A stretch of 55,383 bases of DNA from Candidatus Hydrogenedens sp. (GTDB lineage: Bacteria > Hydrogenedentota > Hydrogenedentia > Hydrogenedentales > CAITNO01). Made by a program: the position numbers and the translations under genes. Location: assembly GCA_012522755.1 (NCBI GenBank), contig JAAYJV010000097.1:1-55383 (forward strand), given 5' to 3'. The notes under the pieces were generated by a model. It did no database searches, was not told the origin of the DNA, and saw only the letters and a program-made list of their open reading frames with translations. Shown piece by piece: positions 1 to 55,383 of this stretch (its first letter is position 1; every line of letters starts with the position of its first letter).

Positions 1-128
1 CCGGAGACAACGTGACCATTACCGGTGAGCTGATCATGCCCATCGCCATGGGTCCCGAACTGCGCTTCGCCATCCGCGAAGGCGGCCGTACCGTTGGTGC
101 CGGTGTCGTCTCCAAAATTATTGAATAG
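1..128 (+). CDS. tuf: Elongation factor Tu, C-terminal end (partial)
   Basis: Only the last 41 codons are inside the window, with the reading frame starting at base 3. The peptide contains [17 protein letters not shown] and ends [10 protein letters not shown], the very conserved end of EF-Tu domain III. EF-Tu delivers aminoacyl-tRNA to the ribosome as a GTP complex. Its place directly before rpsJ is the usual str-S10 junction (rpsG, fusA, tuf, rpsJ), so the str genes probably lie just upstream of the window. Confidence 0.95.
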
Positions 129-185
129 TCTTCCGGTTTCAGGCGTTGTGCCTGTTTCGTCATACTGAGCTTTTAAAGCAGCAAG

Positions 186-214
186 GGTTGAGCCCGGCTT
201 GTCCGGGTGCAACC
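186..214 (+). promoter_or_regulatory. Stable hairpin in the tuf-rpsJ gap
   Basis: GGTTG (186-190) pairs with CAACC (210-214) and CCCGG (193-197) pairs with CCGGG (203-207) around a CTTGT loop, leaving one A/G mismatch and one G-T wobble between the two helices. No T-run follows, so it is not a simple terminator. It lies 23 bases before the rpsJ start, where other bacteria carry S10-operon leader controls. A role in autogenous regulation or RNA processing is inference. Confidence 0.5.
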
Positions 215-237
215 ACAATCTGACAGTGGAGAAAACA

Positions 238-546
238 ATGAGCTCCGACCATAAAATAAGACTCAAATTACAAGCCTATGACCATCGCTTGTTGGATCAG
301 TCTATTGACATGATCATCCAGGCGGCACGCAGGACAGGCTCGGGTGTGCGCGGACCTGTTCCGCTTCCCACCCAATTCAACAAATGGACCGTATTGCGCA
401 GCCCCCATGTGAACAAAAAATCCAGAGAGCAATTTGAAAGCCGTACGCATAAAAGAGTGCTGGACATCCTTCAACCCAGCGCCAACACGGTGGATGCCCT
501 GATGAAACTGGCACTGCCGGCTGGTGTGGATGTGGAAATCAAATAG
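238..546 (+). CDS. rpsJ: 30S ribosomal protein S10
   Basis: The 102-residue protein carries [16 protein letters not shown] near the N-terminus, the hallmark of S10, which binds the 30S head and also serves as NusE in transcription antitermination. The frame is open upstream to a TTG at 199, but the ATG at 238 has GGAG six bases upstream and gives the normal family length, so I chose it. It is the first gene of the S10 part of the supercluster and follows the hairpin in the tuf-rpsJ gap. Confidence 0.96.
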
Positions 547-606
547 CAACCGAGCCAGGCGGGAAAGTACCTGGAGTACATATAACCCGCTGTGAGGATA
601 AGAACG

Positions 607-1242
607 ATGCTGAAAGGTTTGTTGGGACAAAAACTGGGAATGACGCGCCACTTCACTGAAGATGGTCTGTGGATCCCTGTTACCTTGCTTCAAGCCGGAC
701 CCTGCACCGTGGTTCAACGCAAAACTGCGGATCGCGACGGGTACGAGGCTGTACAGGTAGGCTATGGTGACAAAAAAGAAAATCGCTGCACGAAACCTCT
801 TCGCGAACATTTCAAGGCTGCAGGTGTGGAGCCCAAACGTGTTCTGCGTGAATTCAAAGTGGAAAATGGCAGTGAGTTGAAACCCGGTGATGAGATTTGC
901 AGCGACATTTTCAAAAAAGGTGATCGCGTGGATGTCTCCGGAGTGAGCAAAGGACGCGGCTTTACCGGTGTCATGAAACGGCATAATTTCGCCGGAGGTT
1001 CGAGAACACACGGATCCAGATTTCATCGGCGCCCCGGTTCGGTCGGTGCAAGCTCTACCCCGGCTGAAATCGTCAAAGGTAAAAAAATGCCCGGTCAAAT
1101 GGGCAATTGCCGTGTGACGGTTCAGAATCTTGAAGTGATTGATGTGGTACCGGAAAAAAATCTCCTGGTTATCCGCGGTGCCGTTCCCGGCGCAAATGGC
1201 GGCGTGATCATGGTTAAACACAGTGTGAAGGGAGCCAGATAA
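607..1242 (+). CDS. rplC: 50S ribosomal protein L3
   Basis: The 211-residue protein begins MLKGLLGQKLGMTRHF, the standard L3 start, and has the SRTHGSRFHRRPGSVG and KKMPGQMG motifs of the extended loop that reaches the peptidyl-transferase centre. An upstream GTG at 592 is in frame, but GAGG (594-597) lies ten bases before the ATG at 607, which matches the family start. L3 is an early assembly protein of the large subunit. rplD starts two bases after its stop, so the two are probably translationally coupled. Confidence 0.96.
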   Translation: MLKGLLGQKLGMTRHFTEDGLWIPVTLLQAGPCTVVQRKTADRDGYEAVQVGYGDKKENRCTKPLREHFKAAGVEPKRVLREFKVENGSELKPGDEICSDIFKKGDRVDVSGVSKGRGFTGVMKRHNFAGGSRTHGSRFHRRPGSVGASSTPAEIVKGKKMPGQMGNCRVTVQNLEVIDVVPEKNLLVIRGAVPGANGGVIMVKHSVKGAR

Positions 1243-1244
1243 TC

Positions 1245-1871
1245 ATGGTAACCCTCAAGGTAGTTGATATGCAGGGAGTCGAACAGACTCCTTTGGAAGT
1301 GAATGAGGCTGTCTTCAACGTGGAAGTGAGCGATACGCTGCTGCATGATGTAGTGGTGGGCTTGCAGGCCAACCAGAGACAAGGCACTCACAGTACCAAA
1401 ACACGATCGGAAGTTTCCGGCGGCGGTGCCAAACCTTTCCGCCAGAAAGGAACCGGTCGTGCCAGGCGCGGAAGCACCCGTGAGCCTCTTCTCAAAGGCG
1501 GCGGTGTCGCCTTCGGGCCCAAACCCAGAAGCTATCGGAACAAAGTCACAGCCGGCATGAAGCGCCAGGCCCTCTGTGGTCTGCTCAGCGACCGCGCAAG
1601 GACGGAACGCTTGTGCGTACTGTCTGACTTTGCCATCGATGCTCCGAAAACACGCACATTTGCAGATATGATCAAAGCCATTGATGCTGATGCACGGAAA
1701 ACGCTGCTGGTTGTGGCCGACCACAACCCGGTCGTACTTCTTTCATCGAGAAACATTCCAAATGTGGCCGTCCGCACGGCTGCTGATGTGAATGCCCTGG
1801 ATGTGATCAGTGCCTCCCGCATCGTCCTGCAGCAGGAAGCGCTGCCGAAACTTGAGGAGCGGCTCACATGA
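1245..1871 (+). CDS. rplD: 50S ribosomal protein L4
   Basis: The 208-residue protein has the L4 loop motif GGGAKPFRQKGTGRAR followed by GGGVAFGPKPRSY, the extension that lines the polypeptide exit tunnel. In proteobacteria L4 also represses its own S10 operon. Whether it does so here is unknown, although a stable hairpin does precede rpsJ. Its last codon overlaps the rplW start (ATGA at 1868-1871), which indicates translational coupling. Confidence 0.96.
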   Translation: MVTLKVVDMQGVEQTPLEVNEAVFNVEVSDTLLHDVVVGLQANQRQGTHSTKTRSEVSGGGAKPFRQKGTGRARRGSTREPLLKGGGVAFGPKPRSYRNKVTAGMKRQALCGLLSDRARTERLCVLSDFAIDAPKTRTFADMIKAIDADARKTLLVVADHNPVVLLSSRNIPNVAVRTAADVNALDVISASRIVLQQEALPKLEERLT

Positions 1872-2167
1872 CTTTAGAATACCATAAAATTATTGATCGC
1901 CCCATCGTCACTGAAGAGTCTCAGATTCTTCGTGAAAACGGCAATCACTATGTGTTTCGTGTAAACCCTGCAGCCAATAAAAAGCAAATCGGCGAAGCCA
2001 TTGAAGAAATGTACCGTAAAGAGGACATCAGGGTTGTAGCCGTACGCACGATGAATTGCCGGGGCAAATCGCGCAGACAGTTCGGAACACGTCTGAGCGG
2101 TCGCCGTGCTCACTGGAAAAAAGCCATCGTCACTCTGCGCGACGGCGACACCATCGAATTCATCTGA
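1868..2167 (+). CDS. rplW: 50S ribosomal protein L23
   Basis: The 99-residue protein has IIDRPIVTEES near the start, then NHYVFRVNPAANKKQIGEAIE, both typical of L23. L23 sits at the exit of the polypeptide tunnel and is the docking site for trigger factor and SRP. The start overlaps the rplD stop by four bases. Length is normal and nothing unusual was seen. Confidence 0.95.
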   Translation: MTLEYHKIIDRPIVTEESQILRENGNHYVFRVNPAANKKQIGEAIEEMYRKEDIRVVAVRTMNCRGKSRRQFGTRLSGRRAHWKKAIVTLRDGDTIEFI

Positions 2168-2181
2168 CGGAGAGAATACCG

Positions 2182-3009
2182 ATGCCTATAAAAAGATTTA
2201 AACCTTATACGCCTTCACGCCGACATATGACCGTGTCAGATTTTTCTGATCTGTCAAAAACCAAGGCGCAAAAAAGGCTGCTCAAGCCGAAAATAAGAAT
2301 CAGTGGCCGGAACCACATGGGCCGGATCACCCTGCGCCGTCGTGGTGGCGGAACGAAAAAGCTCTATCGGGTCATTGATTTCCGTTGCAATAAAGATGGC
2401 GTGCCCGGCGTTGTGGAAACGCTCGAATACGATCCCAACCGCTCAGCGCGTATAGCCCTCATCAAATACAAAGACGGTGATAAACGCTATATGATCGCTC
2501 ACAGTTCACAGAAAGTGGGACAGAGCATCCTGAGCGGCCCCAAAGCTGACTTTGAGCCGGGTAATACCATGGAACTGGGCCTCATGCCTCTGGGAAGTGT
2601 TGTCTACAATGTGGAGCTCACCCCGGGTAAAGGCGGTCAGATCGCACGGTCAGCCGGAAATAAATGCCAGCTTCTGGCAAAAGAAGGCAAATTTGTTGTT
2701 CTGCGTCTGCCTTCCGGTGAAATGCGCCGTTTCTTCAGCAATTGCCGCGCCACACTCGGCACGGTGAGCAACGAAGATCACAGCAACATCTCCCTGGGTA
2801 AAGCAGGGCGAAGCCGCTGGCTCGGGCGTCGACCCAAAGTCCGCGGTGTGGCCATGAACCCCATTGATCACCCTCACGGTGGTGGTGAAGGGCGCACTTC
2901 GGGCGGACGACATCCCGTTTCCCCCTGGGGCGTTCCGACCAAAGGGCGTAAGACACGCAAGAAAAACAAAAGATCGAACAAGTTCATTATTCGTCGTAGG
3001 AATGCTTAG
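2182..3009 (+). CDS. rplB: 50S ribosomal protein L2
   Basis: The 275-residue protein starts MPIKRFKPYTPSRR and includes GRITLRRRGGG, YDPNRSARIALI and the C-terminal GVAMNPIDHPHGGGEGR segment. That segment holds the conserved histidine loop near the peptidyl-transferase centre. The frame is open upstream into rplW, but the ATG at 2182 has GGAGAG upstream and matches the family start. L2 is needed for subunit joining and peptide-bond formation. A 71-base gap follows before rpsS. Confidence 0.97.
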   Translation: MPIKRFKPYTPSRRHMTVSDFSDLSKTKAQKRLLKPKIRISGRNHMGRITLRRRGGGTKKLYRVIDFRCNKDGVPGVVETLEYDPNRSARIALIKYKDGDKRYMIAHSSQKVGQSILSGPKADFEPGNTMELGLMPLGSVVYNVELTPGKGGQIARSAGNKCQLLAKEGKFVVLRLPSGEMRRFFSNCRATLGTVSNEDHSNISLGKAGRSRWLGRRPKVRGVAMNPIDHPHGGGEGRTSGGRHPVSPWGVPTKGRKTRKKNKRSNKFIIRRRNA

Positions 3010-3080
3010 TAACAGACAGGCTGTCTGATCATCCTGCAAATTAAAGCCGTCCTTCGGCAAAACCTATAAGGAGTACACAG

Positions 3081-3344
3081 GTGTCCCGTTCGTTAAAGAA
3101 AGGCTATTTCATTGACGATCACCTGCTGCAGAAAGTTTTAAGGCAACAGCGTGAGAGAGACAGGCGGGTTATTAAAACCTGGTCACGCCGATCAACGATC
3201 ATCCCCGATATGGTGGGACTGACCTTGGCGGTTCATAACGGAAAATCCTTCCTGCCTGTATTCGTGACCGAAAACATGGTAGGCCATAAGTTGGGCGAAT
3301 TTGCCCCGACCCGCACATTCCGATCTCATGCGGGTAAAAAATAA
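3081..3344 (+). CDS. rpsS: 30S ribosomal protein S19
   Basis: The 87-residue protein begins with a GTG codon preceded by AAGGAG and reads [15 protein letters not shown], then [14 protein letters not shown] and [19 protein letters not shown], all diagnostic of S19. S19 forms a complex with S13 in the 30S head near the A site. Its position between rplB and rplV is the standard order. Confidence 0.96.
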
Positions 3345-3359
3345 CAGGAGTTTTCAGCC

Positions 3360-3707
3360 ATGCTCACAGCGCGGGCAAAAGTAAAAAATATTCGCATCTC
3401 CGCCAGAAAGGCGCGACTCGTTGCCGATATGATTCGCGGCAAAAAGGTTTTGGAAGCGCGCGATATCCTGGAGTTCTCCTTGAAGCGTTCTGCAGAACCC
3501 ATGCGTAAACTGCTGGATTCAGCTGTAGCCAATGTGGAACTGAAAGCCAGAGAAGTACGGCGGCGTGTAGATACCGACGATTTCACCATTGACACGGTCA
3601 TGGTAGACGAAGGACGAACCTTCTATCGTCATCGGCCAATGGCTCGTGGACGCGCCGGACGGATTCGGCATCGCAGCAGTCATGTAACCCTGACCATTAC
3701 GGAATAG
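3360..3707 (+). CDS. rplV: 50S ribosomal protein L22
   Basis: The 115-residue protein has [18 protein letters not shown] at the N-terminus and a basic C-terminal hairpin with [20 protein letters not shown]. That hairpin is the L22 loop that lines the exit tunnel. AGGAG lies at 3346-3350, nine bases before the ATG. Length and composition are ordinary. Confidence 0.96.
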
Positions 3708-3718
3708 AGGAGATACTC

Positions 3719-4546
3719 ATGGGTCAGAAGATTCATCCTTTTGGTTTTCGCCTGGGCGTCATCCAGAACTGGTCGTCCATCTGGTACGCCGGCAAAGACT
3801 ACGCTGAACTGCTGCATAAAGATCTGCAGATCAGAAAATATGTGAAACAGCGGCTCGAAAACGATCCTGACAGCCCCAAGGCTGAAGTAGCCAAGGTGCT
3901 CATTGAACGTGCCGGCCGCAAATCCAAAGTATTTGTATTTACACCACAGCGAGCCTATGCTATCGGACAAAATGGCGACCGCGTTGAAAAACTCCGCATG
4001 GAACTCCAGAAACTGACTGATCAGGAAGTGGAGATTGAAATCAAGCAGGTTGATGTTGCCGAACTGAGTGCGCAGTTGGTCGCTGATCGTCTCGCCACAC
4101 AGTTGGAAAGGCGTATTTCTTTCCGACGTGCCATGAAAAAAGCCATGCAGAACACCATGCGTCAGGGTGCGAAAGGAATCCGAATCCGTGTAGCCGGACG
4201 CCTCAATGGTGCTGAAATAGCCCGGGCCGAACAAAGTCGTGAAGGCAGCGTGCCTCTGCATACGCTGCGTGCCAATGTGGATTATGGAACTTCCACCAGC
4301 CGCACCACCTATGGCGCCATTGGCGTGAAGGTATGGATTTACCTCGGTGATGTAATGCCTGGTGAACGTGTTGATAACCTGGCTCCCCAGCAGGGTACTC
4401 CGGAAGGGGGACGCCAGCGGGCACCTCGGGGCGATCGTGATGATCGCGGAGGCCGTGGTGGTCGTGGCGGCCGTGGTGGTCGCGGCGGTCGTGGCTCCCG
4501 CTCAGCAGGACAATCCTCTGGCGGAGCTGCGGGTAAAGAATCCTGA
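3719..4546 (+). CDS. rpsC: 30S ribosomal protein S3 with RGG-repeat tail
   Basis: The core starts [14 protein letters not shown] and contains the KH-type segment with [20 protein letters not shown] and the C-terminal domain motif [13 protein letters not shown]3 lies at the mRNA entry tunnel of the 30S subunit. The normal fold ends near residue 215. The remaining 60 residues are low-complexity, rich in Gly, Arg and Ser, with five consecutive RGG units at residues 243-257 (4445-4489). The total of 275 residues is clearly longer than the roughly 210-235 of most bacteria. The tail stays in frame to a single stop, and normal spacing to rplP follows, so it is not an assembly slip. RNA binding by the tail is inferred from RGG chemistry. 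Confidence 0.95.
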
Positions 4547-4594
4547 ATTGTTGCGTAATCGTGCCAATGAGCACATAGTGGAGATATACTAGTC

Positions 4595-5005
4595 ATGTTA
4601 ATGCCTAAACGTGTTAAATATCGCAAGCAGCAGCGTGGTCGCCGTCTTGGCGCCGCCAAAGGCGGGTACAAACTCGAAGAAGGCGAATTCGGACTGAAAG
4701 CGATGCAGGACGGCTGGATCACTTCCAGACAGATTGAAGCGGCCCGTGTTGCCATCAACAGGCATCTGAAACGTGGCGGCAAAGTCTTCATCCGTATTTT
4801 CCCGGACAAGCCCATTACCAAAAAGCCCGCTGAAACACGCATGGGCAAAGGTAAAGGCGCTCCCGATCAGTGGGTAGCCGTAGTCAAGCCCGGACGTATC
4901 ATGTTTGAGATAGAAGGGGTTCCTGAAAATCTTGCACGGGAAGCGGTCCGACTTGCCGGATTCAAACTTCCCATTAAGACCCGCTTTGTATCTCGTATGC
5001 AATAG
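4595..5005 (+). CDS. rplP: 50S ribosomal protein L16
   Basis: The 136-residue protein begins [16 protein letters not shown] and contains [22 protein letters not shown] and [22 protein letters not shown], all L16 signatures. L16 helps position the acceptor arm of A-site tRNA. GGAG at 4580-4583 is eleven bases before the first ATG (4595) and too far from the second (4601). The ML start also matches L16 in other bacteria. Confidence 0.96.
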
Positions 5006-5036
5006 TGGATGAGTTCAAACCACGGAGTTTCATGCA

Positions 5037-5252
5037 TTGAAAGCGAAAGAACTTAGAGAAAAAAACAACGAGGCGCTTGAGCAACTGCTTCAGGATTGCC
5101 GTGACGATATCGTCAACTTCCGCTTCCAGCTTGCCACGGGCGTTGTTGAAAACGTCCGCCGTGCAAGAGAAGCGCGCCGGGATATTGCCAGAATTAAAAC
5201 CATCTTGAGAGAGCGGGAATTGAACGAGGCGAAAGGGACGACTGAATCATGA
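5037..5252 (+). CDS. rpmC: 50S ribosomal protein L29
   Basis: The 71-residue protein starts [17 protein letters not shown] and continues with [29 protein letters not shown], a helical hairpin typical of L29. The only usable start is a TTG at 5037, preceded by GGAG at 5024-5027. A nearby ATG at 5032 runs straight into a stop. L29 binds near the tunnel exit with L23. Its stop overlaps the rpsQ start. Confidence 0.94.
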
Positions 5253-5551
5253 GCAGCGAAGTCACGCAAGATACTGAAGTCAGGCAAGAAGCGAAAGTAG
5301 CCCTGGGTAATCGTAAAGAACGTGTCGGACTGGTCATAAGCACGGCCATGGACAAAACCATTACCGTTGCAGTCGATCGTGTCAAAGAACATCGCCTCTA
5401 CAAAAAAGCGCTTCGTCGGACCAAGAAATACAAAGCCCACGATGCCGAAAATACCTGCAACGTAGGTGATACCGTTCGCATCAGAGAAACGCGTCCGCTG
5501 AGTAAGACAAAACGGTGGCGCCTGGTAGAAATCATCGAACGCGCGAAATAG
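5249..5551 (+). CDS. rpsQ: 30S ribosomal protein S17
   Basis: The 100-residue protein has the S17 OB-fold motifs [30 protein letters not shown] and [18 protein letters not shown]. The first 22 residues (Glu/Val/Thr-rich) are an extension compared with the usual 80-90 residues. The ATG overlaps the rpmC stop, and a later in-frame start before the core is not obvious, so the extension is probably real. S17 is a primary 16S rRNA-binding protein. Confidence 0.95.
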
Positions 5552-5569
5552 CGTCTAAGGATAGTTCAA

Positions 5570-5938
5570 ATGATCCAGATTTACTCAACATTGAATGTTG
5601 CTGACAACTCCGGTGCACGCAAACTGCGCGTCATTCAGGTCATGGGCGGATCCAGAAGAAGGTATGCCGGCCTGGGAGATATCGTCACTGCAAGCGTCCG
5701 GGAAGTCATTCCCAATGCAGCCATCAAAAAAGGCGAAGTCGTCAAGGCCGTTATCGTTCGTGTCAAGCACGACACACAGCGTCCTGATGGCACGGTAATC
5801 CGATTTGATTCAAACGCGGCCGTCCTTCTCACTCCTCAGAATGAGCCCCGTGGAACACGTATTTTCGGACCCGTCCCCCGCGAACTGCGTGAAGGCGGCT
5901 TCCTGCGTATACTGTCTCTGGCTCCCGAAGTATTATAG
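5570..5938 (+). CDS. rplN: 50S ribosomal protein L14
   Basis: The 122-residue protein begins [19 protein letters not shown] and ends with [14 protein letters not shown] and [12 protein letters not shown], the full L14 pattern at its exact usual length. L14 lies at the subunit interface and takes part in an inter-subunit bridge. TAAGGA lies just upstream of the ATG. rplX follows after 12 bases. Confidence 0.97.
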
Positions 5939-5950
5939 GATAGGTACACC

Positions 5951-6262
5951 ATGTATATCAGAAAAAAAGATACCGTTGTTGTTACCAGCGGCCGCTACAA
6001 AGGTCGGCGGGGTCGTGTCCTGGAAGTTTACCCCAAAAAAGAAACGATCCTGGTTGAAGGTGTCAACATCCGTAAACACCATACAAAACCCGGACAGACC
6101 CATCAGAGCGGCGGAATTGTTGAACGGGAAGCCCCGATTCATATTTCCAATGTCATGGGCTGGTGTGAAGAAAAACAGCAACCGTCCCAAATCAAGATGA
6201 AAACACTTGCCGATGGTCGGCGGGTCCGTGTATGGAAGCTTACTGGAGAAGTGTTGGATTAA
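5951..6262 (+). CDS. rplX: 50S ribosomal protein L24
   Basis: The 103-residue protein has the KOW motif near the N-terminus (KKDTVVVTSGRYKGRRGRVL) followed by VEGVNIRKHHTKP and GGIVEREAPIHISNV. L24 is an assembly initiator of the large subunit. Length is normal, and rplE follows after a 65-base gap. Confidence 0.96.
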   Translation: MYIRKKDTVVVTSGRYKGRRGRVLEVYPKKETILVEGVNIRKHHTKPGQTHQSGGIVEREAPIHISNVMGWCEEKQQPSQIKMKTLADGRRVRVWKLTGEVLD

Positions 6263-6327
6263 CCCCCTACAGGACAGCACAGTCAGCCTGAAGGCAATCA
6301 ACGCAGGCTGGTCAGGAGAAATAAGTC

Positions 6328-6873
6328 GTGGTTGCAAGATTAAAAGAGCACTACAAAAACGAAGTTGTGGGCACCCTGGTCAAGCAGTTCAACTATAAAA
6401 ATGTCATGCAGGTGCCGCGCCTGGAAAAAGTGGTCGTCAATATGGGTGTCGGTGATGCCATTGCCGATGCCAAAAATATGGATGCCGCCGTTGCTGAATT
6501 GACTCTGATCACAGGGCAGAAACCCGTGATCCGTAAAGCACGCAAATCCATTTCGAACTTCAAGCTTCGTGCGGGAGCGAATGTGGGTTGCATGGTCACC
6601 TTGCGCGGTGAGTACATGTGGGAATTTGTGGATCGCCTGTTCAACATCGCCATCCCCAGAATCCGTGACTTCCGGGGGCTGCCCCCCAAAGCCTTTGACC
6701 AGCAGGGTAACTACACCCTGGGCATCCGTGAACAGACTATTTTCCCTGAAGTGGATCTGGACAAGGTCAGCCGTGTCAGAGGCATGAATGTGACCTTTGT
6801 CATCAACAATACAGGATCTGCTGAAGAGAGTCATGCGTTGTTGAAGAATCTGGGAATGCCCTTTGCCGGGTAA
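6328..6873 (+). CDS. rplE: 50S ribosomal protein L5
   Basis: The 181-residue protein starts at a GTG preceded by AGGAG and contains [49 protein letters not shown] and [17 protein letters not shown], all typical of L5. L5 binds 5S rRNA and contacts P-site tRNA in the central protuberance. Length matches the bacterial family. Confidence 0.96.
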
Positions 6874-6923
6874 AGTGGATAGAAACAGCAGGGCGTTTAC
6901 CGCTCAATAGAAGGTATACAGCG

Positions 6924-7229
6924 TTGGCAAAATTAAGCAAAATTGAGAAACACAAAAGACAACTGAAGCTGGTCAATAAATATCGCGAACGCCGCGCAGC
7001 TCTCAAGGCGACTATGATTGATACAAGTCTGTCCCTGGAAGAGCGTCTGGAAGCGGGGCGCGCTCTGGCAAAACTGCCCAGAGATTCCAGCCCCGTCAGA
7101 TTGAGAAACCGTTGTAAACTGAGCGGTCGGCCCAGAGGCTACCTGCGCAAATTCGGTTTGTCAAGAATTGCCCTGCGCGAACTGGCCCATGAAGGCAAAA
7201 TACCGGGTGTAACCAAGTCAAGTTGGTAA
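6924..7229 (+). CDS. rpsN: 30S ribosomal protein S14, long zinc-free form
   Basis: The 101-residue protein starts at TTG (6924) after AAGG and reads [19 protein letters not shown], ending with [28 protein letters not shown] and GVTKSSW. It has none of the CxxC pairs of the short zinc-binding S14, so it is the longer C-minus type. That matters for zinc economy: this copy needs no zinc. S14 assembles late into the 30S head. Confidence 0.95.
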
Positions 7230-7260
7230 AACTAATTTTTGGAACAAGGATTGTAATGTT

Positions 7261-7659
7261 ATGTCTATGAGCGACCCAATTGCTGATTTGCTGACCCGGA
7301 TCCGAAACGGTCTTCAGGCTCGAAAAACAACGGTGGACGTACCCCGTTCCAATATCAAAGCCGCTATTTGCCGTGTTCTCAAAGAACAGGGCTATATTGA
7401 AGGCTTTGAAGAAATCGACAATCCCCCTCAGGGAATGCTTCGCATAAGCTTGAAATATCTCTCCGATCGCAGGCCCGTCATGCAGGGCATGCGTCGGGTA
7501 AGCAAACCCAGCCTTCGTGTATATAATGGCCACAGCGAAATCAGACAAGTGCGCAGCGGATTGGGCATTGCCATCGTCAGTACCTCCAAAGGGGTGATGA
7601 CGGGCAAACAGGCCCGCGCTGAAAAAGTCGGTGGCGAACTGCTCTGTGAAGTGTGGTAA
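7261..7659 (+). CDS. rpsH: 30S ribosomal protein S8
   Basis: The 132-residue protein begins MSMSDPIADLLTRIRNG and ends GLGIAIVSTSKGVMTGKQARAEKVGGELLCEVW, the standard S8 sequence. AAGGA at 7246-7250 fits the ATG at 7261. The ATG at 7267 is an alternative that removes two residues. S8 binds the central domain of 16S rRNA and in E. coli represses the spc operon. No such site was identified here. Confidence 0.96.
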   Translation: MSMSDPIADLLTRIRNGLQARKTTVDVPRSNIKAAICRVLKEQGYIEGFEEIDNPPQGMLRISLKYLSDRRPVMQGMRRVSKPSLRVYNGHSEIRQVRSGLGIAIVSTSKGVMTGKQARAEKVGGELLCEVW

Positions 7660-7711
7660 AACAGGCTGTATTCTCAGGAATAGTTTTAATTAAAATAGGA
7701 GTTATAGCGCC

Positions 7712-8251
7712 GTGTCCCGTATAGGTAAATTGCCGGTACAAATACCTTCAGGCGTCAAGTGTACCTTGGAAGGCACTTCTTTGACAGTAGCCGGTCCCAA
7801 AGGCAGCCTTGAAGCAGTCTTCTCCCCGGAAATGACGATCAGTCTTGATGACGGGCAACTCGTGGTCACTCGTCCCAGTGATTCCAAAGAGCACAGGTCA
7901 CTCCATGGATTGACCAGAACGCTTGTGAATAACATGATGGTGGGAGTCAGCGAAGGATTCAAGAAAACCCTGTTGTTGGATGGCACGGGCTATCGTGTTT
8001 CCTTGCAAGGGAAAAATCTGAACCTCGTTGTCGGATACAGTCATCCCGTCATAATGGAACCGCCCGAAGGGATTACGCTGGAAGTGGAAGGTACCAGTAC
8101 CATTCATGTTTCCGGTATCAACAAACAGCTCGTAGGACAAGTTGCCGCCAACATTCGGAAGATCCGCCCCGTTGAACCTTACAAAGGAAAAGGCATCCGA
8201 TACCTGAATGAATTTGTTGTGCGCAAGGAAAGCAAAACAACGGGTAAGTAA
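7712..8251 (+). CDS. rplF: 50S ribosomal protein L6
   Basis: The 179-residue protein starts at GTG (7712) with AGGAG upstream and reads SRIGKLPVQIPSGVK, then HGLTRTLVNNMMVGVSEGF and VGQVAANIRKIRPVEPYKGKGIRY, the L6 signature. L6 has two related domains and binds near the factor-binding site. Length is normal. Confidence 0.96.
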   Translation: MSRIGKLPVQIPSGVKCTLEGTSLTVAGPKGSLEAVFSPEMTISLDDGQLVVTRPSDSKEHRSLHGLTRTLVNNMMVGVSEGFKKTLLLDGTGYRVSLQGKNLNLVVGYSHPVIMEPPEGITLEVEGTSTIHVSGINKQLVGQVAANIRKIRPVEPYKGKGIRYLNEFVVRKESKTTGK

Positions 8252-8306
8252 TTAAGAAGCGGTCAAAACCGGAAAAATATGCATCCGGTCTAGCGAAAGG
8301 CATATC

Positions 8307-8660
8307 ATGGCTAACACGAATCAGAAATTTGTACAACAAAAGCGGCGTGCTGAGCGTATCCGCAAGAAAATCAGCGGCACGGCTGAGCGTCCGCGCCTGC
8401 ATGTTGTCAGAAGCCTTAAACATATCTATGCCCAGATCATCGATGACAGCTCAGGGCGTACCCTGGCTGCAGCCTCTTCCCTGGCACTGAAAGTGGACGG
8501 GGGCAATGTGGCCGGTGCCCGTGAAGTGGGCAAAGCCATCGGTGAAAAGGCCAAAGAAATATCCGTTTCCATCGTCAGCTTTGACCGGGGCGGTAATTTA
8601 TATCATGGCAGAGTCAAAGCGCTTGCTGATGCGGCACGCGAAGCAGGCCTGCAATTTTAG
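8307..8660 (+). CDS. rplR: 50S ribosomal protein L18
   Basis: The 117-residue protein has a basic N-terminus ([20 protein letters not shown]), then [15 protein letters not shown] and the C-terminal [26 protein letters not shown], typical of L18. L18 binds 5S rRNA together with L5. AAAGG precedes the ATG. rpsE follows after a 48-base gap. Confidence 0.96.
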
Positions 8661-8708
8661 CAAACAGGTTTTTTGTCTACGGCAAATATTAACATACGAG
8701 GCGACCAG

Positions 8709-9224
8709 ATGAATCGCAAACCCGATTTTAGCAATGAGTTTAGAGAAGAAGAATCTTTGGTGGAACACGTCGTCAAAATTTACCGTGTAGCCAAAGTGGT
8801 CAAAGGCGGCCGACGCTTTAATTTCAGTGCCCTCGTCGTCGTTGGCGATAAAAACGGCAATGTGGGCGCAGCCCTGGGTAAAGCGGCTGAAGTGCCCGAT
8901 GCCATCCGTAAGGGTGCCGAAAAAGCACGCAAAAATATGATCAAAGTACCCGTTGTTGCCACAACCATCCCTCATGAGATTACAGGTCGCCTGGGTGCCG
9001 CCCGTGTCCTGCTCAAACCCGCATCCCGGGGTACGGGTGTTGTTGCCGGTGGTGCTGTCCGCGCCGTTGTTGAAGCAGCCGGTTATGAAAATATTCTTAC
9101 AAAATCACTGGGCTCCGACTGTGTGACCAACATTGTCTGGGCCACCATGGAAGCCTTGCGCAGCCTCAAAAAAGTTGAGGAAGTTGCGGCCGAACGTGGT
9201 TTGGAAGTATCAGAAGTGCTGTAA
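8709..9224 (+). CDS. rpsE: 30S ribosomal protein S5
   Basis: The protein has [31 protein letters not shown] and the C-terminal motif [19 protein letters not shown] with [14 protein letters not shown], which define S5. The frame opens upstream at 8673, but GAGG at 8698-8701 lies seven bases before the ATG at 8709. That start gives 171 residues, so I chose it. S5 helps form the mRNA entry helicase site with S3 and S4. The gene that often follows, rpmD (L30), is absent: rplO starts 53 bases later. Confidence 0.96.
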
Positions 9225-9277
9225 AGCTCAGAGTCTATTCTTTGTGTTACAGCTTACTATAAAGGGAATTTACAGTC

Positions 9278-9913
9278 ATGGAACTGCATAGTCTGAAATC
9301 AGCACCGAAGGCCCGGAAAAACAGAAAACGCGTTGGACGCGGACACGGAAGCGGCTGGGGAAAAACAGCCGGTCGCGGACATGGCGGTCAGAAGTCCCGT
9401 GCCGGATACAGCCAGCGTGCCGGATTTGAAGGCGGACAGATGCCTTTGAGCCGTCGTCTTCCCAAACGCGGCTTTTATCACCGTAAAAGATTCCCCCTCG
9501 CCGGTGTGAATCTTGATGTGCTCAACGAACGGTATGAAGATGGCGCCGAGATCACCTCGGAAACACTGCAGGCTGACAAACTGGTCAAAATTGAACGCGG
9601 TGGTGTAAAACTTCTGGGCCGTGGCGAAGTGCAGAAACGCTTTGTCATCAAAGTGCAGGCCGCCAGTGCCAGTGCGATAAAAAAAGTTCAGGATGCCGGC
9701 GGCGAAGTTGTGTTCGTCTCCTTTGATCCCGTGGAAGCCGCTGAAGCCGCTGAGCTTGCTAAAGCCGTTGAAGTGGCTGAAGCCGCTGAGGTAGCGGAAG
9801 TGACTGAAGTCCCAGACGTCGCTGAAGCCGCTGAGGTGGCGGAAGTGCCTGAAGTCCCTGAGGTCGCTGAAGACGCTGAAACCGTTGTAGAAGAGACGGA
9901 TACCCAGGAATAA
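9278..9913 (+). CDS. rplO: 50S ribosomal protein L15 with acidic repeat tail
   Basis: The first 147 residues are ordinary L15: SLKSAPKARKNRKRVGRGHGSGWGKTAGRGHGGQKSR near the start and GGQMPLSRRLPKRGF. A 64-residue extension (residues 148-211, 9719-9910) then repeats Ala, Glu, Val and Pro (EVAEAAEVAEV-like units) with only one Lys and no Arg. The DNA is a degenerate tandem repeat of GAAG-TGGCTGAAGCCGCT units, so it probably grew by slippage. An acidic tail on a basic rRNA-binding protein is unusual. Its function is unknown. Confidence 0.94.
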   Translation: MELHSLKSAPKARKNRKRVGRGHGSGWGKTAGRGHGGQKSRAGYSQRAGFEGGQMPLSRRLPKRGFYHRKRFPLAGVNLDVLNERYEDGAEITSETLQADKLVKIERGGVKLLGRGEVQKRFVIKVQAASASAIKKVQDAGGEVVFVSFDPVEAAEAAELAKAVEVAEAAEVAEVTEVPDVAEAAEVAEVPEVPEVAEDAETVVEETDTQE

Positions 9914-9942
9914 TCCCGTATTGATTCACAAGGAGCTTTACT

Positions 9943-11274
9943 GTGGCTGCACCTATTGAAGCCTTTAAAAACGCTTTTAAAATACCGGAACTGAAAAGTC
10001 GCATTCTTTTCACTCTGTTGATGCTTACCTTGTATCGTCTCGGTGCGCACGTGCCTGTGCCCGGTGTTGATGGAAGAGCATTGGCTGAAATGCTCGGTGG
10101 CGGCTCCGGCCTGCTGGGCTTTTATGATATGTTCACGGGCGGCGCCTTCTCTCAGGCTACTGTGTTTGCCTTGGGTATCATGCCCTATATTACCTCATCC
10201 ATTATTCTGTCTCTTCTCGTCAATGTGATCCCCGCACTGGAAAATCTTCAGAAACAGGGGCAGGAAGGTCAGAAAAAAATCAATGATTACACACGATACG
10301 GCACCATCTTTTTATGTGTAGTCCAGTCCATCGGTATTGCCGTTTATCTCCAGAATCAAGGCCCCACCATTGTTCCCCGGTCAGGTATCTTTTTCATTCT
10401 CCTGACCATGATCACTCTCACGGCCGGCACCTCATTCATCATGTGGCTCGGTGAACAGATTACGGAACATGGTATCGGTAACGGCATGTCTCTCATAATT
10501 TTCACCGGTATCGTTTCCGGTATGCCCCGTGCTGTTGTGAACCTTTTCAACCTGCTGAACACGGGTCAGGTTTCCATTGCCGTCGTTCTGGTGCTTGCTT
10601 TCATGATGGTCTTCGTTGTTGCCGGTGCCATTGTTGTCACCACCGGTCAGCGTCGTATCCCCGTTCAATATCCCAAAGTGGTGAACCAGCGTCGTGTATC
10701 GGGCGGACAGCGCACCTATCTTCCTCTTCGTGTGAATCAGGCCGGTGTTATCCCCATTATCTTCGCCAGCTCCATTCTCATGCTTCCAGATGCGATTGTG
10801 CGCAGTCTGACCATTCCATCCTGGTTGGAAACACCCATTGCCATCGCCTTGAATCCTCAGGGCTTCGTCTATAATGGCGTCTATGCGCTGCTGATTATTT
10901 TCTTCTCCTTTTTCTATACAGCCAGTACCTTCCGCCCGGCGGAGATGGCCGACAATATGAAAAAGCATGGCGGTGTAATCATCGGAGTCCGACCCGGTAA
11001 AGCCACAGCCGATTACCTGGGCAAGATCATGGGATTGGTTACCTGGTCCGGTTCCGTTTTCCTGGCCATTGTCGCACTGGTTCCCGTGCTTCTGATCAAG
11101 GTTCTGCAAATTCATGATATGACTATTGCCCACTATTTCGGCGGTACCACACTGCTTATTCTCGTGGGTGTGGCTCTGGATACAGCCAAACAGATCGAAC
11201 AGCACCTGGCCATGCGTCACTATGAAGGTTTCAGCAGCAGCAAAGGTGGAAGAATCCGTTCCCGTCGTATGTAA
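9943..11274 (+). CDS. secY: Protein translocase subunit SecY
   Basis: The 443-residue membrane protein starts at GTG (9943) after AGGAG. It has the SecY pattern of ten hydrophobic segments, with RLGAHVPVPGVD before the plug region, FALGIMPYITSSIILSLL in the second segment, and RRIPVQYPKVVNQRRVSGGQRTYLPLRVNQAGVIPIIFA in the middle cytosolic loop. SecY forms the channel of the Sec translocon with SecE and SecG. adk, which often follows secY, is not present here. Confidence 0.97.
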   Translation: MAAPIEAFKNAFKIPELKSRILFTLLMLTLYRLGAHVPVPGVDGRALAEMLGGGSGLLGFYDMFTGGAFSQATVFALGIMPYITSSIILSLLVNVIPALENLQKQGQEGQKKINDYTRYGTIFLCVVQSIGIAVYLQNQGPTIVPRSGIFFILLTMITLTAGTSFIMWLGEQITEHGIGNGMSLIIFTGIVSGMPRAVVNLFNLLNTGQVSIAVVLVLAFMMVFVVAGAIVVTTGQRRIPVQYPKVVNQRRVSGGQRTYLPLRVNQAGVIPIIFASSILMLPDAIVRSLTIPSWLETPIAIALNPQGFVYNGVYALLIIFFSFFYTASTFRPAEMADNMKKHGGVIIGVRPGKATADYLGKIMGLVTWSGSVFLAIVALVPVLLIKVLQIHDMTIAHYFGGTTLLILVGVALDTAKQIEQHLAMRHYEGFSSSKGGRIRSRRM

Positions 11275-11312
11275 ATCATACTTTCGCCTGGATGCGAAGA
11301 GTTGTTTAATTG

Positions 11313-11321
11313 TGCTATAAT
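11313..11321 (+). promoter_or_regulatory. Extended -10 promoter before map
   Basis: The sequence TGC-TATAAT is a consensus extended -10 element (TGn plus TATAAT) placed 75 bases before the map start. No good -35 hexamer is visible, which extended -10 promoters do not need. It could give map, infA, rpsM and the alpha genes an input separate from the upstream ribosomal promoter. Confidence 0.45.
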
Positions 11322-11395
11322 AAGATGTTTTCAGGTTTATAAGTGTTTTTCGGAATAAGAATGCAGGGTAAAAATAATCAAGAACGGTATTTGCA

Positions 11396-12172
11396 GTGAT
11401 TGCCATTCGCTCAGAAAAGGAAATCGATCTGATGCGACAGGCGAATCGCATTGTAGCGGCTGCTCATAAACTGGCCGCAACCATGATGCAACCCGGCATT
11501 CGAACCGATGAAATAGATCGCGCTGTAGAATCCCTGATCCGTGCCGAAGGCGGGAAGCCCGCTTTCAAAGGATATCGGGGTTATCCGGCTTCAATCTGCA
11601 TCTCCATAGAAGATCAGGTTGTCCACGGGATCCCCAGTGCCAGGAGACTTCAATCCGGACAGGTGATCAGTATAGATATCGGTGCGAGTTATAAAGGTTA
11701 TTACGGCGATGCCGCAGCAACCCATGCTTGTGGCGGAGTCGATTTGTTGCGAGCCCGTCTGATGGATGCTACAGATTTGGCATTGTCACGAGCCATCCGC
11801 CAGGCGAAAGCAGGCGGGTGTCTGAATGATATTGGAAAAATAGTCGAAAAGACGGCTCTTGAAGCTGGCTTTTCGGTTGTTCGGGACTATGTGGGTCATG
11901 GCATTGGAACGCAAATGCATGAAGAACCTCAGGTCTTGAATTTTGATAACCACATGCCCGGTCCCGAACTCAGAGAAGGGATGGTGTTGGCCATAGAACC
12001 TATGCTCAATGCCGGAACTGATGTTGTACGTTCCCTGAGCGACGGCTGGACTGTGGTGACTGCTGACGGCAAGCCCAGTGCTCACTTTGAGCATACGGTC
12101 GTTGTCCGGGAGGCTGGCGGTGAGATTCTGTCCTGGTGTGATGCCCCCATGTGGGGTGACAAAAGCGACTGA
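11396..12172 (+). CDS. map: Methionine aminopeptidase, type I
   Basis: The 258-residue enzyme removes the initiator methionine from new proteins. All five metal ligands are visible: D94 and D105 (DIGASYKGYYGD), H168 (GHGIG), E201 (AIEPML) and E232 (HFEHTVVV), plus the substrate histidine in VVHGIP (H78). No N-terminal zinc-finger extension is present, which marks the short type Ia form. It starts at GTG, with no clear ribosome-binding site. The order secY-map-infA is common in bacteria, but here adk is missing. Confidence 0.96.
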   Translation: MIAIRSEKEIDLMRQANRIVAAAHKLAATMMQPGIRTDEIDRAVESLIRAEGGKPAFKGYRGYPASICISIEDQVVHGIPSARRLQSGQVISIDIGASYKGYYGDAAATHACGGVDLLRARLMDATDLALSRAIRQAKAGGCLNDIGKIVEKTALEAGFSVVRDYVGHGIGTQMHEEPQVLNFDNHMPGPELREGMVLAIEPMLNAGTDVVRSLSDGWTVVTADGKPSAHFEHTVVVREAGGEILSWCDAPMWGDKSD

Positions 12173-12222
12173 GGCTGCGACAGAATTTCCCAAAGTAATA
12201 GAACAGGATTAAAAGAAGAACC

Positions 12223-12438
12223 ATGAAAGAAGAGGCCATCGAAGTTGAAGGCAAGGTAATGGAAACGTTGCCCAATGCCATGTTCCGAGTGGAACTGAAA
12301 AATGGCCACCGGATTCTGGCTCATATTTCCGGAAAGATGCGGATGCATTATATCCGTATTCTCCCCGGAGATGTGGTGCGGGTGGAAATGTCCCCCTATG
12401 ACCTGAGCCGGGGCCGGATCACCTACAGGCAAAAATAA
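12223..12438 (+). CDS. infA: Translation initiation factor IF-1
   Basis: The 71-residue OB-fold protein has [42 protein letters not shown] and [11 protein letters not shown], which is nearly the universal IF-1 sequence. IF-1 occupies the A site of the 30S subunit during initiation. In many bacteria rpmJ (L36) follows, but the 111-base gap to rpsM shows no such short frame. Confidence 0.96.
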
Positions 12439-12549
12439 CCGGGGTAGGGTTGTTACGCACCACTTTGGACAGTGTAAGACGAAAACTATTCATATTCTGC
12501 CGAACTTCAGAAGACGGCGCAAACGAATTCTTATAGGAGTACAAGGTAC

Positions 12550-12918
12550 ATGGCACGCATACTGGGTGTGGATTTACCGCGCGAAAAACGTGTTGAAGCG
12601 GGAATTCAGAAAATTTACGGAATCGGACCGAGTCGGGCCAAAGAACTGCTCCAAAAAGCCAGTATCAATCCTGACACACGTGTCCGTGATCTTACGGATG
12701 AAGAAGTCAACGTCATTTCCACCCTCATTCAGAATGATTACAAGGTGGAGGGTGATCTGAGACGTGAAATTACGGCCAATATCAAACGGCTTATGGACAT
12801 CAACTGCTACCGTGGTATGCGCCACAAACGCGGGCTGCCCGTTCGCGGACAGCGCACCAATACCAATGCGCGTACACGTAAAGGTCCCCGTCGTCTGGCT
12901 GTGGTCAAGAAAAAATAA
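12550..12918 (+). CDS. rpsM: 30S ribosomal protein S13
   Basis: The 122-residue protein has [26 protein letters not shown] with the helix-hairpin-helix, [35 protein letters not shown] and a basic tail that contacts tRNA. S13 forms bridges to the large subunit from the 30S head. TAGGAG lies just upstream of the ATG. This is the first gene of the alpha segment. Confidence 0.96.
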
Positions 12919-12985
12919 TCACCTCCGCCTATATCCAGGTATTTAACAAAAACAGCATGGCGAATTCGCCAGGAGACAGCTGAAC

Positions 12986-13384
12986 GTGGCCAAAGAAAAA
13001 AGAAAAGTCAAGGCTAAAAAACGCAGAGTTCATTTGAACGTTACCTCGGGTGTGGCTCACATCCAGGCGACATTCAACAATACCATCATTTCCATCACGG
13101 ATGCCCAGGGCAATGTCATTTCCTGGTCCAGTGCCGGTCAGGTAGGTTTTTCCGGATCGCGTAAAAGCACGGCCTTCGCAGCTCAGCTTGCAGCGGAACA
13201 GGCCGGCAAAAAAGCGCTGGAAATGGGCCTCAAAGAAGTCCGCGCTTATGTGAATGGACCCGGAGCAGGACGAGAATCCTCCATCCGTGCCATTCAGGCT
13301 TGCGGATTGACCGTTACCCAGATTCGTGATGTCACCAGTATTCCGCACAATGGTTGTCGGCCCCCTAAACGGCGCCGTGTCTGA
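12986..13384 (+). CDS. rpsK: 30S ribosomal protein S11
   Basis: The 132-residue protein starts at GTG (12986) after AGGAG. It has a lysine-rich N-terminus, then [44 protein letters not shown] and the C-terminal [16 protein letters not shown], all diagnostic of S11. S11 lines the platform near the Shine-Dalgarno helix. rpsD normally follows, but here the next gene after 107 bases is rpoA. Confidence 0.96.
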
Positions 13385-13491
13385 TCCCGATTGCGGTTCA
13401 GTGCTGTTGTCAGGATAAGGTGCTCTTTTCGCTCTGCATCCTGTTTGTTCAGGTTTTCTAATGTGGCCTCAGACTGGAGAAGCGTGCAATC

Positions 13492-14568
13492 ATGATTGAA
13501 AAACAACTTACCATCCCCAAGAATTATCATGTGGAACCCACCGAAGATGGGCTTGGAGTGCGCGTCATAGCCGAACCCTTTGAACGGGGTTTCGGAACGA
13601 CCATAGGCAACTCCCTTCGCAGGGTTCTGCTCACTTCACTGGAAGGAAGCGCTGTTACCGCCGTGTGCATTTCCGGTGTTCCCCATGAATTCTCCGCTAT
13701 CGCCGGTGTCTATGAAGACACAACTGATATTGTACTGAATCTCAAGCGCTGTCAGATCCGCTTGAATTCTGAAACCTCCATCATCTTCACCTATGAACAT
13801 ACCGGCGAAGGGGCTGTCACAGCCGGAATGCTTTTTGAAGGTCAGGAAGTGGATGTTTTCAATCCCGATCATGTCATATTCACGTCCACACAAAAAGATA
13901 CAAACTTGAAGATGGAAATCAAGGTTGATAAAGGGCGTGGTTTTAAAACCTCTGATGTCTTTGAACTTGAACATGCTGATCCCGGTGTGATGTATCTGGA
14001 TGCCAGCTTTTCACCTGTAGTCAAAGTCAACTATGAAGTGCAGGACTCCCGTGTCGGACAGATGACCGACTATGACAGGCTGCATCTTGACATCTGGACC
14101 AATGGTTCCATGACAGGTGTTGAAGCCTTGCGACAGAGTGCGGAAATCCTCATTGAACAATTCGAAATTTTCTCGAAAGAACCGCAGGATCCCGATCAGG
14201 AAGAGGTCAGCGATTTCGGTGCCAATGCCGAGATGATCCGCCTCCTTTCAAGACCCATAGACGAAATAGAACTGGGTGCCCGTGCCACCAATTGCTTCAA
14301 AGCACAGAATATTGCGTTAGTCGGACATCTGGTCGTTCTTGAAGAAGCAGAAGTATTGAAGTTCCCGAATTTCGGTAAAAAATCTTACGAAGAAGTGAAA
14401 CAGGTACTTGATTCCATGAAGCTCCATATTGGTATGCCCTTGGATGATGCAGTGCGTGCTCATTTTATCCAGGCTGAAGACGATACTCCTGAAGAGGTCG
14501 ACAAAGCCGAAACAGATGATGCAGTCGAAGTGGCTGAAGAGACTGATCAACAGAAAGAGGACAAATAA
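13492..14568 (+). CDS. rpoA: RNA polymerase alpha subunit
   Basis: The 358-residue protein has the assembly domain ([31 protein letters not shown]) and, after a linker, the C-terminal domain with [23 protein letters not shown] and [14 protein letters not shown]. The arginine that contacts UP elements and activators is conserved in ELGARATN. The last 30 or so residues are an acidic tail ([14 protein letters not shown]), longer than in E. coli and similar in character to the L15 tail. rplQ starts two bases after its stop. Confidence 0.97.
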
Positions 14569-14570
14569 TC

Positions 14571-14945
14571 ATGAGACATAGAAAAGCAGGTAGAAGACTG
14601 GGACGCGATGCAGCCCACCGAAAAGCCACCTTGAAACATCTGGCTGTGGCTCTCTTTACACATAATGCCATCGAAACAGGCCTTTACAAAGCAAAAGAGC
14701 TGCGCATGTTTGCAGAACCGCTCATTACTCTGGCCAGGAAAGACAGTGTGGCCAACCGGCGCAATGCTTTTGCAAAATTGAGAGATGAAGCAGTCGTCCG
14801 CAAACTCTTCACGGAAATCGGCCCCGCTTTTGCCGATCGGCCCGGCGGTTATACCCGTATTCTGCGCCTGGGCAATCGACTGGGTGACGGTGCTGAAATG
14901 GCCCGTATTGAGCTTGTCGGTCTTGGCGAATATCAGGTGGACTGA
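14571..14945 (+). CDS. rplQ: 50S ribosomal protein L17
   Basis: The 124-residue protein begins [19 protein letters not shown] and contains [27 protein letters not shown] and [25 protein letters not shown], the L17 signatures. L17 sits near the tunnel exit. It is the last gene of the ribosomal supercluster and is followed directly by a strong terminator. Confidence 0.96.
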
Positions 14946-14969
14946 TAACAGACTTTGTTGTAATCATTG

Positions 14970-15000
14970 ATGCGGCATCCCTGGTGATGCCGCATTTTTT
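14970..15000 (+). terminator. Intrinsic terminator of the ribosomal supercluster
   Basis: A perfect 10-base stem (ATGCGGCATC at 14970-14979 with GATGCCGCAT at 14986-14995), a six-base loop and a run of six T (14995-15000). It lies 25 bases after the rplQ stop. The facing TPR gene ends close by at 15012. Confidence 0.93.
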
Positions 15001-15011
15001 ATGTTGAAAGC

Positions 15012-15917
15012 TCAGGGCTTCTCTTTTTTATAGGTGGGCACATCAGGGGCATTCAGCCGCTTGAAGATCTCTGAGGCTACACCTGTCTCACCGGCTTCCT
15101 GAAAAAGACTGGCCGCCAGAGCCGGACGTTTCGCAGAAAGAAAGGTGCGCGCCAGCGCCTTGTATAATTCGTTTTTCTGTGCAATGGGCAGTCGGGAAGA
15201 AAGCCCCGAATTTTGAATGAGATGATAGCAGAGATCAGCCGCCTTCACTTTTTCCTCAGCGCCAATGGTTCTGGAATTTAAAATTTCTTCAAAACAGCGA
15301 ATACCCTGCTGAACCTTCCCCTGCGTAATCCAGGCCCGAGCCGCTTCCGGAAGATTCCCGGCCTGTTTATAGGCCTTGGCGGCTTTGCCATAGTTCCCCA
15401 ATTCAAGCCAGAAGTGTGCGGCCGTTTCATATTCTCCACAACGTTGAAGAAGCCGGGCCGCTTGCAAGGTCCGTCCGGCCCGTGCCAATTGCTCTGCAGC
15501 GCGCAGGTACTGTTTGTCTTTCAAATACCATTTGGCCGATTCAGCCGGCTGATTCAAGCGCGCATGGATATCCCCGAGTTTTCCCCAGGCCTTTTCTTTG
15601 ATCAAAGCAGTAAGGGTATGCACCGGAAACTGCGCCGCATCGAGTTCTTCCACAAAAGAGGTGTCCCGAACCGTGTAAGGCTCTCGAACAGAATGACCCT
15701 CAATATTCTTTTCCAACATCCTCTCTAGAATACGAAAATAGAGACGGGAGATTGTTTTTATACTGTACCAGAGGAAAAGCAGGGTCACAGCGCTTTTGAT
15801 TGCAGGTACTACCCAGGGATGAACAAATTCTCCGTTGAAAAGCGTTTCAACAAAGTGGATTGCTCCACCCAGTAAACCGTTCCAATAAAAGTCAACTGCA
15901 GTTTGCAGTGTCGCCAT
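15012..15917 (-). CDS. Membrane-anchored TPR-repeat protein
   Basis: The 301-residue protein starts at the ATG at 15917, which has GGAG eight bases upstream; the frame is open to 15959. A hydrophobic segment at about residues 38-60 (PAIKSAVTLLFLWYS) would anchor it in the inner membrane. The rest is a run of alpha-helical hairpins with TPR-like spacing (AEQLARAGRTLQAARLLQRCGEYETAAHFWLELGNYGKAAKAYKQAGNLPEAARAW, read in short units). Such repeats bind other proteins. No enzyme motif is visible and I do not recognise an exact family. It stands alone and faces the ribosomal cluster. Confidence 0.75.
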   Translation of the reverse strand: MATLQTAVDFYWNGLLGGAIHFVETLFNGEFVHPWVVPAIKSAVTLLFLWYSIKTISRLYFRILERMLEKNIEGHSVREPYTVRDTSFVEELDAAQFPVHTLTALIKEKAWGKLGDIHARLNQPAESAKWYLKDKQYLRAAEQLARAGRTLQAARLLQRCGEYETAAHFWLELGNYGKAAKAYKQAGNLPEAARAWITQGKVQQGIRCFEEILNSRTIGAEEKVKAADLCYHLIQNSGLSSRLPIAQKNELYKALARTFLSAKRPALAASLFQEAGETGVASEIFKRLNAPDVPTYKKEKP

Positions 15918-16324
15918 GAAATAACTCCTTAACGATTTAGTCTTTTCTGATTGCCGCAAAGGATCATTGCTATTTTGCCAGAAAATGACTGCAGAATAAA
16001 GTTATACTTCAATGCACAGGATAAAATGAGAGGACGAGGGATGAGGAGATAGGGGATGGGTTTGTTGTTTCCACTTGCTCCACTTGGTTCACTGACCTTG
16101 TATCAAAGCCCCGACGCCACCCCCTTTCTATTCGCCGCACACTCATATTATTACGAGTACGAGTACGCTACGGAGATATACCAGTCTTCCTTTTTCCAAA
16201 GTATGGCGCAAGTCAAATTTGAACCTGCTGCAATGCTTGCTATATGTTATTTCTCTCAGCCAGCCCTGTGGTATGATGATTTCCAAATACGAGTAAGGGT
16301 TCTGATCCATAGAAAGGTCTTTTC
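15918..16324. other. Divergent intergenic region, no gene
   Basis: This 407-base gap separates the divergent TPR gene and the secreted hydrolase gene, so it should hold both promoters. It contains a short direct repeat (ACGAGTACGAGTACG near 16155) but no convincing coding frame. A short open frame from 16056 has no ribosome-binding site and no recognisable protein. Confidence 0.6.
16219..16248 (+). promoter_or_regulatory. Possible promoter of the GH29-like gene
   Basis: TTGAAC (16219-16224) and TATGTT (16243-16248) are 18 bases apart, each matching four of six consensus positions, about 77 bases before the start codon. It is a weak match and should be taken as a candidate only. Confidence 0.3.
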
Positions 16325-18397
16325 ATGCACTTCTCTTCATCAAAACTGTTTTCACAGATTCTTCGCAGACAATCACAGAGCAACAGAGGAGTGAGAATCA
16401 GTGCTTTCATGCTTGTTCTTTCCTGTCTTGTGCTGGTTTCACAGGTCTGGGCCGAAGGTCCTGTAAAAAACTGGCACGACGAAGCCTTTTTCGGTCTTCA
16501 CTATGATCTTCATCCCGGTGCCGGAGATACGGAACTGGGAAGGCTGACCAGTTATGAACATATCCGTGCCATGCTTGAAAAAGTGCAGCCCGATTTTGTC
16601 CAGTACGACTGCAAGGGGCATCCGGGATACAGCGGTTATCCCAGTCAGGTCGGATCACCTTCTCCGGGCATTGTGCAGGATGCGCTGCGTATCTGGCGTG
16701 ACGTCACCCGGGATATGGGCATTCCTCTTTCCATTCATTATTCCGGGGTATGGGACAGCAGAGCCATAGAGCTTCATCCCGAATGGGCCCGTATCAATGA
16801 AAAAGACCAGCCCGATCCCAACTATACAAGTCGCCTCAGTTCCTATGGCGAAGAGCTGCTTATTCCACAGCTTCTGGAGGTGGTGCGCGAATACGATATA
16901 GACGGCATGTGGATAGACGGCGAAAACTGGGCGAGTCACCCTGATTGGAGCGAAGCCTGTCAGAAAGCTTTCACGGAAGAAACGGGTATCACTGAGATTC
17001 CCCGGAAGTCCGAAGACCCTCATTGGCTGGAATGGCTCGCCTTTCACAGAGGGCTTTTCGAAAAGCACGTGCAGGCCTATGTAGATGCCGTCCATGAATT
17101 GAAGCCCGAATGCATGGTGACGAGCAACTGGATGTACAGCGTCCGTCAACCTGAAGAAATGACTGTTTCCATCGATTATCTCAGTGGAGACTTCGATCCT
17201 TCTTTCGGCAGCAAACGCGCCATGGCCGAAGGCCGTTTCATGTCAACCCGTGGCAAACCCTGGGATCTCATGGCCTGGAGTTTTCTGCAGACCAAAGATC
17301 AAGGTTGGACAGCCAAGCCTTCCGTGCATCTGTGTCAGGAAGTCTCCACGGTCCTGGCTCAGGGCGGTGCTGTCTTCATTTATGATCAACCGCAGCGTTC
17401 CGGAAAAATCAATGAATGGCGTCAGGATATTCTTGCGGAGGTCGCCCGCTTCTGTCGCCAGCGCCAGGAATTCAGCCACCGGACAACAACCATTCCCCAG
17501 GTAGCCATTCTGCACAGTGAAAACAGTTACTATCATTACAACTCGCCTTTGTATAACTTCGGTTCAGCCAATTATGCTCTGGAAGGGGCCATGTATGCCT
17601 TCCTGGAAAAAGGTTACAGTGTGGATCTGCTCAATGAAGCGACCTTGCTCACCCGCTTGTCTGACTACCCGCTTGTAGTGATTCCCGAAGCCAGGCACGT
17701 GGGGCAAGCCTTTAAAGATGCGCTTCCCGGCTATGTGGAACAGGGCGGTCGTCTTCTTCTTTCCGGTTCCCAGGTGGCTTTGCAATACGGGGCTCTGGCC
17801 GGAGTTCGCCAGGGAGAGGGCCACGGGACAGGCTGGTTGCCTGTGGACAATGGTGCAGTCCGTACTTCCGCACACTTCCAGAGAACCGAACTGGCTGGAG
17901 CTCTTTGCCTGAGTACAGTCATGACAGAGCAGGAACCCCCGGAAGAAGAGGAAGATCCTCTTTCAGCGGCCACTTTACACAGTGTGGGCGAAGGTCGTGT
18001 GGCAGCCATTTACGGTGATATTTTCACAAACTTTTTTCACTGTCGTTATCCCGGACTTCGTCACTTCATCGGAGATACAGTTGAAGCTCTGGAGACGGAG
18101 AATCTCATCCGTTCTCAAACTCCCTGGTTTGTGGAGATGGCCGCCAGAGAAAAGGACGGCCGAAAACTCATCCACTTCGTCAATCGCAGTGTTGGCGGCT
18201 ATCTGTCACCCAATCGCCATATTGTGGAGAGTGTGCCCGATACCGGATCTTTTTCCATAACCATCCCTCTGTCAGAGAAACCCAAACGCTGTTACATGAC
18301 CCCTGATCCTGTGGGTCTTGATTGGAGCTGGCGTGATGGCGTGCTCCAGGCAAATATCGGCGGGTTGCACATCCACAACATTCTGGTTATTGAGTAG
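16325..18397 (+). CDS. Secreted GH29-like glycoside hydrolase (putative)
   Basis: The 690-residue protein has a basic start and a hydrophobic segment (about residues 25-42, LVLSCLVLVSQVWA), so it is probably exported. The body looks like an alpha-L-fucosidase-type (beta/alpha)8 barrel: HDEAFFGLHYDLHPG at the first strand, PLSIHYSG, and DIDGMWIDGENW at residues 191-202, where GH29 enzymes carry the nucleophile aspartate (D198 is my candidate). A glutamine-amidotransferase-like or beta-galactosidase trimer-like domain follows (about 390-560: VAILHSENSYY, LVVIPEARH, GGRLLLSGSQ), then a beta-rich C-terminus. The family could also be one of the GH29-related hypothetical glycosidases. Substrate is unknown. 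Its stop overlaps the facing nadE stop by 11 bases. Confidence 0.65.
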   Translation: MHFSSSKLFSQILRRQSQSNRGVRISAFMLVLSCLVLVSQVWAEGPVKNWHDEAFFGLHYDLHPGAGDTELGRLTSYEHIRAMLEKVQPDFVQYDCKGHPGYSGYPSQVGSPSPGIVQDALRIWRDVTRDMGIPLSIHYSGVWDSRAIELHPEWARINEKDQPDPNYTSRLSSYGEELLIPQLLEVVREYDIDGMWIDGENWASHPDWSEACQKAFTEETGITEIPRKSEDPHWLEWLAFHRGLFEKHVQAYVDAVHELKPECMVTSNWMYSVRQPEEMTVSIDYLSGDFDPSFGSKRAMAEGRFMSTRGKPWDLMAWSFLQTKDQGWTAKPSVHLCQEVSTVLAQGGAVFIYDQPQRSGKINEWRQDILAEVARFCRQRQEFSHRTTTIPQVAILHSENSYYHYNSPLYNFGSANYALEGAMYAFLEKGYSVDLLNEATLLTRLSDYPLVVIPEARHVGQAFKDALPGYVEQGGRLLLSGSQVALQYGALAGVRQGEGHGTGWLPVDNGAVRTSAHFQRTELAGALCLSTVMTEQEPPEEEEDPLSAATLHSVGEGRVAAIYGDIFTNFFHCRYPGLRHFIGDTVEALETENLIRSQTPWFVEMAAREKDGRKLIHFVNRSVGGYLSPNRHIVESVPDTGSFSITIPLSEKPKRCYMTPDPVGLDWSWRDGVLQANIGGLHIHNILVIE

Positions 18398-20264
18398 CGT
18401 TTTCCAGTTCATCCAGCTCTGTCTGTATCTGATAGAGCAGCGGAAGATGAAAACCATTTTGCCCGTGCAGATCATAATCCAGCACCCTGGGAAAAACGGG
18501 GTGCTGCATTCTTTTCCACTGACTGGCAGCCAGCCGCTTTGCAAAAAGAAGTACCCATTGGCGAAGTGTTTCCCCATCATAGTTGGTGAATCGGCGCACC
18601 AGAATTCGCCAGCACAGCAGCAAAGACAGCCGTTGCCCGATGTACATGCGCAGAATTTCATCCAACACAGGATAAGGCATGAGTTCATCTTCATCCTTCT
18701 GATCGGGAGCAAGTTCCGCGCTGGGTGTCAGAGCCAGGACTTTCTCCAGGCTGGAAATTTTTTCTTTTTCAGCCAGATAAGCCAGCAGTTTCGTCACCAG
18801 TGTTTTCGGAACATTGGCCAGGGGCGAATACCCTCCCTGGTTGTCACCGCCCACCGTGCTGTATCCAACGGCAATTTCACTCATATTCGAAGTGACGAGA
18901 AGGAGTCCATCCATATTATTGGACCAGTTCAGCATCATGGCACCACGGATGCGGGCCTGAAGATTCTGACGGGTCAATGGCTTGACTTTCTTTTTATTTT
19001 CCATGATCTCCACGGCCTTGGAAAAAGCCACATCCACTTCTTCATGAATGGTTACAGTCCGCAAAGGAACACCCGTCTCCTTCGCCAGTGCCTGAGCGGC
19101 CTTTTGTCCGGCTGCACTGCTCAGACTGCGATTGGGCAGATAAAGCGTCTCAATAAGGCCGTCTGATTGTGGAGAGCTCTTTTTATGGCCCATCATGCGA
19201 AGAGCCCGGAGAGCAATGAGCAGGCACAGTGCGCTGTCCTGACCGCCTGAAAGGGCGAGCAGAATCTTTTTGAAAACACGCGCTTTCATATAATAGTCAC
19301 GCAGTCCCAGAGCCAGCGCATCCAGAATCTCTTCGTACTCCTCTCGGGGAGTTGGAGACAGCCGGTTTTTTTCTCTGGCTTCCTGTTCTTTTACATATGC
19401 ACTCAAAGAGGCGGGTTTGAAGACCGGTTGTGCACAGGAGACAGTGCCTGAAGAGGATAAGGAAAACAGCGGATCCTTTTCTTTGCAGGGAGTCAGAGAG
19501 GCATCCTGTTCCCGGGAACCCAGATCAGCAATGGCCGTCGTCAGGATCCAGTCCTTATCCGAAAAAAGCGGTGCTTCCGCGAGTATTCCGGAAGGATCGG
19601 CGATTGTCCCGGCACCGTCAAAGACGAGATAACCATCGTCGGAGCCCAGCAGATTGGCCTGGGCGCAAATGCAATTCAAAGCGGCCGCCCCGGTCTGGAT
19701 ACGGTTCCGACGCTTCTCAATACTCCCGGCCGTGAAGGGGATTGCATTCATGGGACAGACAATGACTCCCTGGTCGAGACCGGGAGATGCAAGAAGCGAC
19801 AGAGACGGGGAACAGTCATCAAAGGTGGGAATAAGCGTCCCCCAGGGCAATTCGAATTGAAGATTTCCAGCCGGAACGCCATTTACGGAGGGGAGCACTC
19901 CGGATTCTGTTGCTGAGAGAGAGGGTGCATTTTTCAGAATGAGGCCGCAAATTATCTTATTGCTCACCACAGCCGCTGCACTGTGGCATTTGCCCCGGTA
20001 AAACACCGGCAGACCCAGCACAGCGGTAATCTGGTCGCAGTGACTTGCCAGTTCCGCCAGCGATGCCCAGCTTTGTCTGGCCACACTTTTCCAGGAATCA
20101 AGACTTCCCAGACTGTATCCTGAAAGGGACAGCTCCGGTGTGACCAGAAGATGGACCCTGGCTTTACGCGCTTCTTTCAGTGCTTCAATAAGCAGTGATT
20201 TGTTGCGGGAAAAATCTCCGACCTGTACAGAGGTTGAAGCAACACCGATCTTAACCAATTTCAT
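18387..20264 (-). CDS. nadE: NAD+ synthetase, glutamine-type, glutaminase Cys apparently lost
   Basis: The 625-residue protein joins an N-terminal nitrilase-like domain to a C-terminal NAD synthetase that amidates nicotinate adenine dinucleotide using ATP. The synthetase PP-loop SGGQDS (339-344) and the NMSEIAVGYST...GGY region are intact. In the amidase domain E44 (PELSLSGY) and K111 are present. Where the family has I-C-E-D with the catalytic cysteine, this protein reads T-F-D-D-C (147-151), so F148 replaces the cysteine and a Cys lies three positions later. It may be ammonia-dependent or use a shifted cysteine. It lies 148 bases downstream of pncB on the same strand, and its 3' end overlaps the facing hydrolase gene. 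Confidence 0.85.
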   Translation of the reverse strand: MKLVKIGVASTSVQVGDFSRNKSLLIEALKEARKARVHLLVTPELSLSGYSLGSLDSWKSVARQSWASLAELASHCDQITAVLGLPVFYRGKCHSAAAVVSNKIICGLILKNAPSLSATESGVLPSVNGVPAGNLQFELPWGTLIPTFDDCSPSLSLLASPGLDQGVIVCPMNAIPFTAGSIEKRRNRIQTGAAALNCICAQANLLGSDDGYLVFDGAGTIADPSGILAEAPLFSDKDWILTTAIADLGSREQDASLTPCKEKDPLFSLSSSGTVSCAQPVFKPASLSAYVKEQEAREKNRLSPTPREEYEEILDALALGLRDYYMKARVFKKILLALSGGQDSALCLLIALRALRMMGHKKSSPQSDGLIETLYLPNRSLSSAAGQKAAQALAKETGVPLRTVTIHEEVDVAFSKAVEIMENKKKVKPLTRQNLQARIRGAMMLNWSNNMDGLLLVTSNMSEIAVGYSTVGGDNQGGYSPLANVPKTLVTKLLAYLAEKEKISSLEKVLALTPSAELAPDQKDEDELMPYPVLDEILRMYIGQRLSLLLCWRILVRRFTNYDGETLRQWVLLFAKRLAASQWKRMQHPVFPRVLDYDLHGQNGFHLPLLYQIQTELDELENATQ

Positions 20265-20412
20265 GCGTCTTCATCTCCGAAGCTTTTGTGATGACAGAAT
20301 CACTATTGTATTTCAAGAGAGTTGCCATGGCCCGTGGATATATCCGGAAGAAATGGCATAGGCAACCATTCCCATACCTTCCCCGAAGAGGGCCGGATTC
20401 AGGTCCTATTGT

Positions 20413-21873
20413 TCAATGCATGAGCAACAGATCATGCTTCAAATCACCCATGGCCGCCGACAGGAGCACAGGATAGCGCTCCGGATTGCGCAGGCGCGTA
20501 TATTCTTCAGCCAGTGACTTCTGCTGTTTCCCGGCATAGTCCCGGATTTCGCTTGTTGACAGGGCCGGTATCACCCGTTTTCCTTCAACAAACACATCGC
20601 GAAGAAGGGCTTCCATCCGAGTCGTGTTTTCAAGCCGGCGGGGTAGATGCGGGTGCTTGCGCGACCGCCCTTCTATGGTACCACAAGAAAGAGGAATTTC
20701 CTCTTCAGAATAGAGCATGTCTCCCAGAATATATCCCTCGGCATTGAAATAGCGTACAGGAAATTTTCTTCCCGGATCGGTTGCTTTCTCATAGTTGAAA
20801 GAGGTCTTGATAACCGGTGCCCAGGGGACTTCAGGCTCTTTCATGGCCACAGCCTTGTAAACACCGGGCAAAGCGGGTGCCTCATAGGCTGTTACCAGCT
20901 GGGTTCCCACACCCCAGGAATTGATCCGTGCTCCCTGTCGTTTCAGATCGGCAATAAGATCTTCGTTCAGGTCGTTGGATGCCACAATGAGGGGATTGTC
21001 CAGGCCGGCTTCCTGCATTTTTGAATAGCATATTTTACTGAGCTTTGCCAGGTCGCCTGAATCCAGACGGATAGCCGGACGTATGGGAATGCCCTGTTCA
21101 CGCATTTCCAGAAAGACCTGTATAGCATTGGGTATGCCGCTTTTTACGGGATCATAGGTATCAACAAGAAGAATACAGCCTTCCGGATAAAGGCGTGCAA
21201 AGACACGGAAAGCTTCCAGTTCAGAGGGGAAGCTCATGACCCAGCTGTGAGCATGGGTACCGGCTATGGGAATGCCATAGAGCTGCCCGGCCAGCACATT
21301 GGATGTTGAATTACACCCGCCGATATAAGCGGCCCGGGATGCGCTGAGCCCTCCGTCCGGTCCGTGGGCACGACGGAGACCGAACTCCATGACGGGATCG
21401 CCTTCAGCGGCCAGGCAGATGCGTGATGCCTTTGTGGCGATGAGGGTTTGATAATTGACCATGTTGAGCAGAGCTGTTTCCAGAAGCTGAGCCTCCAGAA
21501 TCGGACCTTCCACCTGAATGACGGGTTCAAAAGGAAAGACGACCGTTCCCTCGGGCACACAGCGGATACTGCATTTTTTTTCAAAAGACCGCAGATAATC
21601 CAAAAAAGCCTCATCAAAGATCTTCAGGGAGCGCAGATAATCCAGATCACTCTCGGTGAAAAAGAGGTGCTCGAAATAATGGAGAAAATCTTCAATGCCC
21701 GCAGCAATGGCATATCCCGTATCAGGGGGAAGATACCGGAAAAAGTATTCGAAGCTCAACTCACGGTGGGTTCGTTTTTCTTTCCAGTGACCGGCCATCA
21801 TGGTCAGCTGATAAAAGTCAGTGAGAAGCGCCAGACCTTCCCGCTGAAACCAGGGACGGTGGAGCGTGTTCAT
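20413..21873 (-). CDS. pncB: Nicotinate phosphoribosyltransferase
   Basis: The 486-residue enzyme converts nicotinate and PRPP to nicotinate mononucleotide, the first committed step of NAD salvage from nicotinate. Family motifs are LLTDFYQLTMM near the N-terminus, MEFGLRRAHGPDGGLSASRAAYIGG (162-186), GTHAHSW with the histidine that is phosphorylated (H209), and RLDSGDLAKLS. It overlaps pncA by four bases (ATGA at 21870-21873), so the two are translationally coupled. Confidence 0.94.
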   Translation of the reverse strand: MNTLHRPWFQREGLALLTDFYQLTMMAGHWKEKRTHRELSFEYFFRYLPPDTGYAIAAGIEDFLHYFEHLFFTESDLDYLRSLKIFDEAFLDYLRSFEKKCSIRCVPEGTVVFPFEPVIQVEGPILEAQLLETALLNMVNYQTLIATKASRICLAAEGDPVMEFGLRRAHGPDGGLSASRAAYIGGCNSTSNVLAGQLYGIPIAGTHAHSWVMSFPSELEAFRVFARLYPEGCILLVDTYDPVKSGIPNAIQVFLEMREQGIPIRPAIRLDSGDLAKLSKICYSKMQEAGLDNPLIVASNDLNEDLIADLKRQGARINSWGVGTQLVTAYEAPALPGVYKAVAMKEPEVPWAPVIKTSFNYEKATDPGRKFPVRYFNAEGYILGDMLYSEEEIPLSCGTIEGRSRKHPHLPRRLENTTRMEALLRDVFVEGKRVIPALSTSEIRDYAGKQQKSLAEEYTRLRNPERYPVLLSAAMGDLKHDLLLMH

Positions 21874-22442
21874 GAGAAATCATCGCTGTCAACCAGTTCC
21901 ACGCCGGCTGCTTGCAGCTCTCCATAGACTTGAGCCGTGTTTTCAGGGAAGACGGGCATGGTCCCGTTTCGGACTACAAAAGCGGAGAAACCGTTTTTTA
22001 TCGCATCCAGCGCTGTTGCCTTTACACAAAAATCCAAAGCCAGGCCCACGACAAAGACCCGTTGGATATTTCGCTTCTTCAACAAAGCAGTCAGATCGGT
22101 GCCGTCAAAAGCACTGTAAGCATCCTGTTCCGGAGAGGTGGCCTTGTTCACAACGGTCGCATCTACAGGGATACGCAGATCGCCGTGGAATTCGGCTCCG
22201 GGAGAGTTCTGAACGCAGTGCGGCGGCCAGTGACCATCACCGAATTGCTGATTGTCACTGAAACTGCAATGATCACTCGGGTGCCAGTCCCGGGAGAAAA
22301 AGAGATAATCAAAAAAACGCTGCAGACGATTGATAGGATCAATGACCAGCTCCGCATCAGGAACAGGGAGTGAGCCTCCGGAACAAAAATCATTTTGAAC
22401 ATCGACAATGATCAGGGCGTCCGTATCATTTGTGGTAATCAT
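21870..22442 (-). CDS. pncA: Nicotinamidase
   Basis: The 190-residue isochorismatase-like enzyme hydrolyses nicotinamide to nicotinate. The catalytic triad is visible as D14 (VDVQNDF), K100 (VVNKAT) and C139 (LALDFCVKAT), with metal ligands D52 and H54 (RDWHP) and H71 (GDGHWPPHCV). It feeds pncB directly, and the genes overlap by four bases at both ends: NUDIX stop over pncA start, pncA stop over pncB start. Together they make nicotinate mononucleotide from nicotinamide. Confidence 0.93.
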   Translation of the reverse strand: MITTNDTDALIIVDVQNDFCSGGSLPVPDAELVIDPINRLQRFFDYLFFSRDWHPSDHCSFSDNQQFGDGHWPPHCVQNSPGAEFHGDLRIPVDATVVNKATSPEQDAYSAFDGTDLTALLKKRNIQRVFVVGLALDFCVKATALDAIKNGFSAFVVRNGTMPVFPENTAQVYGELQAAGVELVDSDDFS

Positions 22443-22894
22443 AATCTTGTAGTGAGCCTGTAGTTGAAATCTTTCATAACATATGCCAGGATGGAAGCGT
22501 GATCAAAGGCCAGTGCAGGTACATCAGCAATGGCAAACCAGGCTGCATCCGCAGCATCATCATCGGCCTTTGGAGGGTGGGCATCTTTCAGTGTTCCGGC
22601 ATAGACTACGGAGATGGAACGTCCCCGCGGATCCCGTCCCGGATCACCGAAACAGTGAATCTGCTTCAAAGGAAGAGGGCCAATGCCCGTTTCTTCCGTC
22701 AGTTCACGCAGAGCCGCCGCTTCCAGACTTTCATCCATATCAACAAATCCGCCCGGCAGCGCCCAGACGCCTGCAAAAGGCGGGTTTTTACGTTTTACCA
22801 GAAGTACTTTCACAGTCTCTTCAGACTTCCCGGCGAAGATCACACAATCTACAGTGACCATGGGCCGCGGGTATGGGTATGAAAAAAGAGCCAC
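22439..22894 (-). CDS. NUDIX hydrolase in the NAD salvage operon
   Basis: The 151-residue protein has a complete NUDIX box at residues 49-71 (G-x5-E-x7-RELTEETGI), preceded by VWALPGG. Such enzymes cleave a nucleoside diphosphate linked to another group. It has no winged-helix C-terminus, so it is not an NrtR-type NAD regulator. Its four-base overlap with pncA suggests a role in NAD turnover, for example ADP-ribose or NADH cleavage that returns salvageable products. The substrate cannot be read from the sequence. Confidence 0.88.
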   Translation of the reverse strand: MALFSYPYPRPMVTVDCVIFAGKSEETVKVLLVKRKNPPFAGVWALPGGFVDMDESLEAAALRELTEETGIGPLPLKQIHCFGDPGRDPRGRSISVVYAGTLKDAHPPKADDDAADAAWFAIADVPALAFDHASILAYVMKDFNYRLTTRL

Positions 22895-22978
22895 TTCCGG
22901 TATCCTGTATTTACAAGTTGCACATCATCAAAGAACATATCCTGCCGGCAAAGCTGGAAAGCTGCTCTTCAATTCCTT

Positions 22979-25900
22979 CTAATCATACTGTATTTCCGTG
23001 TCCGGCTGCACCTTTACCTGTGTTTCGGAGCTGGAGCTTGAAGGCTGGGACTTCCGGACCCGTTGAATTTCGAATGTTTTCACCAGAGAGAGGATGTCTT
23101 CGGCCTTGAAGGGTTTCAATAAATAACCATCGGCTCCGCACTCCCGCATTTGCGGCATGCTCTGGCTTATATTGCGGGCCGTGACAATCTGTATCTTCAT
23201 TCCTGAGAGGTTCTCATGGTTTTTGATATGCCTGCACAAGTCCCAGCCGTCCTGATCAGGCAGGGCAATATCCAGAAGCAACAGCCAATAATCGCCTGTC
23301 TGCAGGATGGACAGGGCATCTTCTCCTGTCATGGCCACTTCGATTTCATAACCTTCGTCGGAGAGGCAACGCTGCATGAAGGTGGCTGTTTCCATATCCG
23401 CATCAACACAAAGGATCTTGTTTCCCAGAGGTGTCTTGGACAAGACGGGCGGGCTCAGTGCTTTGTGAATTCCACTGAGGAGAGTACTTTTCCTGAATTG
23501 CCGTCTCAAGCGGGCCTGGAAAGAATCCCTGTAATCGGAATAAAGACTGTCATTGTCGGTGATAAGCAGCAGCGGTATTTTGAGTTCCCGGCCTTCAAGA
23601 AAAAATTCTTCCAAAAGAACGCTGCCCAGAGGTCCCGTCTCACTGTCAATGATAATGCAATCCGGATTGTGTTTTTGCGCCAGGCTCACAGCCGCAGCCG
23701 GATAGGGTGCATGAATGACGTCCATTCCTTCACTGATCAACTGTTGTCGTATCTGTGCACAGAGAGAACGATCCTGCGACACCAGTTCAACAAGCAGGTG
23801 TGTTTCTATAGGCAGCGGCTTGATGCCTGCTCCTTCTGCATCCAGAACGGAAGGCGTGTGGAGGGGCAGTGAAAATTTGAAAGTCGTCCCTTCATCGGGT
23901 TTACTGCTCACCGTGATACGGCTTCCATGAAGGCGGATAATATCCTGTGCTATTGACAGGCCGATGCCGGTTCCACCATATTTGCGAGTGGAGGAGGCAT
24001 CATATTGATAGAAACGGGTAAAGATCTTATCCTGTGCATCTGCGGGAATGCCGATGCCGGTATCGCTCACAGCGATGAGGGCCGCATCTTTGCGCACTTC
24101 CACCTCTACAGTGACCGTGCCTCCTTCCCTGTTGAATTTAACGGCATTGGAAAGCAGATTGTTGAATACCTGACCCAGATGCCCCTTGTCGCCTTCCACC
24201 TGAATTGGCGGTCGGAGGCTGTTGCCCTGTTCATCGTGAATGTTCATCTTGAGTTCGATGCCACGATGTGCGGAAACCGGCTTCACCACCTGCATGCTCG
24301 CACGGATACAGTCGATGAGGTCAAAGCTCGTGAAGACGAGTCCCTCCGTGCTCCTGTGGATCTTGGCAAAATCCAGAAGGTTCTCAATGAGGGTCACCAG
24401 CTTCTCCACATTGCGCAAGATGATTTCCAGATATTCTTTCTGGGTCTCATTGATTTCTCCCGCCTTCTCATTGAGCATCATGTCCGCATAGCCCATGACA
24501 GCCACCAGCGGTGTTCGAAGTTCGTGGGAGACATTGGAGAGCAGGTGTGTTTTCATCTCATCGAGAGACTTCAATTCCTTGTTGGCACTGTCCAGTTTTT
24601 CTTTGGCTGAGTTGGCCTGTTCCAGAGTGCTTTTCAAGTTTTCCAGCAACCGGGCATTGCGGATGGCGCCGGCAAGATGAGGGGCGATACTCTTGAACAG
24701 ATGAACCTCATAATCAGAGAAGACTCCGGGACTGTTGGAGCCGAGAAGAAGCGAGCCCAACACTCCCTGCTCAGCACGCAAGGGAACACAAAGGACACTG
24801 CGCACTTCAGGAGGGAACTGACAGGCCATGATCTCATTTTCTTTTTGAAGATCCTCAATTCTCAAAGGCCGTCCTGATTTCGCCACCCAGCCGGCACAGC
24901 TGTGATCGTCATCCAGACGGGGGAAACGTTCCGGACCCTCCTGCGGTTCCGGCCAGATCTGCCGTGTTTCGTGCGCATTGGAGTCGAGCATGATGGATAC
25001 ACCGGCATAATCAAAGTCAACGAGTTTGTGCAGTTCAGCGAGCAGATTCTCATAGACCAGTCCCGCTTCCACACTGGTATTCACCACATTGGCAATCTGA
25101 TTTACCGTGATCATCCGCTCCGCCCGTTCAGCCACTTCCCGCTCCAGATGAAGGCTGCGGGTGACATCGCGGAAACTGCCCTCAATGCCCTGGGCTTGTC
25201 CGTTCTCATTGAATGTTCTGTATCCGGAGATTTCCACACAGACGGGCTCATCGCTGAATCTGTTGAGCCATACACGAACACTGTCCACATAAGGAGCTTC
25301 CTCCAGTTTGTGGATGACAGCCTCATAATCATCTTCAGAAACGAAGAACTCTTTGAAAGGCCGTCCCAGAACCTCGTCAATGCGTGAGTACCCGAGAATC
25401 GCCACGCCGGCCGGATTGATGAAAATGATCTGCCGTTTCTGATTGGTCTGAAACAGACAGTCACGCATGGAAGTGATGAGATGCCTGTATTTATCCTGAG
25501 AGGCACTCAAACGGCGCATGTTGCTGCGCAAGGCACTGGACATCTGATTGAAAGAAGCGGCCAGTTCCTCGATTTCATCTCCGGTCTCAATCCTCAATTT
25601 CAAATCAAGATCGCCTTGCCGGATGATTTGAGCACCTTCATTCAAAAGCGACAGGGGGCGGATGATCTTGTTGTTCACGATGCGGTATGCAATGGCGCAA
25701 AAGATGGCGATAATGACAAAGCTCACGGCCAGGGTAATTCCCGCCGCCAGGTTGATCATGCGGAAGACGGCCGGTGTCGGTTGATGAACGACCACATACA
25801 GCGGATGATGACTTCCCAGTCTCTGATAGGCCATGAGCACGGGAACGCGCACGCCACGGGAAATATAATCCCAAAGCAGAAAGGCATCCTGATCCTTATC

Positions 25901-26650
25901 GCTTGATTCCAGACGCTCGGCCAGACGCGGGTGGACCAGGGAGATCCGGGGTGGGGGAGGGGATATGCCCGCTTCTTCGTCGAGGAGTACGGCGAACTGA
26001 GTGGTTTCAGAAAAATAAACAATTTCATAGCGGTCACGGCGTCCGCCATCAACCACCAGACTGTCATCCAGGATCAGTTCCAGAAGTTCATGAACACTCT
26101 GATCCTCCACCATATACCCCAGCGAAATATCCGTATCCGGATCCACCACAGGCGTCACGAGCAAGGCTGTATACAGTCCCCGGGCGGAAAGATAATCCAG
26201 ATGGATAAAACGGGTTTCTGTAATTTTCTCCAGGCCCGGCAAGGGAGGCGCCTCGGACTCATCGGAGCTCAGCAAAGCTCTTCCTTCAGGACTGTAAAGA
26301 TAAAAGGAAGAATTGAGGGCGGGATTTTCCGCCGTCTCTTTCCGGAAAAGCGCACGTACGCTGTCATCATCAGTCGTCTGATTGCGGTAGGCCAGCCGCA
26401 GCCAGGCTATAACCTCCGGCGACTGGGCAATGCGCTTCGTATTCCTCTCGCGCTCCTGAATCACCAGACGCACGCCACTCACCGTTTTGCGCGCAGCCGT
26501 GGAAAGATTTTGCATTACGGAAATCTGCTGCCCTTCCCGTGCGGCAAAGTAGCCGATGAGCAATGCCATGACCATGGGGATAACACCGACCCAGAGAATG
26601 GACAGGATGAAACGGCGTTCGATGCTTAAACGTACAGTGCTTTCTTCCAT
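22979..26650 (-). CDS. Hybrid sensor histidine kinase (sensor-HAMP-PAS-GAF-HisKA-ATPase-REC-REC)
   Basis: The 1223-residue protein has a membrane segment at 15-36, a periplasmic sensor to about 300, a second membrane segment (301-322) and a HAMP linker (about 325-380). A PAS domain (about 385-500) and a GAF domain (about 525-670) follow. A dimerisation domain has SHELRTP with phospho-acceptor H709. The ATPase has its N (NNLLSNAVKFN), G1 (DTGIGIP), F and G2 (GTGIGLSI) boxes. Two receiver domains end it. The first (950-1065) keeps D1002 and K1054 but has only one clear acidic-pocket residue. The second (1077-1195) has D1127 and KPF. The ligand is unknown. It lies downstream of a response regulator, with a terminator-like hairpin 17 bases before its start. 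Confidence 0.93.
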   Translation of the reverse strand: MEESTVRLSIERRFILSILWVGVIPMVMALLIGYFAAREGQQISVMQNLSTAARKTVSGVRLVIQERERNTKRIAQSPEVIAWLRLAYRNQTTDDDSVRALFRKETAENPALNSSFYLYSPEGRALLSSDESEAPPLPGLEKITETRFIHLDYLSARGLYTALLVTPVVDPDTDISLGYMVEDQSVHELLELILDDSLVVDGGRRDRYEIVYFSETTQFAVLLDEEAGISPPPPRISLVHPRLAERLESSDKDQDAFLLWDYISRGVRVPVLMAYQRLGSHHPLYVVVHQPTPAVFRMINLAAGITLAVSFVIIAIFCAIAYRIVNNKIIRPLSLLNEGAQIIRQGDLDLKLRIETGDEIEELAASFNQMSSALRSNMRRLSASQDKYRHLITSMRDCLFQTNQKRQIIFINPAGVAILGYSRIDEVLGRPFKEFFVSEDDYEAVIHKLEEAPYVDSVRVWLNRFSDEPVCVEISGYRTFNENGQAQGIEGSFRDVTRSLHLEREVAERAERMITVNQIANVVNTSVEAGLVYENLLAELHKLVDFDYAGVSIMLDSNAHETRQIWPEPQEGPERFPRLDDDHSCAGWVAKSGRPLRIEDLQKENEIMACQFPPEVRSVLCVPLRAEQGVLGSLLLGSNSPGVFSDYEVHLFKSIAPHLAGAIRNARLLENLKSTLEQANSAKEKLDSANKELKSLDEMKTHLLSNVSHELRTPLVAVMGYADMMLNEKAGEINETQKEYLEIILRNVEKLVTLIENLLDFAKIHRSTEGLVFTSFDLIDCIRASMQVVKPVSAHRGIELKMNIHDEQGNSLRPPIQVEGDKGHLGQVFNNLLSNAVKFNREGGTVTVEVEVRKDAALIAVSDTGIGIPADAQDKIFTRFYQYDASSTRKYGGTGIGLSIAQDIIRLHGSRITVSSKPDEGTTFKFSLPLHTPSVLDAEGAGIKPLPIETHLLVELVSQDRSLCAQIRQQLISEGMDVIHAPYPAAAVSLAQKHNPDCIIIDSETGPLGSVLLEEFFLEGRELKIPLLLITDNDSLYSDYRDSFQARLRRQFRKSTLLSGIHKALSPPVLSKTPLGNKILCVDADMETATFMQRCLSDEGYEIEVAMTGEDALSILQTGDYWLLLLDIALPDQDGWDLCRHIKNHENLSGMKIQIVTARNISQSMPQMRECGADGYLLKPFKAEDILSLVKTFEIQRVRKSQPSSSSSETQVKVQPDTEIQYD

Positions 26651-26666
26651 TGGCTATTTCCCGGAG

Positions 26667-26710
26667 AAAAAACAGGTCAGCACAACGAAGTGTTTCGAAG
26701 TGCTGACCTG
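26667..26710 (-). terminator. Terminator or attenuator between response regulator and kinase
   Basis: On the minus strand a perfect 11-base stem (CAGGTCAGCAC at 26710-26700 with GTGCTGACCTG at 26683-26673) is followed at once by six T (26672-26667). It lies 31 bases after the response-regulator stop and only 16 bases before the kinase ATG (26650), so there is no room for a kinase promoter after it. Kinase transcripts must therefore read through, or start inside the regulator gene. Confidence 0.85.
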
Positions 26711-26740
26711 ATTATAGCACGTGACAGGCATGGGGGGAAG

Positions 26741-27322
26741 TCAGTCCTGATCTCCTTTTTTACTGATCAGTTCCCGGACCTTCTGCAGAAGCTGATCCAC
26801 CTTGAAGGGTTTGGCAAGATAATCATCAGCACCGCAGGCGAAGACACGCTCAATATCCTGTTCTTTGTCCAGACAGGTAACAGCCATAATGGGAATATTG
26901 CGTGTCGATTCATTATTGCGAAGAGCCCGGCAAACATCAAAACCATTGATTTCCGGCATGAGAAAATCAAGAAGAATCAGATCCGGAATGGTTTGAGCCG
27001 CTTTCAGACCCACTTCGGTCGCATTGCTGACCATGATCAGATCATAGCCTTCGTCCATAAGGATGCGTTCCATGAGGGCGAGGGCATCCTGGTCATCATC
27101 AACGATCATGATATGACGGGCTGTATAAGCTTTGTCACGGGGGAACATATCATACTGCTCACGGAATTGATCAAGATCGGGTTCCAAAATGCGGTAATGG
27201 CCACCAGGCGTGCGTGAGGCTTTGATCAGCCCCTGCTTGATCCAGTTTTTAATGCTGTGATGTGTCACGTGACAAATCTTTGCAGCTTCAAAGGTGGTGT
27301 ATGCTTTATGCTCTCGTTCCAT
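26741..27322 (-). CDS. Response regulator with N-terminal MerR/excisionase-like HTH
   Basis: The 193-residue protein has its DNA-binding domain first: YTTFEAAKICHVTHHSIKNWIKQGLIKASRTPGGHYR (about 7-44, a MerR/excisionase-type helix-turn-helix with wing). A complete receiver domain follows (about 70-190) with acidic residues D75/D76, phospho-acceptor D119 (LILLDF), T149 and K171 (KPF). Most response regulators have the opposite order. It probably pairs with the hybrid kinase downstream. AGGAAG lies 12 bases before the ATG. A strong promoter and two direct repeats lie upstream. Confidence 0.92.
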   Translation of the reverse strand: MEREHKAYTTFEAAKICHVTHHSIKNWIKQGLIKASRTPGGHYRILEPDLDQFREQYDMFPRDKAYTARHIMIVDDDQDALALMERILMDEGYDLIMVSNATEVGLKAAQTIPDLILLDFLMPEINGFDVCRALRNNESTRNIPIMAVTCLDKEQDIERVFACGADDYLAKPFKVDQLLQKVRELISKKGDQD

Positions 27323-27431
27323 AATGCTGTGCTTCCTATTGTTGTTGATCTGCTGTTAATATAAATCTATCTTCAGTTACGAAGTTTCAAGAGATAACTC
27401 ATAATTCGCAACTTGTCTTCTTTACCTGTCT

Positions 27432-27461
27432 ATTATATAAAACATAGTGCAAGAGTATCAA
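27432..27461 (-). promoter_or_regulatory. Strong sigma-70-type promoter of the response regulator
   Basis: On the minus strand TTGATA (27461-27456, five of six) and TATAAT (27437-27432, six of six) are 18 bases apart. This places the start of transcription near 27425 and a leader of about 100 bases before the response-regulator ATG at 27322. Confidence 0.65.
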
Positions 27462-27485
27462 ATCTTTATTTTCTATACGATCTAA

Positions 27486-27538
27486 GATCATACAAATCCT
27501 GTCATAAATGAAAAATTAATATAATGATCATATAAATC
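27486..27538. promoter_or_regulatory. Two direct repeats upstream of the response-regulator promoter
   Basis: GATCATACAAATC (27486-27498) and GATCATATAAATC (27526-27538) differ at one base and are exactly 40 bases apart, about four DNA turns. They lie 25 and 65 bases upstream of the -35 box. The spacing on one face of the helix and the position fit activator binding, perhaps by the MerR-like regulator itself. That is inference. Confidence 0.5.
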
Positions 27539-27872
27539 ATATAAGCGGTCAATGGGTGTTGATGGATACTCATCGAGAAAGCCGTCTTGCGGAGATGTTA
27601 ACGGCATATTTTCTGTCAGAGGCGGATGGTTGCCAGAAGGCAAGATGACCGCTTCCACCACTCAAGAGCGGAGCTGTTCAACAGCTTGGTTCCACGCATA
27701 AACCATGCTGTCAGATCGGGGGCCCGCCCTTTTTATTGTGCCTGGGAGACACATGGGGGACCGTGGTCACCACAGTCTTTATGCCCGCATATTCATACAG
27801 CTTGTTAGCCAGGCCGGTCCGGGGAATTGTACCGGGCTTCACAATGCTGACGGGTATTATAATACAATTGCT

Positions 27873-28802
27873 CTAAAATTGAAAAAGCGGTGTGGACAGA
27901 TAACGTTCGCCGGAGTCCGGAAGAACAACCACAATGGTTTTCCCTTCGTACTCGTCGTTTCTGGCCAGACGCAATGCGGCCGCAGCTGCGGCACCACTGC
28001 TGATTCCGCAGATAATGCCCTCTTCTTTAGCGAGGCGTCGAGCCATCTCAAAAGATTTTTCATCTGAAATGGTCTCTACTTTATCAATAAGGCTCAGATC
28101 GAGAACCTCAGGGATGAATCCGGCTCCTATCCCCTGGATTTTATGTTTGCCTGGTTTTTCGCCCGAGAGCACAGCGGAATTGACCGGTTCCACGGCCACA
28201 CATTCAATTTGTTTTTTCCTGACTTCTTTGATATAGCGCCCTGTGCCTGTAATGGTGCCGCCTGTTCCGACGCCGGCCACAAGCACATCAATTTCGCCCA
28301 TGGTATCTTCCCAGATTTCAGGACCCGTTGTCTTGAAATGGGCCAGTGGGTTCGCCGGGTTTTTGAATTGCTGAGGCAAAAAGAATTCCGGGTTTTCCTC
28401 GGCGATTTGTTCAGCCGTGCTGATGGCACCGGGCATGCCTTTTTCACCGGGAGTCAGCACCAGTTCCGCACCAAAAGCTTTCAGCATGGCACGCCGTTCC
28501 ATACTCATGGTATCCGGCATGGTGAGGATCAGTCTGTATCCTCTGGCTGCTGCGACAAAGGCCAGTGCAATCCCTGTATTTCCGGAAGTGGGCTCAACAA
28601 TGGAGCCGCCCGGTTTCAGAAGCCCCTTTTCTTCAGCATCCCAGACCATCTGTGCGCCGATACGACATTTGACGGAAAATGCGGGGTTGCGCCCTTCAAT
28701 TTTTGCGAGCACCTGTGCCGCTTTGGAATCGGCCGTAACTTTATTGAGTCGTACCAGCGGAGTCTTGCCTATGGACAAGCTGTTGTCTTGAAAGAATGCC
28801 AT
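27873..28802 (-). CDS. cysK: Cysteine synthase (O-acetylserine sulfhydrylase)
   Basis: The 309-residue PLP enzyme makes cysteine from O-acetylserine and sulfide. It has IGKTPLVRL near the N-terminus, the PLP lysine K45 in [11 protein letters not shown], the substrate loop [11 protein letters not shown] (70-80), the phosphate loop [12 protein letters not shown] and the C-terminal [11 protein letters not shown]. The SVKCR instead of SVKDR around the lysine is a small deviation. It is divergent from argC, and the shared gap holds overlapping palindromes. Confidence 0.94.
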
Positions 28803-28892
28803 GAATATACTCCCTGATCCTGGTTGCAGTCCTTTTGCCGGGAGGTATAATTCTCCGGAAAAGCTGTCGCTGCTTTAAAATAAGAGTATTCC

Positions 28893-28914
28893 TACTATAT
28901 CACTAGTATTAGTG
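28893..28914. promoter_or_regulatory. Overlapping palindromes in the cysK-argC gap, candidate operator
   Basis: TACTA-N6-TAGTA (28893-28908) overlaps CACTA-N4-TAGTG (28901-28914), both perfect inverted repeats. They lie about 90-110 bases upstream of the cysK start and 155 bases before argC. Dyads of this kind bind dimeric regulators such as Rrf2-family cysteine repressors. No regulator gene is next to it, so the identity is open. Confidence 0.45.
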
Positions 28915-29069
28915 GAAATGCAAAACAAAGGGAGCCTGGAGCAGCCCGGGATTTAAAGTTGAATGCCTTTGCGGCTCTCTATATAATTGAGCGGGAGGCC
29001 GGGGATTATTCAATGAAATGTGTATCAAAACCCAATGCAGGTGATGCCAACCTCAGACAAGGATCAGTC

Positions 29070-30083
29070 ATGATTAACGTGGGTATTGTAGGTGCAACAG
29101 GCTACGGAGGCCGGGAATTGCTCCGGTTGCTCTGTGCCCATCCCCAAGCCAGGATTACGGCCGCAGCCTCCACCAGTGTTTCCGGAGATCCCCTGGCGGA
29201 AGAGTTGCCCGCTTTCAAAGGTCTTATTGATCTTGAATTTGAAACTTTTGATGCCGACTCACTGGCCAAACGCTGCGATGTCGTCTTTGTAGCTGTTCCC
29301 GGCAAGGCGAGCATGGCCCCTGTGGCCGCTCTCCATGAGGCCGGGGCCCGTGTGATTGATATTGGCCCCGATTTCCGTCTCCGGGACTTGAGCCTTTTCG
29401 AGCGGTATTACGGGGTGTCCCATACAGCACCCGAATTGGTTGAAAAAGCCGTATACGGTTTCCCGGCCTGGTATCGGGAATCCATCGCCGAGGCGGATAT
29501 CATCGCTGTGCCCGGCTGCTATCCGGCAAGCATACTCACTCCCCTGCGCCCGCTGGTGGATGCGCCTGTGTCTTCCGTGCCTCTGGTCGTTGACAGTGTA
29601 TCCGGAATTTCCGGAGCGGGCAAGTCACCATCCCAGGCCTTTCATTTTCCCGAGATGAATGAAAACCTGAAGGCCTATAAAATCGGCAATCACCAGCATA
29701 TCCCGGAAGTGGAGCAGGAGTTGCTCAACCGATTCATGGTTCAATTCACACCCCACGTCGGGCCGCTGACCCGTGGTATTCTGACAACAATCACCCTCCG
29801 GCCGAAAACACTCTTTGATCCCGCTCCCTTCTACAACTGTTATGAAAAGGAACCCTTCATCCGTGTGTTGGGCGAAGGCAAACTCCCTGATATCAACCAG
29901 GTGCGGGCTTCCAACTTCTGTGACTTCGGCTGGGTCTGTGACAAGAGAACGGGCAACATCATTCTCGTCAGTGCCATTGACAACCTTCTGGGCGGCACAG
30001 CGGGCATGGCTGTTCAGTGTATGAACATCCGTTTCGGATTGGAAGAGACAGCCGGTTTGAAATGGGCGGGGATGACACCATGA
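29070..30083 (+). CDS. argC: N-acetyl-gamma-glutamyl-phosphate reductase
   Basis: The 337-residue enzyme catalyses the third step of arginine synthesis. It begins MINVGIVGATGYGGRELLRLL with the NADP-binding loop, and has the catalytic cysteine C150 in VPGCYPAS and the conserved HHHIPE-like region as GNHQHIPEVEQ. The frame is open to 28959, but the ATG at 29070 has AAGGA upstream and matches the family start. The stop overlaps the argJ start by four bases (30080-30083). Confidence 0.94.
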   Translation: MINVGIVGATGYGGRELLRLLCAHPQARITAAASTSVSGDPLAEELPAFKGLIDLEFETFDADSLAKRCDVVFVAVPGKASMAPVAALHEAGARVIDIGPDFRLRDLSLFERYYGVSHTAPELVEKAVYGFPAWYRESIAEADIIAVPGCYPASILTPLRPLVDAPVSSVPLVVDSVSGISGAGKSPSQAFHFPEMNENLKAYKIGNHQHIPEVEQELLNRFMVQFTPHVGPLTRGILTTITLRPKTLFDPAPFYNCYEKEPFIRVLGEGKLPDINQVRASNFCDFGWVCDKRTGNIILVSAIDNLLGGTAGMAVQCMNIRFGLEETAGLKWAGMTP

Positions 30084-31288
30084 AGCCGCTGACTAACGGT
30101 CTTTGCGCCGCTGCAGGATTCCGAGCCGGTGCAGCCGCCGCCGGAGTGAAAAAGGCTGGAACAACCCGCCTGGACTGTGCTCTCATCGTCAGTGATCGTC
30201 CCTGTCAGGTGGCCGGTGTCTTCACGACGAACCGGGTCTTTGCCGCTCCGGTGAAATACTGTCGTGAAATATGTGCGAAGGGACAGGCCCGCGCCTTTCT
30301 TGTCAACAGCGGCAATGCCAACGCCTGTACGGGAGATCAGGGCTATGCGGACACCCTGGCCATGGCGGCCCGGGCCGGGACCTTGCTCTCTATTCCGGCT
30401 GAAGAGATCTGTGTGAGCAGTACGGGAGTTATCGGCGTGCCCATGCCTCTGGATCGGGTCATGAAAGGGATTGAAGGCTGTGTGGCGGCTCTTTCCACAG
30501 AAGGAAGCGCCCAGGCTGCTCAGGCCATCATGACGACCGATACACGCCCTAAAGAACTGGCCTGTGAAGTGGCCCTTTCCTCCGGCACTGTCCGGATAGG
30601 GGGCATTGCCAAAGGTTCGGGCATGATTGCGCCGTCCATGGCCACAATGCTCGCTTTCCTGACAACTGATGCGGCCATTGACGCCCCCTTGCTTCAGAAG
30701 TTGCTCAAAGAGGCGGCCGACGACTCTTTCAACTGCATCTGTATTGACAACGATATGAGCACCAATGATTCCCTCATGATTCTGGCCAATGGCGCCTCGG
30801 GTACAGCAACTCTTCAGGAAGGAAGCGAAGACTGTCAGCGTTTTGCCGGAGCCTTGAAAGATCTTTGTGCTTCTCTGGCCCGCGAACTGGTGCTCGACGG
30901 TGAAGGAGCCACCAAATTCATCACCATTACAGTGGAAGGGGCGAAAGACCGTGCCTCGGCCCGGCAGATTGCGGCCACCATTGCCAGATCACAGCTCTGT
31001 AAAACCGCTTTTTACGGCTGTGACGCCAACTGGGGCCGTATCGTATGTGCAGCCGGTTATGCAGGTATACCTTTTGATGTGGACAGTACCGACCTTTATA
31101 TTCAGGGCGTTCATGTATTTCAGAACGGACGCCCCCTCCCGGACAAAGATGCGGAAGTGCAACCCCTCATGGCCGAGCCGAAACTTGCAGTGCGCCTCAG
31201 CCTTCAGGAAGGCACAGCCCGGGGACACTACTGGACTTCTGATCTGAGTACGGAATACGTTAAAATAAACGCCGACTATCGTACGTGA
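30080..31288 (+). CDS. argJ: Bifunctional ornithine acetyltransferase / N-acetylglutamate synthase
   Basis: The 402-residue proenzyme transfers acetyl from N-acetylornithine to glutamate, which lets the arginine pathway recycle acetate. It has GVFTTNRVFAAPV, LVNSGNANACTG, and the self-cleavage site KGSGMIAPSMATML with T189 as the new N-terminal nucleophile. FYGCDANWGRI is also typical. The ATG at 30080 overlaps argC. Presence of argJ implies the cyclic pathway, where argB is usually the regulated step. Confidence 0.94.
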   Translation: MKPLTNGLCAAAGFRAGAAAAGVKKAGTTRLDCALIVSDRPCQVAGVFTTNRVFAAPVKYCREICAKGQARAFLVNSGNANACTGDQGYADTLAMAARAGTLLSIPAEEICVSSTGVIGVPMPLDRVMKGIEGCVAALSTEGSAQAAQAIMTTDTRPKELACEVALSSGTVRIGGIAKGSGMIAPSMATMLAFLTTDAAIDAPLLQKLLKEAADDSFNCICIDNDMSTNDSLMILANGASGTATLQEGSEDCQRFAGALKDLCASLARELVLDGEGATKFITITVEGAKDRASARQIAATIARSQLCKTAFYGCDANWGRIVCAAGYAGIPFDVDSTDLYIQGVHVFQNGRPLPDKDAEVQPLMAEPKLAVRLSLQEGTARGHYWTSDLSTEYVKINADYRT

Positions 31289-31304
31289 ACAAAGGACCCC
31301 GCTT

Positions 31305-32183
31305 ATGCAGGAATTCATTAAAAAAGCGGAAGTGCTCATTGAAGCGCTTCCTTATATCCGCCAGTTTTTCGGTAAGACCGTGCTCATCAAATACGGCGGT
31401 GCGGCCATGCTAGACCCGGCCCTGCGCGCCTGCACCATCCAGGATATCGTCCTGATGCGCTATGTGGGCATGAACCCCATTGTCGTTCACGGCGGCGGCC
31501 CGGCCATCAACAGCATGCTGAAAAGACTGGATATTGAATCGCACTTTACCCCCCAGGGGCTCCGGGTGACTGATCCCGCCACCATGGAAGTGGTGGAGAT
31601 GACTCTGGCCGGCTCGGTGAACAAAGATATTGTCAATCTCATCAACTGTGCCGGTGGCGAAGCCGTGGGACTGTCGGGTAAAGACGGGCGTATGCTCTAT
31701 GCCCGAAAAAAACAATCGGAAAGTGGCGAAGACCTCGGTCAGGTAGGCGAGATCACCAGCGTGAATGTGCGGGTCCTCACAGCACTCTGCGACAGTGGCA
31801 TGATCCCTGTTGTGGCTCCCATCGCCACCGATGAAGAAGGGGGTACCTGGAACATCAATGCCGATACAGCGGCCGGTGATATCGCGGCCGCTGTCAAAGC
31901 GGAGAAACTCGTCTTTCTCACGGATACACCGGGTCTTCTCCGGGAAGTGGGCAAGCCTGAAACATTGATCAAACAGGTACATGCCAGTGAAGTGAAAACA
32001 CTCAAAGAAGAAGGGGTCATCGCCGGAGGCATGGCTCCCAAGATTGATGCCTGCATCAAAGCGTTGAACCATGGTGTCCGCCGGACACATATCATTGATG
32101 GCCGTGTGCCGCACAGCATGTTACTGGAAATATTCACAGACAAGGGATTGGGTTCTCTGGTCAGCCGCGACATAATGGAATAA
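31305..32183 (+). CDS. argB: N-acetylglutamate kinase
   Basis: The 292-residue enzyme phosphorylates N-acetylglutamate. K29 in LIKYGGAAM, HGGGP at 62-66 and WNINADTAAG are the expected substrate and ATP sites. It has an extra N-terminal helix (about residues 1-21, EFIKKAEVLIEALPYIRQF). Arginine-inhibited hexameric kinases carry such a helix, so feedback control by arginine is likely. It lies 16 bases after argJ and 21 bases before an exbB-like gene. Confidence 0.94.
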   Translation: MQEFIKKAEVLIEALPYIRQFFGKTVLIKYGGAAMLDPALRACTIQDIVLMRYVGMNPIVVHGGGPAINSMLKRLDIESHFTPQGLRVTDPATMEVVEMTLAGSVNKDIVNLINCAGGEAVGLSGKDGRMLYARKKQSESGEDLGQVGEITSVNVRVLTALCDSGMIPVVAPIATDEEGGTWNINADTAAGDIAAAVKAEKLVFLTDTPGLLREVGKPETLIKQVHASEVKTLKEEGVIAGGMAPKIDACIKALNHGVRRTHIIDGRVPHSMLLEIFTDKGLGSLVSRDIME

Positions 32184-32204
32184 AGAGAAGGAAACTGCAA
32201 GCAG

Positions 32205-32846
32205 ATGGATACAGACAGCTATTTTGTAAATATCATTATTCAGGGCGGCATTCTCATGTGGCCCATCATGATGTGTTCGGTTATCGGCCTGGCCATTATC
32301 ATCGAGCGTATTTTCGTGCTCCGGCGGGCCGACATTGACACCCGCGAATTCATGGATGTCATGCGACAGGTCCTCCGACAGAACAGGATCCGGGAAGCCA
32401 TAGAAATCTGTGATGAAACAGAGGCGCCTGTGGCACGCATTCTCAAGGCGGGCATCCTCAAGCACGACCGGAGCAAAGAGGACATCCGCGAAGCTATTGA
32501 AGATGCGGGACGCTTCGAAATTCCCCGGCTGGAACGGCATCTTTCCGCCCTGGCGACCTGTTCCACCATTGCCCCTCTGCTGGGCCTTCTCGGCACGGTT
32601 CAGGGTATGATCAAGGCCTTCAGTGAGATTCAGAACAAACGCGGCCAGGTCAATCCCAGCGATCTGGCGGAAGGAATCGGGAATGCCCTCATCACCACAG
32701 CCGCCGGGCTGACCGTGGCCATTCCCATTCTTGTCGTGCACAATTACTTTATCACCCGCGTGGATAACATGGTGCTTGAAATGGAACTGAGCGCTTCAGA
32801 GTTGATTGAACTCCTGACCCAGCATCAGGGCGACCGTGAGATTTAA
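32205..32846 (+). CDS. ExbB/TolQ-family proton channel protein
   Basis: The 213-residue protein has three membrane segments: about 12-34 (GGILMWPIMMCSVIGLAIIIE), about 120-140 (CSTIAPLLGLLGTVQGMI) and about 160-180 (ALITTAAGLTVAIPILVV). The two later segments hold the family motifs that form the proton path with ExbD. The complex uses proton flow to power TonB- or Tol-type work across the envelope. It is followed after two bases by exbD. The family does not tell ExbB from TolQ. Confidence 0.9.
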   Translation: MDTDSYFVNIIIQGGILMWPIMMCSVIGLAIIIERIFVLRRADIDTREFMDVMRQVLRQNRIREAIEICDETEAPVARILKAGILKHDRSKEDIREAIEDAGRFEIPRLERHLSALATCSTIAPLLGLLGTVQGMIKAFSEIQNKRGQVNPSDLAEGIGNALITTAAGLTVAIPILVVHNYFITRVDNMVLEMELSASELIELLTQHQGDREI

Positions 32847-32848
32847 CC

Positions 32849-33289
32849 ATGAAATTCAAACGTGATAACCGACGAAAAGTACAGGCCACGCTGGACATGA
32901 CACCGCTCATCGACGTGGTGTTTCAGCTGCTCATCTTTTTCATGGTCTCTTCCACCTTCGTGGTTCAATCTTCTGTTCCCATTGAACTGCCCGAAGCCGA
33001 AGGAGCCGACCAGCTGGAAAGCAAAGAGATGGCCATTACCCTGGTTTACGGCACAGGCGGCCCCGAGGACGGTGGTGAAATCTTTATCAACGATGTCTCC
33101 ATTACAAACTGGACACAATTGACACGGGCGCTGGTGGATCTTCGCGAGCGTGATCCTGAAGCTCTCGTGCTCATACGGCCTGATGCCCGCGTACCCACGG
33201 AGCGCCTGGTCAAAGTACTGGGTTTTGCCAACAGTGTGGGGATCAAAAACTATGGCATAGCAGCGACCTCTCCCGCGGCCGAGAGATGA
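32849..33289 (+). CDS. ExbD/TolR-family protein
   Basis: The 146-residue protein has a short cytoplasmic start, one membrane segment (about 17-38, MTPLIDVVFQLLIFFMVSS) with the essential aspartate D22, and a periplasmic domain with VLIRPDARVPTERLVKVLGFANSVGI, the typical ExbD/TolR fold. It partners with the ExbB-like protein encoded two bases upstream and a TonB-like protein just downstream. Confidence 0.9.
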   Translation: MKFKRDNRRKVQATLDMTPLIDVVFQLLIFFMVSSTFVVQSSVPIELPEAEGADQLESKEMAITLVYGTGGPEDGGEIFINDVSITNWTQLTRALVDLRERDPEALVLIRPDARVPTERLVKVLGFANSVGIKNYGIAATSPAAER

Positions 33290-33317
33290 TCCGCCCGGAT
33301 CGGACAGGGCCATTGTT

Positions 33318-34178
33318 ATGACAGAAATAAAAGCAGCGTATCCGGATCCCGCCCTTCAGCGGCGGAAACAACAGCGCACGAGTCGAAACCGCCTGTTGTG
33401 GGCGGCCGGCATCTCGCTGCTTTTTCATTTGTCCATGATCACCTTTTTTGAGATAGGGGTACGCTATCCCCGCGATGATATCCGCTTTTATCAGGTGCAG
33501 ATTGTTTCCGCACCGGAAAGTGCTCAGCCCCTTTCCGACGCCTCACCCCAGAGCGATGCACTGAGTCTGGGCCGTGGTGACAGCTACGATCTCCTTCCCA
33601 CCGTAGCCCTGCCTGTGGTGGAGTTTGCGGAGATGGAAAGGCTCCGGGTGCGCTATGACATGACTGCACCTCTGAGTGACCTGCCTGAGCAGGCTGTCTA
33701 CACTGACAGCTGGGCACGCTTCAGCTCCGAGTTGCAACGGATGAGCCGCTCTCTCCGTGACAGAGCCTTTTCTGATGGTGTTTCTCCGGAAGAGGCGCTT
33801 CCTGAACGTGAAGCCAAACGCCTTTATTTTCGCCCGGCCGCCGGCTTTGAAGCCTTTATCGAATGGACCGGCCCTCCCGACGACCGGAGCCTCCTTTTTT
33901 CACCGCCTTTGAAAGCCCTCTGGGACATCTCCTCACCCTGGCGGGGCAGACATCTTGAAATTGTTTTCCAGGTGGATCCCAGTGGACGTGTGGTGAATGT
34001 ATGGAGTCCGGAGGTGGAGGACGTGGACCTTGTCGATGAGATTCAGATGACCCTCCTCCAATACCGCTTTTCACCGCTTCCGGAATATGAAACAGGGGAG
34101 AGGGAAGAGGGACTGAGCCGCAGTGGCACTGATCAGTCCGGTGTTCTCTTCATCAAGGCATCGGAGGAGAGCACATGA
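33318..34178 (+). CDS. TonB-like energy-transducing protein
   Basis: The 286-residue protein has a basic start and a single membrane segment (about 26-45, LLWAAGISLLFHLSMITFF) with a histidine at the position where TonB keeps one. A periplasmic linker without the usual Pro-Lys repeats follows. The C-terminal segment 214-255 (FQVDPSGRVVNVWSPEVEDVDLVDEIQ...YRFSPLP) matches the TonB/TolA C-terminal pattern. It lies directly after exbB and exbD, which supports the role. The gene after it overlaps its end by four bases. Confidence 0.7.
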   Translation: MTEIKAAYPDPALQRRKQQRTSRNRLLWAAGISLLFHLSMITFFEIGVRYPRDDIRFYQVQIVSAPESAQPLSDASPQSDALSLGRGDSYDLLPTVALPVVEFAEMERLRVRYDMTAPLSDLPEQAVYTDSWARFSSELQRMSRSLRDRAFSDGVSPEEALPEREAKRLYFRPAAGFEAFIEWTGPPDDRSLLFSPPLKALWDISSPWRGRHLEIVFQVDPSGRVVNVWSPEVEDVDLVDEIQMTLLQYRFSPLPEYETGEREEGLSRSGTDQSGVLFIKASEEST

Positions 34179-34552
34179 TCCAGATTACCCTCGGTACGGC
34201 ACTCCTCATCTATGGTACCCTGATTATCGTGGGATTTGCAGTACTGTCCATTCTGGGCGAGCTCCGGGCCACAGGTGTTTACAGCAGCCTGGAAAAACAA
34301 TTCATGTGGCGTTGCATCTTTTGTAATTTTCTGTATCTTGACGAAGAAGCGGTGACCCTGTCCCAATGCCCGCGCTGTGGCAGTTTCAATAAATCCCGGG
34401 AGGCTCAGGATGAGACTGTGAGTGCCAGTCGTGAACAATGGGCACCCGAGACGCCTCAGGGACCGGCTGATCCCGCAGAAATGCCCCGCCGAAACCCATC
34501 ACGCAGAAAACGACCCGGCCAAACCCGTCGAGGACCCCGACGTCGCCGGTAA
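34175..34552 (+). CDS. Small membrane protein with zinc ribbon
   Basis: The 125-residue protein has one N-terminal membrane segment (about 5-27) and then a rubredoxin-like zinc ribbon with C47-x2-C50 and C65-x2-C68 (WRCIFCN ... SQCPRCGS). The tail is rich in Pro and Arg (RRNPSRRKRPGQTRRGPRRRR as short basic blocks), which could touch lipid or nucleic acid. I do not recognise the family. Its start overlaps the TonB-like gene by four bases, so it is probably made with that system. Confidence 0.7.
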   Translation: MIQITLGTALLIYGTLIIVGFAVLSILGELRATGVYSSLEKQFMWRCIFCNFLYLDEEAVTLSQCPRCGSFNKSREAQDETVSASREQWAPETPQGPADPAEMPRRNPSRRKRPGQTRRGPRRRR

Positions 34553-35017
34553 GGAATAGGGGTGGGCCACGTAGGGGCACGGCATGCCGTGCCCATTTCA
34601 ACTATGACCGAAAAGCCATGGGGGCCCATTCCTGGGAACGTCAATTTCCACATTGGCAGACAGCGTATGATGACATTGACATTTTGTAAACAGTGATGCG
34701 GTAACAGGTCTTTTGCTAAGCAATAACAAAATAAAAGCCTTTGTAAACTCTGAGTCTTTGTTCTCCCGTCAAGTGCATACATAAGTCATGGTCTTTTCCC
34801 GGGTGTCCTGCCAATGTGGAAATTGGCGTTCCCAGGCTGCGCGACCCAAGGTCTTTAATTCATCAGTGTTAATTCGTAGTTCTAAAGGGCGTTGTGTCGG
34901 TGTCATCTCTTCGTTCCTTGGCCCCGACTCAGCTCACAAAAAAAGCCCCTGCAAGCGCAGTGCCTGCAGGGGCCACAATTAACTCAGTAAGCTCTTTTCA
35001 GAGGTATGTGCTCAGTC
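34553..35017. repeat. Repeat-rich intergenic region between two convergent genes
   Basis: No gene is seen in these 465 bases. It holds a perfect 20-base palindrome GGGCACGGCATGCCGTGCCC (34575-34594). It also holds a 29-base inverted repeat with one mismatch (34631-34659 and 34808-34836, 148 bases apart) and a TTAATTCATCAG / TTAATTCGTAG pair at 34856-34881. The ppdK terminator is at the end. From memory the palindrome and the last pair resemble dispersed intergenic repeats of several bacteria; I could not check copy number. Confidence 0.6.
34938..34973 (-). terminator. Intrinsic terminator of ppdK
   Basis: On the minus strand GCCCCTGCA (34973-34965) pairs with TGCAGGGGC (34953-34945) around an 11-base loop, followed by seven T (34944-34938). 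It lies 45 bases after the ppdK stop. Confidence 0.9.
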
Positions 35018-37747
35018 TCAGGAGCGGGGCGTTTCGATAGCGGCCTGAGCAGCGGCGAAGCGCGCGATGGGCAGACGGAAGGGGCTGCAGCTCACATAGT
35101 CCAGTCCGACGCGGTGACAGAATTTCACGGAGGAGGCTTCACCACCGTGCTCACCACAGATACCGCATTTGAGGTCGGGGCGTGTGGAGCGGCCTTTTTG
35201 CACAGCCATTTCCACAAGCTGGCCAACACCTTCCTGATCGAGAACGGCGAAGGGGTCGTCGTTCAGAATTTTCTGTTCGAGATAGATGGGCAGGAAGGTG
35301 CCGATATCGTCACGGGAGAAACCGAAGGTCATCTGCGTGAGGTCGTTGGTTCCGAAGCTGAAGAAGTCGGCGTCTTCGGCGATCTTGTCAGCGATGAGCG
35401 TGGCACGGGGCACTTCGATCATGGTTCCGACGAGGTAGTTCACCTTGGTTCCGCTTTCTTCCTGAACGTCAGCAGCAACGGCTTCCACGATAGCGCGCTG
35501 GTGGGCCAATTCTTCACGTGTGCCGATGAGGGGGATCATGATTTCGGGGAGCACTTCCACACCTTCTTTGGTGAGCTGAGCGGCGGCTGTGATGATGGCG
35601 CGGGCCTGCATTTCGGTAATTTCGGGGTAGGCGATGCCAAGACGGCAGCCACGGTGTCCGAGCATGGGGTTGAATTCGCTGAGGGCTTCAATGCGCTCAA
35701 CAACCTGTGCAGGGGTCATTCCGACGTGCTGGGCCAGAGCGTCCAGTTCTCTCTTGCCGTCTTCTTCGACCAGGCTTCCGACGAACTCGTGAAGCGGGGG
35801 ATCCAGCAGACGGACGGTGACAGGCTTGCCAGCCATGGCTCTGAAGATTTCGTCAAAATCTTTAATCTGGTAGTCAAGAAGACTCATGACCGCTTTACGC
35901 CGATCGGCTTCGTTGTTGGCCAGAATCATTTCACGGACATAGATGATACGGTCAGCGTCGAAGAACATATGCTCTGTACGGGCCAGGCCGATGCCTTCAG
36001 CACCGAAGCGCAGGGCCGTAGCGGCGTCTTCCTGACTCTCGGCATTGGCGCGGACGCCAATCTGACGCAGTTCGTCGGCCCAGGTCATGATTTCGCTGTA
36101 CCATTCGTTCTTTTCGGGTTCGGCTGGAAGGACATCCATCTGACCGAGATAGACGGTTCCGGCTGTACCGTTCATGCTGATCACGTCGCCTTCTTTCACG
36201 GTCTTGTCGCCAACGGTGAAGAATTTTTCACGGGCGTTGATGGTGATGGCCGCACAACCGACGATGCAGCATTTGCCCCAGCCACGGGCAACCAGTGCCG
36301 CGTGAGAGGTCATGCCGCCCATGGAAGTGAGGATGGCCACAGAGGAGCGCATACCTTCCACGTCTTCCGGGGAAGTTTCGTTACGGACAAGAATGACTTT
36401 CTCGCCTCTGGCGGCCCATTCTTTGGCGTCTTCACTCGTGAACACGACGCGACCCACGGCACCGCCCGGTCCGGCGGGGAGAGCTTTGGCGATGTACTGC
36501 TGTGCTTTTTCGGCTGCAGGGTCAAGCATGGGGTGGAGGAGTTCGTCAAGCTGTTCAGGGCGTACACGCATGATCGCGGTGTTTTTGTCGATAAGACCTT
36601 CTTTGGCCATTTCAACAGCCATACGGACAGCGGCGCCGCCGGTACGCTTACCGGTACGGGTCTGCAGCATATACAGGGTCTTGTCTTCAATGGTGAATTC
36701 CACGTCCTGCATGTCGCCGTAGTGTTTTTCCAGCTGGTGACGGATGTCGTCCATCTGTTTGTAGAGTTCCGGCCACTCCGCTTCCAGAGAAGGCAGGTGT
36801 TTGTTACTGTCGGATTTCGTTTCTTCGTTCAAGGGAGAGGGTGTACGGATACCCGCTACAACGTCTTCGCCCTGGGCATTGAGGAGCCATTCGCCGAAGA
36901 ATTTGTTTTCGCCTGTGGCGGGGTTACGGGTGAAGGCAACGCCTGTGGCGGAGTCTTTGGCGAGGTTACCGAAGACCATGGCCTGCACGTTAACGGCTGT
37001 ACCCCAATCATCAGGAATATTTTCGATGCGACGGTAGGCGATGGCGCGTTTGCCGTTCCAGGACTGGAACACGGCCCGGATGCCGCCCCAGAGCTGATCT
37101 TTGGGGTCATCGGGGAAAGCTTCGCCGAAACAGTCGACGACGATTTGTTTGTATTCGTCACAAAGCTTTTTCAGGTCGTCAGCGTCGAGATCGGCGTCTT
37201 CTGTCACGCCTTTGGCCTGTTTCATGGCTTCCATGGCGTCTTCCATTTTGTTGCGAACGCCTTCGCCGTCAGCGGGCTCAATACCAGCGGCTTTTTCCAT
37301 GACAACATCGGCATACATCATGATGAGACGACGATAGGAGTCATAAACAAAGCGCTCATCGCCACTCTTTTTGATGAGGCCGGGAATGGTTTCCTGATTC
37401 AGGCCGACATTGAGGACGGTGTCCATCATACCGGGCATGGAAATGCGGGCACCGGATCGAACAGCAAGAAGCAGGGGGTTTTCAGGGTCATTGAATTTTT
37501 TGCCCATGGCTTCTTCAACTTGCTTGATGGCGACATCAGCTTCGTCATAAACGTTCTGAGGAACTTTGCCATCATTCGCATAGTATTCAGTGCAAACTTC
37601 TGTGGTGATCGTGAAGCCGGCGGGAACGGGGATGCCCAGACTGGCCATCTCACACAGGTTGGCGCCTTTTCCACCGAGAAGATTTCTCATCTCACCTGTA
37701 CCTTCGGCTGTGCCGCCGCCAAAGAAATACACACTCTTTTTTGCCAT
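35018..37747 (-). CDS. ppdK: Pyruvate, phosphate dikinase
   Basis: The 909-residue enzyme interconverts pyruvate and phosphoenolpyruvate with ATP and phosphate. It starts MAKKSVYFFGGG with the ATP-grasp domain (LLGGKGANLCEMASLGIPVPAGF, AVRSGARISMPGMMDTVLN). The swivelling domain has phospho-histidine H482 in GGMTSHAALVARGWGK. The PEP-binding barrel has LLDPPLHEF, FSFGTNDLTQM and the catalytic Cys region CGICGEHGGE. The frame is open to 37888, but the ATG at 37747 has AAGGAGAG upstream and fits the family start. It may serve glycolysis or gluconeogenesis in an anaerobe. Confidence 0.96.
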   Translation of the reverse strand: MAKKSVYFFGGGTAEGTGEMRNLLGGKGANLCEMASLGIPVPAGFTITTEVCTEYYANDGKVPQNVYDEADVAIKQVEEAMGKKFNDPENPLLLAVRSGARISMPGMMDTVLNVGLNQETIPGLIKKSGDERFVYDSYRRLIMMYADVVMEKAAGIEPADGEGVRNKMEDAMEAMKQAKGVTEDADLDADDLKKLCDEYKQIVVDCFGEAFPDDPKDQLWGGIRAVFQSWNGKRAIAYRRIENIPDDWGTAVNVQAMVFGNLAKDSATGVAFTRNPATGENKFFGEWLLNAQGEDVVAGIRTPSPLNEETKSDSNKHLPSLEAEWPELYKQMDDIRHQLEKHYGDMQDVEFTIEDKTLYMLQTRTGKRTGGAAVRMAVEMAKEGLIDKNTAIMRVRPEQLDELLHPMLDPAAEKAQQYIAKALPAGPGGAVGRVVFTSEDAKEWAARGEKVILVRNETSPEDVEGMRSSVAILTSMGGMTSHAALVARGWGKCCIVGCAAITINAREKFFTVGDKTVKEGDVISMNGTAGTVYLGQMDVLPAEPEKNEWYSEIMTWADELRQIGVRANAESQEDAATALRFGAEGIGLARTEHMFFDADRIIYVREMILANNEADRRKAVMSLLDYQIKDFDEIFRAMAGKPVTVRLLDPPLHEFVGSLVEEDGKRELDALAQHVGMTPAQVVERIEALSEFNPMLGHRGCRLGIAYPEITEMQARAIITAAAQLTKEGVEVLPEIMIPLIGTREELAHQRAIVEAVAADVQEESGTKVNYLVGTMIEVPRATLIADKIAEDADFFSFGTNDLTQMTFGFSRDDIGTFLPIYLEQKILNDDPFAVLDQEGVGQLVEMAVQKGRSTRPDLKCGICGEHGGEASSVKFCHRVGLDYVSCSPFRLPIARFAAAQAAIETPRS

Positions 37748-37886
37748 AATAGTAGACTCTCCTTGGGTTAATGAGTGACATCCCCTTTTTGGTGCTTTTG
37801 TAGCAGGATGTACAAGAACTGCGGGAAACGGGGATAGCTTAGAAGGTCCGGCGAGTTGCGCCGCGGATGCGGTAAACACCAGCAGC

Positions 37887-37916
37887 ATTCTACTACAAAC
37901 ACTATTGAATATGCAA
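37887..37916 (-). promoter_or_regulatory. Possible promoter of ppdK
   Basis: On the minus strand TTGCAT (37916-37911) and TAGAAT (37892-37887) are 18 bases apart. The -10 box matches five of six positions and the -35 is weak. The transcript would have a leader of about 130 bases before the ATG at 37747. Confidence 0.4.
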
Positions 37917-38124
37917 ACGATACTGTTTATTCGCCTGGATGAGACTGAAAAAATTTTCTGTTTTTATGGCTTTACCGCTGTACTCAGTGTTCTTCTTCAT
38001 TTTTCCAGTATGGATCCTGGCCATTTTCCGCCTCGTTGTCGCTGAATACTTTGATGAGGGGATTCAGTTGGATCGGTTGGATGTGGGAGGAGCGGGGGCC
38101 TGTTCCGGGCATTGTTGCGGGGTC

Positions 38125-38151
38125 AGTGGACCAAGTGGACAGAGTGGACGT
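38125..38151 (+). repeat. Three 9-base tandem units AGTGGACNN
   Basis: The units are AGTGGACCA, AGTGGACAG and AGTGGACGT. A related array (ATGGACAGA, ATGGACGGA, ATGGACAGA, GTGGA) lies at 47521-47552 in another gap. Two unlinked intergenic copies in 55 kb suggest a dispersed family. Confidence 0.6.
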
Positions 38152-38395
38152 GTTAAGACGATAGGTCTTTTTATGCCTCAAAGTTGTTTTTTCGTGTGTG
38201 ACCTGATTGACCTGGTTTTAAAAAAAGAATCATGTGGTTGCGGCTGTGCTGTGCTGTTTTCAGGTACATTCCATCGGCCTTCATACCCCCTGGTTTGCAT
38301 ATACTCTCCATACTCTGCAGAATAAGGAGGCTGTACATCGCCGTAATTTCCGGTGAAGAGGGCGCAATTGTTATAACCACAGGTCGGAGGGCCTT

Positions 38396-41300
38396 ATGAA
38401 GTTTACAAAAGAACAGAGAGCAGCCATTGAGGCTGGCCGCCCCGTGGTGGGGGTTTCGGCCGGTGCGGGATCGGGAAAAACAGCCATTCTCGTAGAACGC
38501 ATCTTCCATCTGCTGTCACACCCCGAATTGTGGGGAGACGTCACTCCGGGGCTGAATCGTATTGCGGCCATTACTTTCACGAACAAGGCCGCTGCTGAAA
38601 TGAAGGCCCGTCTCCGGTTGCGTTTCCGTGCCCACAGCCCTGATATCGAGCCCGATGAGCTCAGTTTCTGGCGCACCATGGAATATCAGGTGGACAGTGC
38701 ACAGATAACGACCATCCATTCCTTCTGCGCCGCTATTTTGCGTGAAAATGCCCTTCATTTCCAGATGGATCCGGACTGGAAAGTGCTGAGTGATGCCGAA
38801 TCAGCACGCCTCACCGAACGCGCGCTCATACAAACACTGGACACTCTTCTGGAGTCCGGAAACCCGGCTGCCTGTCGCCTATCCGTGCTCATGCCCCGGC
38901 ACAGCATCAAAGAGGTGCTGAAAAAAATGCTTGTTCGCCGTTGGGACTACAGGGCTGTTTTCGATGCCATGCCCGAAGGCGATGCTGAGGCTCTGTTCAC
39001 TTTCTGGCAGGAGCGTTTTCAACCCCTTTATCATGGATTGTTGCGCAAACTGGCCCGGGCTCCCCAGATCCCCTATTTTGTGGAACTTCTGCAATCTTTT
39101 GATGGGACCTGTTTCGACCCTTTTAACACCCGGGAGCAGATGCGTACGGATTATATTCATGCACTGCTATCGCTCCGGGCCGGTGTGGACAATCTGCCGG
39201 AGATTCTGACAAGATTGAAAGCAGACTATCCCGACATGCGCCATTCCGGCAAGAATTGGGTCAAGGGTTTTTACAAAGCAACGGGCGAAGCCTTGAATCA
39301 GGTTAAAAGGTGGATGGAATCCTGGGTGTGGTGTCCCGAATGGAATCCTCAGGAGAATGCTGAAAGCGCTCAGATCACGTCAGATTTCGCGGTTCTTTTT
39401 CGCGAAGCGGACAAAGAGCTGCGTCTGCTCCGTCAAGAGGCCTCAGCTCTGGATTTTGATGATATCATCAACGAGACACTGTATTACCTGAAACAAGACC
39501 CTGCTCTCTGTGACCGAGTGGCCTCATCCTTCACTTTTCTGCTCATTGACGAATTTCAGGATACGGACAGCCGTCAGCTGGATATTGCTCATCTTCTCGC
39601 AGACAGACCTGGCGGCCCATCCCTTTTCTTCGTGGGCGATGCCAAGCAATCCATTTATCTTTTCCGGGGAGCCAATGTAGGCCTTTTCAATAATGAGATA
39701 CGCCGTGACCCGGAACCGGTTTCGCTTCTGCACAATTTCCGGACCCTGCCCGATGTGCTCCATTTCATCAATGATCTCTTTGTCCGCAGTGATATGCTCA
39801 ATGCTGTGGAAGCCTACAGGCCCATGATTCCTTTCCGTCCTTCCGTCGGTGAGTCCCGGGTTGAATGTTTTGTTCCCGCCAAATTGAAGAGTGCCGGAGA
39901 TCAGCGTGAGCAGGAGGCCCGATTCATCGCTCAGCGCATCTATTCCATGTGTCACAGTGAGCAGCCTTTACAGTTGCGCCGGAAAAACGAGGAGGGCATG
40001 CGTCCCGCCACGTATGATGATATTGTGCTTCTCTTCCGGCGTGGTACCAAGATGCACAGTTATGAAGCGGCACTGCGCGAGGCCAACATTCCCTATAACC
40101 GTGTGGCTGGCGAAGGTTTTTTCAAGCGTCGTGAAGTGTTGGATGTACTGGCCATGCTGCAGCTTGTAATTGATCCTTGGGATGAGGAAGCACTTTTGAC
40201 GGTTTTACGCAGTCCTCTGGTGGGACTGTCTGACGAGGATCTCATGCGCCTGTCGCGGTGCCCCGGAGGACTGGCCGCCGCTTTTCACGAAAAAGAGATA
40301 CCCGAAAACTTTTCAGCGCCGGAGATACTGGAAGAAGGCCGCTGTCTTTTTGAAGATTTATATGAACGCCGTGAGTGGCCGCCAGCCCGCTGGCTGGAGC
40401 GTCTTGTGCAGCTCACCCGTTTTGAGGCCATTCTGCTGGATCGCTATCTGGGTCTTCAGAGCGTGTCCAATTTGCGTAAATTACGGAACATGGCTGAGAA
40501 ATTCAGTCAGACAGATCTGGGCGTTCTGCCGGAGTTCGCCCGCTATGTGGAAGAGCTTTCCGTGCGTGAACTGCGTGAAGGTGATGCCGAGCTCCAGACT
40601 CAGGGCATGGGTGCCGTCACACTGATGACCATTCATAAATCCAAAGGGCTGGAGTTTCCCATTGTCTTTCTGCCCGAACTTATGGTGGGTACATCAGAAC
40701 CGGATCCCGGCATTTTATGTATGCACCAGGATCTGGGTGTGGCGGCCAAACACAGTGACGGCCTGGGCGGTTTCACGGGCGGTGGTTATTATGAACTGTT
40801 GAAACGGCTCTCTTTCTGGGAGAATCTGATGGAGCGGGCCCGAATCCTGTATGTTGCCATGACCCGTGCACGCGAATATCTGATCTTGTGCGGTGTCGAT
40901 GAAGTCAATCCCTTCACCTGGGCAGGCATCCTCAACCGTTTCTATGGTCTTCCCGACAGAAAGCATGGCGAAATGATTCAGGGCGACGGGTGGAACATCT
41001 TTGTTCATCGCGTCGCAACAGATGCTCCGCCAGAGAATGCGAGAAAAAGAAAAGTTCTGCAACCCGATGAAGAAGCCATCAGCAAGCGCCTTCAGCCTCT
41101 GATACAGGAAAGCACCTCAAGAAAGCATATTTCCGTCTCAGCACTTCTTGAAAACCTGGGCTATGGCGAAGATGAGGAAGAGGCTGCCAGAGTCATTTCC
41201 CTTCTCCCCGATTCCAGTCAGGAAGAACAAGAGCAGGAGCCTCAGCCGCGTATTCGTGGAGCAGCCATGGATCGCGGAACGCTTTTTCACCGTCTTTTTG

Positions 41301-41770
41301 AACTCTGGGATTTCCAAAAAGATATCCTTCCCTCTCTGGAGAACCTGGTTTTTGAATCGGGTATCGATTTCCGTCAGGCTTCGGAGCTTCTCACAAGTAT
41401 GCGCCGCTGCGTGGATACTTTTCGTCAGGCCGCCAGCTGGCCTCTCTTTGCTCAGGCTGAAAGCCTGGAGAAAGAAGTGCCTTTCATGCTGAATCTGGGA
41501 GAGTTCATGCTCCATGGCGTGGTCGATGTTCTCATTGATGGGCGCATTCTCGTGGACTATAAAACAGGCCACCATCACCCAGACAACCAGGCCCGCTATG
41601 AAAGCCAGTTGCTCCTCTATGGTGCCGCCTTGAAGGAGATTCGTGGTACACTTCCTGAGAAGGCCATACTCTGGTATCTGGATGCGGGTGTATTTGAAGA
41701 AATAAGCCTGGATCCCGTTAGGATGGAAAATCTTGTGCAGCAGGCTTCAGCAAGCCTCATGAAGAGTTGA
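38396..41770 (+). CDS. addA: AddA-like UvrD helicase-nuclease
   Basis: The 1124-residue protein is a superfamily 1 helicase: Walker A GAGSGKT (23-29), TIHSFCAAIL, Walker B LLIDEFQDTD (382-391), GDAKQSIYLFRGA, and TIHKSKGLEFPIVFLPE with later motif VAMTRARE. A RecB-type nuclease domain at the end has D1044 (GVVDVLIDG), D1054 and K1056 (DYKTG). This combination is that of AddA, which with AddB processes double-strand breaks for recombination. No addB is next to it, so the partner lies elsewhere or it acts alone. GGAGGG precedes the ATG. Confidence 0.87.
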   Translation: MKFTKEQRAAIEAGRPVVGVSAGAGSGKTAILVERIFHLLSHPELWGDVTPGLNRIAAITFTNKAAAEMKARLRLRFRAHSPDIEPDELSFWRTMEYQVDSAQITTIHSFCAAILRENALHFQMDPDWKVLSDAESARLTERALIQTLDTLLESGNPAACRLSVLMPRHSIKEVLKKMLVRRWDYRAVFDAMPEGDAEALFTFWQERFQPLYHGLLRKLARAPQIPYFVELLQSFDGTCFDPFNTREQMRTDYIHALLSLRAGVDNLPEILTRLKADYPDMRHSGKNWVKGFYKATGEALNQVKRWMESWVWCPEWNPQENAESAQITSDFAVLFREADKELRLLRQEASALDFDDIINETLYYLKQDPALCDRVASSFTFLLIDEFQDTDSRQLDIAHLLADRPGGPSLFFVGDAKQSIYLFRGANVGLFNNEIRRDPEPVSLLHNFRTLPDVLHFINDLFVRSDMLNAVEAYRPMIPFRPSVGESRVECFVPAKLKSAGDQREQEARFIAQRIYSMCHSEQPLQLRRKNEEGMRPATYDDIVLLFRRGTKMHSYEAALREANIPYNRVAGEGFFKRREVLDVLAMLQLVIDPWDEEALLTVLRSPLVGLSDEDLMRLSRCPGGLAAAFHEKEIPENFSAPEILEEGRCLFEDLYERREWPPARWLERLVQLTRFEAILLDRYLGLQSVSNLRKLRNMAEKFSQTDLGVLPEFARYVEELSVRELREGDAELQTQGMGAVTLMTIHKSKGLEFPIVFLPELMVGTSEPDPGILCMHQDLGVAAKHSDGLGGFTGGGYYELLKRLSFWENLMERARILYVAMTRAREYLILCGVDEVNPFTWAGILNRFYGLPDRKHGEMIQGDGWNIFVHRVATDAPPENARKRKVLQPDEEAISKRLQPLIQESTSRKHISVSALLENLGYGEDEEEAARVISLLPDSSQEEQEQEPQPRIRGAAMDRGTLFHRLFELWDFQKDILPSLENLVFESGIDFRQASELLTSMRRCVDTFRQAASWPLFAQAESLEKEVPFMLNLGEFMLHGVVDVLIDGRILVDYKTGHHHPDNQARYESQLLLYGAALKEIRGTLPEKAILWYLDAGVFEEISLDPVRMENLVQQASASLMKS

Positions 41771-41994
41771 AAACTGTTTTGTCGAAATTTTATTTTGAAA
41801 GAAAAAGACCTGATTTGATCTGAGCAACCGTTTACCGCATAATTACCTGTGAAGTGGGCGGCTGCTTTTCAGCCGGCTGTCACTTTGCCACAGAAAAACC
41901 AAGCGTACGGTGAAAGTAACAAAAAGCGCCATGCGGGCGTTGGTAAGGGCTTTGTAACGTGCTTTCTTTTTCGCGTTTTAAAAAAGAAGCGGTG

Positions 41995-44196
41995 ATGATC
42001 CGCCGCATATTCAAGGGAGAACCGCATGCGTACCGCCTTTTGATCGAGCGGTACCAACCCATGACCTACGCTGTGGCGCTTGCCAATACAGGCAGCGTTT
42101 TTCTTGCAGACAAAGCGACAGCGGCCGCTTTTGAAAGCGGCTATGGTCGTTTGATTTCCCTTACGGATCCCCGGAAACTCGGCATCATGATGTGCGGTCT
42201 GGCCCAGGTGGAATCGGATAATCTCCTGTCCAGACGGGCCGCCAACTGGAATCTTCCGCGAACGCGCAGGGAAGCTTCGCCCGTGGATCTGCAATGGATT
42301 CAGACGGAATTGATTGAACCGCTCATGGAAGAGCTGGGTTCCTTCACTCATCAGGAGCGCATGGGTATTCTGCTCCACAGTTTTTGCGGCATGAACCCCC
42401 GTCAGATTGCGGAAGTGCTCAAGATAGAACATAAGGAAGCGGCTGAGGATCTGGCACGGACCCGCGAGAATGTGGAAGCGGCCTTGTTGAAAGAGGTCCG
42501 CAAAGCCCTTTTCCCGGAGATCAACAACGCCGAACGTCTGGCCCATATCGTCACTACAGTGGGTGGTCAGGCATCGGCTGAAAAGGCTCTGAAAAAAACC
42601 ACTCTTGGAAAAAGACGGGGCCGTCGTACGCCTTTGCTTCTCACAACGCTGATCCTGCTGGTTGTGGGAATAGGCGCTTATTTCGGGTACACGGCATTTT
42701 ATGGAGTCGGTCCGCAACTGTTTTTCGGAGAAGGTCCGACTTCCTCCGAAGGAACATCCGCACAAGAAAACGACCCATCTGAAGAGAGCCGACGGGCCGA
42801 TCGTCCCGCACCGACCAACTATTCCATTGAAGGCCGTGTGGTGGACATCCGCTTTATTGAAGATGGACTGGCCGGCCTCACAGTGCGCAGCCAGGATAAG
42901 GAAGTGGAAACTGATTCCTACGGTGCCTTTGAAATCCGCGGGGTAGCCCGGGGTGAGCATCGGGTCTCCGTTTATTATGGGGATAAACTCCTGCGTGAAA
43001 ACGTGCGTCATCATACCAACCAGAAAAATCCGTCCATTGAAGTGGAGATGGATCCGTCCATGCCGACCCGATTCAAGATGGTCGGAAGGGTAACCGACCG
43101 GCTCACGGGACTTGCCATCAGAGAGGTGGAACAGGCCTGTATCAAAGAACATACAACCATCTTGCAGCCCTTTGTGTTGAATATGTTTCAAAAGCAGGAG
43201 AATGAAGACGGATTCGTGCGGGTGAATCTGCTGACGCCCGGTGACTATACCGTATGGGTACGTGCAAAAGGTTATGCTCCTCTGGCTGTTCCTTTCGTCA
43301 TAGATGAACATTGGGATGCTCATGAGATAGTGGAAATACCTCTTCACCGGGCCGCATCGCTGGAAGGCATTCTCTACAACGCCAATGAACTCAGCATCAA
43401 CGGAGCCAATATTCTTCCCCGCGAAGGATCCAGGATGAACCTGACTAAAAGCCGTATCTCATATAAAGAGACTGATTCCATGGGGCGCTTTGAAATATAT
43501 GAACTTCCCATAGGAGTTCATTCATTACTTTTCGCCAGTGAAGATCATGGTACAGGTCGGGCTATCGTTCAATTGGAGTCAGGAAAGACCACACGTATCC
43601 GGGTTCAGGTACCCCGATCCAGTACCATCAGCGGTGACCTCTCCCTTCATGGCCGTCCTGCACAATTCAAAGATTTACGCCGACGTCTGGGCGGAAGTTA
43701 CGTTGATCTGCTGAAGACGGTCAATTACCTGTCTCCGGGTCAATATGAACTGCCCTTTACGCCCGAAACAGTGTTTTTCTGGGGCTCCGTTGAACCGGGA
43801 GCCGGAGACAACTGGTTTGACCGACGCATGGAGCAGGAAGCGGAGGTGACCACTTCGCAGACCACCTGGATTGACTTCAACTTTGACGATGGCAAAGGAT
43901 CCATTCAGGGGAATGTTTCCCTTCAGGGCGCCACACCTCGTTCCGCCTTTGTGGAGATTGTCCTGAACGGCACCAATAATCTGGAAAAAGACCGGATCTT
44001 TTATGATCTGGGTTCCAGCGGTTCCTATCACGCAAGCCGTCTCCCCCTGAAATCTGGCGAGGTCATTGTCTATGCCACACCGAACAGCGTCAGCCAGGAG
44101 GAATTCTGGCAGAGCCGTTCCTCGCTGAAAAGAAAGAGTACTTCCTTCACTCTGGATGAGGGGAAAACATCATTGCATATCAACTTCAATCTCTGA
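41995..44196 (+). CDS. Sigma-factor-like domain fused by a membrane segment to carboxypeptidase-regulatory-like domains
   Basis: From the ATG at 41995 the protein has 733 residues; a GTG at 41959 would add 12. Residues 1-90 resemble ECF sigma region 2 (FKGEPHAYRLLIERYQPMTY) but are degenerate. Residues 120-170 resemble region 4 (HQERMGILLHSFCGMNPRQIAEVLKIEHKEAAEDLARTRENV). After a basic stretch a membrane segment follows (221-241, RTPLLLTTLILLVVGIGAYF). The periplasmic part has at least four beta-sandwich units of carboxypeptidase-regulatory-like type (IEGRVVDIRFIEDGLAGLTVR, KMVGRVTDRLTGLAIREVE, SLEGILYN, STISGDLSLHG). The result would be a membrane-tied sigma-like factor with its own sensor. 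No anti-sigma gene is next to it. Confidence 0.7.
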   Translation: MIRRIFKGEPHAYRLLIERYQPMTYAVALANTGSVFLADKATAAAFESGYGRLISLTDPRKLGIMMCGLAQVESDNLLSRRAANWNLPRTRREASPVDLQWIQTELIEPLMEELGSFTHQERMGILLHSFCGMNPRQIAEVLKIEHKEAAEDLARTRENVEAALLKEVRKALFPEINNAERLAHIVTTVGGQASAEKALKKTTLGKRRGRRTPLLLTTLILLVVGIGAYFGYTAFYGVGPQLFFGEGPTSSEGTSAQENDPSEESRRADRPAPTNYSIEGRVVDIRFIEDGLAGLTVRSQDKEVETDSYGAFEIRGVARGEHRVSVYYGDKLLRENVRHHTNQKNPSIEVEMDPSMPTRFKMVGRVTDRLTGLAIREVEQACIKEHTTILQPFVLNMFQKQENEDGFVRVNLLTPGDYTVWVRAKGYAPLAVPFVIDEHWDAHEIVEIPLHRAASLEGILYNANELSINGANILPREGSRMNLTKSRISYKETDSMGRFEIYELPIGVHSLLFASEDHGTGRAIVQLESGKTTRIRVQVPRSSTISGDLSLHGRPAQFKDLRRRLGGSYVDLLKTVNYLSPGQYELPFTPETVFFWGSVEPGAGDNWFDRRMEQEAEVTTSQTTWIDFNFDDGKGSIQGNVSLQGATPRSAFVEIVLNGTNNLEKDRIFYDLGSSGSYHASRLPLKSGEVIVYATPNSVSQEEFWQSRSSLKRKSTSFTLDEGKTSLHINFNL

Positions 44197-44246
44197 TGGA
44201 TTCCTGCAGCCGCTCATTATTTTAAAAAAAGGTCCCCCCGAGACTG

Positions 44247-45032
44247 ATGACACTTCTTACTTCCCTGCTCTTCACCTGGCTGGCTGTTTTCGGAGAGGTG
44301 ACGGTTGAGTTGCCTTCTGCTGAAGAACAGATTCAGGAAAGCTCTGATACAGGGGATACCATTGTCCTGCTTCAGGGCATGGGTCGGGGCTGTGCCTCTT
44401 TGTGGGTGCTCGATACACGGCTTCAGAGTGCGGGCTACAGAACCCTGAACTTCCCCTATGTGGCGCACAGCCGATCCATAGAAGAAATGGCTCTTCAGTT
44501 TCTGGAATTTTTGCGTGAACGGGTGGAACAGTTTCCCTATCATATCGTTGCCCATTCTCTGGGAACCCTGATTGCCCGGGCCGCCTTTGAACAGGAATTG
44601 CCCCCGGGCCTCGGTCGGGTAGTGCTCATCGCACCACCCAATGAACCCACCGGCCTGCTCCGTTTACTCAAGGAAAATCCCGTATATCAATGGTTTACAG
44701 GGAGCAGCGGCCAGCAGGTGGCTTCTGATGAGTTTTATGAAAATCTGCCACCGCCCCCTGTGGAATTCGCCATCATAGCCGGCGACCGGGGCCAGGAGTT
44801 TACCCTGACTGAGCCCAACGATGGCGTCATTACCGTAGCCAGCACCCGTCTGCCCGGTATGGCCGACTGGATTGTCATGCCCCATGCCCACAATTTTCTT
44901 GCCAACAGCCGACGGGTAGCCGCCCTTTGTGTCTCTTTTCTTGAAAAAGGATCGTTCAATCGTGAAGAAGTGAGTGAAGAGCGGGCGGCCGGGGAACAGC
45001 CTCGGGAATACCGGGAAGAACCGTCCCCCTGA
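44247..45032 (+). CDS. Secreted or lipid-anchored lipase-like alpha/beta hydrolase
   Basis: The 261-residue protein has a short hydrophobic start (residues 2-16) that could be a signal peptide or anchor. It then has an alpha/beta-hydrolase core with the oxyanion strand VLLQGMGRG (40-48), the nucleophile S104 in AHSLGT, D192 in EPNDGVITVAST and H213 or H215 in MPHAHNFL. This arrangement resembles lipase class 2 and PGAP1-like hydrolases. The substrate is unknown. The C-terminal tail is charged and probably disordered. Confidence 0.7.
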   Translation: MTLLTSLLFTWLAVFGEVTVELPSAEEQIQESSDTGDTIVLLQGMGRGCASLWVLDTRLQSAGYRTLNFPYVAHSRSIEEMALQFLEFLRERVEQFPYHIVAHSLGTLIARAAFEQELPPGLGRVVLIAPPNEPTGLLRLLKENPVYQWFTGSSGQQVASDEFYENLPPPPVEFAIIAGDRGQEFTLTEPNDGVITVASTRLPGMADWIVMPHAHNFLANSRRVAALCVSFLEKGSFNREEVSEERAAGEQPREYREEPSP

Positions 45033-45095
45033 ATACGCCGGAGAGCGGATGATCCGCAAAAGTCTTTTTGCCACTTCCTCGCAAAGGAAAAGACC

Positions 45096-46040
45096 ATGAA
45101 AATACTGATTATGGGCACTGGCGCATTGGGCAGTGTGATTGGCGGATTTCTCGCGAAAAACAATCATGATATCACCCTTCTGGGCCGTCAGGAGCATATG
45201 GATGCCATCGCCCGCCAGGGCCTGCATATATGCGGTATCTGGGGGGACCATCATGTCACCTCCTTGAAAACCTGTACCTCCCCTCAAGAATTGTCCTCTG
45301 ATCCCTTCGATCTGATTTTCATTACAGTCAAATCTTATGCAACCGCGGAGGCCGTCCGGGAGATCCAACCCTTCCTTCATGCTCAGAGTCTCGTCTGTTC
45401 CTATCAGAACGGCCTGGGCAATATGGAAACCATCGCCTCTGCAGCGGGCTGGGATCGCACTTTCGGAGCCCGGGCTATTTTCGGGGCACGTGTTCCTGAA
45501 GCTGGCTGTGTGGAAGTAACGGTCATGGCTGCACCCACTGCTCTGGGCTGCTACCGGGAAGGCCCGTCTCCGGAAAGAGTGGGAGCCATTGTCGAAATGA
45601 TGGATCGGGCCGCATTGCCCACTGTCTTCACGGACAGGCTGGAAACACTGCTCTGGGAAAAGGTCGCCTACAATTGCGCACTCAATCCTCTTTCCGCATT
45701 GCTCGATGTGCCCTATGGTGCTCTGGCGGAATCCAAGTATACCCGGATAATCATGGAAGAGGTGATCGGGGAGCTCTATGCTGTCGCCCGGGGAAAGAAA
45801 ATTTCCCTTACGCATGAACAGCCCGAAGACTGGCTCCGGCATTTCTATCAGGTTCTTTTGCCGCCCACAGCGGCCCATTATGCCAGTATGCGCGAAGATC
45901 TGCGTCTGGGCCGACGTACAGAAATAGACGCCCTCAATGGAGCCATCGTACGCTTTGGCCTGGAACAGGGACTGGATTGTCCTTCCAACAACTTGCTCAC
46001 TCGCCTCATCCGGGCCCGGGAGGAAAAGGCGGGAAAATAA
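45096..46040 (+). CDS. panE: 2-dehydropantoate 2-reductase family protein
   Basis: The 314-residue protein has the NADP-binding GTGALGS loop (7-13), ITVKSYAT with the conserved lysine, SYQNGLGN, and LLWEKVAYNCALNPLSALLD with the catalytic-lysine region of ketopantoate reductases. These enzymes make pantoate for coenzyme A. The family also contains other ketoacid reductases, so the symbol is tentative. GGAAA lies upstream of the ATG, and a terminator-like hairpin follows the stop. Confidence 0.82.
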   Translation: MKILIMGTGALGSVIGGFLAKNNHDITLLGRQEHMDAIARQGLHICGIWGDHHVTSLKTCTSPQELSSDPFDLIFITVKSYATAEAVREIQPFLHAQSLVCSYQNGLGNMETIASAAGWDRTFGARAIFGARVPEAGCVEVTVMAAPTALGCYREGPSPERVGAIVEMMDRAALPTVFTDRLETLLWEKVAYNCALNPLSALLDVPYGALAESKYTRIIMEEVIGELYAVARGKKISLTHEQPEDWLRHFYQVLLPPTAAHYASMREDLRLGRRTEIDALNGAIVRFGLEQGLDCPSNNLLTRLIRAREEKAGK

Positions 46041-46048
46041 CCGCACAG

Positions 46049-46076
46049 TCTGAAAAGACCTGTTTTCGGATTTTTC
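46049..46076 (+). terminator. Probable terminator after panE
   Basis: TCTGAAAA (46049-46056) pairs with TTTTCGGA (46063-46070) with one G-T pair around a six-base loop, followed by TTTTTC. The stem is AU-rich, so it may be only partly effective. Confidence 0.6.
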
Positions 46077-46087
46077 TTCCCTATTTA

Positions 46088-46116
46088 TTGCGTCAGGTCT
46101 CGACTTTTGATACACT
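46088..46116 (+). promoter_or_regulatory. Possible promoter of the DUF6807 gene
   Basis: TTGCGT (46088-46093) and TACACT (46111-46116) are 17 bases apart, about 57 bases before the start codon. Both hexamers are weak matches. It lies directly after the panE terminator. Confidence 0.3.
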
Positions 46117-46173
46117 GAATTTTTGCAGGATATATTTAAGACCCCCATTACAGATATCAAGGAGAATTTTTTC

Positions 46174-47427
46174 ATGACCAACAAAGTCATCGCAACAGTT
46201 GTCTTCTGTGCTTTCCTCATTTTGACAGCAGGAAGTGCCGGCGCCGCACTCAATGGAACAGCCATTGAGATCAACGGTGGAAAAACAGAGGTCCGCAATC
46301 AGCCCGTGGAACTGGCACTGGATACGGACGAAGCACCCGCCTTCATTACCGTTGTCAACGAAGAGTCCGGTAAAAAATATCCCGCAAGCTTACGCGACGG
46401 AAAGCTCTGCTTCATCATTGATGAGTTGCCCGCCGGTGCAACAGCCAAAGCCCGCATTGAAACGGGTGAGCGCAAGGCCGAGACGCCCTTCCGTGTGCAG
46501 TTGCGCAAAAAAAGCGGGGAAGACGAAATAGAAGTGTATATTGACGACAGTCATTTCACCACTTATCATTACGGATCCCAATGGAAAAAGCCCTTCCTCT
46601 GGCCGGTAAACGGCGAAGGAGGCGTTGGCATCACCCGGGATTTTCCCGCCCTGGTCGATACAACACCTCGTAAAGATCGGGATCATCCCCACCAGAAGTC
46701 GCTCTGGTCGGCCTATGGAGAAGTGAACGGTGTGGACCTCTGGGGAGAAGGGACTGGTTCCGGTACCCAGAAGACCGTGGAGGTCACCTTCGGTTCCGGC
46801 GATGCCTACGGCTGGATACGTGCCCGCAACCTCTGGGAAGATCAGGAAGGTACTCCGCTTCTGGACGAAAGCCGTGAATACCGCTTTTATGCTGTCCCCG
46901 AAGCGGGGCGTATCCTCGATGTGAAGGTCGCCTTCAATGCAAACTACGGAGATGTACTGTTGAGCGACACTAAAGAAGGGGGTATCGTATCCCTGCGCAT
47001 GCGTCCCGATATCTGCCATGGCAATGCTCTCATCACCAATGCTCTGGGCGATGTGGGCGAAAAAACAGCCTGGGGCAAACCTTCGCCCTGGTGTGATTTC
47101 TCCGGTAACGTTCCCGATGTGGGCTGGCGCGGAGCCACCATATTTGATCACCCCGAAAACCTCCGCTATCCCGGATGCTGGCACGTGCGTAATTATGGAC
47201 TCATGGGAGCCAACTCTTTTGGATATTCTTATTTTGTCGAAAAAGAATATAACCAGGGGCTTATCCCCGAAAATGGCGACTATACCATTCAGGACAAAGA
47301 GGAACTTGTTTTTCAGTACCGCGTTTATGTTCACACAGGCAATGCGGAAGAAGCCGCTGTAGCCGATCGCTTTGAAAACTGGATCCAGGCGGAAGCAGGA
47401 GAAGCGGCTGTACTTGCGGCTCAATAA
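46174..47427 (+). CDS. Secreted DUF6807 (PmoA-like) protein
   Basis: From the ATG at 46174 (AAGGAG nine bases upstream) the protein has 417 residues with a signal peptide ending near residue 25 (LTAGSAGA-AL). The body has the features of DUF6807: RDHPHQKSLWSAYGEVNGVDLW (H171, H173) and a C-terminal region with GATIFDHPENLRYPGCWHVRNYGLMGANSFG. The family is common in Planctomycetes-type genomes near sugar-degradation genes, and its function is not established. The conserved histidines could bind metal or sugar. It stands alone between terminators. Confidence 0.78.
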   Translation: MTNKVIATVVFCAFLILTAGSAGAALNGTAIEINGGKTEVRNQPVELALDTDEAPAFITVVNEESGKKYPASLRDGKLCFIIDELPAGATAKARIETGERKAETPFRVQLRKKSGEDEIEVYIDDSHFTTYHYGSQWKKPFLWPVNGEGGVGITRDFPALVDTTPRKDRDHPHQKSLWSAYGEVNGVDLWGEGTGSGTQKTVEVTFGSGDAYGWIRARNLWEDQEGTPLLDESREYRFYAVPEAGRILDVKVAFNANYGDVLLSDTKEGGIVSLRMRPDICHGNALITNALGDVGEKTAWGKPSPWCDFSGNVPDVGWRGATIFDHPENLRYPGCWHVRNYGLMGANSFGYSYFVEKEYNQGLIPENGDYTIQDKEELVFQYRVYVHTGNAEEAAVADRFENWIQAEAGEAAVLAAQ

Positions 47428-47454
47428 ATAGAGCTTTAAAAACTGAAGAGATTC

Positions 47455-47495
47455 AGCAGCACCTCGAAAAATAAATCGGGGTGCTGCTTTTTTTT
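47455..47495 (+). terminator. Intrinsic terminator after the DUF6807 gene
   Basis: AGCAGCACCTCG (47455-47466) pairs with CGGGGTGCTGCT (47477-47488) with one G-T pair, followed by eight T (47488-47495). It is a strong terminator. Confidence 0.92.
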
Positions 47496-47520
47496 GTCGC
47501 AGAAGCGAGGAGTGGAGGAC

Positions 47521-47552
47521 ATGGACAGAATGGACGGAATGGACAGAGTGGA
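47521..47552 (+). repeat. 9-base tandem units ATGGACNGA
   Basis: ATGGACAGA, ATGGACGGA, ATGGACAGA and a partial GTGGA follow each other without gaps, directly after GTGGAGGAC. It is related to the AGTGGAC units at 38125-38151 and has the same 9-base period. Confidence 0.65.
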
Positions 47553-48245
47553 TTGCCCCTCTTTCCTCATTCCTCACTCCTTGTCCCGCGCCCTCATCTC
47601 TCGTCCCAAGGTGCAACCAGCAAAAGTAAAACATGGAAATTGAAGATTGAAACAAGCCATCTTTTTGCTGTGTCTCATTGTGCTGTCCGTGTTTGGAGAC
47701 GATTTTGCGCTGTGAAGAAAAATCTTGTTTTCATTCTCTTTTCAGGAAATTCCACTGTAAATTTTGTATGTTTGTAACGGGGTGTAACAAGTGGAACAGC
47801 GTTAAATGGTTGATGTTTGTTCATTGTTCAGGCAGAAAAAAGAATCCTGACCATTGGAATAAGGATTCAACTCATTGCGTTACTTTGCCTGTGACAATGG
47901 TTGTTCGTGATGATGGACAAACATGAAGGTGACGGGCCTCCTCCAGTAAGGACATTATGGCTAGACCGAACAAAAGTGATTCTTTGTTTTATAACGGTTT
48001 CTTCAGAAATGCTGACGTACTCCAAAAGAGACGTTCCAACTTTCTCTTTGCCTCATTATTTTTTCTTGTTGCGCATTCATATTCCAAAAATGTCATCTTA
48101 GAAATTTCAGACTTGTCCGATCGCTTCTATCCGGTCGGGCAGGTCTGTTTCAGGTTTTAATCCGAGAGCACCAATCTCATCGTGACAATCCTGTATGGAA
48201 AACAGGCGAGTCCAACCTTTCTATGAAACAGAAGGCAACAGAATC

Positions 48246-51200
48246 ATGAGTACCGTATCCACCTTCAAGAAATTTCCCAAAAGCAATACAAGTGCAGCAC
48301 TGTCGCTGCTCTTTGTCGGAATGCTGCTGCTTCCTTTAGCACTTCAGGCGCAGCCGACAGAAATTGTTTTTTCATCACCGGGCTCCAATACCTTCCAGGT
48401 CCCCGCAGGAATCACTGAGATTACTGTGGAGGTTTGGGGAGCTGGCGGTCGCGGTGCCTTCCGTACGACTGGCAACAATCTGCCCCTGGCCGGTGGCGGT
48501 GGCGGTGCCTACGCACGGAGCGTACTCACCGTGACGCCTGGTCAGAGCTTCCCGCTCTATGTGGGAGCCGGGAGTTTTTCTCCGGATCCGGGCGAGGATT
48601 CCTGGTTTGGAAGTGACACCACAGTCCTGGCCAAGGGCGGTGAATCCTCCGCACAAAACAGCAATGTTCCCGGTGCTGGCGGTGCTGGCGCTTTGAGCGT
48701 TGGTGACCAGACCTACAGTGGCGGATATGGTGCCCAGGGTGCTGGCGGACTCTTTGGTGGTGGCGGTGGTTCTTCAGCGGGCAGTAATGCTGCTGGCGCT
48801 TATGCCGATGACACCTCCCTCATCCGTCAGGGTGCAGCCGCTCCGGCCAAAGGCGGTGCTGGCGGAGCAGGTGCTGAAGATGGTGTTGCCGGTGAAGCCG
48901 GTGCACTTCCCGGCGGTGGTGGCGGTGGTGCCTACCGTGCCGGAAACAGCACAACGCAAAATCCCGGCCGGGGAGCTTCGGGCCAGGTTGTTGTCACCTA
49001 CAATTGTGTGGTGGAAAAACCTGTTTTCGCTGCCGGTTCCGTAAGCAGCCGTTGCTCCGGTGCTGAAAGCATTATCTATGAAGCCACAGCTGCGGGCGCG
49101 GCCAGCATTACCTATACTTTGGATGCGGCCAGTCTGGCTGGTGGGAATACCATCGATGCGGTTACAGGGGAACTGACCTTTGATGCGAATTGGGCCGGTC
49201 TCACTGTGATTACCGCCACAGCGGCCACAGGCGAATGCTTCCTTACAGAGGAATTCACCGTCAACACACTGGCCAGTGTGGGCATTCCTGTTTTCAGCTC
49301 CAGTGCCATCACACAGCGTTGCGCCACGGCGGAGAGCATTGTCTTCAGCGCCACAGCCGACGATGCATCCAGCATTGAATACAGTCTGGATGCAGCCAGC
49401 CTTGCTGCTGGAAATACCATTGACGAGCTTACAGGTGAAGTGACTTTTGACGCTTCCTGGCACGGCACAACAACCATTACAGCCATCGCCCACGGATGCA
49501 ACACCTCCATTCCCGTAACACACGTTGTGGTGACAGGTGTTATTTTTGCGAACAATGATTTGCTTCAGGTGCTGCAGGGGAATCCCATCACCTTTAATGT
49601 ACTCGATAATGATCAATGTAATTACGATCCGACTACGGTTTCCATTATCTCCAATCCTGTGGGCGGGTTTGTGCAGGATGGTGGTAATGGCGAAATGACC
49701 TACGTCAGTTTTGGTGAGTTCCACGGAACGGACCAATTCCGCTATCGCGTTTGCACTCCCGGCGGTGTTGAGTGTGTGCAGGCCACAGTATACATAGAAG
49801 TGCTGGAAGCCATCGATGATCCCTGCTTCATCGCCAATAAAGAAAGTACCTTCTATCTGCCTTATCCGGAAAATGTGTCCCAGCTCCGGCAGAGTCTCTT
49901 GAGTGCGGGAAGTGTAGAGATGAACAGTGGCAATAATGGCGGCACCAATGCCCGAAGTGTTATCAGCATTCTGGTGCCCTATCCCGGAACACGCATTGTT
50001 TATGACCACTGGGAAGATGGCTATGAAAGCGACTCTGACTTTCCTGCTCAGAGCAGCACGCAAGTATGGGGCGATGGTGACCCTAGCAACGGTGTGGCAC
50101 CGGGCTATCCCAACGACATCATCCCGGCCGGCGGTTATATTATTCTTGACAATACCTTCAGCTGGAATCGTCCTGATACGGAAATCCGCTATGACGGTAA
50201 AGATAAGATCACGGCATCTTCAAATGTCGTCGTTTCCAAAGTGAGTGGCGACTCTAACCGCTTTTCAGTCCAAAACGTGAAGACCAATGTGAGCGATGCT
50301 TCCACGGCGGGCATGTTCTTTGTTCTGCCCTTTGGTGAAGACATGGCCACCTCAGCCGTTACCGTTTTCCGCTATACCGGCCTTTTTGTCCGTGCCTATG
50401 AAGACAATACAGAGATCGCCCTGGATCTGGATGGCGATGGTGTTGACGATAAGTTTTCCCCGACGCTCATGGAAGGGGAGGTATGGTTTTACAACGGCTA
50501 CACCTCTCAAACAAATCGAGGGTATAATCCGGATGATGTCAATAAGGCTGGTGACATCCAGGCGGGTGCCCGTGTAAGTGCCACGAAGCCGGTCAGTGTG
50601 GACATGGTTTTCGGTGGCATTGACAGCTATGGAACCCGCAATCTGGCCATTTTGCCCAGTAATTATTATGGGCATACCTACTACTCTCCCGTTTATTCGA
50701 CCAATACTTCTGCGCCAGCTCTGGCCTATTTTGTGAATCCCAATGAGGACCCCATTACGATCACCTGGACCCGGCGTGGTGATAATCTCGGCGATCCCAT
50801 GGAGAGCGGCATTATCACGGTGCCTCCCGATAATGGTTATGCTTCCTTCAATATGGATAAAGCCAAAGCGACGAAGTTCCAAAGCACGGGGGGAGAATAC
50901 TATACAGCCGTGGCCATCATGGATGCTGATGCTTCAGGCTCCACTTATGACTGGGCCTTCACCATGATCCCGGAACGGAAACTCACCCCCATGGCTGCTG
51001 TGGCCTGGGCGCCGGGCAGCGATGGTGGTACTGGCGGAAATGCCAACTCTGACGGCTCGCGCAACTATGCCCCTGTGTGGGTAACGGTGAGCCAGCCTGC
51101 GACAATTTATGTGAAGTATGATGGCGACATTACCACTGGACCCAACCAGAGCCCTTGCGGTGCCTATTATGATGTCTCCTACAGTCTGAATGCTCTGGAA

Positions 51201-54200
51201 GCCCGCTTGATTTACGGTCCCGCCAGCGACAACTCGGGTATGGCCGTTTTTAACTGTAACAATGTTCCTCTCATTGCTGTCTGGGGTCAGCGTACCTTCG
51301 CACACAGCCAGGATGGGGTAAATTATGTTATTCCACCGACCAGTTCCCCCGCACAGGATGTGGGTTATACCATGGAACCCCTGTGTCTGGGGCATCTGAT
51401 ATTTGCCACGGATGACTATGAGGTGACAGCCATAGAAACGCCCGTCACCGTGGATGTTCTGGCGAATGACGGCGCCTATCTCTGTGACATTGATACTGAC
51501 AGTGTGACCGTTGTTGCAGACCCGGCCAATGGCAGTGTTGTCGTGAATTCCGATGGGACCATCACCTATACGCCCAACTTCGGTTTTACCGGTCTCGATT
51601 CTTTCGACTATACCATTTGCGCCATAGAGCCTGTTTCTGTTTGCGACACCGGTACGGTGTATATCAACATTCCCTGTAATCTGACGCCGGGCTACAATAC
51701 CATTGGTGCCCATGCCTTCCTGGACTACAATATCAATGGCTTTTCTGACAGCGAAGATATCGCTGTTGAAGGCATTGAAATGGAACTTTACGAAGACGTG
51801 AATGGCGATGGCATTCTGGACAGCGGTGATATCCTTCTGCATACAGGATTGACGGATGCCACAGGTCGTGCCCTCTTTATTCTCGAACAGGACTTCAGCT
51901 ATCGCGATGAATTCCAGACAGCCAACGATCCCAATGGTGATGATGGCACTCTGTCCTGGAGTACGCCTTGGAGCAAGCAGGATTCGAGCCCCGATTTCAA
52001 TGCCGGCAGTATCCGAATTATCACCAATGGCCTGCAAGTTCGAGGCACTGGAACCAATGCAGGGTCCTGGGTGGAGAGAACTTTTGATCTGTCCGAGGCT
52101 CATATTGCGGAACTATCTTTTGACTGGCTGAAAACAACCTTCAACTCATCCAGTAACGACTGGGTGGAGATAATGATCAGTGACAGCCCCTCAGGCCCCT
52201 TTACAGCTCTGAAACATTACAGTGGTACGGCGGCCGGTGGTGGTTCTGACAGCTTTGATATTACAGGCTTCAAGAGTGCGACAACCACCATCCGCTTCAA
52301 TGGATCGCCCCATAGCGGCTTCTCCAACAGCGAAAGAGTCACTTTCAGCAATGTGGAGGTTCGCTATTACCAGGAGGTTCACTACCTGGCCAGGATTGCT
52401 GATCCTATTGTTGACGACTTCATGCTCACCTCCGTAACGGAGTACTTCCCCATCTCCTTTGTGGGAATCAACAATTCCTCATGCACCAGCATTTTCGGTA
52501 TTGCCAAAGCGGATCTGTCTGTTCAGAAAACAGTAGACGACCCGAACCCTCTGGTGGGGACGGAAAGTGTCTTTACCATTACCGTGACGAACAACGGACT
52601 CACCGATGCGGATAATGTGGAACTTGCAGATATCCTGCCCATCGGCCTGGATTATGTTTCTCACAGCGGTATTGGAACTTATAATCATCTGTCCGGACTG
52701 TGGCTGGTGGGTCGCGTGGATCGGAATACCAGCGCAAGTCTGGAGATCAGAGCAACCACCAATCTCATTGCTTTGACTGGTGTTATTAACAAGGCTGAAA
52801 TCATCAATTCCAGTGTTCCGGATCCTGATGGAACGAATGACGAAGATGATGTGCATGTATTGGCACGAAGTCGTGTTGTTGCTGTCGATGATCTTTATGG
52901 ACCCATTAACGGTTATGCCGGTGATCCCAATGCCGGTAACGCCCTCGCTAACGACAGCTATAATTTCGGTCCCGCTACATTTGTCAATGTGACCATGACA
53001 CAGGTAACTCCGGCTACGCCTCTGGTTCCCGGTGCTCCCGTACCCGAACTGGACCCCAACACAGCTGTGGTCAGTATCCCTCCTGAAACTCCTGCAGGAA
53101 CGTACCAGATTCCCTATACCATTTGCGACAATCTGGACCTCACCAACTGTGATTCCGCTGTTGTTACGGTCATCGTAGCGGCTGCGCCTATCCATGCTGA
53201 AGATGATCTCTATGGCCCCTTCATCGGCCGTGATGGAACTCCCTTCGCGGGCAATGCTCTCAGTAACGATACTTTGAACGGTGCGCCCGTAGATATCAAT
53301 GAGATCATTCTCACGGAAGTGGCTCCTGCGACTCCCGTGCGACCCGGCGAACCGGTACCTGAAATGGATCCCATTACCGGCGATGTGAGTGTGCCTCCGG
53401 GAACACCTTCCGCTGTTTACGAGATCAAATATCAAATTTGTGAGAAGCTGAATCCCACGAACTGTGATACAGCCACAATTTTCATCGACGTGGAAGTGTC
53501 CATCATTGAAGCCAATGACGACAATTATGGACCTGTGAATGGTACCCATGGTACGCCCAATGTGGGCAACGCCCTGGACAACGACTTGCTCGACGGCAGT
53601 CTTGTGGATATCAATGATATCAACGTGAGTGTTGTGAACGGTGCCACGCCTGTCACTCCCGGCGATCCTGTTCCCGTTCTCAATACGACAACAGGACAGG
53701 TGTCTGTTCCCCCCGGAACGCCCCATGGCACCTATACCATTGACTATTCTATTTGTGAAAAACTGAATCCCGACAACTGTGACGACGCAACGATCACCGT
53801 TGAAGTGTATCTGGCAAGCCTGGAAGTGGAAAAAGTTGCTGACGTGACGGAACTTCCTGTTGCCGGTACGACGATTACCTACACCATTACCGTGACGAAT
53901 ACCGGTACCGTGACGCTTACAGATGTGGAGATCAAAGATCCACTGACAGGTCTGGAAGAAGGTCCCATGACACTTACTGTCGGTGAGGTGAAAACTTACA
54001 CGGATACCTATGTGGTACTTCAGAGCGATGTTGACACCGGCACCCTTGCGAACACGGCCACAGCCACGGCTAAAGACCCTGATGGCAATCCCGTGGACGA
54101 TGATGACACTGAGACCCTGACCGTCACGAAGGCACCGGCCATTGAAGTGACGAAAATCGCTGACCATCCGACGCTTCCTGTTGCGGGTACGACGATCAAT

Positions 54201-55383
54201 TACACGATCACTGTGACCAATACGGGTAACGTGACCTTGAGCGATGTCATGGTGAATGACGCCCTTACAGGTCTTGCTGATGGTCCGTTGACACTGCTTC
54301 CCGGTGAAGACAAGGTCTATAACGAGACCTATGTGGTTCTTCAGAGCGATGTCGACAACGGCACCCTTGCGAATACAGCCACAGCCACGGGCAAAGACCC
54401 TGATGGCGGTGATGTGGATGACGATGATGACGTGACGCTCACAGTGACGAAAGCACCGGCCATTGAAGTGACGAAAGTTGCTGACGTGACGGCCCTTCCT
54501 GTTGCGGGTACGACTATCAATTACACGATTACCGTGACCAATACGGGTAACGTGACCTTGAGCGATGTTATGGTGAATGACCCGCTTACAGGTCTCTCTG
54601 ACGGTCCTCTGACACTGCTTCCCGGTGAAGACAAAGTCTATAACGAGACCTATGTGGTGCTTCAGAGCGATGTCGACAACGGCACCCTTGCGAATAAAGC
54701 CACAGCCACTGGCAAAGACCCTGATGGCGGTGATGTGGATGACGATGATGACGTGACCTTGACCGTGACAAAGGCACCTGCCATTGAAGTGACGAAAGTC
54801 GCTGACGTGACGGAACTTCCTGTTGCGGGCACGACGATCAATTACACGATTACCGTGACCAATACGGGTAACGTGACCTTGAGCGATGTCATGGTGAATG
54901 ACGCTCTTACAGGTCTTGCTGATGGTCCGTTGACACTGCTTCCCGGTGAAGACAAGGTCTACAATGAGACCTACGTGGTACTTCAGAGTGATGTCGACAC
55001 CGGCACCCTTGCGAATACAGCCACAGCCACGGCTAAAGATCCTGATGGCGGTGATGTTGACGATGACGACACCGTGACCTTGACCGGCACGAAGACGCCT
55101 GGCATTGAAGTGACGAAAGTCGCTGACGTGACAGCCCTTCCTGTTGCGGGCACGACGATCAATTACACGATCACTGTGACCAATACGGGTAATGTGACCC
55201 TGAGCGATGTCATGGTGAATGACCCGCTTACAGGTCTTGCTGATGGTCCTCTGACACTGCTTCCCGGTGAAGACAAGGTCTACAATGAGACCTACGTGGT
55301 GCTTCAGAGTGATGTCGACAACGGCACCCTTGCGAATACGGCCACAGCCACGGGTAAAGACCCTGATGGCGGTGATGTTGACG
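48246..55383 (+). CDS. Giant secreted multi-repeat surface protein (3' end outside window)
   Basis: The frame runs from the ATG at 48246 (AAGG upstream) to the window edge, over 2,379 codons without a stop. A signal peptide (about 1-36) is followed by a glycine-rich domain (about 50-250; AGGGGGAY, GAGGAGAL). Two Ig-like copies follow (TYTLDAASLAGGNTIDAVTGELTFD and the matching EYSLDAASLAAGNTID). Next are a cadherin-like module with VLDNDQC, a long domain with IVYDHWEDGYESD (49810-51390), a second cadherin-like module (FATDDYEVTAIETPVTVDVLANDG), and an SdrD-B-like module with calcium-loop DVNGDGILDSGD. A DUF11 unit (ADLSVQKTVDDPNP), three 105-residue repeats and at least five 107-residue DUF7507-like repeats end the visible part. 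It is likely an adhesin or surface-layer protein. The anchor or sorting signal is not in view. Confidence 0.88.
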   Translation, partial: MSTVSTFKKFPKSNTSAALSLLFVGMLLLPLALQAQPTEIVFSSPGSNTFQVPAGITEITVEVWGAGGRGAFRTTGNNLPLAGGGGGAYARSVLTVTPGQSFPLYVGAGSFSPDPGEDSWFGSDTTVLAKGGESSAQNSNVPGAGGAGALSVGDQTYSGGYGAQGAGGLFGGGGGSSAGSNAAGAYADDTSLIRQGAAAPAKGGAGGAGAEDGVAGEAGALPGGGGGGAYRAGNSTTQNPGRGASGQVVVTYNCVVEKPVFAAGSVSSRCSGAESIIYEATAAGAASITYTLDAASLAGGNTIDAVTGELTFDANWAGLTVITATAATGECFLTEEFTVNTLASVGIPVFSSSAITQRCATAESIVFSATADDASSIEYSLDAASLAAGNTIDELTGEVTFDASWHGTTTITAIAHGCNTSIPVTHVVVTGVIFANNDLLQVLQGNPITFNVLDNDQCNYDPTTVSIISNPVGGFVQDGGNGEMTYVSFGEFHGTDQFRYRVCTPGGVECVQATVYIEVLEAIDDPCFIANKESTFYLPYPENVSQLRQSLLSAGSVEMNSGNNGGTNARSVISILVPYPGTRIVYDHWEDGYESDSDFPAQSSTQVWGDGDPSNGVAPGYPNDIIPAGGYIILDNTFSWNRPDTEIRYDGKDKITASSNVVVSKVSGDSNRFSVQNVKTNVSDASTAGMFFVLPFGEDMATSAVTVFRYTGLFVRAYEDNTEIALDLDGDGVDDKFSPTLMEGEVWFYNGYTSQTNRGYNPDDVNKAGDIQAGARVSATKPVSVDMVFGGIDSYGTRNLAILPSNYYGHTYYSPVYSTNTSAPALAYFVNPNEDPITITWTRRGDNLGDPMESGIITVPPDNGYASFNMDKAKATKFQSTGGEYYTAVAIMDADASGSTYDWAFTMIPERKLTPMAAVAWAPGSDGGTGGNANSDGSRNYAPVWVTVSQPATIYVKYDGDITTGPNQSPCGAYYDVSYSLNALEARLIYGPASDNSGMAVFNCNNVPLIAVWGQRTFAHSQDGVNYVIPPTSSPAQDVGYTMEPLCLGHLIFATDDYEVTAIETPVTVDVLANDGAYLCDIDTDSVTVVADPANGSVVVNSDGTITYTPNFGFTGLDSFDYTICAIEPVSVCDTGTVYINIPCNLTPGYNTIGAHAFLDYNINGFSDSEDIAVEGIEMELYEDVNGDGILDSGDILLHTGLTDATGRALFILEQDFSYRDEFQTANDPNGDDGTLSWSTPWSKQDSSPDFNAGSIRIITNGLQVRGTGTNAGSWVERTFDLSEAHIAELSFDWLKTTFNSSSNDWVEIMISDSPSGPFTALKHYSGTAAGGGSDSFDITGFKSATTTIRFNGSPHSGFSNSERVTFSNVEVRYYQEVHYLARIADPIVDDFMLTSVTEYFPISFVGINNSSCTSIFGIAKADLSVQKTVDDPNPLVGTESVFTITVTNNGLTDADNVELADILPIGLDYVSHSGIGTYNHLSGLWLVGRVDRNTSASLEIRATTNLIALTGVINKAEIINSSVPDPDGTNDEDDVHVLARSRVVAVDDLYGPINGYAGDPNAGNALANDSYNFGPATFVNVTMTQVTPATPLVPGAPVPELDPNTAVVSIPPETPAGTYQIPYTICDNLDLTNCDSAVVTVIVAAAPIHAEDDLYGPFIGRDGTPFAGNALSNDTLNGAPVDINEIILTEVAPATPVRPGEPVPEMDPITGDVSVPPGTPSAVYEIKYQICEKLNPTNCDTATIFIDVEVSIIEANDDNYGPVNGTHGTPNVGNALDNDLLDGSLVDINDINVSVVNGATPVTPGDPVPVLNTTTGQVSVPPGTPHGTYTIDYSICEKLNPDNCDDATITVEVYLASLEVEKVADVTELPVAGTTITYTITVTNTGTVTLTDVEIKDPLTGLEEGPMTLTVGEVKTYTDTYVVLQSDVDTGTLANTATATAKDPDGNPVDDDDTETLTVTKAPAIEVTKIADHPTLPVAGTTINYTITVTNTGNVTLSDVMVNDALTGLADGPLTLLPGEDKVYNETYVVLQSDVDNGTLANTATATGKDPDGGDVDDDDDVTLTVTKAPAIEVTKVADVTALPVAGTTINYTITVTNTGNVTLSDVMVNDPLTGLSDGPLTLLPGEDKVYNETYVVLQSDVDNGTLANKATATGKDPDGGDVDDDDDVTLTVTKAPAIEVTKVADVTELPVAGTTINYTITVTNTGNVTLSDVMVNDALTGLADGPLTLLPGEDKVYNETYVVLQSDVDTGTLANTATATAKDPDGGDVDDDDTVTLTGTKTPGIEVTKVADVTALPVAGTTINYTITVTNTGNVTLSDVMVNDPLTGLADGPLTLLPGEDKVYNETYVVLQSDVDNGTLANTATATGKDPDGGDVD
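52881..53819 (+). repeat. Three 315-base (105-residue) repeats inside the surface protein
   Basis: Copies start at 52881, 53196 and 53511, exactly 315 bases apart. Each codes for A-x-DD-x-YGP...GNAL-x-ND, then ATPV-x-PG-x-PVPE-x-D, V-x-VPP-x-TP, and YTICDNLDLTNCD or YQICEKLNPTNCD. They have diverged more than the following array. From memory, similar NATPV/VPPGTP repeats occur in surface proteins of Bacteroidota. Confidence 0.85.
53820..55383 (+). repeat. At least five 321-base (107-residue) DUF7507-like repeats
   Basis: Copies start at 53820, 54141, 54462, 54783 and 55104, exactly 321 bases apart; the fifth is cut by the window edge. Each codes for IEVTKVADVTALPVAGTTI, YTITVTNTGNVTLSDV, DPLTGL-x-DGPLTLLPGE, YVVLQSDVD-x-GTLAN-x-ATAT and ends in an Asp-rich DPDGGDVDDDDD stretch. 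Copies 2 to 5 are almost identical at the DNA level, including silent positions, while copy 1 differs more. Confidence 0.92.

Follow-up and report, generated by a model that had tools for sequence, protein, structure and literature searches.

A probable repurposed ECF sigma factor, tethered to the membrane, in a family of Candidatus Hydrogenedentota

Gene structure and domain organization

The window analysed here is a stretch of 55,383 nucleotides from a Candidatus Hydrogenedens genome, in which a gene encodes a sigma-like module, a membrane helix and an extracytoplasmic region in one chain, as in tethered sigma hybrids. The features of this gene and its surroundings are given below, with residues numbered from the ATG at 41995 as residue 1.

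41944..41949, + strand: Shine-Dalgarno-like TAAGGG, 9 nt upstream of GTG 41959
41959..44196, + strand: complete gene of 745 aa starting at GTG; encodes the sigma-like module, transmembrane (TM) helix and sandwich ectodomain
41959..42234, + strand: sigma2-like domain, residues -12 to 80; ECF sigma2 profile matches, model helices 10-32, 35-53 and 59-79
42112..42126, + strand: region 2.2 core-binding positions 40, 43 and 44; K-x-x-A-A, where active ECFs have D-x-x-Q-E
42187..42210, + strand: positions 65, 69 and 72 of the -10 pocket and melting region; M-L-V, where active ECFs have W-I-N
42286..42498, + strand: sigma4-like domain, residues 98-168; model helices 99-159; most conserved part of the protein
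42427..42465, + strand: residues 145-157, the former -35 recognition helix, which has become acidic
42499..42624, + strand: residues 169-210, with a basic stretch and juxtamembrane helices (162-176 and 179-201 in the model)
42634..42690, + strand: single predicted TM helix, residues 214-232 (Kyte-Doolittle; model helix 215-233)
42703..42816, + strand: acidic periplasmic linker of low complexity, residues 237-274, modelled mostly with a pLDDT below 50
42817..44193, + strand: ectodomain, built of some five beta-sandwich units at residues 276-350, 360-450, 455-538, 544-630 and 635-728
44247..45032, + strand: downstream alpha/beta hydrolase gene (Abhydrolase_1, E=1.5e-6), a candidate operon partner restricted to related genera

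An earlier note on this DNA had placed the start codon at ATG 41995. In the orthologues examined, an ATG at the equivalent position was absent from most, and an in-frame GTG or TTG was found about 12 codons upstream of it, give or take a few codons, with purine-rich AAGG- or AGGA-type stretches a few nucleotides ahead. Because the orthologues share this GTG or TTG and a Shine-Dalgarno-like stretch lies upstream, the start was moved to GTG 41959, which is most likely the true one and gives the protein of 745 residues. Full-length orthologues of this protein are 39-65% identical within its own taxonomic family, and the contigs carrying close relatives all belong to Candidatus Hydrogenedentota MAGs.

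The membrane segment of the earlier description was recovered as a single TM helix, with a Kyte-Doolittle 19-residue mean of 2.08 over residues 214-232. The basic stretch KKTTLGKRRGRR precedes this helix, and therefore the N terminus is predicted to lie inside the cell. At least four carboxypeptidase-regulatory-like domains had been proposed outside the membrane, and these are real: the Pfam model CarboxypepD_reg matched three stretches (E=2e-15, 57.4 bits against a cut-off of 32.3), about five sandwich units follow a disordered linker in the model of the whole protein, and the best Foldseek matches of the ectodomain were Cna-B/pilin-type sandwich arrays. Pfam searches up to E=10 showed no zf-HC2 or FecR-type anti-sigma domain in the protein, and Pfam gave no match to a receiver domain either.

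Four proteins of about 1,200 residues in other genomes (L121-L124, in G045, G054, G042 and G020) carry related sandwich arrays after an N-terminal TM segment. They were considered as long tethered sigma factors and rejected, all four having no sigma part, which suggests domain shuffling.

Homology and fold of the sigma-like module

Single-sequence searches of Pfam, NCBIfam and the PDB barely detect the sigma part, the best Pfam score being that of Sigma70_r4_2 (E=0.009) and the NCBIfam model TIGR02937 scoring E=1.1e-3, and profiles were required. A profile built from intact tethered ECFs matched the module at E=4.8e-28 when run against the six-frame translation of the genome, and the profile of the orthologues matched Bacillus subtilis SigW at 2.2e-6 in a search of the PDB, which bears out the initial reading of degenerate ECF sigma regions 2 and 4 at the N terminus. 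The profile match to PhyR was weak (NCBIfam, 4.7e-4). The sigma part escapes the curated models, and similar proteins may therefore hide among sequences annotated by their ectodomains only.

A structure prediction of residues 1-175 had been suggested as a check. The AlphaFold2 model of residues 1-211, for which the alignment held orthologues alone, reached a pLDDT of 83 and a pTM of 0.83, and its predicted fold is that of a sigma factor. The 43 best Foldseek matches in the PDB were ECF sigma factors, transcription complexes or PhyR, with probabilities up to 1.00 but marginal E-values (best 6.7e-3). TM-scores were higher against anti-sigma-bound sigma factors than against RNAP-bound ones (0.67 by target length for SigW-RsiW versus about 0.3), which is weak evidence given that the arrangement of domains in an AlphaFold2 model of a lone sigma is what is compared. 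The sigma part is N-terminal, as proposed, but it ends at about residue 168, and some 30 further helical residues separate it from the TM segment. Judged from the profile matches and the predicted structure, the module adopts the ECF fold and is homologous to the sigma2 and sigma4 domains of ECFs.

Loss and retention of sigma factor residues

We aligned 71 sigma modules (16 orthologues and 55 active-type comparison ECFs) and scored those positions at which 75% or more of the active-type sequences agree. In region 2.2, D40 and Q43, which we take to be equivalent to D403 and Q406 of sigma70, are kept in none of the 16 orthologues, Q43 being a Q in 55 of the 55 comparison ECFs, and an acid at position 44 is kept in 4 of 16. 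Contacts to the beta-prime coiled coil are made by residues that primary and ECF sigma factors have in common (PMC6411747), and the orthologues lack these region 2.2 contacts. The promoter-melting residue N72 is likewise found in none of them, I69 is kept in 4 and W65 in 7. By spacing, W65, I69 and N72 correspond to SigH W81, I85 and N88, of which the alanine mutants are defective (PMC6411747), and the orthologues do not retain this set of -10 pocket and melting residues.

Similar changes were seen in the former -35 recognition helix. Of the sigmaE residues that contact the -35 element, T169, S172 and R173 (PMC6713349) are at positions now occupied by E148, E151 and D152; R152 is kept in 0 of 16 orthologues, and E151 is present in all 16. 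Two other -35 contacts, R155 and mostly R157 (sigmaE R176 and R178), are still present. The mean net charge of the helix is -0.9, versus +4.3 in tethered ECFs, +2.0 in ECFs of the same genome and +2.2 in other ECFs, and the helix is no longer basic.

Positions that support the fold are kept in all 16 orthologues (G8, Y20, F46, L53, L127, L153 and R155) or in 15 of 16 (A38 and A139), and they likely hold the fold together. Fifteen further residues, including W101, P109, R89, R91, E151, T156 and N159, are near-invariant and specific to this group of proteins, which we refer to as pseudo-sigmas. Hydrophobic positions able to bind the beta-flap remain in sigma4, and contact with RNAP could therefore still occur.

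We infer from these losses that the module has lost sigma activity. The earlier note had put forward an active sigma released by proteolysis, that is, a tethered ECF cut by a site-1 protease and then by RseP, the fragment of which would direct RNAP to unusual promoters as IutY does. This architecture is shared with IutY and ECF52/53, intact tethered paralogues occur in the phylum, the genome encodes homologues of RseP and of S41 proteases, and R155 and the hydrophobic positions of sigma4 have been kept. However, all 16 orthologues have lost the region 2.2 Asp, the Gln found in every comparison ECF and the melting Asn, and acidic residues replace -35 contacts, so that core binding, melting and promoter reading would all be affected, and we regard an active sigma as quite unlikely. 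The fallback of the same note, a sigma mimic, appears from these sequence losses to be the best fit.

Distribution and intact tethered relatives

Searches with the orthologue profile found exactly one copy of the pseudo-sigma gene in 16 of the 17 genomes of the family, in all seven genera, and the sigma-like part is present in every copy found. In the 51 phylum genomes outside the family, the profile had no match at 1e-30 except in one (G061), the copy of which is of the intact type.

A profile of the intact type matched 66 of 68 phylum genomes at 1e-28, with up to 19 matches per genome, a count that takes in some ordinary ECFs and, within its family, the pseudo-sigma itself. Among the matches listed, most lie in ORFs longer than 400 residues, and a hydrophobic segment follows the sigma part in 30 of 30 tethered ORFs examined. 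A search for paralogues had been proposed, and intact tethered relatives were indeed found throughout the phylum; in the genome of the window, however, only the pseudo-sigma among 8 ECF-like ORFs exceeds 233 residues, and the search there gave no tethered paralogue. The relatives (L021, L023, L086, L106, L108 and others) resemble it in their N-terminal sigma2-sigma4 module, at least one hydrophobic segment and, in many, a sandwich-rich ectodomain, and they are its direct phylogenetic relatives. They differ in keeping D-x-x-Q-E, the W, I and N residues and a basic recognition helix, and in occurring several per genome. This set of intact tethered ECFs appears to be undescribed; it would represent a large one-protein route from the envelope to RNAP across the phylum.

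The ORFs of intact tethered ECFs with sigma2-sigma4, a TM segment and a long ectodomain (L021, L023, L025, L026, L027, L030 and L086-L114) reach about 1,400 residues. Separately, six ECFs of Verrucomicrobia (L045, L047, L048, L052, L059 and L060) are 516-662 residues long with at least two hydrophobic segments after the sigma part, and may be another tethered or polytopic type of ECF.

Conservation and evolutionary history

Mean pairwise identity among the orthologues is 67% in sigma4 and 58% in sigma2, compared to 36-49% in the ectodomain units, 41% in the TM segment and 19% in the periplasmic linker. Between the window and the nearest genome, sigma2 is 85% and sigma4 83% identical, and 50-59% of the fourfold sites in conserved codons differ.

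These numbers bear on whether the protein could be a decaying relic of a tethered ECF, in which the ectodomain alone matters. Many functional sigma residues have been lost, and the phylum does contain TM-ectodomain proteins without a sigma part. But the sigma-like part is the most conserved across the seven genera while fourfold sites have diverged, no copy found has dropped it, and it carries near-invariant residues specific to the family; therefore, decay was rejected, and we give it hardly any credence.

In a tree made by a quick method, in which many forks are open, the pseudo-sigmas form one clade (support 100) nested within the tethered ECFs and adjoining the intact protein of G061, the exact sister being uncertain owing to the long stem. 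The stem has a length of 1.71 and the tips are short. A long stem together with a sigma part that is the most conserved region is the pattern expected of neofunctionalisation.

Comparison with known systems and proposed mechanism

Taking together the homology, architecture, residue losses, conservation and single-copy distribution, we consider that the protein is probably a repurposed, membrane-anchored ECF sigma that signals by protein binding under an envelope ectodomain. Its orientation in the membrane is predicted and its action as a sigma mimic is proposed, and its partner and signal are guesses.

Sigma mimicry as a principle of control is known mainly from PhyR, the alphaproteobacterial anti-anti-sigma. 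Like the pseudo-sigma as we read it, PhyR uses an ECF-like fold for protein binding and not for transcription, and it is among both the fold matches and the weak profile matches; it differs in being soluble, with a receiver domain and a known partner, NepR, and in having no membrane anchor or ectodomain.

The closest architecture described is that of IutY of Pseudomonas putida (ECF243), a hybrid of sigma and anti-sigma in which the sigma becomes active after cleavage by Prc and RseP (PMC5411451). IutY likewise has a cytosolic sigma, a single TM segment and a periplasmic domain in one chain (PMC5411451), but it works with an outer-membrane receptor and its ectodomain is an anti-sigma cell-surface-signalling domain. 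The tethered fusions of ECF48, ECF52 and ECF53 are thought to work like IutY (PMC8999054). These, for example SCO4117, share the C-terminal TM fusion and extracytoplasmic extension (PMC8999054), whereas they are actinobacterial, contain a zinc-finger anti-sigma segment and are regarded as active sigma factors, SCO4117 having a carbohydrate-binding domain. Planctomycete ECFs with WD40 repeats are a comparable lineage-specific expansion fused to large domains (PMC8567305), but the fused domain is another one and the sigma part is treated as functional.

The earlier note had called this an undescribed system. Fusions of sigma, TM segment and ectodomain controlled by intramembrane proteolysis are in fact known (IutY and ECF48/52/53; PMC8999054, PMC5411451); it was the conserved non-sigma version and the expansion in Hydrogenedentota that we did not find in the literature searched. 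Many subscription papers lay outside this search, which gave no match for ECF factors in Hydrogenedentota or for fusions of sigma and carboxypeptidase-regulatory domains, and no description of a conserved membrane-anchored non-canonical sigma fold.

We propose the following model. The ancestor of the Hydrogenedentota family would have had an ordinary tethered ECF with sigma2-sigma4, a TM segment and an ectodomain, one paralogue of which kept the fold but lost the surfaces with which a sigma binds core RNAP, melts promoters and reads the -35 element, and new invariant residues would have been fixed in it. On the envelope side, the sandwich ectodomain may serve for sensing or binding, and the cytoplasmic module may relay what it meets there through a protein partner by sigma mimicry. 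The likeliest partner would be an anti-sigma factor or another sigma-binding protein, held at or released from the membrane, possibly after cleavage of the RseP type. A more specific form of this model, an integral-membrane sigma mimic that passes envelope signals to transcription through an anti-sigma factor or RNAP at the membrane, is put forward only tentatively. If true, a single-copy, nearly universal gene of one bacterial family would carry an independently evolved, membrane-anchored counterpart of PhyR. A tethered ECF that became a second case of mimicry would mean that the sigma fold can turn into a signalling adaptor, and the phylum itself still has the intact relatives from which this change could be traced.

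Gene neighbourhood and candidate partners

In the neighbourhoods inspected, there was no anti-sigma gene adjacent to the pseudo-sigma gene, in agreement with the earlier suggestion that the system could work without a separate anti-sigma. The order AddA, pseudo-sigma gene, alpha/beta hydrolase and PanE-like gene was found in genera g1 and g3 and partly in g4, and was absent from genera g2, g5, g6 and g7. The hydrolase lies downstream at four of the compared loci (L032, L035, L129 and L130) and not at most others in the family, and the loci compared across the family have no conserved neighbour in common. Because the arrangement is missing from four genera, gene order names no partner.

The sigma fold might instead be reused outside transcription, for example as a scaffold or sensor relay that links an envelope protein to a cytoplasmic enzyme. 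The new invariants W101, P109, R89, R91, T156 and N159 would suit such a role, as would the absence of sigma or anti-sigma neighbours, and a hydrolase is the next gene in two to three genera. Against this, the hydrophobic positions that have been kept are those that sigma-like domains use for partner binding, and nothing speaks positively for any partner outside transcription; we consider this alternative rather doubtful, and a role in protein binding linked to sigma control remains our preferred reading.

The genome encodes one zf-HC2 protein beside an ECF and two without one. The latter two are anti-sigma-like membrane proteins (contig C77, L133, at 5305-6870 on the - strand and 10436-11929 on the + strand) in a locus of large TPR-type proteins. 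They were considered as anti-sigma partners, but no ECF was found in this TPR-rich locus and nothing connects them with the pseudo-sigma. The RseP-like and S41 protease homologues of the genome are both of widespread kinds.

The gene upstream, at 38396-41770 on the + strand of the window, is of the AddA helicase/nuclease type; it lacks the AddB-like gene found ahead of its equivalent in related genera (L032 and L035), and its upstream neighbour here is a pyruvate phosphate dikinase gene on the opposite strand. At the other end, an ORF of at least 2,396 residues (48195-55382, + strand) runs off the end of the window and encodes near-identical surface-protein-like repeats, as in a secreted adhesin; the long minus-strand ORFs within it are antisense shadows.
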